Source: Pristionchus mayeri (Eukaryota; Nematoda; Chromadorea; Rhabditida; Neodiplogasteridae). Taken from it: a DNA stretch of 64,000 nt. The position numbers were made by a program, and so were the translations under genes. The notes under the pieces are model-generated. The model was given only the letters and a program-made list of their open reading frames with translations. It searched no databases and had not been told where the DNA came from. Positions 1 to 64,000 of the stretch are shown piece by piece. Every line of letters starts with the position of its first letter. The stretch's first letter is position 1. The stretch lies in assembly GCA_036245805.1 (NCBI GenBank), contig BTRK01000001.1:7378001-7442000 (forward strand), given 5' to 3'.

Positions 1-84
1 ACACGAATCTACTAGGAGTGTTCCATTTTAATATTTGAATTACCACGACGGAATCAAAATTGAATAAACAAGCTAAGTGACGTA

Positions 85-1413
85 CAGTCGCTCCCATATG
101 TCACCGGACACTTTTGGAATGGGTTTGAACTTTTTGCTCAAGAAATATATCATTCTGAGGCTAGGACGTTATGCACCGAATTCATCGGAGATTTTTCTTT
201 TTGATATTGGGGTATGATGCAATAGCCTAGTCATTGCGTAGTGATGACGCAATCAAAACGTACTTTTTCAAAACGGCATTATTCTTACATGGTTTTTTTC
301 TTGCTGGCCAAACTTTCCGAGGTTTGAGTCACCCTGAAAAAAATTTTTGAGGTTGCTGCGCGACCGCACATTTGCTGCAGCGTTGCTGCAAAATCGAGGT
401 CGGAAATTCAGATCTCGGCTCCTAGTCAAGCTAGAGACTCGGTAGAGGCAACAAAATGATCGCCATCGTGAACACAGATGATCCTGAGAATATGAAAACA
501 ATAACTCGAAATTTACCCTCAGTGCATGAAAAATCACTTTTTTGACCATTTTTTGTACAACCATAACTTTGTGGGAAAGTTATGTAAAAATCTGGTGTTT
601 GCATAGGAATGTTCAAAATGCATTGAAGGACCGAGGCTCCACTTTTTCGAGCGATTGGATATCTCTCCTGCCCGTGCCGTGCGTTTATCGGAGGTATACT
701 CGTGCGGGAAACACCCTGTTTACCACTATGGGCGAGAGAGTGCAGACGACAAGAGTGCGTAAACAGGGTGTTTCCCGCACGAGTATACCTCAGATAAACG
801 CACGCCACGGGCAGGAGAGATATCCAATCGCTCGAAAAAGTGGAGCCTCGGTCCTTCAATGCATTTTGAACATTCCTGTACAAACATCATATTTTCACAT
901 GACTTTCCCACAAAGTTATGGTTGTCCAAATAATGGTCATTCAAAAAAAGTGATTTTTTCATGCACTGAGGATAAGTTTCGAGATATTGTTTTCATATTC
1001 TCAGGATCATATGTGTTCATGATGGCGATCATTTTATTGTCTATACCGAGTCTCTAGCTTGACTAGGTGCCGAGATCTGAATTTCCGACCTCGATTTTGC
1101 AGCAAGTCTGCAGTAAATGTGCGGTCGCGCAGCAATCTCAAAAAATTTTTCTAGGTAGGTCTCGGGCATGACTCAAACCTCGGAAAGTTTGGCCAGCATG
1201 AAAAAACCATGTAAGAATAATGTCGTTTTGAAAAAGTACGTTTTGATTGCGTCATCACTACGCAATGACTAGGCTATTGCATCATACCCCAATATCAAAA
1301 AGAAAATCTCCGATGAATTCGGTGCATAACATCCTAGCCTCAGAATGAAATATTTCCTGAGCAAAAAGATCAAACCCATTCCAAAAGTGTCCGGTGACTT
1401 ATGGGTGCGACTG
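85..1413. mobile_element. Palindromic Tc1-like snap-back element
   Basis: The two halves are near-perfect reverse complements of each other, with a centre near 749 and a spacer of only a few tens of bases. The outer ends read CAGTCGC and GCGACTG and are flanked by TA (83-84 and 1414-1415). A CAGT terminus and a TA target duplication are typical of Tc1/mariner elements. Both arms show the same short open frames, which are mirror copies and resemble no transposase, so the element is non-autonomous. It lies downstream of the usip-1 stop codon. Confidence 0.85.
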
Positions 1414-1660
1414 TAAATAGTCATCGAATCGCATGAAAAGCACTGCAATTTCGAGTTCCATTTTATGTGGCAGACCGCTAGGCTGTACCGCACAACGATA
1501 AGCCATGCTTTGCAACGATAAAAAAATTTCTCTGCCAAAGAGATTTATACATTTCCAACTGTTTGAAGCAGCTCTTTTAGAAATGGAATTTCAAAATAGC
1601 ATTAGTGCTTAGTTATCGTGAATCTCAAATATAGAATACAACCGTAATCCTACCGTATAC
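1414..1660. other. Intergenic spacer, nothing recognised
   Basis: AT-rich sequence between the palindromic element and the usip-1-like pseudo-exons. It contains one TACCGTA motif at the right edge. No coding or RNA signal was seen. Confidence 0.5.
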
Positions 1661-2240
1661 CTCTCTGTCCAGCACGAATCTAACTATGGTCGGAAAGTCG
1701 ACAACCGATGGTTGAACTTCCATCCACGAACATTCCTTGCGCACCAGAAAGAAGCGAACGATAAATGACAAAGTAACCTGAACGGTTATTCAAAATCCGC
1801 GTCAGAATGAATTCGAATTTTCAGCTAATCAATCTGCATTTTTAAAAAATGTTACTATAATTAATATTTCCAGATCACGATAATATCCATTCTCAAACCA
1901 GGGTGTTCATAAGTGCATAGCGTAACTTCAAATTGGGCAACACCGAATACACAACCACTTTTCTTAGCTTGATGCATTCGCCTGAATAATATTTTTTTTG
2001 CTCGGGTGAAGCGACTGAATTGTAAGCAAAGCAGTAACATTATACATAACAGAATTGAGAATCACCGAGTAAGCTGTTTGTCATTTTCGACGCACATTCA
2101 ATATGTCTTGTGATATTTTGACTCAGTAAAGGAACAAAACAACAACAAAAAATGAATAATATTTCTTATCTCACCAGGTTCACTCAGTATTTCCATCTTT
2201 CCCACTTGCACCTCATTTTTCCCGAAATTGCGAGACGGTT
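1661..2240 (-). pseudogene. Decayed partial copy of two usip-1 exons
   Basis: Positions 1661-1744 on the minus strand read as a 28-codon exon (start VRKECSWMEVQPSVVDF, end VLDRE) with intact AG and GTATAC borders. It is the clear paralogue of usip-1 exon 15 (14124-14210), lacking one codon. Positions about 2175-2240 match usip-1 exon 13 (14636-14701), but a one-base insertion breaks the frame before the VGKM segment. The two copies sit in the same order and about the same spacing as in the real gene. No other usip-1 exon was found here, so this is a truncated segmental duplication and not a second gene. Confidence 0.7.
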
Positions 2241-2964
2241 TGGGCCACTTTGTAGAAAATTCAAGAGAGAAACATTTTCGATCGCAACTTTTTAGCATCT
2301 CCCCTGTCGCAAGACAGTGCGAAATGGACAATACACAGAATCGAGAATCGATAAGATCAAAGTTGATTGATTTTGATACTGTGACGGTGTGAAGAGGCAG
2401 CCAGGGATTATCGTATTATCGTCGGACTGAAGGCAAACACATACCCAGTGCATCAACAAATCATCATGCATCTAATAATTTCAAAATGAGTGAAATTTTA
2501 TTGTATGGCATTCTCGAAAATTTACAAAAGCGCCGTTTCCATTTAAACAACATGCTGGCTAAACCCTACGTGTCTCAATTAACCTATGCAATTATTCGAT
2601 CCATTCGAATAATAGTCCACCAATAAACATTCCTCAATCACGGATGAACTTCATGGCACGTCTTAAATTCGTTCTAATCTTTCCGTTGTGCAATACATTA
2701 TTATTATTATTTTATCAAATTAGCATTAAAACATGCGATGAAACCGATAGAATAAGTAACCGATAGACTCGCTATAACCGTAATTAATATGAAAGATCAA
2801 CGATATTCGAACATCGCACAAACCACAACCGTTACATCAAAATTCACTAACTACTAAATACATCGATAAAAATCCCGTTCTTCAATCAAACAGGCAGTGG
2901 GGATACTGATGATACGGTAGATCACTGGTAGACGCTCTATAGTGGATACGGTAGAGATCAAGGA
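2241..2964. other. usip-1 3' flank
   Basis: AT-rich sequence beyond the usip-1 stop codon on the minus strand. It should contain the 3' UTR and poly(A) site. A minus-strand AATAAA occurs near 2494, but its distance from the stop makes its use uncertain. No further gene was seen. Confidence 0.4.
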
Positions 2965-5900
2965 TCACATTTCCATTGGTTCTTCGATCTCGGCGTGTTT
3001 CCTCTTTCCTCCACTCGTCGGTCTCTTGTTCTCTGCATTGTCTGCTGATGAAGGAGCAGCAACTGAAATGGAAGAGAAGATTGGAGAGAAGAGGAAGAAG
3101 ATGATCACCCATTTGTTGATATTCCTAACAGACGATTGCTAGAGAAAGTGTCTGACCCTCTCGATGTCGCATACTCTACCGCCTGTCTAATCAACTAGAG
3201 ATCACGCTAAATGGCATCAGCAAAAAAATTACTATTTTAAATTTAAATGATCCAAAGAAGCCCATTTCCGCCCGTGGAATTCTAGTTATTGCTGGACTCC
3301 ATAATTATATTCGTGATCTTCCTGCGATTCTTGTGGAGTTGGCATTCAAAAGGAACAAAAAGGAAAGGCACGCATCGCATTTCGCAAATAGACTACCCGG
3401 AAGGCATCCGTTTCACCTATGTCTTAATCAGATTACAGGAGTGCTGCAATAATAATGGACGGTAAATGTCCTCAAAAAACAACATATTTCATGCCCCTTC
3501 TGTTTCCCTTCTGTTAGGCTGTATATACATCTTTAATCAATTTGACCATACCCTCCTCCCCTCTGACCTCTCTTCTCGTTCTCCTCCATCAGCAATGGCA
3601 GTAGCGAGTGGGCGTACTTCGGCAGTAACCCGTTTCCCTCCAGGAAATGAGAGACATTCACGAGATCCAGAGGGGCGCCTACAAGGAGAGAAAATCGACA
3701 ATCGCTCTGAAAAACAAACAATAGTCGTCATCGAGGTAAAGTTCAAAATAAAATAATTTTACAACTACTTGCCATGAATACATTACACAATGGAGGCTGA
3801 CTACATTAGGTACACATGCCGAAGCACAAACTAAACTGCTTAGAAACATTATTTTCCCTATTTTCACGGAGAATCATAAATGCATTATTGAATCAACACT
3901 TTCCCACTAACCTTCCAATCGATGGAATCTCATCATCATCGCATCCGAGTGAAACGCGAATTCAACGCGAACAATGAGAATGGGAGAGAGCGGGGATGAG
4001 GTCGTGGTGTGGCCGAGGGGTACTGTAGCCGACTTCTCTCCGCCATTCAGAAGCTCCAGTGAGACCATTGACTGAAAGAAAGCGCGTAGCAATTGAAGCA
4101 ACATTTTTCTCGTTTCAGTTTCATCTCATTTACCAAATACAAGTCGTCGAATGATCCGGGTTCATTATCCATTTCAAACATTAACTAAACGATCATCAGC
4201 GTCAATATATTCGTGATGCCTCACAATCGACCACAATAACGCTAATTTGCTCCTTCTGCTACAGTACCCCTCGTCTACCGTATACCTCAATCTCCAGTTC
4301 CTCCCTTCCTGCGCGCTCCTTCTGTAGTTTCCTCTTCACATTTCTCCTTCCGATCCACAAACGAGAAGGGAGAGCGTAGATTCCTAAGAGAAAGAAATAT
4401 TCAAAAAAAGAGCTCCAAACGACAAATTTAGGAAATTTCGTGTATCAAGCGTTCAAAGCCGAATCAATCAGATGGTATTTTATTATTTCGTACCCCAATT
4501 GTAGAGCGCTGGCTCTGTCGGAGGCGAGGCCGCGCTCACCAGCGAGGTCTGAAAACAATAAACTCATAAACATAAACAATCCTTCTGAATAGGCAAACAC
4601 AATACCGTACCCCCTCTCCGTCCGCTCTTCCCTCCCTCATGGTCATTCCTCCTCTGCTCTGGTCGGCTCGTTCTCTCGCCTCTTCAGAGAGAGCGCGACG
4701 GCGTTTGGCTGCGGTTGCTGTAGAGTTGCAGCAGCTACTAGAAGGGTCCTGCAAAGAAAGAATAATTGGCCAGCTCTTGATAACTCGGCAGAAACAAATG
4801 CCGAGTTTTTTCATTGAAAGCAGGAGCAGAATTGCAAACGAGATGAGCAGAAATAGTAAGAAGACCAGATGAAACCGAGAAATAACGGGCATATTTTAGA
4901 TAGTGATAATTGAATATCATTTCTTAATATCTTTTCAGCTAAAAATGTTGATTATTGTACAACCCAGAAAGACAATATTGGAAAAAGAAGTACTGCCAAA
5001 ATAGGAAGACCTGTTGAAACCGGACATCCCTAGTAGACCGAGAACGAAATAGGTTAGCAATTATCTGACTCGTCGAGATAGCGAACATGAGTAAAAACTC
5101 TCTAACGCTTTTTACGGCAACAGCTCCTCTGTTCAACAGTATCTCCCAATCGATAAACCTACCGTAACTCTCCTTCCTCACCTCTAGTTGCTCCGCCAGC
5201 AGAATCTTCTCGAAGACGAAGGAGGAGGCACGCATGAGAGCCGATTGAGAGACCGGCCGCTCGCGCGGATAACAGATGGATACTGTAGCATCTTAACGGG
5301 AAAGAGTACGGTATATGAAGATTACTGTAGTAGCATCGAGAATTCGCTTTCTTTTTACAATCAATAGTGATCATTGTAATATCTTTCGAAAAACAGGTTT
5401 TGTGCATTCAAGTTACGCAATGACTCTGTGTTGCTCAAAATCATCATATTGTGTGGTTTCGCAGTTTGCCGGTGAATTTGCAGGACAGTTGCAAAAAATA
5501 CAATAAATGGTTGTCAAAGAATGAATCACACGATTCAACGCACCAGCTTTCACCGACTCAACCATCGAAGTCAGCGGTCGATCGATCGACGTTGCAGTCG
5601 AGGCATTTCGAGAGGAATCTGTTGTAGAAGATAATTTAGACGGACCAGTGCCCTTATAATAATACCAACAATTAATCATCGAGTAATATTTTAAAAGTAT
5701 CACCGCTTCGTCATAAGCAATTTGAAAATTTTGTACCCGCCATTCTCGTGTTCCATCAACTTCTGATAGACAGATCACTTTTCATATTTCTAATAGGTGT
5801 CTTGTTTGCAGGATGTATAATATCAGGTTGGTCATAAAGTTTTGCGCGATTTTGACTAAAGTGCTTTGTGGCATCTACAATCGTTCATTGTTATCCAATC

Positions 5901-8900
5901 AACTTAGATCTTTTTGTGGTAGATAGGGGCTGTTATACTCTCTTTAGCGCACACTATCATAGATCTGTCCGATCAAGGGAAAGAATACGGTGATTCACCA
6001 AACTTCATGTGGTTGATCAACGACCTGACTATTCAAAGGATTAGATTTTCATTTAGAACGGAGACAGGACCCAATCTAAACCACATTAGTAAATTATGAT
6101 GGGCATATATCGTACTGGTGATGTTGAGACTCATATGCCACAAAGGGCCTATTAGAAATAAGCGCGTAAATCGTTTTTGGGTTTTCACTACACTTGTCAA
6201 GATAAGTTTTGGAGTACTATATCTATGCCGACAGATCTTGAGATTTCAATTATTCATGAATGTGAAATACTTCACTAGTACAAGTCATTATTTCCTTTGG
6301 GAGTGAATGGGGATCTACATTTCCGAACAGGGTTCTTCGGATTTTAGATGTCTAATTTAGAACATCGAAATACATACTTTATGCGTTTCTGTGCTAGCCA
6401 TGTGGTTTGGAAGGCGGAACTTTTCTGTTTAAATTAATGAACAACCCTTGCCCTATCACTCATTATTTAGGAATATTGTGGAGTTCGCTACTTTTTCTAT
6501 GGTGAGCCCTGCTTGAAGACACTTCATATCAAGTTTTTCGACTTTTCATTGAAAAATAATTGAGGTAGAAATGTCACTTTTTTAGATGAGAGAGATAACT
6601 GGGCTCTTAAATATTGATGTGATAGAAAACCGAGTAAGTAATGATGACAGCGCCCATAGGTAGAGGTCATCCTCGTCAATCCTTGAAACAGGTGATGTGT
6701 TCGAAAGAACTTTGGTTTTTCTAATTGTCCGTGATTCATTGACCTGTACGAAGCCTATAACGAATTCAGCAGCTCGCTCTTTTTGATACTAGGTAGTGCA
6801 CGCCGAGTGCTATTTAATGCACTTTGTGAGCCTCCATCTAAAAAATTCTCTGCGAAGAACAGCAACTTTAAATAAAATATTAATTTTTCTGAAATATTCA
6901 AAGTTACTCAGACCTTGATATCTCGAATAGTAGAGATGATCACACTAGTTCAACGATAAAATGCTAAAAGGTCGAACATGTCCCTATATATCGACATCAG
7001 GACTACAAGTGGCCATTTGAGCAAAATAAACTATACGAATTCAAAGTTGGGATCCAAAATCGCGCAAAACTTTATGACCAACCTAATATAACAGAACTCT
7101 TCTGAGAGATCGAAGGAGGTGATTTACAAAAACTTCAAACTGCTTCAATCGGCAACCCATTATCATTGTTGATGCATCTAGGGATAAGGAACTTCTTTTT
7201 CAAGTTTCGGGGCCGTAAATTGCAAACAGCCTAAAAGCCGGCTCTCAAAATTTTAAAAGTTTGACAGACCACAATTCCTTTATTTTTTGAGATAAGAAGT
7301 CATTCAAAAAAGCAAACGAACCGTCTTTGAGAGCTTAGCAACTTTTATGTTAGAAGCAAAACCATTTGAGAAGCATAAAATATAAATAATTCAGGAAAAG
7401 CGATTTTTCTATAACTTTATTAACAGTTTTTTGGGTGTAGCCGAAAAAAAGATCTCATGTGTAAATGAGATCTCTACGGATTCGTAATCTACGTACTTTT
7501 CTACCCCAGGGATTTGTATTGATATAATTTAGAAAAATTGACATCACATATTTTTATGCGTCAAAACATGAGACTTCATGGAAAAACACGCAAACAGTAG
7601 CGTCCAAAATGAATGTAGATACCGTTTCCAGCCTCCCATCACCTTCATGTTTTTCACGGGAGTCATTCTGGAGCATATAAAGGTGATGGTGTGCCGAAAT
7701 TGCAAAAATGGAAAATTTTTAAAATTTCGATTTTTCGACCATTTTGACCGAAAAAATCGAAATTTTTAAAATTTTCTATTTTGGCAATTTTGTCATAGGA
7801 GCAAGTTGATATGCTCCAGAATGACTCCCGTACAAAGCATGAAGGTGATTGGAGGCTGGAAACGGTATCTACATTCATTTTGGTTGTGACTGTTTGCGTG
7901 TTTTTCCATGGAATCTCATGTTTTGACGCATAAAAATATGTGATGTCAATTTTTCTAAATTATGGTAATACAATTTCATGGGGTAAAAAAGTACGTAGAT
8001 TACGAATCCGTAGAGATCTCATTTACACATGGGATCTTTTTTTCGGCTACACCCAAAAAACTGTTAATAAAGTTATCGAAAAATCGCTTTTCTTGAATTA
8101 TCTATATTTTATGCTTCTCAAATGGTTTTGTATCTAACATAAAAGTTGTTCAGCTCTCAATAGCGGTTCGTTTGCTTTTTTATCGACTTTGTATCTCAAA
8201 CAATAAAGGCATTGCGGTCTGTCAAACTTTTGAAATTATGAGAGCCGGCTTTTAGGCTGTTTGCAATTTACGGCCCCGAAACTTAAAACAAAAGTTCCTT
8301 ATCCCTAGATACATCAATAATGATAATGGGTTGCCGATTGAAGCAGTTTGAAGTTTTTGTAAATCAAGGGTCTCTATTTCCTACATTATCTCAGAATACC
8401 TCTGATAACCAATCAATCAATAATCCAATCCCTACCGTATCCTCACCGTTCTCCTCCATGCTCACATCTGCAGAAGTGGAAGGAGTGGTTGAGTCTCTCG
8501 CCAGTCTCTTCTCGATCGAGAGAATCGAGACGAATGAGTCCTGAGGAGAAAAGGAACGTAGATTATTGAAAACTCCTTTTAAAATTAATGGACCGTGTCT
8601 CGAAATAGGACAACTCTTATTTCAATTAACCCTCATATTATATAACAAAAGAACTATTTCAATAGTACTATGGACGATACCACCTAAAATAGGTATTATG
8701 ACACTGTCATTATGACAGAGAAGATTTCAGTACTACCATATTCGGCACAATGAATCCAAACTGCTACCACTCAACGAACCATGTTCCCAGCTACCGTATT
8801 CTAATACCGTACCTTTTCTCCCTTCATAGCGTGTAGACTCCTCATTGCCATGTGTCTCATCCTTCTCACGTACTTCTCATTCAGGGTAGCCGTCACGTTG

Positions 8901-11900
8901 TGAGACTGCTCGATCGGGTCCTCAATTAGCATTTTAATTTAATTGAGCTTAATTTCTTTAATATTTACAATTGTGGAAGACCACCCCAAGAAGAGATCAG
9001 ATCCACCAGCTCTCCAAAGGAAATTCATGGATTCATGGTGCCAGAAAGTGACAGTCGTCATTGTTTTCAGTGAAACAAGAGCGATTGGTGGCAAAATATT
9101 ATACATGGATTGCATTTTAAATATTTTGAGAAAAAAAAGAGATAGCGACTAATCGTTCTGGCACTAATTCACATCTACATAAAATTGTTCTGAAACTCCA
9201 TTCTCACCTGTACATTCATCACGGCGAATTCGAATGTTCCCGCTGCCTGGTTTGCAATGGAGACTGACGAGGGTTGGGCAGCCTGCAGAGTAGAGAATGT
9301 TTCTTTTTAATTTAAAAATCATCATAATCAGAATATAATAGATGCTCACCCCATCCTGCTGTGGTCTCTCGATGATCGATGGAAATCGAGCGATAAAGGC
9401 AGCGAGGGAGAGCTGTTCGCCTTAATAATAATTAATTAATTAATTAATTAATTAATTACAATTATAAATTTGCTAAAATAATATTAATTAGCATAATTCA
9501 CCGGTTCTTCCCACGATGACAGACTCGCGAAGACTCACGCCGGTGGTCATGTGGATGAAGAAGGACTCAAAGAAATGATAGTATTCGTTTCTGCATTTGG
9601 CAACTTCTGCAGCAAGAACCATTCGACGTACCTTCATATCCATAAAATACTAATCCCTGCCATTCCAATGTTTCCTAGACCAAAAAAATTCAAAGTAATC
9701 AAGTGAAAATAGACAAAATAGTGGGGTGGGGGCGGTCTACAAGGGCGCGGGCCCTGTCGTTAGCCTAGCCTATCTAGGGACATAAATATCCTCGGCATTT
9801 CTTCGGTTTCTGGCCACCCCCACTCCCTCTCATTTCCCATCTCCTTTCATCATTGAGGGATTGTGCGGTCGAAAATCAGGGAGGAATAGCTAGAAATGAG
9901 TAGGCTAGATGAGGGGGGGGGGGGCAGAAACCGAAGAAGTGCCATATCCTCATACCTTCATGAATGCGTGTATCTCGACGCGCTCGAGGGAGTACGGAGG
10001 CACGACGAAATCGATTCTCCACTGGCCGCCGACGCCACCGTAGGAGGGCTGGAAGAGGGAGAGATGGGCATTCATTCATTTATTCGTTCCAACGACCAAG
10101 AATTTAGTTGCACATATTGGGGTGTCCGGAAAGTTCGTATAATGCTTCGGAAAAAAGTCAGTTCGCGATCAAATGCAGTGATTGCGCAATCTGTTTGTCA
10201 ACAATGTATTGCATCATTCTGACGTTGAGTAGTGAGAGGATTTAATCAGTCTCCTAGTTGCTACATTGATTCTTGTGATGGACTCCCATCTCTACCTCCG
10301 AGCAGTTTTACTTCATTACTACCGTCTTGGCCGATCCGTGAAGGAGGCCCACTCTGCGCTGGCCCAGTCGGAAGGAGCTGACGCCCCCTCCATACCCTTC
10401 TGCTATAAGTGGTTCTCCCGCTTCAAGAAAGGGGAGTTTGGTCTCGATGATCAACCCCGCTCTGGACTCCCTCCCTCCCTCGATCAGCCTCTCGTTCTCC
10501 GCAAACTGAAGCGCAAGCCCATGGCCAGTGTGCGTGAGTTGAAGAAGGATACTGGTACTCCCAGATCAACGGTGTCCGATATCCTCCATCGATCTGGGAA
10601 CAAGCCGAAACTCCCACAAGTGATTCCCCATGACCTCTCCCCCGAACAGCTGAAAAATCGTGTTCAAGTCTGTCGGGAATTACTCCATCGTAGATCCAAT
10701 CTTCGATGGGTCAATTCCATCATCGCTACAGATGAGAAGTGGATCACGTACGATAACCCTGTGAGGAGACTGCAATGGGTGGATGCAGATGAGAAGCCCA
10801 CGCCCGTCCCGAAGAAGGAAGAGCACGGAAAGAAGGAACTCCTCTGCTTCTTCTTCTCAGTGCTCGGTCCCATCTACAGGGAGATCCTCGCCCCTGGCAC
10901 CAGCATCAATGCCGACCTCTTCTCTGAACAACTGCAAGATGTCGCGATCAGAGTCCCTCCCAGACTAATGAACCAGGGCAAAATTCTTCTTCTGATGGAC
11001 AATGCTCGCCCACATCGAGCGAAGATGACCCAGAAGAAAATGGACGAGCTGAAGATCGAGAGGATTCCCCATCCACCGTATTCTCCGGATCTCTCCCCAT
11101 GCGACTACCACTGCTTCTGCTCTCTCTGACTTCTGCAAAGGAAAGAAGTTCAAAAATCGAGATGAAGTTGTGAGGGCTTTCGTGAACTGGGCGGTCTCGA
11201 AGAAACCCGCATTCTGGAAGAGAGGAATCGAGACCCTGCCCAGTCGCTGGAGGGAGGTAGTGAGAAAGAAGGGGGCATACATTGGTCACTGAGAATTGTA
11301 AAGCATTGAATAAAAAATAAAAACAAAAAATTATACGAACTTTCCGGTCACCCCAATATGTTTGAAAAAGTCAGAATCGAATTACTTGCCACCAGTTCAA
11401 TCCGATAATTGCATCCCAAATGCGCTAGTTGAACTTGAGAGATCAATTTTTAGTAGTTCTTTGATATTACTTGTTTAATGAATCACTCGCGCTATCTCTA
11501 TCAGTCACGAATTGACTGGAGCGAAAGTATGCCCTACTACCGTAATCCTACCATATCCCGACATACCGTCTCCATGTGATGGAATGGCGGCAGTGCACCG
11601 GCCGATTGCAGGAAGGAAATCGCCAGCAGATTCAGCATGTACGCGTTGAAGTGACCCTTCTGTAATCGGGAAAATTGATTGTGTATTTGATTATATAAAT
11701 GATTTGAGTATAGTATTAATTATTATAAGTCGCTCAACACACCTTCAATGCGCAAGCTCAGTGCCTAGTTAACTCGTAACACCATTGCAGCATGAAACCA
11801 CAAGGAAATCGATCTTGTATAGAAAATCATTTTTCTATTTTCCATGAGTAAAAAAGTTAAAAGTTTTATTTTTCAGGAATACTTGAAGTACCGAAATTCG

Positions 11901-14900
11901 CAGCGCGCAGACGTCTCATAATTCCTTCGTAGCGCGAAAGCACAAGGTGAATGGTTCATCCAGCCATTTGCCAAATTGTTCCTAGAGCAAAATTTTAGGG
12001 TTTTCTTCAAAACTTTTTACTCATTATCTAGCGCATGTTGTCCATCAAGATAAATACCCGGTGAAACAGAAAAAAGAGAGAGTCCATTCACTCACGTGCT
12101 CCTTCTCCTGCGCGTCGAAAAGTCCATTGCTGAGCGCCCAGAATCGAAGTCCGATCAGCATTCGACGCAATCGACCGGAAGAGTCCATCTGAGATATTAT
12201 CGATGACTATTCAAATGACTCTGAATGACCAAAAAAGCGCAGAGGATATTTTTAGGATGGAACAGATACTATATTTTTGGTCAAAAATCATGTTAGCAAT
12301 CAAAACCGAACAATCATTCTAGTACATAAATATGCACTGTAGAGCGAACTCACCAGGTGCAACCATAGTTAGAAAAATAACAACGACAAGAATCTTCGAG
12401 AAAACAACATCTAACCTTGATGAGATCGCGTATGTACTCCGACTTGGCGACTCCGATAGCGTTGTCGATAGAGAGGTCGACGAGCACCTGGAAAAAATAC
12501 GACGTTCTCCATATCTTTTTACGCTGTTTTCCTGAATTTGTATGGTTTTGGGTCTCGTCTAGGAGAACATTTGTATTAAAATGCAAGGATTTTCCCTAGT
12601 TTATGTTCTGTTTTAAGAGAAACTATCTGAGTGAGTGAACATATTTGTGAAGACCCTTGGAAAAGTGAAAAAATCGAAATTGCCCAAAAGTTGCATACAT
12701 GTAGTACTCGAAGAAGCCTGAACACCCACCACTTATTTATTGTTCTAGATCATTCCCAACAAAGTGCGCCTAACTTTAGGGGTGCTACCGTAATCCCACG
12801 ATTTTTATTATTTCGTCATCGATTAGAACGGCGCATATTCTAAACGATCCGCCGCTGACTACCCATTATGCCACTCAAGTTTCATTTCGATCTGATTCAA
12901 ACCCATCGAGAAAAATCGAAAAGTCGAAAAAAAAATTTGAATTTTAAATTGTAGTTCGTTCAGATGGGTGGGTATGAGCAAATTTTATTTCAATGTTGTA
13001 TAGAGCACCCATGATACATTCTAAAATAAAAATATGGAAAAATTTTTTTTTAAGTCGGTTTTTGAGAAATTGACTAAAACGACTAAATCTTAAAAATAAA
13101 GCCAGTTTGTGATATGCTCGACAGCCTACCGCACCCCTTCCTGGATGCACTGCTCGATAACTAAAATCGATTAGAACTAGCAGAATTTCGATATTCCTTC
13201 GCGCGCGCGGGAGCGCAGGTCTTTAAAAGCTACCGTAACCCATGTGGAATTACGGTAGCTTTTAAAAACCTGCGCTCCCGCGCGCGCGAAGGAATATCGA
13301 AGTTCTACCAATGCTAATCGATTACTCCCATGGAGCACTGCATCTAGGATGGGTTACGGTAGTCAATCGAGCTTATCACAAACTGGTTATGTTCTAAGAT
13401 TTAGTCGTTTTAGTCAATTTCTCAAAAACCGACTTAAAAAAAATGTTTCCATATTTTTATTTTAGAATGTATCATGGGTGCTCTATACAACATTGAAATA
13501 AAATTTGCTCATACCCACCCATCCGAGCGAACTAAAATTTAAAATTTAAAAGTTTTTCGACTTTTCGATTTTTCTCGATGGGTTTGAATCAGATCGAAAT
13601 GAAACTTGAGTGGTATAATGGGTAGTCAGCGGCGGATCTTTTAGAATATGCGCTGTTCTAATCGATGGCGAAATAATAAAAATCTTGGGATTACGGTAGC
13701 ACATCTAAAGTTAGGCGCACTTTGTTGGGAATGATCTAGAACACTAAATAAGTGGTGAGTGAGCAGGCTTCGTCGAGTACTACATGTATGCAACTTTTGG
13801 GCAACTTCGATTTTTCGCACTTTGCCAAGCATATGTTCACTGACTCAAACAGTCTCTCTTTTTGCGACCGTTTGCGCAAAATTCCTTAAAAATTTACATA
13901 ATTTATATAATTAAATAAAAATTTACGATTTGGCAGAACTGCGGAAAGGAACACGAACTCCCATTTTCCTATCCTAATCTCCTCTCTATTATCTCAGTAA
14001 CCCACAGAATATTAGCGTAATCCTTTCCTATACCTTTCAGTTATCGTAATCCTACCGTACCCCGCCCCTACTGTATACCTCTCTGTTCCCGGAATCCTAA
14101 AGTACCCACTCCCTACCGTATACCTCTCTGTCCAGTAGGAATCGCACGATGGGCAGTCGACAGTCGACCACCGGTCGTTGCACGCCCATCCACGAACACT
14201 CCTTACGCACCTCAAATAGGATAAATCGATAACAGGGAATATAGAAGATACAGTATGTAATAGGCATACGGTGGTTATGTCTTACAATCGCTAAATGAGT
14301 TAAATTATTTGAAGACAGTTAGAAAGTAAGCCCACCTCGTTGAGCATCTTCGACACGAATCGGACACGATCTGCAATTTTTGAATAATTATTCGCAACCC
14401 CAATTACACTCATTTTTGCAGTTCGAACCAATTAAATTCCACGATCGTTAATGCTTCAGCAATATCAGAAATGCCTATTTTTTTCAATACCGAAAAAAGC
14501 GAAACAAACTAAGAGATGCTACCCTCAATCCTTATAACCTTCTTGTGAAACACCAGCATTGCGGACCATAATTATATGTTGGTTAAGATTCACCATCATT
14601 GACTTTCAACGAATAAAATACATTCAATGGCTCACCGGGTCCACTCAATCTCCTCATCTCTCCCACGTGCACCTTCTTCTCACGAAACTGCGAAGCTTCG
14701 CCTGAAAGATCAAAGATCAGATACAGCGTCTTTTAGCAATGCTCTGCCTGTCCTCTTTTTGCAGATTCTCTTGTGCTGGTTAGAGAATGGCACACAGGAA
14801 GAGAGACAGTTAGACGACTAGTAGTATGTTTTTTTTAAAAATTCGTCCCAGTCTTTCGCTTACCGAGCATGCATTTATTGATGTTTCATGAAGAGCAATA

Positions 14901-17900
14901 GAGAGAAAATGGGATATTGGCCTAGAGTATTCCACTTATCCAAAACCCGGCGCTTCTACGGCGCAGCTCTTCCTGAAAACAACCCGATCCGACTCGACTG
15001 ACCAGTTAGCAGAGTATATTTGTCTCGTTGTCTCTGCTCGTGCAGGAACTGCATTCTTCTGCTGACGGCGTCAGTCGAAGACGACGACGATGACAGCATC
15101 AGACACATGTCCTGCAAATTATCCCGAGGAAGGTTACGGTAGCCAGAAATTAATCTTCCTAGTCTGTCAACTCTCTATTGAGCTTCATTTGTCGGTCTTC
15201 AAACGCAGGTGTTCTCACAATTTCAGTGCTGACGGGATAAATAGCCAATTATCGATCGCTTTGATTCTATCAATTTCGGGTTTCACGATATGTGTTTAAC
15301 CGACCATTTGGGCGCAATAGTTAACCTTAAAGATAGTGTCGTATTAGAAAAGGAAAGTGTTTGAAATAATACCATTTGCGAGAAGCAAAAGTTAAACGGT
15401 GAGAAAAAGTCGGTAGAACGACCCAACTCCATTCAGGTTTCGAACATGTCTCATACACAGAGCTGCGAGCATATAGCAGTGCTTTGGTCGGGCCATCTTC
15501 TTTACAAAAAGTAAAAGATTTTTGCACATGGAGAAACGGCATGCTTGAACCAAGTTTCAACCATGTCTATTGGAATGTGGTTCACATATCAGGCCAATAT
15601 TGTGGTGATGTGAAGAGTAAAAGGAACATGAATTCAGCACAAAAAACACAAAATTCAACTAATTGCACTAAACTTTTCAACAGGAAAGCACCCACGATAT
15701 CCGAGTCGACGGTGCCTATCGAAGTGATGGACGAGCCGAAGATGGTTAATGTAGGATTCGCGAAGTACCTGCATTACTAACTAATTTTTATATCATGCAA
15801 TCAGTTATTATTTGTAAGGTTGCTTTGCTAGATGTATTCGAAGGGAACAATGCGCTAGAAGGTGACGTGTTTTGTTAGTCGAATACAAAATCTTTAAAAA
15901 CAAAAAAAAAACAAAAAATGAATTACGCACTTCCGCAACTCCTCCTCCAGTCGCGCAGCAAGGAGAGCCCGATCACGCAACTGCAATTAATATGCGTTAA
16001 TTAGCGTTAGTTTGATGCATTTCCCTCCGTCCTAGTCACTATCATGTGCGAGGAATTGCAGCAGCGACACATGTACATGATTCAATTTTTTCCAGCACGA
16101 ATCAAATTGCAGATCGCATCCAACTGTCACATCTGCAAGTCAGACAGTGCGAGAGAGTATGCGGAATTAATGAAAACAAATATGCAAAAATCGAGGATCT
16201 CGAGACGACGGCTATCGAACAACCCCATCCTGCTTCCATCACAGCACATCTATCTTCTGATCTTCTGCCTAGATCTACAGTACTCGCGGTATCGTACCTG
16301 CTCCTCACTCAGCACCATGTACCGTATGACCTTATCGATGGCTGCGGTATAGGCATCCTCGGACGGGCCAACGACCAGCCGGGAAATCGCGTCCACGATC
16401 TTCAAATCGGAAAATTAATAAAAACATTCAAATGAAACTATAATATGGTTGGTGAATTTTTGATACATACCGACGAGACTATCCCTAAGGAAACTATTTC
16501 TTTCTCTCTATCTTTCTATCTACAAATTAACTAAAAAACGATATTACGTTCTGGATAGCTCAGAACTTTGTGAATTACACCGCATAGCGTGGAAAACCCC
16601 TCTGGCACAGAGTGCCACTTCATATTAAACCTACTATTACGTTTCTCCATTCCCACGAGGGCAATTATCCCTACCGCCAGCTCCATTTCGAAAGCGGGAA
16701 GGCGAAAAGGAAGTAAAGAGTTCATATTCGAGGAAACCATTATCCGTACACTTACAAGCATCTCTGGTAAAAGTTTTCCAGTGGAATTTCTACAGGGTAC
16801 CAACTGGAAAATTGCACTGTGATCCCACTGTGATAGCGACTTGAACAGACTTTCCCACTGGGATCCCAGTGGAATTTCCCCGTTGGTACCCTGCAGGCAT
16901 CTCACTGGGAAACTGTTACGAGAGATGACGCGAGGAAAAACCGGCACAATACGTGCTAATTTGTTCTGTGTGCGAGACTAAAACGTCTAACTGGGCCAGT
17001 GATTGCTGCGTCCACTTCGGGTTTCGGTTCATATATGGGCAGTGATTTCTTCTGATTTTCTAAATCCGGGAGGGTGTCAACTAGTTCAGCGACAAAACCG
17101 GCAGGCTATAGAGATGCTGGCGCCCTAAAGTATGATGGGCACTATCTGAAAACCGGGAGGGTCTAGCTGCAAGCAATAATGCTGCCTACGTTTGTTTGGG
17201 TTTCACACGTACAAAGAAATGGAAAGTAAATGGAAAGTGAATGCGAAGCAAGCGATAGCTCTGTAAACCAACATCATCAATTAGTTATGAGTGCGCCCCA
17301 GCAAACTTCGAAATCGATAAACTATCGTAGTTTACCCAATACCGTACCTCGTCCACATTGATGCGCTGCTTCTCTATGGGCGCCGCTGCAGAGAAGTTGA
17401 CGCGCCGCTCCATCACGAGTACCGTAGCCATCTTGATCTGCCAATTATGGATTTTTCAATTATCGATTTTTCGAGGCCATTTTAGCATGCCCATATAAAC
17501 TATTTGGGCTATTTGGGCTTTTGTTGAAAATTTCCCTGAGTAGATCCCTCATTTCGTGCCTTCTAAAGGATTTCCATTGCTCTCCTTATCTGTCCTTGAA
17601 ACCCGAAAAGGCCGCCACTTTTTTTCTCGCCACCGCAGCTTTTCAGCGCGGATATGGGACGCCGCTTCCCCTCGAACGGGTTCCACTCATTATGCTGCTT
17701 TTCAGCGCTGATATAGGGCAAAGAGACAAAGGGGCAAAATGAGATGTTCCGCGTTGATACGGGAGATAGGACAATAGAGGCAAATGGAGATGTGCACGTG
17801 TGCACCACAAGCGGCATGCAATACAGAATATGTCTGGCCAGACGATGTGGCGTAGCCATGCCGCTTCCTCCAACCCGGCGCGACTAGTGCGCGCGTCGAG

Positions 17901-20900
17901 GAGAAGTGCAAGGGGAGAACGCGAGCGTCGGAATCGTAGCTATGCGCTAAGAGGGTATAGCGGTATCGCTACCCTCCCGCTCCTCTATTAGAGACGTAGC
18001 GATTCGTTGCCACGCCGCCCCAGGGTCAGTGGTCGAAAGGGTAGGTCACAAAAATTGTAAAAGGTGAGCACGTTTCTAAAATTTATTATAAAATCACTGA
18101 AAATGGGTTTTTTCTATTTTAATAACTTTAAAATAGGTACGTTTTCTACTTTTGTACTGGTCCGAACTCAAAAAACCGGGCATGTTATGTCATTTTGGAC
18201 CTACTTTTCGACCACTGCCCAGGATAGCGAATCGTCAACATCACCTGGCCAACCCTAATTAGGAATACTCACCGGCGCCGGTGCACCAGCGGCGTCGAGT
18301 GACGCGCACGACATCAGCACGGATCGCGCGGCCAGAGCCAGCTTAGCATCCTGGAAAGACATTATTAGTTCGAGGGGAAACAGTGAAATTATGTCATAAC
18401 CAACGTGCTCCTCCGACTCACTTAGTGTATTACAGCACCAATTACTTTTTTACAGATTTTGAGCCCAAACTCATTAACATTTCATTCCATCACTTCGCAC
18501 AAATGATTATAATGTAGAACAGGACAGTAATTATTAATTAATGCGATATTCATGGGAAAAAAGGGGAATTATTCGTCCAAGCATGAATTAGGCTGGTAAT
18601 TATTTTGCAATATCAAAGCTGTAGTGGGAAAAAGGAATGGTCCAAAACAACTACTTCTGTGCTAACGCTTGCCATGGATTAAAATACTCCGTTACTTGGC
18701 GATACGAAAATAGGAAGATCCACGGTCAATCTCGGTTTCTACTTTACTCCATCAGATGCACTTCAGCATCCCTCCCAGTAAATCCATCGCCTACTTCCGC
18801 AACAATATTCAGATAATCACCTCGCCCCAACCGTACCCGTACCGTACCTCGTCTCTACCGTACTCCACGATGGCGTAGTGTCCGCTCTCCGCACGACACA
18901 GCACTCGCTCGATCTTGCCGAACTGCAATTGATATTTCTTTTAAAAAGCTATTTATTATTAGCAAACAAGCACTCCAAAAGCAAACAAGTACTACCAATG
19001 CCGATCGGCACATCACGCACAGTAGCAACAATGATTTACATTGCATAATTAATTATTTTTAAAAAAATATTTAAAAATGAATTCTAACCCTCGCCATCAC
19101 TCGTTCGATCTCCTCTCGTTGTAGGCGCAGTCTCGGATCATTCTTCGAGGATCTGAAAATTAAAAAAGTTTTCGGATATCACAAGGCAGTTTTGTGCTCC
19201 CACTACAGCACTTATATCCGTTTTAGATGCATTTTCGATACTGTTCTTCGTTACCCGTCATAATATACATTTATAGGCATACGCACATGATGTTTTCTCC
19301 AAACCTGGTTAACGTTGAACTGTTATCGTTTGAACGTTATCACAAGGCGGATTTGTGCCTCCTGTTTCTAATTCATAGCTTTACTATATAGAATCTCTAT
19401 CTGTTCCTCTCTCCATAAATATACTAAGGATTTCGAAAGGGAGATTTGAGTTTCCACTGCTGCATCTACAGTTATTCTGGAGGTATTCACGATCGTTTCT
19501 TCATGAACATATAATTATGATCAGCATTGTATTGTGTTTCCTCATAACGTATAATATACATAGTTATAATGTTGATATTGTAGAACCTGGCAGCAGGCAG
19601 AACTCCGTCCGTCTCCATCTCCACGGGTGAGGCCGCACTGGCAGGGGCGATCTGTAAACAGTTGAAAACTACGTTCGAACCGGATCTCAACTTAAACCTA
19701 GTTGGATAACGCGAAATATGCAATTGACTATCTTGCGCAATTACTGCACTGTGGCAGGTTTTCCACAAATTCTTAAATGCTTATTTGAAAAGCTGCATCA
19801 CGTTTGCAAACATAGAATATTATAAAGGAATTTTAATAGCGTTTGTTCACAAACTATCACTCTCAGGCGCTTTTTGTAGCATGAAAGTCGTGAGTTTGGT
19901 CAAAGCATTCGCTCTAGATAATGATGATGGGTTGTTGCCCGAAGCGTCTCGCTTGACTCTAGAAATGAGCGGAGCTAGGTTTGAGACCGTTGACTCTAGA
20001 AATGAGCGGAGCTCATTTCTAGAGTATTTAGGTTTGTTAGGCTTAGGCTTAGGCTTAGGCTCTCGCTCGAAGACATCATCCACACTCTTGCTTACCAATC
20101 CGGCTTCACGAAGGTTGCAAGCAATATTTCGCTCACCTTTATGAAGACGGAGCGCTTCGCGAGTGCTTCCACTGCATCACATTGTGCGCGCATTCGCTCG
20201 TGACGCTTGCCAGCCTAAAATATTTAAATTTTAATTAATTAAAGTAATAATTAGTAAAATAAACAGAAAAAAACAGGACAATTTTTAGTTACAAAGACAA
20301 ATCCTCAAAACCCGCGCGACTCGCGTTCCACGCGCGCAACAAGATACTGTGCAATAATATCGTAGCGCGGCTGCGAGAAGACTCGCAATGCAAATATGGG
20401 CAAGAGAAAAGGCACGAGTTGCCTAGGCGACAAAAGTGAACGGGTGGGGAACCCCGCAATTTCCCCAGAGGAGAAAGAGGAGAAAAGGGCAGCCAGATGG
20501 CACTACTACGCACTGATTGAGCAACCAACATAATTTAGAACTCTAAGAGAGTTTAGGCACAGGAGTACTGTTAAAATCTGTTCTGTTAGCCTACACACTT
20601 ACTTGGCCGATTTGTGCAACGCTGTTTCCACAATTGGCACTCTATTCTGGGCTAATTAGAAACGTAAATATTCAAACCTCATGCTTCTGTAGCGAGCCCG
20701 GGCCGGGCGGGATCTCGACGTTACAGAGGGCGCACACTTGCTGAAAAGGCAGTTGAAGATCAAGAAATGGACTCAAACCCGTAAACTATTTACTCATTGA
20801 TGTTCAGCAATAGCCAATTGGGTTAAAATTAATAGCAAATGACCACTAAATATTAGCACAAGGGCAGATCGCCTTGGAAATGCAAGGAAAATACCTTCTC

Positions 20901-20969
20901 CTTCTTTACTTTCTTCTCCGAGTTTGAAGTATCAGCCTCAGAAGACGGACTGCCAACACCACCACTCAT
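2965..20969 (-). CDS. usip-1: TUT1/USIP-1-type terminal uridylyltransferase (U6 snRNA)
   Basis: Non-canonical nucleotidyltransferase expected to add uridines to U6 snRNA 3' ends in the nucleus. I count 31 exons, all in phase, giving 873 aa: 20895-20969, 20678-20740, 20137-20214, 19587-19651, 19089-19152, 18848-18922, 18273-18350, 17348-17437, 16298-16399, 15931-15980, 15696-15768, 15003-15111, 14636-14701, 14336-14370, 14124-14210, 12416-12487, 12096-12188, 11567-11659, 9956-10048, 9632-9656, 9502-9606, 9350-9420, 9208-9282, 8813-8920, 8447-8540, 5544-5618, 5182-5282, 4611-4748, 3912-4071, 3568-3678, 2965-3062. Visible domains: C2H2 finger (C28, C31, H45, H51), RRM about 67-160 (SVFIK, HYAIVEYG), palm GSS258-260 with D270/D272 (SDIDMCL) and third Asp D374 (VLVDLSIDN), central and PAP-associated region 395-615 (LRFWALSNGLFDA, DPIEQSHNV), KRKH-containing tail. 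The start follows TATTCAG, a likely trans-splice acceptor. Domain order and length match human TUT1; C. elegans USIP-1 is the expected orthologue. Confidence 0.88.
5823..7086. mobile_element. Non-autonomous mariner-like element
   Basis: Inverted termini read TCAGGTTGGTCATAAAG on the left and the complement of TTAGGTTGGTCATAAAG on the right, flanked by TA on both sides. Termini of the TTAGGTTGG type are typical of mariner elements. The 1264 bp length equals a full mariner, but no continuous transposase frame remains. It sits in a usip-1 intron directly beside a long palindrome. Confidence 0.8.
7121..8365. repeat. 1.25 kb near-perfect palindrome in usip-1 intron
   Basis: The sequence from GATTTACAAAAAC at the left end is repeated as its reverse complement ending GTTTTTGTAAATC at the right, with the symmetry centre near 7745 in an A/T-rich core. 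Arms are about 600 bp with scattered mismatches. There is no clear target duplication and no coding frame. Transcription of usip-1 through it would give a long hairpin RNA. Confidence 0.85.
9430..9458. repeat. ATTA microsatellite
   Basis: About seven tandem ATTA units in the usip-1 intron between the exons at 9350-9420 and 9502-9606. Confidence 0.9.
10117..11356 (+). mobile_element. Nearly intact mariner transposon
   Basis: Termini TTGGGGTGTCCGGAAAGTTC and its near-perfect inverted copy (one difference) lie inside TA duplications (115-116 and 357-358 of the 10.1 and 11.3 kb blocks). The 1240 bp length is normal for mariner. It encloses one transposase frame on the plus strand and lies in a usip-1 intron, antisense to that gene. 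The close match of its two ends suggests a recent arrival. Confidence 0.92.
10266..11291 (+). pseudogene. Mariner transposase with one frameshift
   Basis: Cut-and-paste transposase of the Tc1/mariner superfamily. The N-terminal helix-turn-helix region (RAVLLHYYRLGRSVKEAH, YKWFSRFKKGEFGLDD) is followed by the DDE core: TDEKWITYD, then MDNARPHRAK, then HPPYSPDLSPCDYH, the mariner D,D34D pattern. Translation stops at 11127-11129 shortly after the last Asp. A one-base slip in the TCTCTCT run just before that stop restores a frame that runs to a TGA at 11289-11291 (SDFCKGKKFKNRDEVVRAF, then SRWREVV). The inactivation is therefore a single indel in a simple repeat, or a sequencing error. The start may be 10266 or the in-frame ATG at 10278 (MDSHLYLR). 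AATAAA follows the end. Confidence 0.88.
12616..13860. repeat. 1.25 kb near-perfect palindrome in usip-1 intron
   Basis: The left arm beginning AAGAGAAACT returns as its reverse complement ending AGTCTCTCTT. The centre near 13240 is itself a GC-rich hairpin (CTCCCGCGCGCGCG around a TACGGTAGC core). Arms are about 600 bp. Short mirror ORFs occur in both arms but are not protein-like. It occupies most of the intron between usip-1 exons 15 and 16. Confidence 0.85.
16773..16913. repeat. Short imperfect hairpin
   Basis: Two arms of about 70 bp sharing GGGTACCAAC and CAGTGGAATTT segments in opposite orientation, in a usip-1 intron. Probably a small MITE; no target duplication was identified. Confidence 0.55.
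17832..18256. repeat. Dispersed repeat, copy 1
   Basis: This segment is found in inverted orientation at 24066-24277. Shared blocks include the GGCGCGACTAGTGCGCG region, the sequence around the flipped GCTATGCGCTA, and the end AGGGTTGGCCA. This copy is longer because a 191 bp MITE is inserted at 18027. Confidence 0.65.
18027..18217. mobile_element. hAT-type MITE nested in a repeat
   Basis: Inverted termini CAGTGGTCGAAAGGGTAGGTC-like (shown in part) and the matching GACCTACTTTTCGACCACTG bound a 191 bp AT-rich body. It is flanked by an 8 bp duplication, CCCAGGGT on the left and CCCAGGAT on the right (one mismatch), as expected for hAT elements. Confidence 0.7.
19921..19955 (+). other. Possible hammerhead-ribozyme remnant
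   Basis: The stretch ATGATGATGGGTTGTTGCCC followed by GAAGCGTCTCGC closely parallels the hammerhead-like motif of the Penelope fragment at 45876. Two conserved core positions differ (CTGATGA reads ATGATGA, GAAAC reads GAAGC), so it is likely inactive. It lies about 80 bp upstream of telomeric repeats. Confidence 0.5.
20037..20060 (+). repeat. Interstitial telomeric repeat (TTAGGC)4
   Basis: Four perfect TTAGGC units, preceded by a degenerate TTAGGTTTG. This is the nematode telomere unit, present here inside a usip-1 intron. Confidence 0.9.
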
Positions 20970-22058
20970 AGCAACTGAATAGGAGATAATTAAGCCTAAT
21001 TTGTCAATAAAAGTACTGAACATTAAGAGAAATAGGAAAACACCTCTTGAAAATTCAAATGCAGAACCGCGTTTTTCAGAATGCGGACTGGGAAATAGGT
21101 GAAAGTTGGATGATTTTGCTTACAGTCATCATCAAAATAATGATGATCGTGTCACATATATGATTTTTGTTCGTATTTGACTTTTGTTTATAGATTCATA
21201 ACTAAAAATATGACTGTATCTTTGCGAAAATAATGCATAAAATAATTAATTAATATATTTCATTAAAGTTTGATTTACCTCTTTATCGATGAATTTTGAA
21301 ACTTCTTGCGATTTCTGCTCTAGTCTAGACATGACGGGCGCTCTCGTAGAAGTAATCTCAATCTACCTTTAAATCATCATTTCCTGCTGGATTCGTCTTA
21401 CTCTCCTATTTCCCACACGCTATCTCCTTCACTCTAACAAGCGAGGGTTTGCGTAAGGTGAGGCGGGACAGATCAATGCTCCTCTGCTGCGTTCGCACTA
21501 AAATTGAATGGGAATGAGATCGGTCTATTGCCTCCTCTGTTCACAAGATGTTTCTTCGGCCTTTCTTCAAAGAGTGACGAAGATGTCGCCGGGCTACCCT
21601 ACTGCTAGCTACCGTACTGACTACCGTACTGACCGTAGGCTACCGTAGAGTACCGCAGTACCGTAGAGTGACGGAGATGTCGCCAGGCTATCGTACTGCT
21701 AGCAGTATGACGCCGAAGCTGCACATAAACACTTCACTTTTGAGCCACGTTAGCCATAAAATCAGCTCGTTCCATTGAAGGACATTCAACGTCAAGCATC
21801 TGCCGGTCGTTAGCTGTCGCTGAGATAAGTATTCCAGATATCTTTCGAATGGAAGCTGTCAACGTATCATTGTCTGCTCTGTGGCATTCTATCGGACGAG
21901 GATGTGAACTGAGATCGAAAACTCTCTCAAATTTACATGATCTCTCGCGGAAACGAATGTTACTGGCATTATTCCAAAGAAAAGCGTTCCTCCAAAGTAA
22001 GTCCTTCACCTTCATAGCAACGTTCGAAATCCACCCTCACTCCGCTCAATACAGAAAA

Positions 22059-22149
22059 AATCGTCTGACTCTCTCAATATCCCACACACTCTCTCTCCGT
22101 CTCACCAGTGAGAGAGTACGGGAAAGGAAGAGAGTCAGGCAACTGCTCT
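22059..22149. repeat. Hairpin repeat of the CTCTCTC/GAGAGAG family
   Basis: Inverted arms TCGTCTGACTCTCTC and GAGAGAGT...AGAGTCAGGCA around an ACCAGT loop. It is related to the copies at 25366, 43415 and 44225. Confidence 0.65.
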
Positions 22150-22629
22150 AATAGCTCGTGCTAACTTTCACATCGCACCTCACTAATCGGTGCCCTTTTC
22201 GAAACCATTATCTTGTCAACGGGTGAAATTGAGATAGCTCGCGAATAGAGCAAAATTGCAGGGAAACGTGAGGGAAATGGCCCTGATTTCTCATTGTAGA
22301 CTCTCACTGGCTAGAGAAGGCGAGAGAGCATGCAAATATGAGAGAGTCAGACGATTACTCGAACTGAGGGATAATTGAGAACCTGGCGAGATAAAAACCC
22401 GCCCATGCATGCGTAGTCATAATCGTGCACGTCCGCCCGCATCTGAGGCACGAATGGCCCCGACGCTCAACGACTTGCTTAATCTAGTCCTTGCCTACGT
22501 ATTAGCTCTTGCGAATGCTCTCATCCACAGTCTTCCGTTAATGGAAGTTTGAGAACTGCAATTGATCTCGCGGAATCCGACGACATTCGTCCGATGACCC
22601 GTCGCATAGTAGCTGGAGTTCGATAAACG

Positions 22630-22707
22630 ATACCACGCTCTATTCATTCTACACAATCTCTCGCCGGTCGACCGGTCTAGAGAGTGTGTTTAGAATGAAG
22701 AGAGCGT
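22630..22707. repeat. Hairpin repeat, related family
   Basis: Arms CGCTCTATTCATTCTACAC and the complementary GTGTGTTTAGAATGAAGAGAG flank a CCGGTCGACCGG core, giving a strong stem just upstream of the secreted gene. Confidence 0.6.
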
Positions 22708-22821
22708 TGTGCCATTTCTCGAACTCTAATAGTAGCGCTCGGACAATCAGAATCGTCCAGGCTTCTCCATCAGCTCTCCTTCCGTTATTCCTCTCCCCGT
22801 CTCATTCCTCCGCTCCTCACC

Positions 22822-25800
22822 ATGGCCTCCCTCCCTGCTCCTCCCAGCCTTCTCTTCTCGCTTGCCATCTTCCTCATCGCAGATGCTCTCCTTGGTAGTT
22901 ATCCTCCCCGTGGAGCAGTAAGTTCTCTATTAGTTGGTTGCTTACTATGCACGCCGAGTCCTTTTTCCGCTAGAAAGATGAGCAAGGGCGTACAATGAGT
23001 ATATAATTTCTTACGAATCCTTCCTAACTCTTCTCGTGTAGTTCTAAACCGGCTATGTGCACACTCATAATGGCAATACTCATCGAGCAGTAACAAGTTT
23101 GCGCAGTAAAGAATAGATAAATCTGAAAATCATAATTGGCACTTCCTGCAGGCCTGGATAGTTGGCCCACCCTCTTTCATCCCCCTTCCCACCGACAATC
23201 AAGGAATGATGCACTGACATGAGTGGGGTAGAGAAGGGAGGGGGTGAGCCAATTATCTAAGAAGTGCCTCATTATTAACCTTTCTATAATTTACATTTCA
23301 TGAATACGTGTACAACACGCATCTGCGTGTCGGCGACGGCAGGACATTCGCCGGATACGCGACGAACAACAGTGATGAAGACTGCAGAAAGTATTGCGAA
23401 GCGACTCGGTGCCTCGCATATTGGTGAGTATAAAGCTAACAAGATACAAGGTCACTCACTCACCCTGACGACGACACAGTCAGTAGGCAAGGACACTAGC
23501 TCGGATGAAAACTATGACACGTTTGAAACATCAAAGGCGGCATGACGTCATAGTTCACACCTAGTGCCGCCAACCCAAGAGACAGATACAACATTATGAT
23601 GGCAATTTTTGCGCGTGGTAATATGCGGTTTTGTAATTTGGACCAACTTCTCATCTGGTATATTATCTCGACCATCGGTGAGAAATTAGATGGAATGGGT
23701 AGACCGCGTGTTTCTCGAGCTATACTGCCAAGTTAAATCAATATTTCCTGTTCGATCGACAACCATGATGTGTTTTTGCAGGAACGATTTCATCCCTGAA
23801 TTCAAAACCAGGAGATGTCGCACAGTCTGCTACATCAGCAATATAACAATAAGCGAGAAGGAAGGAATGTACAGGTACATATCAATACGATTCAGTATTT
23901 GTAAATTTGTAAACTTCATTAACCAATCCAGCGCGTTTGCACCCTCCCCCACATCATTCTGCGGGGACTCCCGTGCTAGCAGAGTAGGTTACTCGTAGCG
24001 AATCTTGTATATATGTGCTCTCTCATGCTCTCCCGACCGAATTACACGCATGCAATGTGTGTACTAGGGTTGGCCAAAAGATGTTTACGATTCGCTATCC
24101 TTGTCCGCGGGGATACGAATGACTACGTCTCTAGATGCCCGCTTCAATCGTAGCGCATCGCTATGATTCCGCTCTCCCTCCTTTCCTCGCCGCGCGCACT
24201 AGTCGCGCCGGGTTGGAGGCAGTGGCATCGCACCGCCGACGCACTGGGATGGCGACTGGCAAACATCGTTTGGCCAGCTCCAATGCGCATTTGCACAACA
24301 ATTCGCCGTTCCGTTTCGATTTGACGTAGCAACTTGGGAGTTGTTTCATTGTAACTAGTGTTGGAAATTCGCACGAAACCGCACATCGCACAGGCGAATC
24401 GAGGAATGAGAGGAAAAGTGCGAGTTCGGACGAACGTTCGAATGTGCGAATTAGTGCGAAATCTATGCAAAAACGTGCGAACAAAATCAATTAGTCACGT
24501 CTTTCCATCATTCGTTCATCTCCCAGTCGTTGTGCTCGGTCTCTTCTCTAATCGCGCAATGACCGGGAGATGAACGAATGAGGGAAAGACGCGGCTAATT
24601 GATTTTGTTCGCACGTTTTTGCATAGATTTCGCACCAATTCGCACATTCGAACGTTCGTGCGACCACACAATGGAGTGCGATAATGAATGCAAATGAGAT
24701 GACCGATCATTTTGTGCGGAATTCGTGCGAATTGTTCGTAAGAATTTGCAACACTAATTGTAACCAGTATGTGCTCCCCTACATTTGTATAGATATTTCT
24801 TGTTACCAAGCGAACTTCATTTTCACTCCATATCTATGTATATGGTCCAAAATTGAGAATTTGAGTGGAAAATCAAGGTTAGATAAATCCCAAATACGGT
24901 GACCAATCGATACCCGGGTTACTAGGGTACAATAGTTATTGGGGCTCGCGAATAACGATTGGTCAATGTATTTGGAATGTATCTAACCATGATTTTCTAC
25001 TCAAATTCTCAATTTTGGCCCATGAACCCCTATACATAGATATGGAGTGAAACTCATATTCGCCTGGTAACATGATTCACATATGCAAATGTAGGGGAGC
25101 ACATACTGATTACAATGAAATAACTCCTGCTAAGTTGCTAAGTGAAATCGAAACGGAACGGCGAATTGTTGTGCAAATGTCCGTTGTGCAAATGTCACCC
25201 TCCAGTTTCGTAATAGTTTCACAATCAACACTTGAGCGCTTTCTCTTTCTCGCACTCTCCCCCCGTTTCTCAATTGTTTCACAATTTGATCATACGTACA
25301 CACACACTGCGCTTTAAGTAGTGAGTACCAAAGCTGGATTCCAGGGAAGATCATGACCAATACTCGCAATGGTCTGACTCTCTTCAGTTTTGCACGCTCT
25401 CTCGTCTCTCTGACCGGTGAGAGAGCGTGTGGTTTGGAGAGAATCAGACCATTGCTCAGATCATGTGTTGTTCTAGCCCAGTAGCGATCGCACTTCCGCC
25501 CGGGCCAGCTGCGGAGGAGATCAGGAATATGAGTGGATTGGCTCAAGCCAGAAGGGCTATAGAGGCCCTCAAACAAGCATGTGTTAGTTATCTTGTTATT
25601 CAATCTAGGTGACATATCATTTTATATTTATTACCACATATTTCAATTTTTTTCGATGCCCGAGCTCCCGAAAGATGTCTACCTACATACTGATGGTGCT
25701 ACTATCCTTCTTTACCACACATCCACGCTAAAGGTCCGCAACCAATTAGTTGTTTCTGGCAAATTACATGTAATATGTATATGGAGAACAATGTTTTCAA

Positions 25801-28800
25801 CGTTCTTAATTTAAAAAAAAAAATTAACAGAAGATCTGAGTGTTTTGTGAGAATATGAAGGGTACTTTGAGTTTGTTCTCATATTGCCATTGCAGAACTT
25901 CTTCTACAGCAAGTACGTCCGCATATCAGAAGGCCATTACAACACGGGGGGACCATACGAAAATGAAAGTTGCGCGCTAAACTGCATGTACCAGCCATGC
26001 TTCGGATTCGAGTGAGTAGAAAGAGGAGAGAGAAAGGTGTGAATGAGGTCGGGTGTGAATCGATGAAGGGTGCACCGATGCGTTGGTAAAATATTTTGAG
26101 AAATGGACACTTTGTGAAAATTTGAACAAAGGGTTTTCTGGCAATTCCTTTGTTCAGATTTTGATAAAGTGTCCATTTCTAAGAAAATTTTGCTATCTCA
26201 TCAGTTCACCCGATGAAGTTACCTTTCTTCAGTATTTTCACAGCAAGTTCCACAATTTTGAGTTCTATTTGTGGATGTCATTATTTAGTTCCCAGAATAA
26301 TGTTGAACAATAATAATTACAGCTATATTGACCACTGCAACACCATCCACTACATGACTGACATCACGTTGAACCCCGAGGGAGGCAGGTACGCTTCCTG
26401 GTGCTTGATTAATCAAATCCGAATTGCCAAAATCATCATTCATATATGTTTACTAATTTGTTAGGCGTAGATGCCTGACGGCCTTATCAAGTGAAGGTTG
26501 AATCATGTCCATGGCACAGTGCGCGATTTATTGTGCTCACACGGTAGATATATGTAGTAGTGCCTTAACGACTATCTAGTTGTTTGGTTTCAGGGGAGGC
26601 TGGCTACGACTCCCGAACTCGAAGCAGGAAGCGGATACGATTCTGGGGATGAGCGCAGTGGACCAGGCTAAAGCAGCCATCGATTACCTACGAAGGCCAT
26701 GCGTTTGTTTTCCTCCGATTGATCATATAGTTAGAATCCTAGATATGTTCCAGTAAAATCTATGTATGATTAGACTTTTTTCTTTTCCGATTCCTCCCAC
26801 GTCCACCACCTCTCTCCCAACTACTATTCCTCCCGTCGCTTCGACCTCCACCCAGAAGCCCACTACTTCTACGACGAAGCCTACCACCACCTCAACTATG
26901 GTTCGCAGAGTTCACTGAATTATAAGTTTGAAAACGACCACGATTCAATCAATACATTCCAAAAATACTATACTAATAAAAACTATAAGCCCTCCACTTC
27001 GACGTCTACTGAGAAGCCCACTACTTCTACGACGAAGCCTTCCACCACCTCAACTATGGTTCGCAGAGTTCACTGAATTAGAAGTTTGAACAAGACCACG
27101 ATTCAATCAATACATTCCAAAAATACCATACTAATAAAAACTTTAAGCCCTCCACTTCGACGTCCACTCAGAAGCCCACTACTACTACGACGACGCCTAC
27201 CACCACCCCAACTATGGTTCGCAGAGTTCACTGAATTAGAAGTTTGAACAAGACCACGATCAATCAATATATTCCAAAAATACCATAACAATAAAAACTT
27301 TAAGCCCTACACTTCGACGTCCACTCAGAAGCCCACTACTACTACGACGAAGCCCTCCACAACGCTAAATACGGTTCGCCTTCATTTCTAATAAACTGTA
27401 AAGATAACAGAAAGAACAAATACGGCTGGTTCCTTGAACAACTCTCTTAAATCACTTAACGAATGAATACTTTTCCGACCTCAACTACGACAACAAGCCT
27501 CCCGCCCTCGACTTCCACTATGCCCACTTCCACAACTACCACATCAGTGGTTGGTATTCGTTCATGGCGGTCGTGAATCAGAAACGGGTTGAAGACCGGG
27601 CTGATCCACCACTTAAAGGGATTTGGCATTATATCATGAATTTATTTCATTTCACTTTAAATGACCAAATATTATGATAAATGTAAATAAAAAATAATAC
27701 AAATTAATATAATAATTAATTTATGCAGTTAAAAGTACGGTATTGAAATACCCAGTACGAGAGTAACGTTGATTCGCTATGGTCCGCTAAACAGCGATAT
27801 GGTGGGATTTGGCAGTTTGCCAAGTTCCTCTTGGACCTTCTGATTCTTTTCCGACGTCTCTTAGCATTTTCTTTGTATTATTGGCTCATTCAGTACTTAT
27901 TTTCTAGTTTGCTTCAAGCTAATCACTATTTTGAACATTCCCGCTTGAAATTCACGACACGAACCCAGTCAATCACGCTAGAATGTTGTTTCGTTGAACC
28001 AGCCTGATGACCTTCGTCTCTTTACCGTGGCGTGTGTTTTATTGTTTGTTAAACTATAATATTGTGCGCATTACAGAGGGTCATACCGTCCCTCACCATG
28101 CCCGAGAAGTTCCAGCACATCCATCGTGTGATGAACACCAACATCGATGGGAACAAGATGATCCCTTTCGCCCCTTCCTCCCAGCAAGGTTTGTCCCGTT
28201 TACTTTGGTTCTCAATTCTTTAGTTTGACTCATCTTTCCTGGGAAAAATTGCCCAACTTTCTCCTTATCGCACTCTCTATTGCTTCATGACTGGCGAAAG
28301 AGCACGTAAAAAGAAGAGTCAGGTTTTTTCGACACACTCTGCGACATTGTTATTTCGTGTACTATATTCATGTGTTTAGTGGGCAGGATTTGTAGGTAGA
28401 AAACATGTCCTGTACTTCATCTTATTCCGTTCAGGGAGTCGACCGGCGATAAGTTTGCCCTCAAGTGGATCGACACTTCCTCCAAGTTCGGCCACGGACG
28501 CTTCCAGACCACTGCCGAAAAGAAGGCCTTCATGGGCATTGACAGGTACGCTTATTTTTTTCGATCAAATCATGTGTCTTGATTTCGTTCCTGGTTTGAA
28601 AAAAAGGAATACTTTGGTACAAATCGTTCATGGCCAACTGTTTCACCCCAACTTCTAATTAGCCACGCGAATTTCATGTTTTAATTTTGAGCCTTTCAAA
28701 GCAACGCCCATAGCTCACTAATAGGTTATTATTTATCTCTACTATACAATAAATATTTATATTGATTTATAAATATTAAATTGTTTATTTTAAAAATATT

Positions 28801-31800
28801 TACAGCTCGAAATACGCTTAACGATTATCGATTTTTCTTAAATGTTTTGATTGGTTGTCCTTATGGATTTCGACAGCTTTAAAATATTCTCCTTATATTT
28901 GCCGTTCGAAAATGGTGCTGTGAGCAATATAATATGAAAAATAAAGCAATTTAGAGATAAATTTAGACGGCGACTTGATTTGAAGAATAATTTTCACATG
29001 GTTTTTTTCCATTTTTTCTCTCGATTATTTTTTTGTTTCGTTCTACAACTTGCTAAAGCCACGCTCACCTCAGGCTACTTGTGCAATATGTTTTGCCTTC
29101 ATACTCATGGCATTTGGGATGATTTTAGATATTGTGTTTTGCTTCGTGGTGAGAACAATGGGCCGTGAAGGGAAATGATAGGCTTAGGCACACTTCGCCG
29201 GATCCATTTTAGTAATTATTTTATCGAGGGCGTATTACCAGCGCCAGCATTTCTGCATTATGTCGTGCCAGAATGAGCGGAGTAGGAATGAGGAGGAAGT
29301 ATGACAGGATAGGATAGGTGATGGTCGAAAATTATTTACTAAAATTACTAACTAACCGTAACGTATGGTACTCTTCAGCTATACCGTCATACCCTATCCT
29401 ATCATACCTCCTCCTCATTCGTACCCCGCTCATTCTAGTACGACATACTGCAGAAGTGCCCCAGTGCCTATATCATTTCAGGAGTTCGAGATCATCGACT
29501 ACTCCTGCTCCAACCTGAAGGATGAGGGTCTCAAGATCATGCCCAGAAGCAGACCAGGTTTGTAATATTGTGAATAGATGAAAAAAGATGTATCGCCTGG
29601 TCCGACATAACGCAAAATTGACAATGCGCGTTCAAGGACGTTTGTTGTACTCGTGTACTTCGAACAATATCGATATGCTCGACATTTATGTTATTGTAGA
29701 GCCGGATACTGCACCCGCTTCAAGGCCTTCGTCGCTATTGAAGATTTATTGGCGGATCCCGGTGAGTGGGTGCTCTTTATCACGTCAGCACCATAACATT
29801 CCTGCTTTGGTACCATTTAGGACGAAATCGGCATGTCGGTACCAGACACGTATCACATAGTAGTACCGGTACCAGGAATGTATCACGTAGTACCACGAGG
29901 TACCAGACCGTCGAATGGGACTAGAAATTCCATATTATCCCGAATGAATACTTTTTTAAAACCCTGATAACAAGTGCCTCGAGCGAGTTAAAAATAAAAA
30001 TACGATTGCAGTATTTTGAAAAAGTTTTTCTTCCTTGTGTCATAAAAATATTTTCTTATGCAGTGGTGGACGCGGAGGAAAGGAAGGAGACAAGGAGTGG
30101 ATGCCCGTGACCAAGGTCGGACGTCTCGCCAAGGACATATAGGTTGGCTAGTGTTGATTTTGTGAAGACAAAAAAAGTATTAGCTGGGTTGGTCGAAAAG
30201 TGTACATTGACAATAACATGCTTCTTTTTATTTACTGACAAATATAACAAATTGCGGGTACAGTAATAACTAGATTTCAACACTGCGCTGGGAAACCTCA
30301 AATTCTTCGTCCTCGCTAGAATCCCCGAAGTCCAATTGCTCTTCTTCATACATGTCGTATCCCGACTCTCGCTTTGCCTTCTCCTTCATATCCCACCAGT
30401 TCACAAGCTCGTCAAACACATCGTCCTCAGGGATTCCCAATCTCGCGATTTCACGCGCCTCGCTTAGCTCCTCCCGCACTTTCAAGCTCTCCGCCAATAT
30501 CTGGAAATAAATATATGTGGAATTTATTTTAGTTGTATTTCGGGAATGCTAATTATTCACCTCGCCCCTCCAAACATGGGTACCCGCTCCTCTCTTTCTT
30601 TTGATTGCTCCCACCAATCGTCCTTTCCTCTTGAGAACGGTGTTCCCTATTTCGGCTCTCTGCCCAAGTAGGTCATCGAGCATAAGGCCGTTGTAATGTA
30701 GCATCGATACTAGCATTTTGAGCTTGTAGTACGGGGGCGAGCTGCAGTTATTACACCCTAACGCTGATCTATTTGGCCATTGTTTTACTAACCATGCTAG
30801 CATCTTCGGGGCATACATCAAGCTCAGTGAGTGATAACACTCATTGATCGATGTATCGATCAATGAGGCAGCAGTCAAAAAGGCCTTTTCGATCTTTGGC
30901 GCAAAGACCAATGTGCGAATCAACTCGAGCTCATCCGAATTTGCCTGAGAAAAATGGTATAATTTCGAATACGGTCTCTCAGATTGACTAACCAGCAGTA
31001 TCTCTCGCTTTTCGCCCTTCTTCAGCTTCTTTAGTCTACCATGCTCGCACTTGGTAACAATTTCGAAGCTATCGCCCTATTATTGAATTATTTTATTGCT
31101 ATCGCACTATTTGTTCACCTTTTTCCATTTATGCTTCCCCTGGATGTGCATGACGAACGACCTAACTACTTCTAGTGCAAGTTTTCGATCTTTCAATAGA
31201 GGGTATTTATTATGGACGCAATATAGATGGTTGAAAAACTTCTGATAAATTGAAGCGAGTGCGGGATTGGCCTTTACGAGCTAAATAGTCATTATTTTTT
31301 TTAAAGAAATATATGTTCTCGTCCCAACCTTCCACCATTCTTTTCTTATCGGCCGCTGGACGTGCCACCAATCATTGAGTACTTCAATATGTGCAGTCTT
31401 GGGCTCCTCTCGCAGTTTCTTATTAACCATTGCATTTTGGTCACCAACTCGCGTGCTGAGCATACAACGTCTTTCCTCTTAGATACAACATTAGATCACG
31501 TTATCTCTATCCCTGCATCGATAAGCTCAACCAGAGCTCTCTTTACTCCCTCGGACTCCATACGAATCGAAATTCCATCTAGAATAGGTATTATTTTTTC
31601 GGAATTCACAATCCCTTATACCTATCCCTGGCATATTCTTATGCATCGCAACTCCTGCCAAAGCCAGTTTCGTATGACAATCAATTACGGTGTCTTTATT
31701 ATTCGTCGAGGTGAAGCCGGGGCAGTCGAACTGACCATCTATTGAAACTTGCAGCCCCTTACCCTAAACGCTCAATTTAATGATCATGCTTTATAGCTTC

Positions 31801-34459
31801 CTATTTACCGCCGATGCGTTCACTGCTACTTCCCGCACTATTTCCTGCATCTCCTCGTGCACTCGCTCAATTGCAACACTCCCTATTTCGCTTACTACTT
31901 TCCGCAATTGTCTTTCCGACGACATATCCATTCCTAACAAATTCGCCCAATCATGCAATCTCTGAAGTTTTTAGTTTAGATTTTTTCATAGTATTTTTCC
32001 TCACCGCAGGTCTCATGCCTGTGATGAAAGATGCGATGGGAATGAAATGATTGGCCGAGTACACTTGGCTTTTCCCTCTCCCAACCTTCTCCTGTCCTTC
32101 CCATTTGATGCTAGCCTTGCATTCCAGGCAATCGTAGTTCACTATCAACGCACTACCCTCTGTCCTCGTCTCGATTAGACTTCGATCGAGCCGAGCCCCG
32201 CACTCTTCACACCGTTGAAACAAGCGCATCAGGCAGCTATGCTCAATAATTCCATAGCGCCTGGCTACATCAATACTCTCGGCCTCTTCCTCATCAATCT
32301 CATGATCCTCCTCCTCATGCATGCTATCTTGGGAATACCGATATTCCGTATCCTAGAATCTATTTATTCTAGCGTATCCCTCATAGCCCACTAACCTCGG
32401 GTTCCACAGTAGTCATAGTAGCTGTGGAAACAGCACTTTTAAATTTCTTGGGCACAACTTCATCAGTATCATTCCAGGAATCGACATCGATTGAATCGTT
32501 GAGGGAGAGGGAGGCGGTCGACCAAACTGGCTGAATTTTTTCTCTCTTCGTTTTTCATTGTTCTCTTTTCGTTTGTATATTATCACATTGTTTTTCCAGT
32601 GATTTGTTTTCATATCAATACTCGTTGTAGTAATAGAATATATAATTTCTGAAAAATATAGCATAAAGACTGACATTGAGAGTGTCCTCATATGAGAGTG
32701 GCGATAGTAGAGCACGAGGGGATCTCGTCTCACTCTGAATGTCTCTAGCTGATGATTGAGATATATTTAGTAACGAATGATAGTAAGGCCAAGTGGGTAA
32801 GGATATTGTTGAACAGGACTCGCCCGCTCATGCCATGATGCTGATTCATGCAACCGAGAGTTGTGTTCTGCCTTGGGATGGAGGTCAGCTGGCCTCGTGG
32901 TTCGAAGGGGTACGGTAGGGAGAGTGAGAGATCTTGCGGGAACAGCTCTATGCTGGAAGCCCACATTGTGAATGAATCTTGTTGTATTTATACTAGATAG
33001 CAGGCAGTAAAGGTAGGGGAACTCACGTCAATGGGAAGGTCGTCGATCTGCTTGTCGAAATGGCGTTCACACCATCGGGGATCTTTTTTCTGTCGATGCT
33101 TGTTGAGCAGATCCGCCGTCTCCTCATCATCTTTGTTCAATCGTAGAACCCATTCCCTCTGTTTAACAGGACGACTAGCGGGGGGAAATCGTTTGGTCCA
33201 TAGCGCAACTTCGTTGCACAAGAAACACCGTTTATATCTCGCTAATTCCATGATGCTGAATCAGATATTGTGTGTTCGATAAATATGGGTAATGGAAAAA
33301 CTTGAAACTACTCAAAAAATCGATGAAAATACGGTAAAAATGGAAATACGGAAAATTGGTGTAGAGCGAGCGTGCGCCTCAACTTTCCGCAGTTTCTGCA
33401 CCCAGTCTAGAACGCGGCTCCGGTCTTGAACTTTGATCTTCATTCTCCACTTAACAATTAATTTTTCTTTTTATTTTTTTTTGCAAAAATGATCGGAAAG
33501 GTGATAGATTTCATATGAGCGTCAATGTTCTAAGAGTGCCAGGTCCCTTTAATTAAACACTCGAAATTTAGTCATACTAATGTGTTAATTTTCGACGACG
33601 ACGACTCTCCCCCCGTCTACCACAACTACCGATTTCGCCACCACAGCATTCATCCCGGATGTGAGATTAAACATTGTCGATTCCCGCTTAGATAACCAAA
33701 GATATTTCAGGGCCTGGTGCCCCTCTACCGATCCTCATACCCGAACGGAATCTCCTTCGTCAGAGCAGAAGGAGAGAGAGAAGCCCAACCACTGACTCCA
33801 ACCACGAGTAAGCTACAATTTAGTCACCTGTATCATTCAAGTGAAATGAATATGTAAGGTTTTCTGGGAAGTATCCTCCCTGCCTATGTCCCTCAAGCTT
33901 CCCTCTGCGGCTGCCTCCGCGCGATCACTCGCACGAAAGATGCTGGTAATTTAATTATCAATTTTATGATTTAAAAAATTCGAAAAATTGAAAATATTAT
34001 TTCAGTAATGAGCATCTGGAAGATTACTCTCTCCGATCTAAAGACATCTCAGGAAATCGCCTTATCATCGCGAGGAATCAACAGGATATTGGGGTGAGTA
34101 GTTAATGAAGCCGAACTTATTAAGCCTATTTCAAACTTTAATAGAATAGTATGACTAATGAAAAATCGCGTAGCGTCGTTCCAGATGATTAGAAATTACA
34201 GCTGACTAACATATTTGAGAGATACAGCTAAAATCTATTCAGCTACGGTTCTCCTGTCATCGGCTGCTGTGGAGCCAACCTGGCGATCTACGAGCATCAC
34301 TCATCGTGGAAAGATACGAAGGCAATCAGTGAGCATATGCAGTTTTCAATTTGATATTTATTACATTCAACTGCAGATTGGGATTACAGCACTACCGAGG
34401 TTGGAGTACAGGGCTGGTCTACTTCTCCCGCCCCCATTATGTTCGTCTGGAACAACTAA
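22822..34459 (+). CDS. Secreted modular protein with Cys modules and Thr-rich linker
   Basis: I do not recognise the family. The phase-consistent model has 19 exons and 550 aa: 22822-22894, 23300-23423, 23782-23874, 25477-25582, 25665-25733, 25896-26011, 26323-26388, 26594-26702, 26790-26900, 26990-27058, 27148-27216, 27305-27373, 27478-27549, 33595-33660, 33711-33807, 33859-33945, 34006-34093, 34243-34328, 34377-34459. Residues 1-24 form a signal peptide ([15 protein letters not shown]). Two related modules follow ([31 protein letters not shown]), each ending in an Ala-rich helix and a Cys; the spacing recalls PAN/apple-like domains (inference). A Thr/Pro linker suggests O-glycosylation. The C-terminal domain ([33 protein letters not shown]) ends at TAA. 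Five exons (2, 9, 13, 14 and perhaps 5) lack a normal AG acceptor, so those borders are uncertain. A 5.9 kb transposon lies in intron 13. AATAAA occurs near 34647. Confidence 0.75.
23485..23580. repeat. Short dispersed repeat with TGACGTCAT
   Basis: The block with TTGAAACATCAAAGGCGGCA and the adjoining palindrome TGACGTCAT recurs at about 44130-44210. It is intronic here. Probably a small MITE; its ends were not resolved. Confidence 0.5.
24066..24277. repeat. Dispersed repeat, copy 2 (inverted)
   Basis: Inverted relative of 17832-18256, sharing AGGGTTGGCCA, the GATTCGCTATCC block and the GCGCGCACTAGTCGCGCC block. It lacks the nested MITE, so it approximates the empty site. Confidence 0.6.
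24288..25179. repeat. Palindromic element interrupted by a MITE
   Basis: The outer arms read CATTTGCACAACAATTCGCC (24288 onward) and its complement ending at 25179. Symmetry continues through GTATGTGCTCCCCTACATTT on both sides to a centre near 24930. The left arm is split by a 401 bp insertion at 24356. It lies in intron 3 of the secreted gene. Confidence 0.75.
24356..24756. mobile_element. hAT-type palindromic MITE
   Basis: Termini TAGTGTTGGAAATTCGCAC and the inverted partner ending AATTTGCAACACTA enclose a long hairpin. The flanks are a perfect 8 bp duplication ATTGTAAC (24348-24355 and 24757-24764). The symmetric arm of the host palindrome shows the uninterrupted sequence. Confidence 0.85.
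25366..25455. repeat. Hairpin MITE, GCAATGGTCTGACTC family
   Basis: A 90 bp perfect-looking stem GCAATGGTCTGACTCTCTTC ... GAATCAGACCATTGC around an ACCGGT loop. Same family as 43415 and 44225. No clean target duplication here. Confidence 0.75.
26834..27373 (+). repeat. Tandem array of a Thr-rich exon plus its intron
   Basis: Four units with a period of about 157-159 bp (exon ends at 26900, 27058, 27216, 27373). Each unit holds a 69 bp exon (longer in the first) coding P-(S/Y)-T-S-T-S-T-(Q/E)-K-P-T-T and the same short intron beginning GTTCGCAGAG. Every added unit keeps frame because the exon is 23 codons. Confidence 0.85.
27550..27616. other. Left flank of the Kolobok-like insertion
   Basis: Start of secreted-gene intron 13, ending in the TTAA target copy at 27613-27616. 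Confidence 0.6.
28077..28188 (+). pseudogene. RPS18 N-terminal exon fragment
   Basis: After an AG acceptor the frame reads [18 protein letters not shown] then [10 protein letters not shown], the start of small-subunit ribosomal protein S18. It then departs from the family (PSSQQ) and ends at GTTTGT. The rest of S18 (the GVGRR region and after) is absent. The fragment cannot be joined in frame to its neighbours, so it is a captured piece and not a gene. Confidence 0.85.
28435..28545 (+). pseudogene. RPL3 C-terminal fragment
   Basis: The exon-like block, flanked by TTCAG and GTACGC, encodes [20 protein letters not shown] followed by AFMG, a signature of the large-subunit ribosomal protein L3 C-terminus. 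The normal lysine-rich end after the Gly is replaced by IDR. Its phase does not fit the S18 piece upstream. Confidence 0.88.
29248..29458. repeat. Hairpin inside the Kolobok-like element
   Basis: Arms starting CATTTCTGCATTATGTCGT and its complement ending at 29458 also share GAATGAGCGG and GATAGGAT blocks. Centre near 29350. It lies between the RPL3 and RPS2 fragments. Confidence 0.7.
29482..29557 (+). pseudogene. RPS2 middle fragment 1
   Basis: The frame [20 protein letters not shown] then PRSRP follows a TTTCAG and precedes GTTTGT. It corresponds to the ribosomal protein S2 segment that normally reads EIIDFFLG...LKDEVLKIMPVQKQ. Several conserved residues are changed, as expected for a decaying copy. 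Confidence 0.82.
29700..29761 (+). pseudogene. RPS2 middle fragment 2
   Basis: Encodes [20 protein letters not shown] between GTAG and GTGAGT. The core TRFKAFVAI is the S2 segment that directly follows fragment 1 in the normal protein. Confidence 0.8.
30064..30142 (+). pseudogene. RPS2 N-terminal fragment, out of order
   Basis: After ATGCAG the frame reads [20 protein letters not shown] then LAKDI and a TAG. This is the Gly/Arg-rich N-terminal part of ribosomal protein S2, which should precede the two RPS2 pieces upstream. Its position downstream shows rearrangement or a separate capture. Confidence 0.85.
30270..33251 (-). CDS. THAP-domain transposase, Kolobok-like
   Basis: Probable cut-and-paste transposase of the surrounding element. 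Eleven phase-consistent exons give 689 aa without a stop: 33027-33251, 32396-32530, 32005-32352, 31809-31961, 31622-31763, 31500-31578, 31329-31455, 31119-31280, 30993-31076, 30561-30944, 30270-30500. Residues about 9-65 form a THAP zinc finger ([22 protein letters not shown]2CH). A CEECG...CLEC knuckle region follows at about 160-190. The catalytic part shows [11 protein letters not shown], then [18 protein letters not shown], then [17 protein letters not shown], then FFNHLY and INECYHSL, which match THAP-linked transposase-like proteins in many animals. The last exon is acidic ([17 protein letters not shown]). AATAAA lies about 40 bp past the stop. The exact DDE residues were not proven. A domesticated host gene is possible, but the transposon ends argue for an element. 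Confidence 0.82.
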
Positions 34460-34946
34460 AACTACTTTCCGCTCCCCATTCATTCATTCTTTATTTTATA
34501 TTATTGGTTTATATAATGGCACCTATTTTTTTCGCCTGTCCCCTTCAATCGTTGCGTATTTATCCATAAGGAATGGAACTATCGCAAAAATATAGTTAGG
34601 TAGCATTGATGTGTTTCGAATGCGTACCAAAAGCCCTCTCCTTGTTAATAAAAAACGATTCCAAACACTTTTTCGAATATTGTCTGCAGCTTTTCTCCAT
34701 CACACTTTGTTATGATTCGAAGATGATGGTGCTGTTAGGAGACCCTCCAAGAGAGATTGAAATGAGTTCGTGGATGGTTAACAAAGTAATAATCATTTTT
34801 TTGAAATGTAGGCACCGTATTGATTGCCGGGGTGCACATAGGTATGAGATTTTGGTTGGTAATGGACTTTCAAATGGAACTACTTGACATTTTTAAGGCA
34901 ATTGTTTATACTCATCATTATGTACACTTTTTTCATTCCGGAGAGG
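34460..34946. other. 3' flank of secreted gene and start of receptor duplication
   Basis: Contains AATAAA near 34647. From about 34830 the sequence is duplicated at about 38695 (shared GTGCACATAGGTATGA and ATGGACTTTCAAATGG). No gene was seen. Confidence 0.5.
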
Positions 34947-36527
34947 TCAGATAAACGCAGCAAAGGCTATCATGTAGATGAGGAAGAGGAACTAAAATGC
35001 AGTAAGGTAATAATTATGAAATCAAAAGCCGGATTAGGCTGGTTGAACACCGTCGGATGAAAACCTCCCGGATGATCACCAAAACGGTAACGGTACCCTT
35101 CAAAATCCTATTGAAGGGTAAATTCATGCTTATCATCCGGAAGGCTATCATCCGACGGTGATTATCCGACCTAGTGCCTCTCAAACTAACGTCAAAACTG
35201 CAAACGACCACGGCCATCTTACTAAAATCTCTCTCTTGCTGTGACTTCTTCGCCATGCTCTGAGGATTTAAAATTTGTCATCTGATCATCGTTTGATTGA
35301 AACGAACCTTCACATTTCCTCGCATCGATCCAATTATTATGCAATAGAAAACAATGTTCGAAATTGAGAAAAACATCTGAATCGCGATGGTACTAATATT
35401 ATCAACTGGGTCAGAAATGCGAAACGGAGCCTGAAGGAGATTATTGTTTTTTTTTAAATTTGTAAACAAACATAAAAAACAACAAAAAAATTACCTGAGT
35501 TACGTGTCCATTTGCCAGTGGAACCCACGTTGCTTCTCGAGTAATTGCGAAGTAGCAAAAGTAGAAAACTGGAGGGGTAAGTTGGAAAGCAGTTAGGCAA
35601 GGCATAATCCGGTGGTGGCCGAAAATCTAAAGACATAGAACGACAATACAATAATGAGAAAATCAGAAAATGAGCTAGATACTATGAATTCCGTAAGCTC
35701 CCCTGAGTATTGTTATAATTGTTTTAAAAATACATATTACCATGTGATATTGCGCGGGATGACGTACAGCTAAGACGCGATTGAGTTAAATGAGGAAAAC
35801 AGAGCAAAGTTGGCCGAGTCGAGTGGCATAGATCAAAGCGATGCTAATCTGAATGAAAACCTGTGCGTTGAAGTCATATTATTTGTCAATTTGTAATTGT
35901 GTTATGTTAACAAGTTGGTACTGTGCCCATCTGAACTTGCATACAATTTCCCAAAAGGAAAATTAAAGCTGTGGAACGTATTGGGTTACTGGCCACGTTA
36001 ACCCCTTTCCGCTTCTACCCCACTTATTTTCAGGTGTCCTTTCCTCATTCTCGGCCCCACATCCCGTAGTAAAATGCTAGATGCATTAGAGCGGAATGAA
36101 CAGTAATCCTAGAAGAGCAAAAATTGGAAATCTCCTTACGTGGGCAGTTAGATCTACTAGCAAGAATTGAGGAAGAAGGGATTGCTCAGCGATCACTTGC
36201 AGAAGAACGTTCACCAGCGAGAACTACCTGAAGTACTGCTTGCAATAATTACATTTTAAAGATCTTATCGGGTCACGATTCCTTCATTTTGCATACTCTC
36301 GAGCGGCTGATAAGAAATAGACTGTACATCACGAATATACCATGGCATAGTCCCACGAACTCTAGTGCTTATACCTGATAGATTCTGTACACGGTGTTTG
36401 CTGTAGTTTTCGATCTCGGCAGTGCGGTGATTACGCAAATAGAGAGAGGAATGAGTAGGAGAGTTGCAAGGATGCAAATATATCCGACAACGGAGTGAAG
36501 TGTTGCGGAGATCATCGTCTTGGGATT
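34947..36527 (-). pseudogene. Serpentine (7TM) receptor copy A, broken
   Basis: Nematode chemoreceptor-like membrane protein; subfamily not resolved. Exons from N to C: 36375-36527 (TM1, SVVGYICILATLLLIPLSIC, ends TVYRIYQ), 35495-35626 (IFGHHRIMPCLTAFQLTPPV, TM4-like and following loop), 35308-35430 (TM5, IQMFFSISNIVFYCIIIG), 35191-35259 (basic loop KKSQQERDFSK then start of TM6), 34947-34991 (FLFLIYMIAFAAFI then TGA). The last exon stops inside TM6, where copy B stays open. I find no exon for TM2-TM3 in the 750 bp intron and no TM7. The N-terminal exon is also not identified. A non-functional tandem copy is the best reading. Confidence 0.65.
35029..35176. repeat. Hairpin repeat in receptor intron, copy A
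   Basis: Inverted arms around CACCGTCGGATGA...CCCGGATGATC and their complement, with ends GGATTAGGCTGG / CCGACCTAGTGCC. The same hairpin is at about 39057-39203 in copy B, so it predates the duplication. Confidence 0.6.
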
Positions 36528-37179
36528 CTGACAATGTATATTTTACCTACGCTCGAACTCGCAACGAGATGCGCATAGTATATTACGCATTGCGTTACAG
36601 AAAATATTGATTATCTTCACATTGACGATTAAACTGGATATAGTAGAGAGAGGGGGTTACAAAAAAAAATATAGAGAGAGGGAAAAAGCGAAGATAATTA
36701 CTAAAATGTATAGGAATTAGTAGGACAGTTGCAAAGATGTAGACGTATCCGACAAACGACTTTTAAGTGATGATGATCTCCGATGAAAACGATGATCTCC
36801 GCTACACTTTTAAATATATCATCACTTAACATCACTTAAATCACTTATACTTTTAAGTAATCACTTAAAAGTGTAGCGGATATCATCGTTTTGCAATTCT
36901 GATAATGACAAGAATCACACAGACATTGCGGAAAACAATACAAAATTCTCCAAAACAATACAAAATTCTCCAAAACAATACAAAATTCAGATACATTCCG
37001 TTTTGTCATTTCCTTGTAACTAGAGATCGGAAAGCATGGTAAATGTTATCGAAAACATGATTTGACGGAATGCAAATTCGCCGGGGGGAGTAGTCTACGC
37101 TCATCAACAAATGTTTGACACGATTATTATCATCAAGATATAGTAACACGGGAAATAATGAATCTAGGGAAATCCTTAA
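36528..37179. other. Duplicated receptor upstream region, copy A
   Basis: Shared with 42562-43187. It holds a hairpin at about 36750-36890 built from AAGTGATGATGATC and ACTTTTAAGTGA-type segments, plus a tandem AAAACAATACAAAATTCTCC repeat. No gene was seen. Confidence 0.5.
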
Positions 37180-37465
37180 AGAAGGGGTAACAGGAATGAA
37201 TGATAGGGAGTCCCACCACGAAGATATTGCGCTCGCAATGGGAAACTGTAGCGAATTTACCCCAATAAGAAGGGTAACGTAAGTAGAGCGAGTGAAACAT
37301 AAACGAACTAGCCACGACCCTGCGCTGTCAATGAACTTTGCGCGTATGTAAATAGCCTCTGAGCTGTCTCAGAAACTTCGGATAAAGTGATTCATGATCG
37401 TGCTGTCGGCTTCTATTACACAGACATAGTGGCGAATTGAACTAATTTTTCGTGTTACTCCTTCT
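37180..37465. mobile_element. TTAA-target MITE
   Basis: Ends AGAAGGGGTAACA and the inverted partner TGTTACTCCTTCT are flanked by TTAA on both sides (37176-37179, 37466-37469). The duplicated locus near 43183-43188 lacks it and reads across the site with no other length change. Target and ends suggest a piggyBac- or Kolobok-type non-autonomous element. Confidence 0.82.
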
Positions 37466-37624
37466 TTAAAGTTGAAAATCGATTAATCATGTGAATATAT
37501 TTTATTCTCCGGATAATATTTATTTTAGTCAATGACACAGTTATTGATGTGACACTAGCAGTGTTCTCCCGCTAATGTCCCGTATCGAGGACGGGATGTG
37601 CCCTTACCTTTATTTTTACCTCAG

Positions 37625-38152
37625 CTAAAGGCCGCCTGGGAGTCGCCTGCTCTCATTCCCATCGGGAGAGTCGGACGAGCGGATGATATTGCCAAGGAGA
37701 GGAAAGGCTGTTGTTGTTCACTGTAGTTCGCGATGCTAACTGCAGGCCATAGTGAGAGAGGAGTGCGGCAAATCGATCCATCTTACATTTTTTTTGTTGT
37801 GCAATTGAACTTACAGCAAGTTCACCGAACGAACACAACAATGGAATTAGAGGGTTAAACGGCAATTACGAAAAGGGTGAAGAATGGAATACGTAGCCCA
37901 GATGATAGCGATCCTGATACATTCTGTTCGGTTCTATCGCAATTACAGGTTTCTCGAACTCTATTATTGATAAGTACTTACTAGCTCAAAACAGACAGCG
38001 ACCCTTCATTAATTATATTATATTCGACGATGACGCAATTTCAGGCTGTTCTCTTCCTTGCCGATCGATCTCAGTCCGAGTTCATCGTCGGCCATCGACT
38101 TGTCGTCGATGGAGGATCCGTACTCAAGAACGTCCTTATGGACGCATTCTGA
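37625..38152 (+). pseudogene. C-terminal fragment of a short-chain dehydrogenase
   Basis: Two exons, 37625-37696 (PIGRVGRADDIAK) and 38045-38152 (AVLFLADRSQSEFIVGHRLV then VDGGSVLK, stop TGA), spell the C-terminus of a classical NAD(P)-dependent SDR: the P-x-GR-G-...-DIA motif followed by F-L-A-D and V-D-G-G. The cofactor-binding TGxxxGxG exon and the catalytic YxxxK exon are not present upstream. The splice donor after AAG reads GAGAGG instead of GT. The piece is therefore truncated and probably unspliceable. It sits between the two receptor copies. Confidence 0.75.
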
Positions 38153-38796
38153 GGACTATTTTTCTCGAACTCTGATCAAGCAATTTAAATAGATAATCAT
38201 TCGCATTTTTTGTAAAGTATTTTTGACCCCACTTATTTACTTCTTTGTGACTGCAAAAAATACGCCCAGCACACTAATGACTCATATGCAACACTTAACA
38301 AGAACACGAAATGTTAGGTATTTCATCATACACCGTCCACTATCGCACGAACAAATGTCACAATCTTTCTGAACACATAATAGTTTATTTCGTACTCAAA
38401 TTCCCAGTAGTCGTCGGCATTTCAATGCAATTCTTCCTGCAAATACAGATATTACGAATATTGTTCGCAGGACCACCATCACTTCATTTTACATACATCG
38501 TCACTCGAGCGACCGAGAGAGTGTGTAGAATGAAGAGACCGGGGAATATCGAACCTACCGCTTGGCAATTCCGAGATTGGCGCGAACTGCTGACGAGAAG
38601 ACGAAGAGAAGGGAAGGAGTGGCTGCCGCAACGATTACAGTGAGAAGGATCTATAAACCGAAAGAAACCGGTTTCTGAAATCCTATTTTAGCCAGGTATT
38701 GGTGCACATAGGTATGATGTCTTGGTTGGCAATGGACTTTCAAATGGACATTTTTATAACAATTGTTCATACTCATGATCTTTTCATTATGTACAC
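38153..38796. other. Spacer up to receptor copy B
   Basis: 3' side of the SDR fragment. It contains a partial hairpin repeat (GACCGAGAGAGTGTGTAGAATGAAG-type, about 38500-38540). From about 38695 it is the duplicate of 34830 onward. No gene was seen. Confidence 0.45.
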
Positions 38797-38897
38797 TAGT
38801 GATGCCAAATCGGCGCGCGCTCTCCTCGTCTCACACGCTCTCTCACCGGTCAGACAGATCGAGAGAGCGTGTGAAACGAGGAGATTCGACATCACTA
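38797..38897. mobile_element. hAT-type hairpin MITE (TAGTGATGCC family)
   Basis: Termini TAGTGATGCCAAATCGGCG and the inverted CATCACTA enclose a CTCTCTC/GAGAGAG stem. The flanks are a perfect 8 bp duplication ATGTACAC (38789-38796, 38898-38905). The duplicated locus near 34920 shows a single ATGTACAC without the insert. Confidence 0.9.
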
Positions 38898-39471
38898 ATG
38901 TACACTCTTAACATTCCGGAGAGGTCAGGTATACTAGTTTTGGAAAATTTAGCTGTCAATGGCTTACGGGCATATCGAACGCAGCAAAGGCAATCATGTA
39001 GATGAGGAAGAGGAACTAAAATGCAATAAGCTCACAAATATGAAATCAAAAGCCGGACTAGGCTGGTTGATCACCGTCGGATGACAACCTCCCGGAATAT
39101 CACCAAAATGGTACCCTTCACAATCCTATTGAAGGGAAATTTTCTGCTTAACATCCGGAAGGCTATATTCCGACGGTGATTATCCGGCCTAGTGCCTCTC
39201 AAACTAACATCAAAACTGCAAACGACCACGGCCATCTTACTAAAATCTCTCTCTTGCTGTGACTTCTTCGCGATGCTCTGAGGATTTAAAATGTGTCATC
39301 TGATCATCGTTCGATTGAAACGAACCTTCACATTTCCCCGCATCGACCCGATTATTATGCAATAGAAAACAATGTTCGAAATTGAGAAAAACATCTGAAT
39401 CGCGATGGTGCTAATATCAACTGGGTCAGAGATGCGAAAAGGAGCCTGAAGGAGATTATTGTTTTTTTATA

Positions 39472-40368
39472 TTAGGTTGATTCAAAAGTGTCTCCTTTTT
39501 TTCAGAATTTTACCTTTTTGATTCCCCTGACTTACAAAGTTGACCAATTCTCATAAGTTCTTTTGCAATAAATAAGTGCTTGAATGAGCTTTATAAAAAG
39601 TCGTATCACATTGCTCCCCATTTAGCTATGCCGATACAGCAGTCCGACAAATATCGCAAAATTGATTATCAAACATAATTGTTATGCATACATAGTTATG
39701 TGGAGAAACGAGATAGAGATTAAGCAAACATACTAGTGTAAGCGTGATTACTGGGCATGCTCATGAATGCAATTCAGTATTTGTACACCGCCACGCCAAG
39801 TTCAGATGAGCGCCTGATTAGATATTAGCTCGAGATGTATTTCTCCAGAAATTCTTTTCATATCCCCGACTGGTCAGTTATTGACTCTGTAAGCCATAAT
39901 GTTGTGTACAATGAAATACACGCCAGTCTTAGTATTACTGTTAAACTTGAGATGAATACATCTACCTATTCGGGAACAGCACCATATTACAACAAAATTA
40001 CGAAATTTGAGCAACGAAATCAGCACTTTTTCTAATTCTCGTCTTCCAAAGACTCTTGAAGGTCGGATATTCTGTAATATTCTGGAAGAGCAACTCGAGT
40101 GGTATCACTTCTCAAATGGGCAGAATCGATTGTTAGCGCGTATTCAAATGGTAGGGCCCAGCAAAGTACACCTAAAAATCATTATATTTTGAGATTTTGA
40201 CGTTTTATTTATTTATCGCCGCAATACGCGTCCCAGAATCGATTCGGTTCGGCGAGTGTAATCTATCTATATGTCCACTACTTGAGTTAAATGGAAATTC
40301 CAGTCAGGCAACTATGGCTCGAGATAATTTTAAAAATAAAATAGGGAGAAACTTTTGAATCAACCTAA
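39472..40368. mobile_element. Mariner-type element in receptor copy B
   Basis: Inverted ends TTAGGTTGATTCAAAAG and its complement are flanked by TA (39470-39471, 40369-40370). The body has no transposase frame. The equivalent intron of copy A (about 35445-35460) runs through without it. Confidence 0.88.
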
Positions 40369-40799
40369 TATTTGTAAACAAACATAAAAAACAAAATATA
40401 TATATATATATAACCTGAGTTACGTGTCCATTTGCCAGTGGAACCCACGTTGCTTCTCGAGTAATTGCGAAGTAGCAAAAGTAGAAAACTGGAGGGGTAA
40501 GTTGGAAAGCAGTTAGGCAAGGCATAATCCGGTGGTGGCCGAAAATCTAAAGACATAGAACGACAATACAATAATGAGAAAATCAGAAAATGAGCTAGAT
40601 ACTATGAATTACTCAAGCTCCCCTGAGCATTGTTATAATTGTTTTAAAAATACATATTACCATATGATATTGAGCGGGATGACTAACAGCTAAGACGCGA
40701 TTGAGTGAAATGAGGAAAACAGAGCAAAGTTGGCCGAGTCTAGTGGCATAGATCAAAGCGATGCTAATCTGAATGCGATTATTTCGTTATTCAGTGGTG

Positions 40800-42408
40800 C
40801 AAAATTTTGTAAGATATCCGAGATGGTTGCCCATCTGTAGCAAGTATGTAATTTACAGAAAAGGAAACTAAAGCTGGGGCACTAAGCGGGTTATTGGTCA
40901 CTGTACTCCCTTTCCGCTTCTACCCCACTTATTTTCAGGTGTCCTTTCCTCATTTTCGGTCTCACATCCCAAAGTAAAATGCTCGATGCAGGAAGGCGGA
41001 GTGAAGAGAGCGAGAACATGTCAACCACAACAGCTACCTGAATTTGATTTGCCGGCAATGATTAAATTTTTGCTTGTCCAGAAAGTAACGCTCGATTTTG
41101 AAATTTTCGATTCTAAGATGCCATATCTTTTATTGCCGCCTGATTATCATATTGCTATATATATTCGTTGAATTCATGAATATTCTTTCCATCGCATATT
41201 GGTTCAAGCCTGTCCAATTGGTATTGAGGCCACAGGATGAAGTCAAAGGTACATCAACAAAGGGTTGAACTGATTACGTTTTGGGCCAACATTCCATGGA
41301 TAGCTTTGACAAGGCAAATATTATGTCACATGCGAAAGTACTACTTACGGATATTACAATACAACATTTGAATCTAGTCTGCTGCAAAAGGATTGCTAGA
41401 AAATATACTCATGTTTTAATTTGACTCTACCTGAACCTCAATAGAAATACATATTTTTTCCGCGTATCCGGCACAATAGATGTATCGATCTCAAATGTAG
41501 CAAAACGAAAAGCGCTTCTTCTCACGGTTAACTTAAAATTTGTATCTATATGAAGATATAATACTTCTACCAAAATATGCTACCTTCATCAACCTGAAAT
41601 CAAAATTTGAACATAGAAATGCGAATATTTCAGAACTTCATTTTTCCAGCATTGATTAAAAGTCTTAACTTTTGTGGTTAATTGTTAAAGCAACTCTTTA
41701 TCTATCCGTAGTCGGCAGGGGTAAGTCAGGGGATAGCTCCCATTTGAGGAAATGTGTTCGTTCACCGAACAACAAAAGTCGAAATTTTGACTATGTTGGT
41801 ATTCATTCAATAACACTGAAAATCTACGTTTCCTAAAAGTAGAAAAGGCATGAGTTCACTTGTTTCTCTGTAATATGTAACACCATAGGATATCTTGAAA
41901 GCGCACTTATCTAGAAACCAGTCCGTCTGAATCTCGAAGCAGAAAACGCTATCGCTTGAAACGTCTTTCCTCGGCAAGAGTTGAATCCAATGGTTTTTTA
42001 CTCGTGCGGTGTTGAGGCAGGAACGACCTCAGCCCTATTTTTAGAGAGAACTACCTACGGGCTACTTAGTCCGCTATGTGACATTTTACTGCTATTTTCC
42101 CCCTCAAAATATGAGAAGCAGAAAATATTTTAAGAAAAGTATGAAAATATCAATTTTGATAAAACTTGGATTTTACGGATAACCTAAAGGCATGATGCTG
42201 TTCGAACACATGCATATATTGCACAAGTAAACCCCTACTACATATTACCGAGGTAGCTTGAAATCTTTAACGAAAAGGATTTTACGCGAGCTCAAACATC
42301 ATGTTTCAAATGGAGCGATACTTTCTGGACAGCCTAATATATAACTACTCAAACAATCGAGAGAGCGTGTAGAATAAAGATACCGATGTTTCGAACTCTT
42401 TTTCATAC
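40800..42408. other. Copy B-specific sequence, no gene recognised
   Basis: About 40860-41040 still parallels 35960-36240 of copy A. From about 41040 to 42400 the sequence has no counterpart in copy A and no recognised protein, RNA or terminal repeat. Confidence 0.45.
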
Positions 42409-42561
42409 CTGATAGATTCTGTACACGGTGTTTGCCGTCGTTTTCGATCTCGGAAGTGCGGTGATTACGCAGATGGAAAGAGGAATGAGCAGGACGGTGG
42501 TAACAATGCAGGCATATCCGACTAGGGAGTGAAGTGTTGCGGAGATCATCGGCTTGGGATT

Positions 42562-43414
42562 CTGACAATGTATATTTTACTCACGCTCGAAAGCGCAACG
42601 AGATGCGAATAGTATATTATGTGGTGTTTTACACGATAGTTTGAGTATCTTCACATTGACGATTAAACCGGATAGAGTGGAGAGAGAGGGGTTACGAAAA
42701 TAATATAGAGCGAGGAAAAAGATAATTACTCAAATATATAGGAATCAGTAGGATAGTTGCAAAGATGCTGACGTATCCGACAAACGACTTTTAAGTGATG
42801 ATGATCCCCGATGAAATCGATGATCTCCGCTACACTTGTAAGTAGATCAACACTTAACATCACTTAAATCACTTATACTTTTAAGTAATCACTTAAAAGT
42901 GTAGCGGATATCATCGTTTTGCAATTCTGATAATGACAATAATCACACAGACATTGCGGAAAACAATACAAAATTCTCCAAAACAATACAAAATTCAGAT
43001 ACATTCCGGTTTGTCATTTCCTTGTAACTAGAGATCGGAAAGCATGGCAAATGTTATCGAAAACATGATTTGACGGAATGCAAATTCGCCGGGGGAGTAG
43101 TCTACGCTCATCAACAAATGTTTGACGCGATTATTATCATCATGATATAGTAACACGGGAAATATTGAATCTAGGGAAAGCCATACAGTTGAAAATCGAT
43201 TAATTATGTGAATATATTTTATTAACCGGATATTATTTATTTTAGTCAATGAAACAGTTACTGATGTAACACAAAATGAAAAAAAATTACAAGCGAAATC
43301 GGTTCCTTTACAGAATATGAGATACTATATCTGATCTCTGGGCAGATGAATAACAATGCGTGTATCCTCATCGGGGAGCGTCATTGCCATCTCAGTCTGG
43401 AGCAGCCTGCATTG
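42562..43414. other. Duplicated receptor upstream region, copy B
   Basis: Parallels 36528-37555 but lacks the TTAA MITE. It carries the same 36.8 kb-type hairpin at about 42790-42905. Unique sequence from about 43260. No gene was seen. Confidence 0.45.
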
Positions 43415-43506
43415 GGGCAATCGTCTGACTCTCTTCAGTTTGCACGCTCTCTCATATCTCTAACCGGCGAGAGAGCGTGCAAACTGAAAAGAGTCAGACC
43501 ATTGCT
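43415..43506. mobile_element. Hairpin MITE, 9 bp target duplication
   Basis: A 92 bp stem GGGCAATCGTCTGACTCTC ... GAGTCAGACCATTGCT with loop ACCGGC. Flanked by a perfect 9 bp repeat CCTGCATTG (43406-43414, 43507-43515). A 9 bp target points to a Mutator-like source. Confidence 0.85.
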
Positions 43507-43764
43507 CCTGCATTGATACAAGGTTCAATTATAACAAAGAAGACCGTTCTAATGCGATGTTGGAAATCACTGCAAAGATAAAATATTTGCATATTTTTGC
43601 AGCAGATACTTCCAGAAAGGTTCGATCTTTGCCGCAATTTATAACATCACATAAGTATGGTCATCTACATATTCCCACCCCCAAAAAGTGGCGGCCGTGA
43701 TGTCGGAGGGTGCTGCAGCTGCTTCTTTCTTATCGCAAATCAGTCGATACACCCAGATGCGTAC

Positions 43765-44079
43765 GCCCTTCCTGCAAGGATTATTTGACCGTTGATCTCA
43801 TCTCCCACTCTAATCTTTCCACTACAGTTCAAAATTCTAGCCACCGCCTCTCTCACGAGGTTAGTATCTTCCATACTCTCACGATCACTAGAGTGGTAAA
43901 AGAGTATGACAATGAACTCTAGAACTCTTACATAACGCCGCAACAACTAATTCAGAATTTTTTAAACAAAAAAGTGACGGCAGCCCGAATTGCATCAACC
44001 GAATTGCACACTTTACTCACTCCTCAAATCGAATGTTGTCTATGAAGTCGTATTCGTCCGCTTTGTCGGCGTACTTCTC
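43765..44079 (-). pseudogene. Two linked exons with a PDZ-like segment
   Basis: Exon 44021-44079 (EKYADKADEYDFIDNIRFE) is followed in phase by exon 43765-43887 (REAVARILNCSGKIRVGDEI then NGQII). The second resembles the middle of a PDZ domain, where R-I-x-x-G-x-I-x-V-G-D-E-I-x-x-I-N-G is typical. Neither the carboxylate-binding GLGF loop nor neighbouring exons could be identified with confidence, so this may be a fragment or part of a gene I failed to assemble. Confidence 0.4.
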
Positions 44080-44129
44080 CTGTAATGTGAAAACGTCGCA
44101 AGCCCATGTTAATAACACGGGCACCAGAT

Positions 44130-44210
44130 CGAATAAGAACTATGACGTCATAGCGCATTTGAAACATCAAAGGCGGCATGACGTCATGGTGGTTATCCGT
44201 CCTAGTTCCG
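44130..44210. repeat. Short dispersed repeat with TGACGTCAT, second copy
   Basis: Shares TTTGAAACATCAAAGGCGGC and the TGACGTCAT palindrome with about 23485-23580. Confidence 0.5.
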
Positions 44211-44224
44211 GCTTGTGCCCACTA

Positions 44225-44316
44225 GAGCAATGGTCTGACTCTCTCCAAACCACACGCTCTCTCACCGGTCTGAGAGACGAGAGAGCTTGCAAAATGAAGA
44301 GAATCAGACCATTGCT
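44225..44316. mobile_element. Hairpin MITE, 9 bp target duplication
   Basis: A 92 bp stem starting GAGCAATGGTCTGACTCTC and ending GAATCAGACCATTGCT, loop ACCGGT. Flanked by a perfect 9 bp repeat TGCCCACTA (44216-44224, 44317-44325). Sister of 43415-43506. Confidence 0.87.
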
Positions 44317-44688
44317 TGCCCACTAAGTATCACTCTTTCGAGGAATCGTGACAGTTATGGGCGGGGTTTGGGTACCAATCTACGCAAAAGGAAATGCTTC
44401 TTTCTGGCAATCGTTGTCGCTCCTAAATTCACTTGCTCCACCAATGTAGAAATATGTGTGATTAACGATGTGAGTGCCAACGTAAATCCTTTTAGGGAGG
44501 TGAAGAGGGCAACATCGGAAACGGACACTGAATAATTTATGATTATGCAAGTAAAGTATCAATAATTGACATGAGTTTTCAGGGGGTGCATCATTTCATA
44601 ATAGAACTGGTCATTTTAGAATTCTACGGAGGGTGACAAATAAAGTGATCCAAATGAACAGCTCTAACATGTTACACCACCTATTTTG
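44317..44688. other. Spacer, nothing recognised
   Basis: No reliable gene, RNA or terminal repeat was seen between the hairpin MITE and the Penelope-like fragment. Confidence 0.4.
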
Positions 44689-44740
44689 CTTGAAATCTTC
44701 GTAAAGCCGAAATGGGGGACAGGAGAGGGGAAGCGCGTCA

Positions 44741-45607
44741 GCATCACTAGGGAATCTCCTTCCAATAATTGGCTTCCAACTGTCTCTTACCCCATCTGGT
44801 GTCTTCAGCACTAAATGGTATCGTAAGCCAGCCAATCGTAATATTCTCCTGCATAGCTCATCATGTAATCCCAGCCATTCTAAGCGGTCCATTGTTCTTT
44901 CCACCATTCGCACTGCTCTTTCTGTCTCCTCTCGGGAATACCCTCGTTCTCGTTCTCTCGCATATCAAATTGTCGGTAGTAATGGCTATTGCCCTCAAAC
45001 TCGTTCCTCTCGCTCCCCTTCCACTAGTGTCTCACGTCGCGTTGCTAAGCCCCTTCCTATATGCACTATTCCGTTTATAAGTGATGAGTTTACACGTGAT
45101 GTTCGAGATGCATTGTCTAGGGTTGACCTTGAGGTTCGTATTGTTGAGAAACCCGGCCCTAACCTCCTCAATTTATTGTCGAGAAATCGATATCTTGATT
45201 CACCTGTCTGCAAATTGCGTGACCGTTGCTTCTTCTGCCCTACTGGTGGAATCGGTTGTTGTCATACTGTAGGTGTCGTATATCTCATCAAATGCTCTCT
45301 TTGTTCTCAATCTTACGTCGGTGAGACTGGTAGACCTCTCCATCTCAGAGCTTACGACCACTATAAGTCAGCTCGAAACCCAACTTGTATTAGCTATAGC
45401 CACAACGCTTTTGCAATCCATTCTAAGAGTGATCATAACAGTGCCCCAATTTCACTAACTGGTTCCATTCTCCATCGTGAATCTAATACTTGTCGTCGTA
45501 AGATTGCTGAGGCTATGTACATTGTCAAATTAGATCCTGCTTTGAATAACAGAGTAGAACTCTCCAAGGAGAGTGCCTCTATTACCCTTCAAACTCTTAA
45601 CATCTAA
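44741..45607 (+). pseudogene. Penelope-like RT end plus GIY-YIG endonuclease
   Basis: The frame is open for 288 codons to a TAA, without needing an intron. The first 40 residues (LSLTPSGVFSTKWYRKPANR then NILLHSSS) match the last part of a Penelope-type RT, where x-T-x-x-Y-R-K-P and L-x-x-x-S-x-H-P are typical. A linker with SVSSREYPRSRS follows. The Cys-rich part CKLRDRCFFC leads into the nuclease: GVVYLIKCSLCSQSYVGETG then RPLHLRAYDH, i.e. the GIY-YIG signature with its conserved Arg. The RT catalytic YxDD region lies outside the retained sequence. Acts, in intact relatives, to nick target DNA for reverse transcription. Confidence 0.87.
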
Positions 45608-45875
45608 TCCATTCTCTCTTCTCACTCACCTTCTCACCCTCTTCCCTTCTCCTCCCTTTCCTTGCTTCCCCCTTCCTCTCTCCTCCCTCTCTTTCTCTCT
45701 GCCCTCTCTAATCCACATACTCTCTCTCTTTACCCCTTCCTCTTCGCGATTCCCCATTCACTCACTCTACTAGTTGTCTATTTCTCACACTTCTTTATTG
45801 ATTCGCGCTCTTTCTCGTTATATCGATTGTCGATTGTCCACTCCTAATAGTTATCTTTTCAAGTGATTTTACTGA

Positions 45876-45903
45876 CTGATGATGGGCTGTGGCCCGAAAC
45901 GTC
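45876..45903 (+). ncRNA. Hammerhead-ribozyme-like motif
   Basis: Reads CTGATGA, then a stem-loop TGGGC-TGTG-GCCC, then GAAAC and GTC, the ordered core of a hammerhead with a very short stem III as described for Penelope-like elements. Stem I pairing around it is weak (about 3 bp), so self-cleavage of a single unit is doubtful. It is located in the terminal part of the retroelement fragment. Confidence 0.6.
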
Positions 45904-46121
45904 TCGCCGATAAATGCTGACGCGCTTCCCCTCTCCTGTCCCCCATTTCGGTTTTACGAAGATTTCAAGCAGTACTTCTACGCCATGACAGGAATCACCG
46001 AGTATTCCCTCCTTACCACCTATTTTTTCACCTCTTGTTATTGGGAGCTAAGTTCATTCCGTTCAGGACGGTGATTCCCGTGCACAAATCCTGAAGGGTA
46101 ACCGTTTCTAAATTTCTTTTT

Positions 46122-46382
46122 TTAAAACTCTGTCATGCGTTTAGTCCGGACAAGGAAATGGCCAGGTGGCATCGCAAAATCGATATGAGTTACCATGTAT
46201 AGGACCATTTGGTCATCCTTTACCACTTTTTCAAAAAGGAGCCCACATTGATCTTTGATCGAGAAAAATGCGAGCAAACCTGCATGTCCTTCGGGACAGT
46301 TATCGACAGTCGAACCACATGGTAGGAGACCACAATCGGAAACAGTATCACCATTCTCGAAGACAGCTAGACGGTTGATGAC
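46122..46382 (-). CDS. Unidentified exon, possibly coding
   Basis: From the acceptor TTCTCAG the frame reads VINRLAVFENGDTVSDCGLL, with Cys-rich DNCPEGHAG and a C-terminal part LLFEKVVKDDQMVLYM, and stays open to a stop at 46122-46124. A GTAACT donor after MVLYM is possible. I do not recognise the protein and could not link other exons, so it may be a fragment. Confidence 0.35.
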   Translation of the reverse strand, partial: VINRLAVFENGDTVSDCGLLPCGSTVDNCPEGHAGLLAFFSIKDQCGLLFEKVVKDDQMVLYMVTHIDFAMPPGHFLVRTKRMTEF

Positions 46383-46924
46383 CTGAGAATGGATATGACT
46401 AAGCAAAGGTAAAGGCGCAGCCACATCAAGCGATTTTACAATCGCCAGGATACGAATATGTATAGATATCCCGTAAAAGATGCGATATCGCTTCCCGATT
46501 TCTAGTAGGAAAATACCTGATTTGGGCCACATTTCGAGTCTCGGATGATAGTTTTCCACCCAGTAACCGAAGCGGCAAGAAGAAATGCAACGACAAACGG
46601 TAGCATATGGAGGTTAGGAAAGAGGATTTAGTGGGGTAGCTAAAAGAAACATTATTCGTATCTAAACACAAATATTGACAACAAATCAATTTAAGACGAG
46701 CTTGACAAGAAATGACACAGACAGCAGATTATATGAGTATAGCGCAGAAAAGTGGGCTCGTTCGGCAATCCGTCCCTGTTATATTGGGATTGATACTTCG
46801 AGAAAGGCCACAAGGACGATGATAAAGATCGTGAGATTAGATATACCATCTCGCTCTTTCCTTCTCTCACACCCATCTATACCCATATCCCAATCGGCAT
46901 CAATATTCCACTACTCTTTCTCTC
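46383..46924. other. Spacer, nothing recognised
   Basis: Contains a segment (GGTAAAGGCGCAGCCA and AGCGATTTTACA) that recurs at about 47808-47835. No gene or RNA was seen. Confidence 0.4.
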
Positions 46925-47214
46925 ACAAGGGGAAGTCGCATAATGTATATGGAGTTTCCAAATGAGATCTAGCGCATTCAAAAGAGGAGAAAAGTCAAAG
47001 AACTATAGGTGTTTTCAAATTTGCGGAACGCTCACCTGGGCAGTGGTAAACGACCAAAAACTGAGGCTAAGTCCCTAAATTTCCATACAGCCCAGATCTC
47101 CGCATGAGCGTTACGCAAATTTGAACATAACTATAGTTCTTAGAATTTTCTCCTCTTTCGAATGCACTAGGTCCCTTTTGGAAACTCCATATACATTATG
47201 CGACCTCCCCTTGT
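46925..47214. repeat. 290 bp imperfect palindrome
   Basis: Arms begin ACAAGGGGAAGTCGCATAAT and end with the complement at 47214; GTATATGGAGTTTCC is shared exactly. Centre near 47070. A MITE is likely; no target duplication was identified. Confidence 0.7.
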
Positions 47215-47843
47215 CAATTGGCCGGAACCTATGGACAATTCCGACGAGATAGTGAATGTATAGGAGTGAGCGTAGCGAGAATACTCAAATTGATCAAACT
47301 GAATTTGTTTCCCATTGGCTGATCTTGCAAAAATTCCGATATTATATAGAACGTTTATCCTCGCTCCAGTGATAATAACTGCACGACTTTTATGACATGA
47401 ATAATTACAGATACACGTGGATAAATATATTGGTCTCAATACAATGCATAGCTCAGCGCCCGATTGTGCTCTTCCATGCTCGCTTATCTGATATTTTAGT
47501 AATTTAGGGAAAGTAAAGACAATTGGTTTTCCGAAAATGGAAATTAACATAGAAAACAAACATCTCTCGATCCTCTCGAAAATGTTTGAAGAGCGGTCGA
47601 GGGAATCGTGCGATCGAATCGGCTGAAAGAACAAGGTTGTGCTTTGAAAACTGTAGCTAGACAAACGATACCACGGTCTCATAGATCTCCACATTCTCAT
47701 TTAACTCGACTGTTCAAAATGAAGACATTTCGTTGAACTAGTGGATACATTGTACATGCGTTAGTGCACATTCCCTATGACGAGCACTGGAAAAGTTAAA
47801 AAAAGGTAAAGGTGCAGCCAAGTGATTTTACAGTCATGAACGA
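47215..47843. other. 3' flank of the vWA gene
   Basis: An open minus-strand frame here (to 47700) has no protein-like features and partly overlaps the palindrome. No other signal was seen. Confidence 0.4.
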
Positions 47844-50800
47844 CTACGCTAGGTGGTGTAGTGCGGTGAGGCCGACTACTGCTAGGACTACGTATCCCTG
47901 CTGTCCAAAGTGCTTCTAGGGAACGTTATGACAAAGTAAGGGTGTGTAACCTGTGAGCTATCGGCATTATTCTTCGGCAGGCGGATATTCTCGAAAGCTG
48001 GAGTGATTCCGAGATCAGCGTAACCAGCACCTGGAATGTTTAGTTGTTTTTGTTCATTCAGTTTATGTCAATTGAATCATTTGTGGGAATTTTAATTTAC
48101 CATTTTCATGTGTCGAAAGAACAATCAGTGGTCGGGAAGCGTTCACAACCAAGGGCTCGTCGATGGGCCTGAAACTGATTGAGCATTTTCGAAAATAATT
48201 TCAATTGTTAAATTTACTTTTTCGATGCGGAAGCAGCGATAGATCGAGCGAAGGCTGCTGCATCGGAGTACTGAGCGAGGCGGGGAAGTGATCCTTTTCC
48301 GGGTAGGTTCTGTGAGAAATGTCATCTTATTTAATGTGAGACAACAAACAACTTTTCAATCAAAATACATTCAGAGAACCGTCATTGTCACTCGGGTTGG
48401 CAATTCGGATCAGAATTGTAATATCGCAATCCTCTACATCCTCAAATTTCGCAATCTGCGAGGGGAGGCGATTGTGAATTTGCAATTCAACTCCGAATTT
48501 CCAACAGCAATCCTCACCTCTCCATTGCTCACAATCCACGCCAATTTGCTCGCTGGGTCGTTTTGAATTAGAGTCGAGGCAATTCTGCAGCATGGTCTTT
48601 GATCTCTACTCTTTCATTTGAAAATATTTTTTCTTCTATGAATCTTCTGGACCCTTAAGAGTAGTTTAGAGTTGTTCATGCTCCCTTCTCGATCTAAGAC
48701 TGATAATCGCAAAAAAGCTCACTTTATTGCCCTCTCCCTCTCCTTCTTCACATTTTTGCCTTCGGTCGCGACGAAAACATAATCGGCAGTGACCCCTCTC
48801 GAGTTGGGCGAGAGAGATGAGATGTAGTCTCAAAAATATAAATTATTTTCGAAAATAATTACAGTATTTTAATAAATAAAAGTAACCTTTCAATAACGCA
48901 GTTGTGAGCGTCTTGAACTCAGCCGAGTGCACGCTCAACTTGGGCAGTCGCACATGGAAGGAACCGAAGGGGTGTAGCACCTTGGCCGCTGAATTGCATT
49001 AGTAAACGTCGTTCGAGCACACGCAATGCAAAAATGATCGAATTTGACGAATTAGTAATCGTCGCCCACGCACACCACTCACTCGACTCGTAGTTGGCGG
49101 CGATCATCACGTGCGCGTTCTCCCTCAGCAACTCGGCGGCATTCGCAGCCACGGGGTCGGAGACGTCGATTCTGGCGAAGAAAACAGAGAATTATTGACC
49201 TCGATTTTGATTTGGAACAAATAATTTCTTCTTCTTCATAGAACATTGCTCTTGATCTTGTGGATTGTTGCAAAATGACTCGTACAACTAGGTCATTTTT
49301 ATGGTATGATCATGGTGGAATTGAGCAAAAATAGAAATTTCGAAAGTTCTCACTCCCTGGTCGTCGATATGAGCACAACGTAGGTCTGTCCCTGTCTCCA
49401 GCCCCTCAGCGGGTGCAGAATCGACTGGGAGACGTGAGTGAGCGCCCTGTCATTGATTTGGCATTTGTTGACATTTTTGTTGTTCTTATTGTTTTTTTCT
49501 CTACTCAAAACAATTTTGCACTATACAATGTCGATATGTTTCACTCTTAATACGAGAACATAAACCGGGAAGGAACATCGATTGTATTCAGATTACCAGT
49601 TTCAATAAAATAATCAATTCTCACTCGAGTGGTTTGGCTACTCGTCCGGCCCCCTTCATCGAGGGAAGAGCGTGCAGCTTGGCTCGGATCTGAATTACAA
49701 AAATATTATCATTAGCACTCCGCCTTCCGGCTTCTTTTGGCTTGTTATTATCCATCGTTAGGTTATTTTTAACCTACCGATATTTATGTTATTAATATTT
49801 CTCTACCGCACCGTCTCCACCTTTGCACTATCTTACCACGAAACCTTTGCTACATCTGGTTTACATTTTGTATGACTTGATCCTTCAGTAATCAATCATC
49901 TTCTCCTCTCCTACCGTACCTTCTCCACATCATGGCTGAGAGTGAATGAGTGATCTTCGTGTGGTCTGTCTGAGTATGGAAGGAAGGCCAGCTGAGCTGC
50001 TCCCCGAGAGAGAGTGAGGGAGGATGTGAGGTTGAGGAGGGCGTCCGTGGCCTTAGATTAGTGTTTCTTCTCATAAGGATTACTCCGAAGGTGTTCAAGT
50101 TGCCTTGGAGAGATTCACTTAGCCATGAGCTACATCCATCAGTCATTCGTTCTTTTGCATATTTGTACTATGTAGCTACTCTTCCATTCAGGGATGGCAT
50201 CGTAAGTGTGGCTCTCTCCCATACAGTTGCGGACAAAAGTTTAGCACCAAATTTCAAATGATCATAACTTCTTTCAAAATTGAGATAAAGGCTTACGATT
50301 TGGAGCATTCGAGAGATACACCCCAGAATATTATCGACATATGGATGAAGTGCTGAAACCTATATATCGCGGGTTACAAAATTTATTTTCCCGGAACTCT
50401 TTCGATTTGATTTGTTTAAACCTCAGCCGAACTGCGCTATGAAGTCAATTTCATTTCGGTGAGAGTACCTCCCCCGATGATAAGAATCCACTATCCAGCG
50501 TGTTTGGTGTTTCTCGATGAGAGTCGGCAGATAGATTTTCCGAGCCCTCACAAATTTTGTTTTTTTGGCTATATCTTCGGAACAAATCGAGCTAAAGGGT
50601 CAAAATTATACAGGTGTAATACTGTCATGATGGGGCAACAACATGCCAAGTTTTATAGCGAACGGACTGAAAATTGCAAAAATCAAAAAAATTTATTCAC
50701 CAATTTTCAGGCACATGAAACCACCCAATCGGGTACATCGAAAAATATGATTTCTTGTCACTTTAAGCAGACACTGTTAGAGAACTATTGTGTGAAGTTG

Positions 50801-53800
50801 CTAGATTAGGCGATTGTTTATACCCATTTTCATGTGAATATTCGGTGAGGGTCAGTGGTTAAGGAACAAATTCATAATTTTTGAGTAAAAATAGAGCATT
50901 GCCAGATGTGCACTAAACCAACATGGTAGCATATGTAGACCAAGTTGTGCACATTTATCGTTGAATTGGGATCATTTGACTTGAAATGTTCGTGTTCAGA
51001 ACATGCGAATGTTGAGTCAGACTACATCTGAACAGCCGCTCCACTCTGACCCTCGCCGAGTATTCACATGCAAAATGGGTATAAAGAATCGCCTAGTCTA
51101 GCAATTAAGCACAGTAGTTCTCAAACAGTTATTGCATAAAGTGACAAGAAATCAGATTTTTCGCTGAAACCGATTGGGTGGTTTCATGTGCATGAAAATT
51201 GGTCAACAAAATTTTTCGATTTTTGCAATTTTCAATCCGTTCGCTATAAAACTTGGCATGTTGTTGCTCCATCATGACATTATTACACCTGTAAAATTTT
51301 GACCCTTTAGCTCAATTTGTTCCGAAGATATAGCCAAAAAAACAAAATTTGTGAGGTCTCGAAAAATCGATCTACCGACTCTCATCGAGAAACACCAAAC
51401 ACGCTGGATAGTGGATTCTTATCATCGGGGGAAGTACTATCACCGAAATGAATTTGACTTCATAGCGCAGTTCGGCTGAGGTTTAAAAAATCAAATCGAA
51501 AGTGTTCCGGGAAAATAAATTTTGTAACCCGCGATATATAGGTTTCAGCACTTCATTCATATGTCGATAATATTCTGGGGTGTATCTCTCGAATGCTCCA
51601 AACCGTAAGTCTTTATCTCAATTTTGAAAGAAGTTATGATCATTTGAAGTTTGGTGCTGAACTTTTGTCCGCAACTGTATCATATAACACGGTCATGAAG
51701 CGAGAAAGTACTGATAGTTGCTTTCTTTACGGGGCAATCCCTACTTGCAACCTTGTTCAGATCCGCAGCCGAGACATCCAACAGCACGACGATATCCGCA
51801 GCGACGTCGGCCAATCGGGGAGACGAACGAAGGTGGGCGTCGTGAGCTGAGATGAGAGAGAGAGGTGATATTTGATCTCTAAGATCTGAATTCCCATGTT
51901 CCCGGTGATGGATAGACGTTTGCCTAACTTGATTTATTGTACCTATAAATCAACTTGATTTTTGCAAGAAACTTGTTTTATTGTTTTAAGTTTTAATACA
52001 ATGATCAACAATAATCAACGAACGAGACCTTAGTATGTCTTGAGATAACGTTGAAGCATATTCGAAAAACAAACAAAAATATTTCGAAAAATCCTAACCC
52101 TTTTCCAGATCTGAAATTAGTCGATGAAATTCGCCTCTGCCCCAGTCGAGTGACGCGTCGAAGCGGTAACCTGAAACTCGTGATCTTCGATCTTTAATCT
52201 CTCTCTACTACATATTATTCATACTCGATTAACATTTGTCAGCTTATTATACGGACTGAGCGAACTATCAGTGATGCGTAGTAAATTAGCCGAAGCATGG
52301 AGAGGATTGATCTTTGATCTCCCCCTTTTCACTCTCACCACTGCTCTGCACTGCGTCCGGCTGAATGTGGACTGTGAAGGGGCGGGCACCGAGGGAAGAA
52401 AGGGACTTGCGCAGAGCCTCCGGACTGCAATTATTAAGTTTATTACTAGTAATTAGTGATGCCAAAACGGCGCGCGCTCTCCTCGTTTCACACGCTCTCT
52501 CACTCTGTCTGACCGGCGAGAGAGCGTGTGAAACGAGGAGAGCGCGCGCCGTTTTGGCATCACTACTAGTAATAATGAACATAATTCATTCTTCTTCAGC
52601 GACATATTTTTTCTCGTATTATCGGTCGAAACTTTCGCATCACATTGAAGACAAATACACAGTGTGTCAGAGAGATCGAGTTCCTTTGTTCGTCGCGGCG
52701 CTCGAGCAATCTCATTTCGAGCCACCTGCTGGAGTGGAGCGGCGAGACGAGGGAAAATATGCTTTATAATAATGGTGAAACACATAGCATATCTTTGTAG
52801 AACTTCTCAAATATGTAAATTTAAGAACATAAATCTATTATGCTATGAGTAAGGATGCACGTCTACCGTTTTCAACCGGTTAGAATATTTTTTTTTTATT
52901 TTTTGACTGTATTTTGCGAAATCCTATGAATTTACCCACTAAAATTCGAACTCCTCAGAGGGGAATAATGGGAGACCCTACTTCTGGGGCATTTTCTGAA
53001 TCCTCATGAGTAGTTCTACAATTGCAACCGACGGATTTTTGATATTTTGTTTAGTATTCGAGTAATCATGAAAAATGTACTTTTTGTTGCACGTTTATAG
53101 CCGTTTTTTCGAATACTATATAAAATATTAAAAATTCGTCGGTTGCAATTGTAGAACTTTAAAAATTCGTCGGTTGCAATTGCAATTGTACTCATGAGGA
53201 TTCAGAAAATGCCCCAGAAGTGGGCTCTCCCATTATTCCCCTCTGAGGAGTTCGAATTTTAGTGGGTAATTTCCTAGGATTTCGCAAAATGCAATCAAAA
53301 AAATTTGAAAAATATTCTAGCCGGTTGAGAAAAGGTAGACGTGCATTCTTACTCATAGCATAAGAGATTTATGTTTTTAGATTTACATATTTGCGAAGTT
53401 CTACAAAGATATGCTATGTATTTCACCATTATTATAAAGCCTATTTCCCTCGTCTCGCCGCTCCACTCCAGCAGGTGGCTCGAAATGAGATTGCTCGAGC
53501 GCCGCGACGAACAAAGGAACTCGATCTCTCTGACACGCTGTGAAATACGCATCTAGGTAGGAATCAGATATTCTTAGAACTTGTTGGTCAAAGATTAAAG
53601 ATCACTCACTCCTGCCCTATGGCAACTATGACGGCATAGGCGGGTCGTGCAGGGTGCTCCCGTCTCAGTTCAGCAACTGTGGAGAGAATCCTGAAGAGGT
53701 CACGCATCTCTTTCTTTTCACTCTCTCTATTTCCTTTGCTCTCTCCGATTTCCTATTGAAATATTAATATTCAATGTTATTCAGTGTACCCAGGTCATTC

Positions 53801-56800
53801 ATGGATTTGTCGAGAAGACAAATTATCTTTGATCTCTCCCTTTCACTTACTTCTCCTCGTGTTTCTCTCCGACTTTGCCGAGGTCCATCAGATCCAGCGA
53901 CTCATGAAGACTCTGGCAATTTGTACTGTTCACTTGTGTGTCATAATTTGCATATTTTAGTGGTAATATGTATAATTTGAAAAGCGTACCATTCACAATC
54001 ACACAAGTTTGAGAAAACAGCTAAAATTCTGGTAATTTCATACGGTACATAATTTGCATTATTCACCTCACTCTCGGCAGTCCTCTGTCCGGCACCGACT
54101 ATCGTAACCTGAAATATCCCTCTCTTCATTTCCTGCACTATTTCGTCAGTAAGAGCAATATAGCTTGTGGAACGACGAGACATAGATGAAATAGAGTGGC
54201 GACAGATGAGAAAGCAGAGAGACCGTGTCACAAATCTTCACTTTCAAGGTCTTTTCATTCTCGACACTCTGAGGTGTTGGTGAAAACAAAACTCTAGAGA
54301 GAGGAGCAGAGGATAGAGTTGAACGAGTAAAGAAAGAGAGTTTACAGACAAGGAATATTGCATAAAAGAGGAGTATCACAACGCTCTATTCATTGCTCAC
54401 GTTCTCTCGTCAGTCAGAGAGACCGAGAGAGTGAGTGGAACGAAGAGAGCCAGTCACGTACCTGCACATCCAGGTCGTCCGTGTTGAACTGAGCCAGGAA
54501 CTCGTGAATGAACGTGCGGACCATCTGTGATAATTGAAATTGAGAAGGTCTGCCGGTCAAGACAGCGCAAAATGAGAAGACGGTGATCCACATTTCGAGC
54601 TTTTGTAAAATATTTTCATTCCTCTTTTTTACTCATAGGTTAGTGCACAATTAAAAAAAACCCCCTTTCAATCTGTGTTTTTTCTCGATCGTAATTTAGT
54701 TTTCAGAGATAAATGCGTTTCACTACTTCCTGAAGAGTTTCAGAACTATCAATGGATGATCATTGCTAGGGTTCTCTTATTGAAAATTTTTGTATCATTT
54801 TCAGATATGTTTCACGTGCACTATACATATGCCCTATATAGTGCACATGAAACATATCTAAAAATGATACACAAATTTTCCAATAAGATAACCCTATTCA
54901 TTGCTTCATCCAAAGGGTACAATTACAAATTATAAATCGAGCACCTAATTCCCTTAACAGCAGTTCCATTTTTCGCTACGTCCATATTAACAAACTCAAA
55001 AAAAAATAATAACGATAAAATATAACCTCCTGATCCTCCGGTTTCACCTTTCCATCGACGATGATAATAATGTCGGAGCCGATCATTCGAGAGAGCGAGT
55101 GAGGACCGGGAAGATCAACGATCAGATAAGCAGGGTTAGTTTTCTGAGAACTTGTGCGGATATTCTTGTAGAAACACTCAAGGTAAAAAAGATCCATGGA
55201 AAATTGTCTGTTGACAAAATAACTATCATCGCTGATTCACTACTGTCCGTGATGCTATTGGTAAAAAATCGTTTCTTCGTGCTCTCTCGTAAGTCAGACA
55301 TGCGAGAGAACGCGGAATGGAAAGAATCACAAACTGAAATAACTCTTGCAGAACGCCGCAACGACTAATTGCAAATTTTCTGCGCAAAATGAGCTTCTTG
55401 CCTAGCCTTCTTCACTCACTACTATCCGTGATACTCTTGACAATCAGTTCGCCCGTCTCCCCACTCTCCTTCCTCTTCGCTTCCTCGATCTGGGAGGGCT
55501 TGATGACCACGGGGTAGATGCCTCTTCGAGTGATGGGGAGAAGAGCAGTGGAGTCACTGGAAGAGGATATCTTCTTTCATTACCGTTGTGACGGGGATCA
55601 AAAGAACCAAACATTTTTCGATTTTTTTGTTTTTGTTTCCAAGATCGATACAACGAGATCAAGTGATATGAACAGTGGAAAGAAGTATTGATAAGCTAGC
55701 CTGTAATCAGAGAGCACGAGCAGGATGTTTTTCTTCAGGGGTCGGAAGCCAGTGGAGAGATCGTCGAGAAGGGTCGACTCGAGTTGGCGGAGGGATCTGA
55801 ATTGACTGCTTTTATTGATTGATTCGACCCAGCAAGTGAATGACATTGCATAACGAATTGTGGCGAGTTTTTAAAATTGATGTGAAACATAAACGAGAAT
55901 AGAGCGATTGATAATGGACTATCCATAGTCAACAAAAGACGAGCGGTCACTCTCATCATTTCTCGCACTCTATCATCAATGAGAAAGAAATGAAGAACGT
56001 GATTCATCAGGCTTTGTCTACTATGAACAGTAAACTAGCATAGATTACATTAAACTAATTCGGTTGAGAGAAGTGTTGGAAATTTGTCTCACCTCTCCCA
56101 GTCTCTCTCCTCGCTTTTCTTGTCGGGAATTTGCAGTCTCTGATCGAGACATTTCTCAACGTCGGTTGAAGAGACGATCTGAGATTTATCAACACTTTTG
56201 TGAGCTCAGGAATTCTAATTAACTCACATCAGTGAACTTGCAGTGCAGCCTCAGCTGTCGGTCGAAGGAAGCAATTGCGAATCGACTGAATTATATATTT
56301 TTGGAAATTCATTACATTTTAATTTTAAAAAAAACGAATATCACCTGTGCTTAGCGTCGATGACGAATTTGTGCAGGAAATCGGCCTTGAGGAAATTCTT
56401 GATCTGGAAAATAATCCATTACTCCAATGACTCCAAGCCAGTGTTGAGAAACACGTGAGAGAACACGTGAACTGGAGAGTTCGCTTACCTTCTCCATTCT
56501 CCCACCGTTCATTCCGCTCTCCTCACTCGTGTAGTTCACTGCAGTATCTACGAGAATGATGACATCAGGCCAGATCTGAGAGAAATGTATCAAATTCATA
56601 TTCATGGATGCTTTTAACAGAAATTCTGGAAAATATTAATTAGAGTTATTAAAGACGGAAGATTAATCGATAACGTGTCTTACTGTGTCTAATGTTGCGT
56701 GTCTAATGTAAGCTTTCAAAAATCTTACGAAACATATCCAAATGTGACATGCGTTCTTGAGGAAGTGTTCGCCGGTTCTGTTTCACGTTAAAGATATGCA

Positions 56801-59800
56801 GTTCACCTCCTTCTCATCACTGGTTCCAGTTTGGTAGTTCGTGAACAATAAAATAAGGTAAATGTGATCCAATTGAGTGCATACCAAGGTGGTGCTGCGG
56901 CATATAACGAATACAAATATATTTTGTCACTTTAACTTTAGAACATGCGCATTGGTGAGGATTCACTGCTACCATACATAATATATTTCTCCTATACTTG
57001 TGCTCAATTACTTTAACTGGCTAACAATAAATATAGGCGAAGAGGTAAGTTCGTCTTACCTCTCTCGGCCGCACGTCTCTCCTCTTCATAATCTCCATCG
57101 GAGGTTCGGCATACATGCGACGACGGAATGTTGAGGGAGTCGTGTTCACTGAGTAATAGTTGTCGTGATACGAAACCACGATCGCTTCATTATATGCGAT
57201 ATCTCTCCACTTAATCCGTCAAGACAGCGTGAGACTTGCGAGATAATTAATCGAATTACGAAATCTATTGCTTACCGTGCTATCAACTAGTGATGCCAAA
57301 ACGGCGCGCGGTGGTATACTAAGATTAAAAAAAAATCAATAATTAGAGTAGATAAACTTACGAATCTGCGGTCCGACATACTTGCACACTGCTCGCGCGA
57401 TCTGATTCGCGTAGTTGCGCGCGGATCGGCGTGCCTTGAGGTTCAACTGCAATGTTGTTCTTGATTTTGATTTTGCTCAACACGATCACTCCTATGATCA
57501 TAGCTAAGAAACGCGTAGCATGGCATTCAGAAGATGAAACCTATTCGATCAAACTCTTTTCATGAAATTGCCCAGAACGCGATGTGATAGGTTTCATCCC
57601 TTGGATTTAATGCGAGCAACTTCAAAGTTATGATAATTTCCAGTCTGCCCGTTAAAAAAAACAATTTTTTACAGTCTTGACCGTCTTCTTCGTTGATGTT
57701 TTACTAAATTTTGCATTTGTGCACAATAAAAACTAGATGGATCGCACCTGATCGATGGTGGACAGAAGTATTCCGTGATCTACCAACTGCTTGATCTTCT
57801 CTCGCTGCACTCGATCGCGAGTAACGAAGACTCCTGGGGAGAACGTAGGGATTGCTTAGCAAGGAATCGCCATCATGCTGAGCTTCTGACTAGGGTACCG
57901 GAATTGGGCGTAATCTTGCATTTTTTGAATCACTTTCGGGTATGTTTCATGTACAATATATAGTATACTTATATAGTGCACATGAAACATATCTAAAAAT
58001 GATTCAAAAGATGCCCAATTACGACCAACTCCGGAACCCTACTTCTGACTCTCTTAGATTTGAATGTTTTGTTCTGTCTTTCATTTGCGAGAGAGCGTGT
58101 AAAACAAGGAAAGCCTGACTATTGCTCCATGCCTACTTCCCAGTCTGGCCATTACTAGTAATTATAGGTTGTTTAAATTGAATGATGAGCTATGTGCAAA
58201 TCTCAAATTGCCCTACCGAAAGTATAGGAGAGATCGGACAGTTCCCTCTTCTTGAATTCGATCGCCTTCTGGATGTCGGAAGTCCTGCAAATCCAAATAT
58301 TCACCCAGCACGACTTTTGAAATGTCCTTATTCGTTTAACATTTGTTTACAATTTTGTAGCAAAAAGAACCCTACATTACTGAACTCTACATTCATCTCA
58401 AACATACCATTCATTATTCCACTAGTGAAACATAATTGATAATCATGAAATATTTTTGGTAGTAACACTTTTTTCCGCAGCTTACCGGGTGACAATTAAA
58501 CAAGTACTCTTCTAACATGTAAGGAACTTAAGACACTGCCATTGGGGTCAATTAGTAATGCTCACTCGATGTCATCTGAGATCATCAGAAGAACAGAGGA
58601 GGCGCCCTTCCTGGCTCGCTGCAGAACACGCTTAGTCTCCTCGAAAGCTCTGAATAAATAATTCACCATACATAAATCAATGCATTGATACTAATAGTTA
58701 TACAATGTTTTCATATTTCTATTTTTTTTTATTTATACCCACTAATGACTTCAAAATCATTGTTCGCGTCCTTTTCTCTCTACTTTATGTTTCGAGCGAA
58801 ACATAGCTAATAACCTCTCGCTTTTCCCCACAAATCAAAGTTGCCTTTGTCAATATTTCATCGTTATTATGTTAGATCAGACTAATCTAATTCTACATAA
58901 TCAGCTAGTTTTGTATACGAATTGAAGATATCGCAATCTTCAGTCTGCTAATCTGTCCTAGTGATCGATGTTATACTCTGCACAGATTCGACACGTTACT
59001 TCCACACTCTTGACTAAATGAAATACCACTCTAATTATCCTCGATCTGCACCACCGCAAGCACCTGAATTGCAATGTCTAGGGTTCTCTTATTGGAAAAT
59101 TGTGTATCATTTCAGATAGGTTTCATGAGCGTTATATAGGCTAAGTGTAGTGCCCGTGAAACATATCTGAAAATGATGAAACAATTTTCCCTTAAGAGAA
59201 CCCTAGTAATGTCACTTACTGGTTGCCACCATTCAAAGCGACATTTAAAAAAAAATAATTTGTACATCCTCTATGCATTGGTATTCAATTTTCTTCCGTC
59301 CTTTATGCCCAATTTGAAACATATCAGGTTGTAACATAAGTTTTGTCGCGTCCAATCTCTTATGCATTTTAACCTCAGAAATTCTTCGAATTAATTTAAT
59401 CTCAATTTCGTTATTCATAATCAGTGAGGGCCTTCGTACTCTTTCTTACGCGCTTTACTTCAGTCCTGTCAAGGCAGTTGAGGAGGCACATTAGTCAGAC
59501 AAAGTTTTACTGAGATAAGGATTACAAATCATTTTCACGCATCAGCTCTTCTTGAAAAGGATAAATTATGCCGATTTTGTGTGATTTGCGTAAAGTACTA
59601 CATATGTGCATAATTTTGAACCACTCACGGATAATGACAAACGAAAATCGTTCTAGAAATGTAGACGAGTTTGTATAATGTGGATGGTTGGTGACGGTCG
59701 CGAAAACTTTCGCAAGCCGAATTTTCTTCTCAATAGATATCCAGATCCAAATAGTGGTGGAATATAGTTCACCCAAAGTGGTCAGTATGCAGACAAAGTT

Positions 59801-62800
59801 TGGGGTAGATTGGGTTCTGTTGAGATAAGTGGCTCCATTCAGAACGATGGTATGTAAATTAAACTAATGAAATCGGCACTTTGTTCATATTCCTACCTCG
59901 CACACATGTTCAATATCTGATTTGTTGTGTCCATCCTAACCATAAACCCTTCCCTTACTAGTATCTACTTGGGATAAGTTTGGAAATAAATAGCTTTTGA
60001 ATGACAATCTTTAATTCGAAACACCTAAACTTGCATATTTTGGTAAAATTGTGCGCGAATTGAATTAATAAAAATTCAAATTTCCCACAAGTGGAGTGTT
60101 CTTTCTCTCACTTGTTTAATGATAAATTATACCTCCATGAGTGGTAATTGGAACGCACTTATGTTAGTCACTGTTGTTGCAATTCTGGATTCAGAAGAGT
60201 TGGTCAAGTTGGCTACGAATCAGCGGCTAACCTTACACTCAGTGAAGTATATCTTTGATTCCGCTCAACATAGCACCATATCTGGCGTATATTTTGAAAG
60301 AGCATTGACGGGGTATATCACCATGCTGTAGAAGTTTGGTTCATTATTCATCTCTGCGAACTAGCACCTGATCAAACGAATTAAAAAAATCTGCACCAAA
60401 TTTAAATCAGTTCATATTAATATTTTTCGCATAGCCAGCGTGCGCAGTTCAGCTCTACCCTATGGTTTGAATGTGCATGAACACCCCAAACATATACTAG
60501 GAGGTCAGGCATTGATAATGTTTGAGAAGTATCCTTCATGGAAATATTGTGAACCTCCGAAATGCGACAAAACTTATGTTACAACCTAATATATTTGATA
60601 CGTAGATTTAATAAAAAAAATTTATACCATCCGTTCAATATTTATATATTCAATATGATATATCATCCGTTCTTTTCGTATCATGTTTTTTTTAAAATTA
60701 GTAAACCTCGCTCTACCGTAATCTCCTCCAACACACAATTATAGTATCACTCACTGGGAGCTTCTGCTCTTGCCTGGCCCTGGCAAGGTGAGTCGTTCCA
60801 CTTTCTCTGCAAGTTCCTCCTGTGCGACAACGTCATTGAAGCGCACGATCTGCAAAACGTCGCCCTCGCACACCATGTCGAAAATTCGATACGGATTCTC
60901 GAATTAGTAAACCTCGCCCTCGCACACCACGTCGAAAATTTGACAAGTACCACTGAATTAGTAAACGTCGTCCTACCGTAGTCGCTCCGAGTGTCGAGTA
61001 CACGATGAGGGCGATGTTGAGGGGGTGTTCAGACTGTGGGAGGGAAGAGAAACGACCGCCGAAGATGTCGGGAAGCAGCTCACGAGAGACGAAATACTTG
61101 GTCTGAAATGGGATATCGATTTCAAAAAAACTGAATACCGTATGCTACAGTAATCTCACACTCATCGACATAAACAGATAATCGGCGATCGAAGTTACTT
61201 TTTTGTCAGTTTGTGAGAGAGAAGTGATTTGTTAGTAATATAATATCTCACATGATTATTCAAAATTGACCAAACAATTTGGCTCAGTTATCGATCGACG
61301 CCTTTCCCTACAGTAACCAAACTCCTACCGTATTGAAGCTCTCGGGCGTCGAGGCGTGCATGGCTATGACGAGATCCACGATCTCCTGGCACGGAAGAAC
61401 TGAAATATTAAAACAAGTTGTCAGCTGTTCTCGAGTCTCCTCCTCAGTGTTTTTGTATTGTTTTATTTTCAGCACACCAGGACACACACCATTGGTTTTT
61501 AAATAATCTGCATTTATTATAACGTTTCGTGAAGCATAACCGAACCAAAATCATTTGTGGAACAAAAAAACGTCGCCCTCGTTCACCACGTTGGAAAAGT
61601 GACAAGAGCATCGAAATTAGTAAACGTCGCCCTATCTCACCGAATGCTGGCACGACGGCGCACTGCGCGTTCCGCTCCTTCTCCTCGATGATCGGAATAA
61701 GCTCGGCGGCGATGCGCTTACCGCTGAAAAGAAGACATCTTCCAGAATCTGCGTCCAAGCATTCTAGGGTAACTCCATCCGTAATTTCAGGGTTGAATAT
61801 CTATGATGATTGGAACTTAAATACATTGGCATGAAATAGCTAGCTGCGCGTAACCTGATGCACTATTTCAGTTTGCTGCAGAACCTACTTTGATGTAGCA
61901 ACAACATAATCTAAAGTAGCCGCTGCGCCAACTAATCTACTGCATGCATATCCTTCTGCATAATCTACGAGTCTTCGTAACACTAATATACTGCCTCACA
62001 ACCTAGTTCATATATTTCATGCAATACTTTTCGTTTCTACAGCAGCAGAATCTACAACGAACTGGGCGCCGGCTCTGGCCTCTGGCAGTGCGAACCTCGC
62101 GAAGGCGTTGTTGACGGAGACGAGAGCGTTGCCGTCGATCGAATTCGAGCCAGTGAACTTGTCGAGAAGCGGCTGAGATGTACATAAATATTACAATATT
62201 CATTATTCAGAAAGTGTCTATCCAATTAAAGAAACTTTTATCTTGTGCTATGCAAGCTGCATTTTCCCGTGTACAGATTTTAAAAATATTCTTTGCATGA
62301 TTGATACGATATAAAAAAAGAACAACAGTTGGCATCAGTGAAAACCGATCAATTGAAAATTATACTGATTCAATAATCAACAATATTGATCTTGGGTAAC
62401 TAGCGACCCGCATCCCTATTCCACTCTGATTGTTGCATCTCAGGATAGAAAATTGTAAACACAAGTTCTCACCTTATTAGGGAATCCTCCTATAACCACT
62501 CCCTGCACCGTTGCCTTCGCTCTGACTGCTGCAGCAGCATCTGACGGGTCGTCGCAGCAGTTGATCGCCTGCCCGTCTTGGTATCTTAATTTTGGTTATT
62601 AATCAATTAAAATTAGATTAAACTTTTTTCAATGAAATTATATTTTTATCACAAAATTGCCATGCAGATGCGCTTGTATTGGTACCTTAATATACACAAT
62701 TGACTGTACAATGACGCTTTACCTTGTGCATGAAGGATAACTTGCTTTTTATTGTAGTTTTTAGTGGAAAAGTTAAAAGAAATCAGGATCACATGACAAT

Positions 62801-64000
62801 CTTCACGCAGCGGTGAAACTCAACGCATTGCAATCACTTGACCAATATTGAGATTCGATTCGAATGCGTTTCACAGAGATGACTTTTCCAGATTATACTA
62901 TTCAAATTGCTTAAAGGAGGCATGACATGATGCAACAAATAAATTAATCAATCAATAAACTGACTCTCCTCTGGCCATGAATATGACCATCTGATCGTTG
63001 CCCGAGTCGTTCTCGTCCAGCAGCTTGCGAGTCGTCTCCATTGCGCTGAAACGATCATTTTTGCACAATTTTCTATATTTTTTTAATGAACCAAAATCAG
63101 GAACCATTGAACTGCAATTCGATTGTGCTTTTTCGGACTATTTCGTGAGAAGTCTCAAATGAGATGCAAAGTTCAATGATTGCAATTTAAAATATTTTCA
63201 TCGGTTTATTCATGTCCATATTAACTCATACAATTGTATTGTATAGTAATCTGATATCGATCAGGTGTCGGGCATTTTTTACTTTGAAATTCAAAAATGT
63301 TGCTTACAGTTTGACATCGGATGCTCCTCCCAGGATGTAGTGCCGCTTCATCGTTGCGTTGATGGCTACTGCTGCGTCGTCGAGCTAAAATCTTGAATCT
63401 TTACTATTTTCAAATTCGAATGGCTTAGCTAATGTCTAGCTTCAGTCCATTCTGTCTAATATTGTACCGGCAATGTACTCAATGGAGATACGCATTTATG
63501 GCAAAGCCATCCAATCTCTGATTTCTTCCCCACAGTTCACCATAGATGTAAACATGAACCACGAGCCTACTTTGCAAGAAGAAGAGGCTACCGAAACCTT
63601 AATGGCCTACCTGTGAGTACAGTACTCCGCTCCGCTCGTACTCGCTGAGCTGCAGACCTTGAGGCGCAGAGAAGAACACGAGAGATACACGAGCCTGATT
63701 ATCGATTTATATTTATATTTTAAGATTCAAAAATTCCACCCGGACTTGCTATGTTTCATTGTATATTCTTAGGTATTAGTCACACGGAGCTTGTAGTGTT
63801 TTCATCACCTTGTTTTGGAAAATAATATAACATTATTTCTTTGTCCGTTCAAGCTGATGTCGGTATGGATTCATATCACACCATTCACCTAAGAATCGAG
63901 CTAAATTGCTCTTTTCTCGGATTTAATCAAACAGTAGTTGCTGAGGTTTTTTGAGGATTGATTAGGCCATTGTACTTCAGATGGATCCTGAGAATCTCAT
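47844..64000 (-). CDS. Multi-vWA-domain protein, 5' end outside window
   Basis: About 39 exons and 1,140 residues are visible, from 63694 down to a TAG at 47844. Exons: 63611-63694, 63308-63384, 62965-63045, 62473-62584, 62028-62172, 61641-61763, 61329-61399, 60977-61102, 60755-60849, 58566-58649, 58217-58284, 57748-57833, 57362-57446, 57060-57148, 56489-56575, 56345-56403, 56228-56285, 56093-56178, 55701-55796, 55420-55556, 55027-55143, 54462-54524, 54067-54108, 53851-53912, 53610-53690, 52339-52424, 52099-52170, 51752-51846, 49920-50051, 49625-49689, 49354-49446, 49083-49171, 48887-48988, 48723-48828, 48518-48584, 48218-48309, 48101-48168, 47951-48030, 47844-47900. Repeated von Willebrand A-like folds start at GAQFVVDSAA, WPDVIILVDTA, SDIIIIVDGK, DIVVLLDVSA and ADYVFVATEG. 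The metal-binding DxSxS is not intact in any. The C-terminus VVLAVVGLTALHHLA is hydrophobic. The intron after 55701 uses GC as donor; the 55420/55143 junction is one base out of phase and unresolved. Probably extracellular adhesion or matrix (inference). Confidence 0.8.
50224..51677. mobile_element. Palindromic Tc1-like snap-back element
   Basis: Ends CAGTTGCGGACAAAAGTT and its complement are flanked by TA (50222-50223, 51678-51679). The arms, about 630 bp each, are near-perfect inverted copies around a short centre near 50950. No transposase. It fills the intron between vWA-gene exons 51752-51846 and 49920-50051. Confidence 0.88.
52454..52565. mobile_element. hAT-type hairpin MITE (TAGTGATGCC family)
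   Basis: Ends TAGTGATGCCAAAACGGCG and the inverted CATCACTA enclose a long CTCTCTC/GAGAGAG stem. Flanked by a perfect 8 bp duplication CTAGTAAT (52446-52453, 52566-52573). Same family as 38797-38897; a truncated copy starts at 57291. Confidence 0.9.
52658..53542. repeat. 885 bp near-perfect palindrome in vWA-gene intron
   Basis: Left end CACAGTGTGTCAGAGAGATC returns as its near-complement ending GACACGCTGTG. Arms are about 430 bp; centre near 53100. No clear target site or coding frame. It lies beside the hAT MITE at 52454. Confidence 0.85.
54767..54896. mobile_element. hAT-type hairpin MITE (TAGGGTTC family)
   Basis: Ends TAGGGTTCTCTTATTG and CAATAAGATAACCCTA with a shared core ATATGTTTCACGTGCACTAT. 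The 8 bp flanks ATCATTGC and TTCATTGC match at seven positions. Confidence 0.8.
57291..57312. repeat. Truncated TAGTGATGCC MITE end
   Basis: TAGTGATGCCAAAACGGCG followed by CGCG is identical to the left end of the 52454 element, but the rest is missing. Confidence 0.75.
57891..58041. mobile_element. hAT-type hairpin MITE (TAGGGTTC family, variant)
   Basis: Ends TAGGGTACCGGAATTGGGCG and the inverted CCGGAACCCTA share the TATGTTTCATG core with the other two copies. Flanked by a perfect 8 bp duplication CTTCTGAC. Confidence 0.85.
59079..59205. mobile_element. hAT-type hairpin MITE (TAGGGTTC family)
   Basis: Ends TAGGGTTCTCTTATTGG and TTAAGAGAACCCTA. The 8 bp flanks GCAATGTC and GTAATGTC match at seven positions. 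Confidence 0.82.
59324..60589. mobile_element. Non-autonomous mariner-like element
   Basis: Ends TCAGGTTGTAACATAAG and the inverted partner starting TTAGGTTGTAACATAAG are flanked by TA. At 1266 bp it is within 2 bp of the length of the element at 5823-7086, but its ends differ, so it is a different family. No intact transposase frame. It lies in the vWA-gene intron between 58649 and 60755. Confidence 0.82.

What the first reader, a model, noticed from the sequence alone, without database searches (positions are those of the whole stretch)
27617..33548. A complete Kolobok-like transposon carrying pieces of several ribosomal protein genes
Seen: TTAA flanks, AGGG inverted ends, an open 11-exon THAP transposase gene on one strand, and recognisable exon fragments of RPS18, RPL3 and RPS2 on the other, all inside one element. 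Known: gene capture is well described for Pack-MULEs, Helitrons and CACTA elements; I know of no established case for Kolobok with ribosomal genes. Inference: this element family may sample highly transcribed host loci.
Basis: partly seen in the sequence, partly recalled or inferred. Interest (0 to 1): 0.88.

Follow-up and report, generated by a model that had tools for sequence, protein, structure and literature searches.

The report
Transposon carrying ribosomal protein gene pieces
This is a recently active, apparently self-mobilising DNA transposon of a Pristionchus nematode that has carried pieces of three host ribosomal protein genes while it multiplied, and related transposon families in the same genome carry pieces of two of the same genes, so the cargo is old and was passed on or exchanged.

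Summary
Window 27617-33548 is a complete TTAA-flanked element: 18 copies read end to end (the window's own included) all begin AGGGATTT, end AGGTCCCT and sit between TTAAs, 0.13-0.71% from their majority sequence; 56 exact window-type left ends exist. The 11-exon transposase is open in 12 of 18 copies and was under purifying selection (dN 0.031, dS 0.246 against a 90.6% relative). Contig lengths identify Pristionchus mayeri. Kolobok is supported (TTAA duplication, AG...CT ends, D..D..DWWH..E), though Pfam says 'Mutator'. RPS18, RPL3 and RPS2 exon pieces lie inside all 18; some internally deleted copies have lost pieces. Unexpected: two Kolobok families with transposases only 62% and 70% identical also carry RPS18 and RPS2 pieces; one has RPS2 in the same scrambled order and RPS18 pieces of exons 1-3 at the host's intron positions. 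So RPS18 and RPS2 were captured as genomic DNA before the families split, or passed between them; the RPL3 piece is a later patch inside RPS18. In the window family the cargo now evolves like its surroundings and makes no RP-frame protein.

The parts
27613..27616 (.). Target-site duplication TTAA, left
   Evidence: TTAA on both sides in 18 of 18 copies read end to end
27617..33548 (.). Complete Kolobok-type transposon, 5932 bp
   Evidence: Same ends in 18 of 18 copies; 13 other full-length copies at 99-100% (25 of 343 candidates scored); 56 exact window-type left ends genome-wide, reversed-pattern control 0
27617..27628 (+). Left terminal inverted repeat AGGGATTTGGCA
   Evidence: arms 27613-27628 / 33537-33552, 88% complementary
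28077..28188 (+). RPS18 exon 1 fragment (host start codon changed; donor GT kept)
   Evidence: 90.7% nt to host RPS18 (L050) over 107 nt, the match ending about 5 nt past the donor; PDB E 7e-11
28435..28545 (+). Chimeric exon: start of RPS18 exon 2 fused to an RPL3 C-terminal segment
   Evidence: PDB RPL3 E 8.7e-12, residues 358-387 of chain 9bh5_CB; 40 of 40 scored genome copies at 99-100%, 57 candidates; junctions
28677..28995 (.). Non-coding block shared with two diverged Kolobok families; origin unknown
   Evidence: 77% identity to L048 (229 of 298) and L046 (235 of 307); no Rfam match up to E 5 in the block
29247..29459 (.). Nested palindromic insertion (MITE-like, 70-nt arms)
   Evidence: absent at the same place in L049 and L048
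29482..29557 (+). RPS2 exon fragment a (EFEIIDY...)
   Evidence: 67 of 76 nt identical in L048
29700..29761 (+). RPS2 exon fragment b ([15 protein letters not shown])
   Evidence: 42 of 62 aligned nt identical in L048
30064..30137 (+). RPS2 exon fragment c ([25 protein letters not shown]), an earlier part of RPS2 placed last
   Evidence: shared with L046 (67 of 74 nt) and L048 (62 of 74)
30270..33251 (-). Transposase gene, 11 exons: 33251-33027, 32530-32396, 32352-32005, 31961-31809, 31763-31622, 31578-31500, 31455-31329, 31280-31119, 31076-30993, 30944-30561, 30500-30270; 689 aa
   Evidence: Pfam PF20700 'Mutator' E 3.4e-14; open in 12 of 18 copies
33537..33548 (-). Right terminal inverted repeat (AGGGACCTGGCA on the minus strand)
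   Evidence: 222 exact TTAAAGGGACCTGG termini in the genome, reversed-pattern control 5
33549..33552 (.). Target-site duplication TTAA, right

Best explanation
An autonomous Kolobok-superfamily cut-and-paste transposon of Pristionchus mayeri with host gene cargo on the strand opposite to its transposase. Shown: the ends, the target duplications, an open transposase gene that was under purifying selection, recent multiplication, and RP pieces inside the ends of the window family and of two diverged families. Inferred: (1) an ancestral element took up genomic DNA of RPS18 (with introns) and of RPS2 (rearranged), probably by copying from these loci while a transposition break was being repaired; (2) families inherited this block or exchanged it by recombination; (3) in the window branch an RPL3 segment was pasted into RPS18 exon 2-3 at short shared motifs; (4) the cargo is now a passenger in the window family and is copied because it lies between intact ends. 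That the transposase is active today was not tested.
For: Ends and TSDs 18 of 18. Transposase open in 12 of 18 copies, 11 of them with all 20 canonical splice sites; dN/dS about 0.13 to L049. All five RP pieces are covered by the alignments of the 18 end-to-end copies and the cargo DNA is present in 5 of 5 further window-family copies probed. RPS18 and RPS2 pieces in L045/L048 and L046 on the same strand and in corresponding places. 14 of 15 TE-borne RPS18 exon-2 hits on the stretch where termini were listed lie inside Kolobok termini, chance under 1% per hit; the 15th lies beyond the last listed terminus. RPS18 introns 1 and 2 sit at the host's positions in L048 and L046, so genomic DNA rather than mRNA was copied. 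Cargo exons and non-exons diverge alike between window and L049: 91.6% and 90.4% identical, p 0.52.
Against: The cargo introns gave no blastn match to the host RPS18 introns, so copying of introns rests on their positions. The host RPS2 gene was not confirmed and host RPL3 was located but not read, so junctions are described from the elements and from protein matches. Cargo non-exon DNA differs less between window and L048 (39%) than transposase third positions (59%) and short introns (55%), which favours transfer of a module, or constraint, over simple inheritance; for L046 it does not (cargo non-exon 40.5%, short introns 38.6%, third positions 53%). No tree with named Kolobok references was made.
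Confidence: 0.83

Rival explanations
1. Repeated independent capture: each Kolobok family took RPS18 and RPS2 pieces from the host on its own, because these loci are hot spots.
For: Exon 1 of each family is about equally far from the host (87.7-91.2% identical), and the window and L048 are about twice as far from each other (92 of 110 identical), as a star from the host would give. RPL3 was added separately, and other RPL3 fragments are dispersed in the genome.
Against: The scrambled RPS2 order and the non-coding block 28677-28995 are shared between window and L048; L048 and L046 share the same break at the end of RPS18 exon 3.
Confidence: 0.12
2. Module transfer, a variant of step 2 of the best explanation: the cargo block was captured once and later passed between Kolobok families by recombination or template switching.
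For: Window-L048: cargo non-exon DNA differs at 39% where transposase third positions differ at 59% and short introns at 55%. The window's left end has no match to those of L048 and L046, which resemble each other, while the right 134 bp are 86-88% alike in all: a mosaic pattern.
Against: Window-L046: cargo non-exon 40.5% against short introns 38.6%. The cargo lies at the corresponding place and strand in all three families; constraint on part of the block could give the same numbers.
Confidence: 0.35
3. The cargo was kept by selection: the RP exons form a spliced transcript that serves the element, as a small accessory protein or by resembling germline-expressed host genes and so escaping small-RNA silencing.
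For: RPS18 exon 1 plus RPS2 a and c: 221 of 260 identical between window and L048 against 229 of 298 in the conserved block (p 0.018); exon 1 plus RPS2 c 158 of 185 against 235 of 307 for L046 (p 0.020); transposase third positions are only 41% and 47% identical. Canonical splice sites lie on both sides of the first four fragments and at the start of the fifth. A P. mayeri gene model joins RPS18 pieces to an RPS2 piece read in a shifted frame (P0014). Other Kolobok lineages carry accessory genes, some on the complementary strand (PMC9587614, passages).
Against: Exons evolve like non-exons since the window-L049 split (p 0.52). RP frames do not join in the window element (best 121 aa, shifted); RPS18 exon 1 is frame-shifted in L048. 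The exon sets in the favourable tests were chosen after seeing the alignment; with all five exons it is 316 of 431 for L048 and 243 of 374 for L046. No expression data were seen.
Confidence: 0.15
4. Misassembly, or a host chimeric gene next to a transposon.
For: None found.
Against: 18 of 18 end-to-end copies on six chromosomes, all with different left flanks.
Confidence: 0.01

Closest known systems
Kolobok superfamily DNA transposons (Kojima and Bao 2022, PMC9587614; passages read)
   Same: TTAA target duplication, 5'-RR and YY-3' ends, C/DxxH motif between the second D and E; some lineages carry a further gene on the complementary strand
   Different: Second genes named in the passages are nucleases, a helicase or KolX; here it is pieces of host ribosomal protein genes
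Animal Pack-TIRs (Tan et al. 2021, PMC8277862; passages and section 7 read)
   Same: Host gene fragments between transposon ends, in some cases spread as multicopy elements with distinct TSDs
   Different: There 370 cases in 100 animals, 323 in hAT or TcMariner, four multicopy in the reference genomes (and Ssk-FB4s in Drosophila populations); the main text has no 'Kolobok'. Here a Kolobok with an open transposase, dozens of copies, three parental genes and cargo shared between families
Pack-MULEs of plants (recalled)
   Same: Capture of several gene fragments into one mobile element
   Different: Mutator superfamily with 9-11 bp duplications and usually no transposase (recalled)
Kolobok-like transposases of P. 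pacificus and P. entomophagus
   Same: Transposase 50-60% identical
   Different: Their genomic context could not be read, so their cargo is unknown

Membership tests
Kolobok superfamily | 4-bp TTAA target-site duplication | tested here: met
   18 of 18 copies
Kolobok superfamily | Termini 5'-RR ... YY-3' (distinguishes from piggyBac) | tested here: met
   AG...CT in 18 of 18 copies; criterion from PMC9587614
[quoted passage not shown]
   SIDGQ, GDQN, DWWH, INE in the protein; first D and the D and H of DWWH invariant, second D nearly invariant in an alignment of 11 relatives. The E is placed by motif only; the predicted fold was unusable
Kolobok superfamily | Zinc finger between C/DxxH and E | tested here: inconclusive
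   C and H residues present (for example KCEHG) but not aligned to named Kolobok references
Kolobok superfamily | Placement in a Kolobok tree | not tested
   No named Kolobok reference proteins at hand; Pfam names the domain PF20700 'Mutator'
Mutator/MULE | 9-11 bp target duplication (recalled) | tested here: not met
   4-bp TTAA in 18 of 18
THAP-domain transposase | Pfam THAP domain | tested here: inconclusive
   No THAP match at E up to 1; C-x2-C...C-x2-H-F pattern by eye (THAP signature recalled)
Pack-TIR | Host gene fragment inside TIRs and TSDs | tested here: met
Pack-TIR | Non-autonomous, transposase gene lost (usual, recalled) | tested here: not met
   Transposase open in 12 of 18 copies

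The most novel reading that the evidence does not exclude
Several Kolobok families have kept RPS18/RPS2 exons through deep divergence because nucleotide likeness to strongly germline-expressed ribosomal genes helps the element, for example by marking its transcripts as self against small-RNA silencing; the RPL3 patch would then be a replacement of a decayed self tag.
Probability: 0.12. Interest if true: 0.92.

Novelty: new variant of a known kind. Interest (0 to 1): 0.72.

Why it matters
The animal cases of gene capture by TIR transposons reported in PMC8277862 (section 7) are almost all single-copy. This is a multicopy, apparently still competent element whose cargo is found in several transposon families, so how capture, loss and replacement of host exons proceed in an animal can be followed step by step. 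It also explains many RPS18- and RPS2-like fragments, and at least one gene model, in this genome, and makes the question 'does captured host sequence protect a transposon' testable in a nematode that can be kept in the laboratory (recalled).

Tried and rejected
Structure prediction of the transposase (alignment of 11 relatives, first row P0001): mean pLDDT 42, discarded. Joining the RP exons into one reading frame: 16 exon combinations, all starting at the exon-1 ATG, none keeps an RP frame beyond the first exon. Rfam: no match up to E 5 in the conserved block; the nested palindrome resembles MIR8643 below the curated score (52 of 135 bits). Selection from the 18 young copies: RP exons 12 of 409 variable sites, other plus-strand DNA 94 of 2244, not tested further. 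Dispersed RPL3 fragments as cargo of the same family: only two of 16 places lie where termini were listed; they are 313 and 688 kb from the nearest listed terminus. Literature, ten searches: no paper found for 'Pristionchus' with 'Kolobok', Kolobok + ribosomal protein + captured + TTAA, 'Pristionchus mayeri' + genome assembly + transposable or the five terms; some searches listed papers, of which I opened only PMC8277862 and PMC9587614; no other title in those listings names a Kolobok gene capture. The host RPS2 search by family PF00333 did not complete. The supplementary tables of PMC8277862, which may list further superfamilies, were not available.

Full report
Setting. The window is G000:C1:7378001-7442000 of a 290.8 Mb assembly. 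Proteins annotated for Pristionchus mayeri lie on contigs of exactly the lengths of G000's C2, C4, C5 and C6, so the organism is P. mayeri; this rests on matching lengths.

The element. TTAA (27613-27616), AGGGATTTGGCA...TGCCAGGTCCCT, TTAA (33549-33552). A search of the own genome with 27500-33660 returned 13 other full-length copies at 99-100%, breaking off at these TTAAs give or take a few bases (25 of 343 candidates scored, so a lower bound). Of the 25 elements behind those hits I extracted the 18 with both ends in one locus, the window's own included: 18 of 18 carry AGGGATTT...AGGTCCCT between TTAAs; the left flanks all differ, and a few right flanks are alike (L012 with L019; L022 with L024 and nearly L013). 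They are 0.13-0.71% from their majority sequence. The other seven are interrupted by deletions or truncated; one of them, L033, shows a slightly changed right end. 56 exact window-type left ends exist (reversed-pattern control 0) and 222 exact TTAAAGGGACCTGG termini (control 5).

The transposase. Eleven exons on the minus strand, 20 of 20 GT/AG sites, 689 aa. Open in 12 of 18 copies, 11 of which have all 20 canonical sites; the other six have a premature stop, a frame change or a deletion. Against the 90.6% relative L049: dN 0.031, dS 0.246 over 686 codons, so the gene has been under purifying selection. Pfam gives PF20700 'Mutator' only. By the criteria in PMC9587614 (passages read: TTAA duplication, RR/YY ends, C/DxxH motif) it is a Kolobok; no tree with named Kolobok references was made.

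The cargo. On the plus strand: RPS18 exon 1 (28077-28188), a chimeric exon (28435-28545) starting with RPS18 exon 2 and continuing with RPL3, and three RPS2 exons (29482-29557, 29700-29761, 30064-30137) with the earliest part of RPS2 last. All five pieces are covered in the 18 end-to-end copies; among interrupted copies L028 lacks the RPL3 exon and L033/L037 the third RPS2 piece. Host RPS18 lies at about C4:29044.5-29045.4 kb; the element's exon 1 is 90.7% identical to it and the match stops about 5 nt past the donor. Host RPL3 lies at C1:21370200-21372204. A probable host RPS2 exon is C4:28631473-28631593, 92% to an element exon; it is not confirmed, since PF00333 did not complete. If right, RPS18 and RPS2 lie 0.41 Mb apart on one chromosome.

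The cargo is old. Five further window-family copies were probed over the cargo side: its DNA is present in 5 of 5 at 98-99%, and peptide matches were found for RPS18, RPL3, RPS2 a and c in 5 of 5 and for RPS2 b in 4 of 5. Two diverged families carry it too: L045/L048 (C1:16595180-16601545; transposase 62% aa identical) and L046/L047 (C5:11188.7-11195.1 kb; 70%). L048 holds RPS18 exon 1, an internally deleted exon 2 and part of exon 3, then the three RPS2 pieces in the window's order; L046 holds RPS18 pieces and RPS2 piece c twice, without a and b. Neither shows the RPL3 piece at a convincing score. Both RPS18 introns sit at the host's positions in L048 and L046 (L046 has GC in place of GT at the second donor), so genomic DNA was copied. 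PF00416 finds 31 matches besides the host locus and its neighbour. Of the 15 on the stretch where termini were listed, 14 lie inside Kolobok termini, 12 of them 1.09-1.22 kb from one end; the remaining one lies just beyond the last listed terminus. RPS2 piece c: 40 of 137 candidates scored, 13 at 99-100% to L046, one at 93%, the probable host exon at 92% and 25 at 87-88%, among them the L048 element.

The RPL3 patch. In the alignment of the four families it replaces the stretch between RPS18 exon 2 and exon 3. At its left edge the host RPS18 has TCGAGAAGATCACC where L049 has GGCGAGAAGTTTACC; at its right edge RPS18 exon 3 has CTCAAGAAG and the patch GAAAAGAAG. This fits template switching at short shared motifs, an inference, since host RPL3 DNA could not be read.

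Constraint or passenger. Window against L049: RP exons 393 of 429 identical, other cargo 1641 of 1815, p 0.52: no sign of constraint in this branch. Window against L048: RPS18 exon 1 with RPS2 a and c 221 of 260, the conserved block 229 of 298, p 0.018, while transposase third positions differ at 59%, its short introns at 55% and cargo non-exons at 39%. Window against L046: exon 1 with RPS2 c 158 of 185, block 235 of 307, p 0.020; third positions differ at 53%, short introns at 39%, cargo non-exons at 41%. These exon sets were chosen after seeing the alignment; with all five exons the figures are 316 of 431 and 243 of 374. So parts of the cargo were either constrained earlier, or moved between families after their transposases had diverged, or both; the L046 numbers do not favour transfer. 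RP frames do not join in the window element, so a protein of ribosomal type is unlikely there today.

Against the literature. Tan et al. 2021 (PMC8277862, passages and section 7) report 370 animal Pack-TIRs, 323 of them hAT or TcMariner, and four multicopy in reference genomes; 'Kolobok' does not occur in the main text. My ten searches of the library found no report of this case; most subscription papers are not in that library and Repbase was not searched. I therefore call it a new variant of a known kind: gene capture by a TIR transposon, but in an apparently autonomous, multicopy Kolobok with cargo shared across families.

Noticed in passing
G000 C1:571703, C1:1572415, C6:28121596, C6:22376736, C3:21660955, C4:22651800 and C5:2013472, C5:22845132, C6:17712428 among others: 28 RPL3 exon matches at 16 places outside the host gene, several nearly alike. 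Only two of the places (both C1) could be compared with listed Kolobok termini and neither is near one; perhaps other elements carry RPL3.
   Followed up: partly
L051:1415-1585 (G000 C4:29052.8 kb): A second copy of the last RPS18 exon, 57 of 57 aa identical to the Pristionchus protein P0012, about 7.5 kb downstream of the host gene.
   Followed up: no
window 29247-29459; also L050:1845-1901: Palindromic MITE-like insertion with 70-nt arms, weak Rfam match MIR8643 (52 bits, cut-off 135); pieces of it also lie just downstream of host RPS18.
   Followed up: partly
window 28677-28995: Non-coding block about 77% conserved between diverged Kolobok families, origin and role unknown.
   Followed up: partly
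window 27804-27814: Internal second copy of the terminal motif GGGATTTGGCA, perhaps a further transposase binding site.
   Followed up: no
window 38823-38884, 43430-43490, 52478-52541: Four Rfam mir-8364 matches at three places, one of them on both strands, so probably a repeat family rather than a single microRNA gene.
   Followed up: no
window 26839-27354 and 33585-33800: 158-bp tandem repeat with threonine-rich reading frames on the left and similar coding-like sequence on the right: the element may sit in an intron of a threonine-rich gene.
   Followed up: no
L013, L022, L024 right flanks; L012 and L019 right flanks; L014 right flank: Three copies have nearly the same right flank (perhaps insertions into another repeat), two share a right flank with different left flanks, and one abuts a further TTAAAGGGATG sequence.
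   Followed up: no
L049 (G000 C1:26545300-26553000): A 5.57-kb sister subfamily, about 90.6% identical, without the nested palindrome; at least three further pairs of termini about 5.5 kb apart suggest more copies (read by eye).
   Followed up: partly
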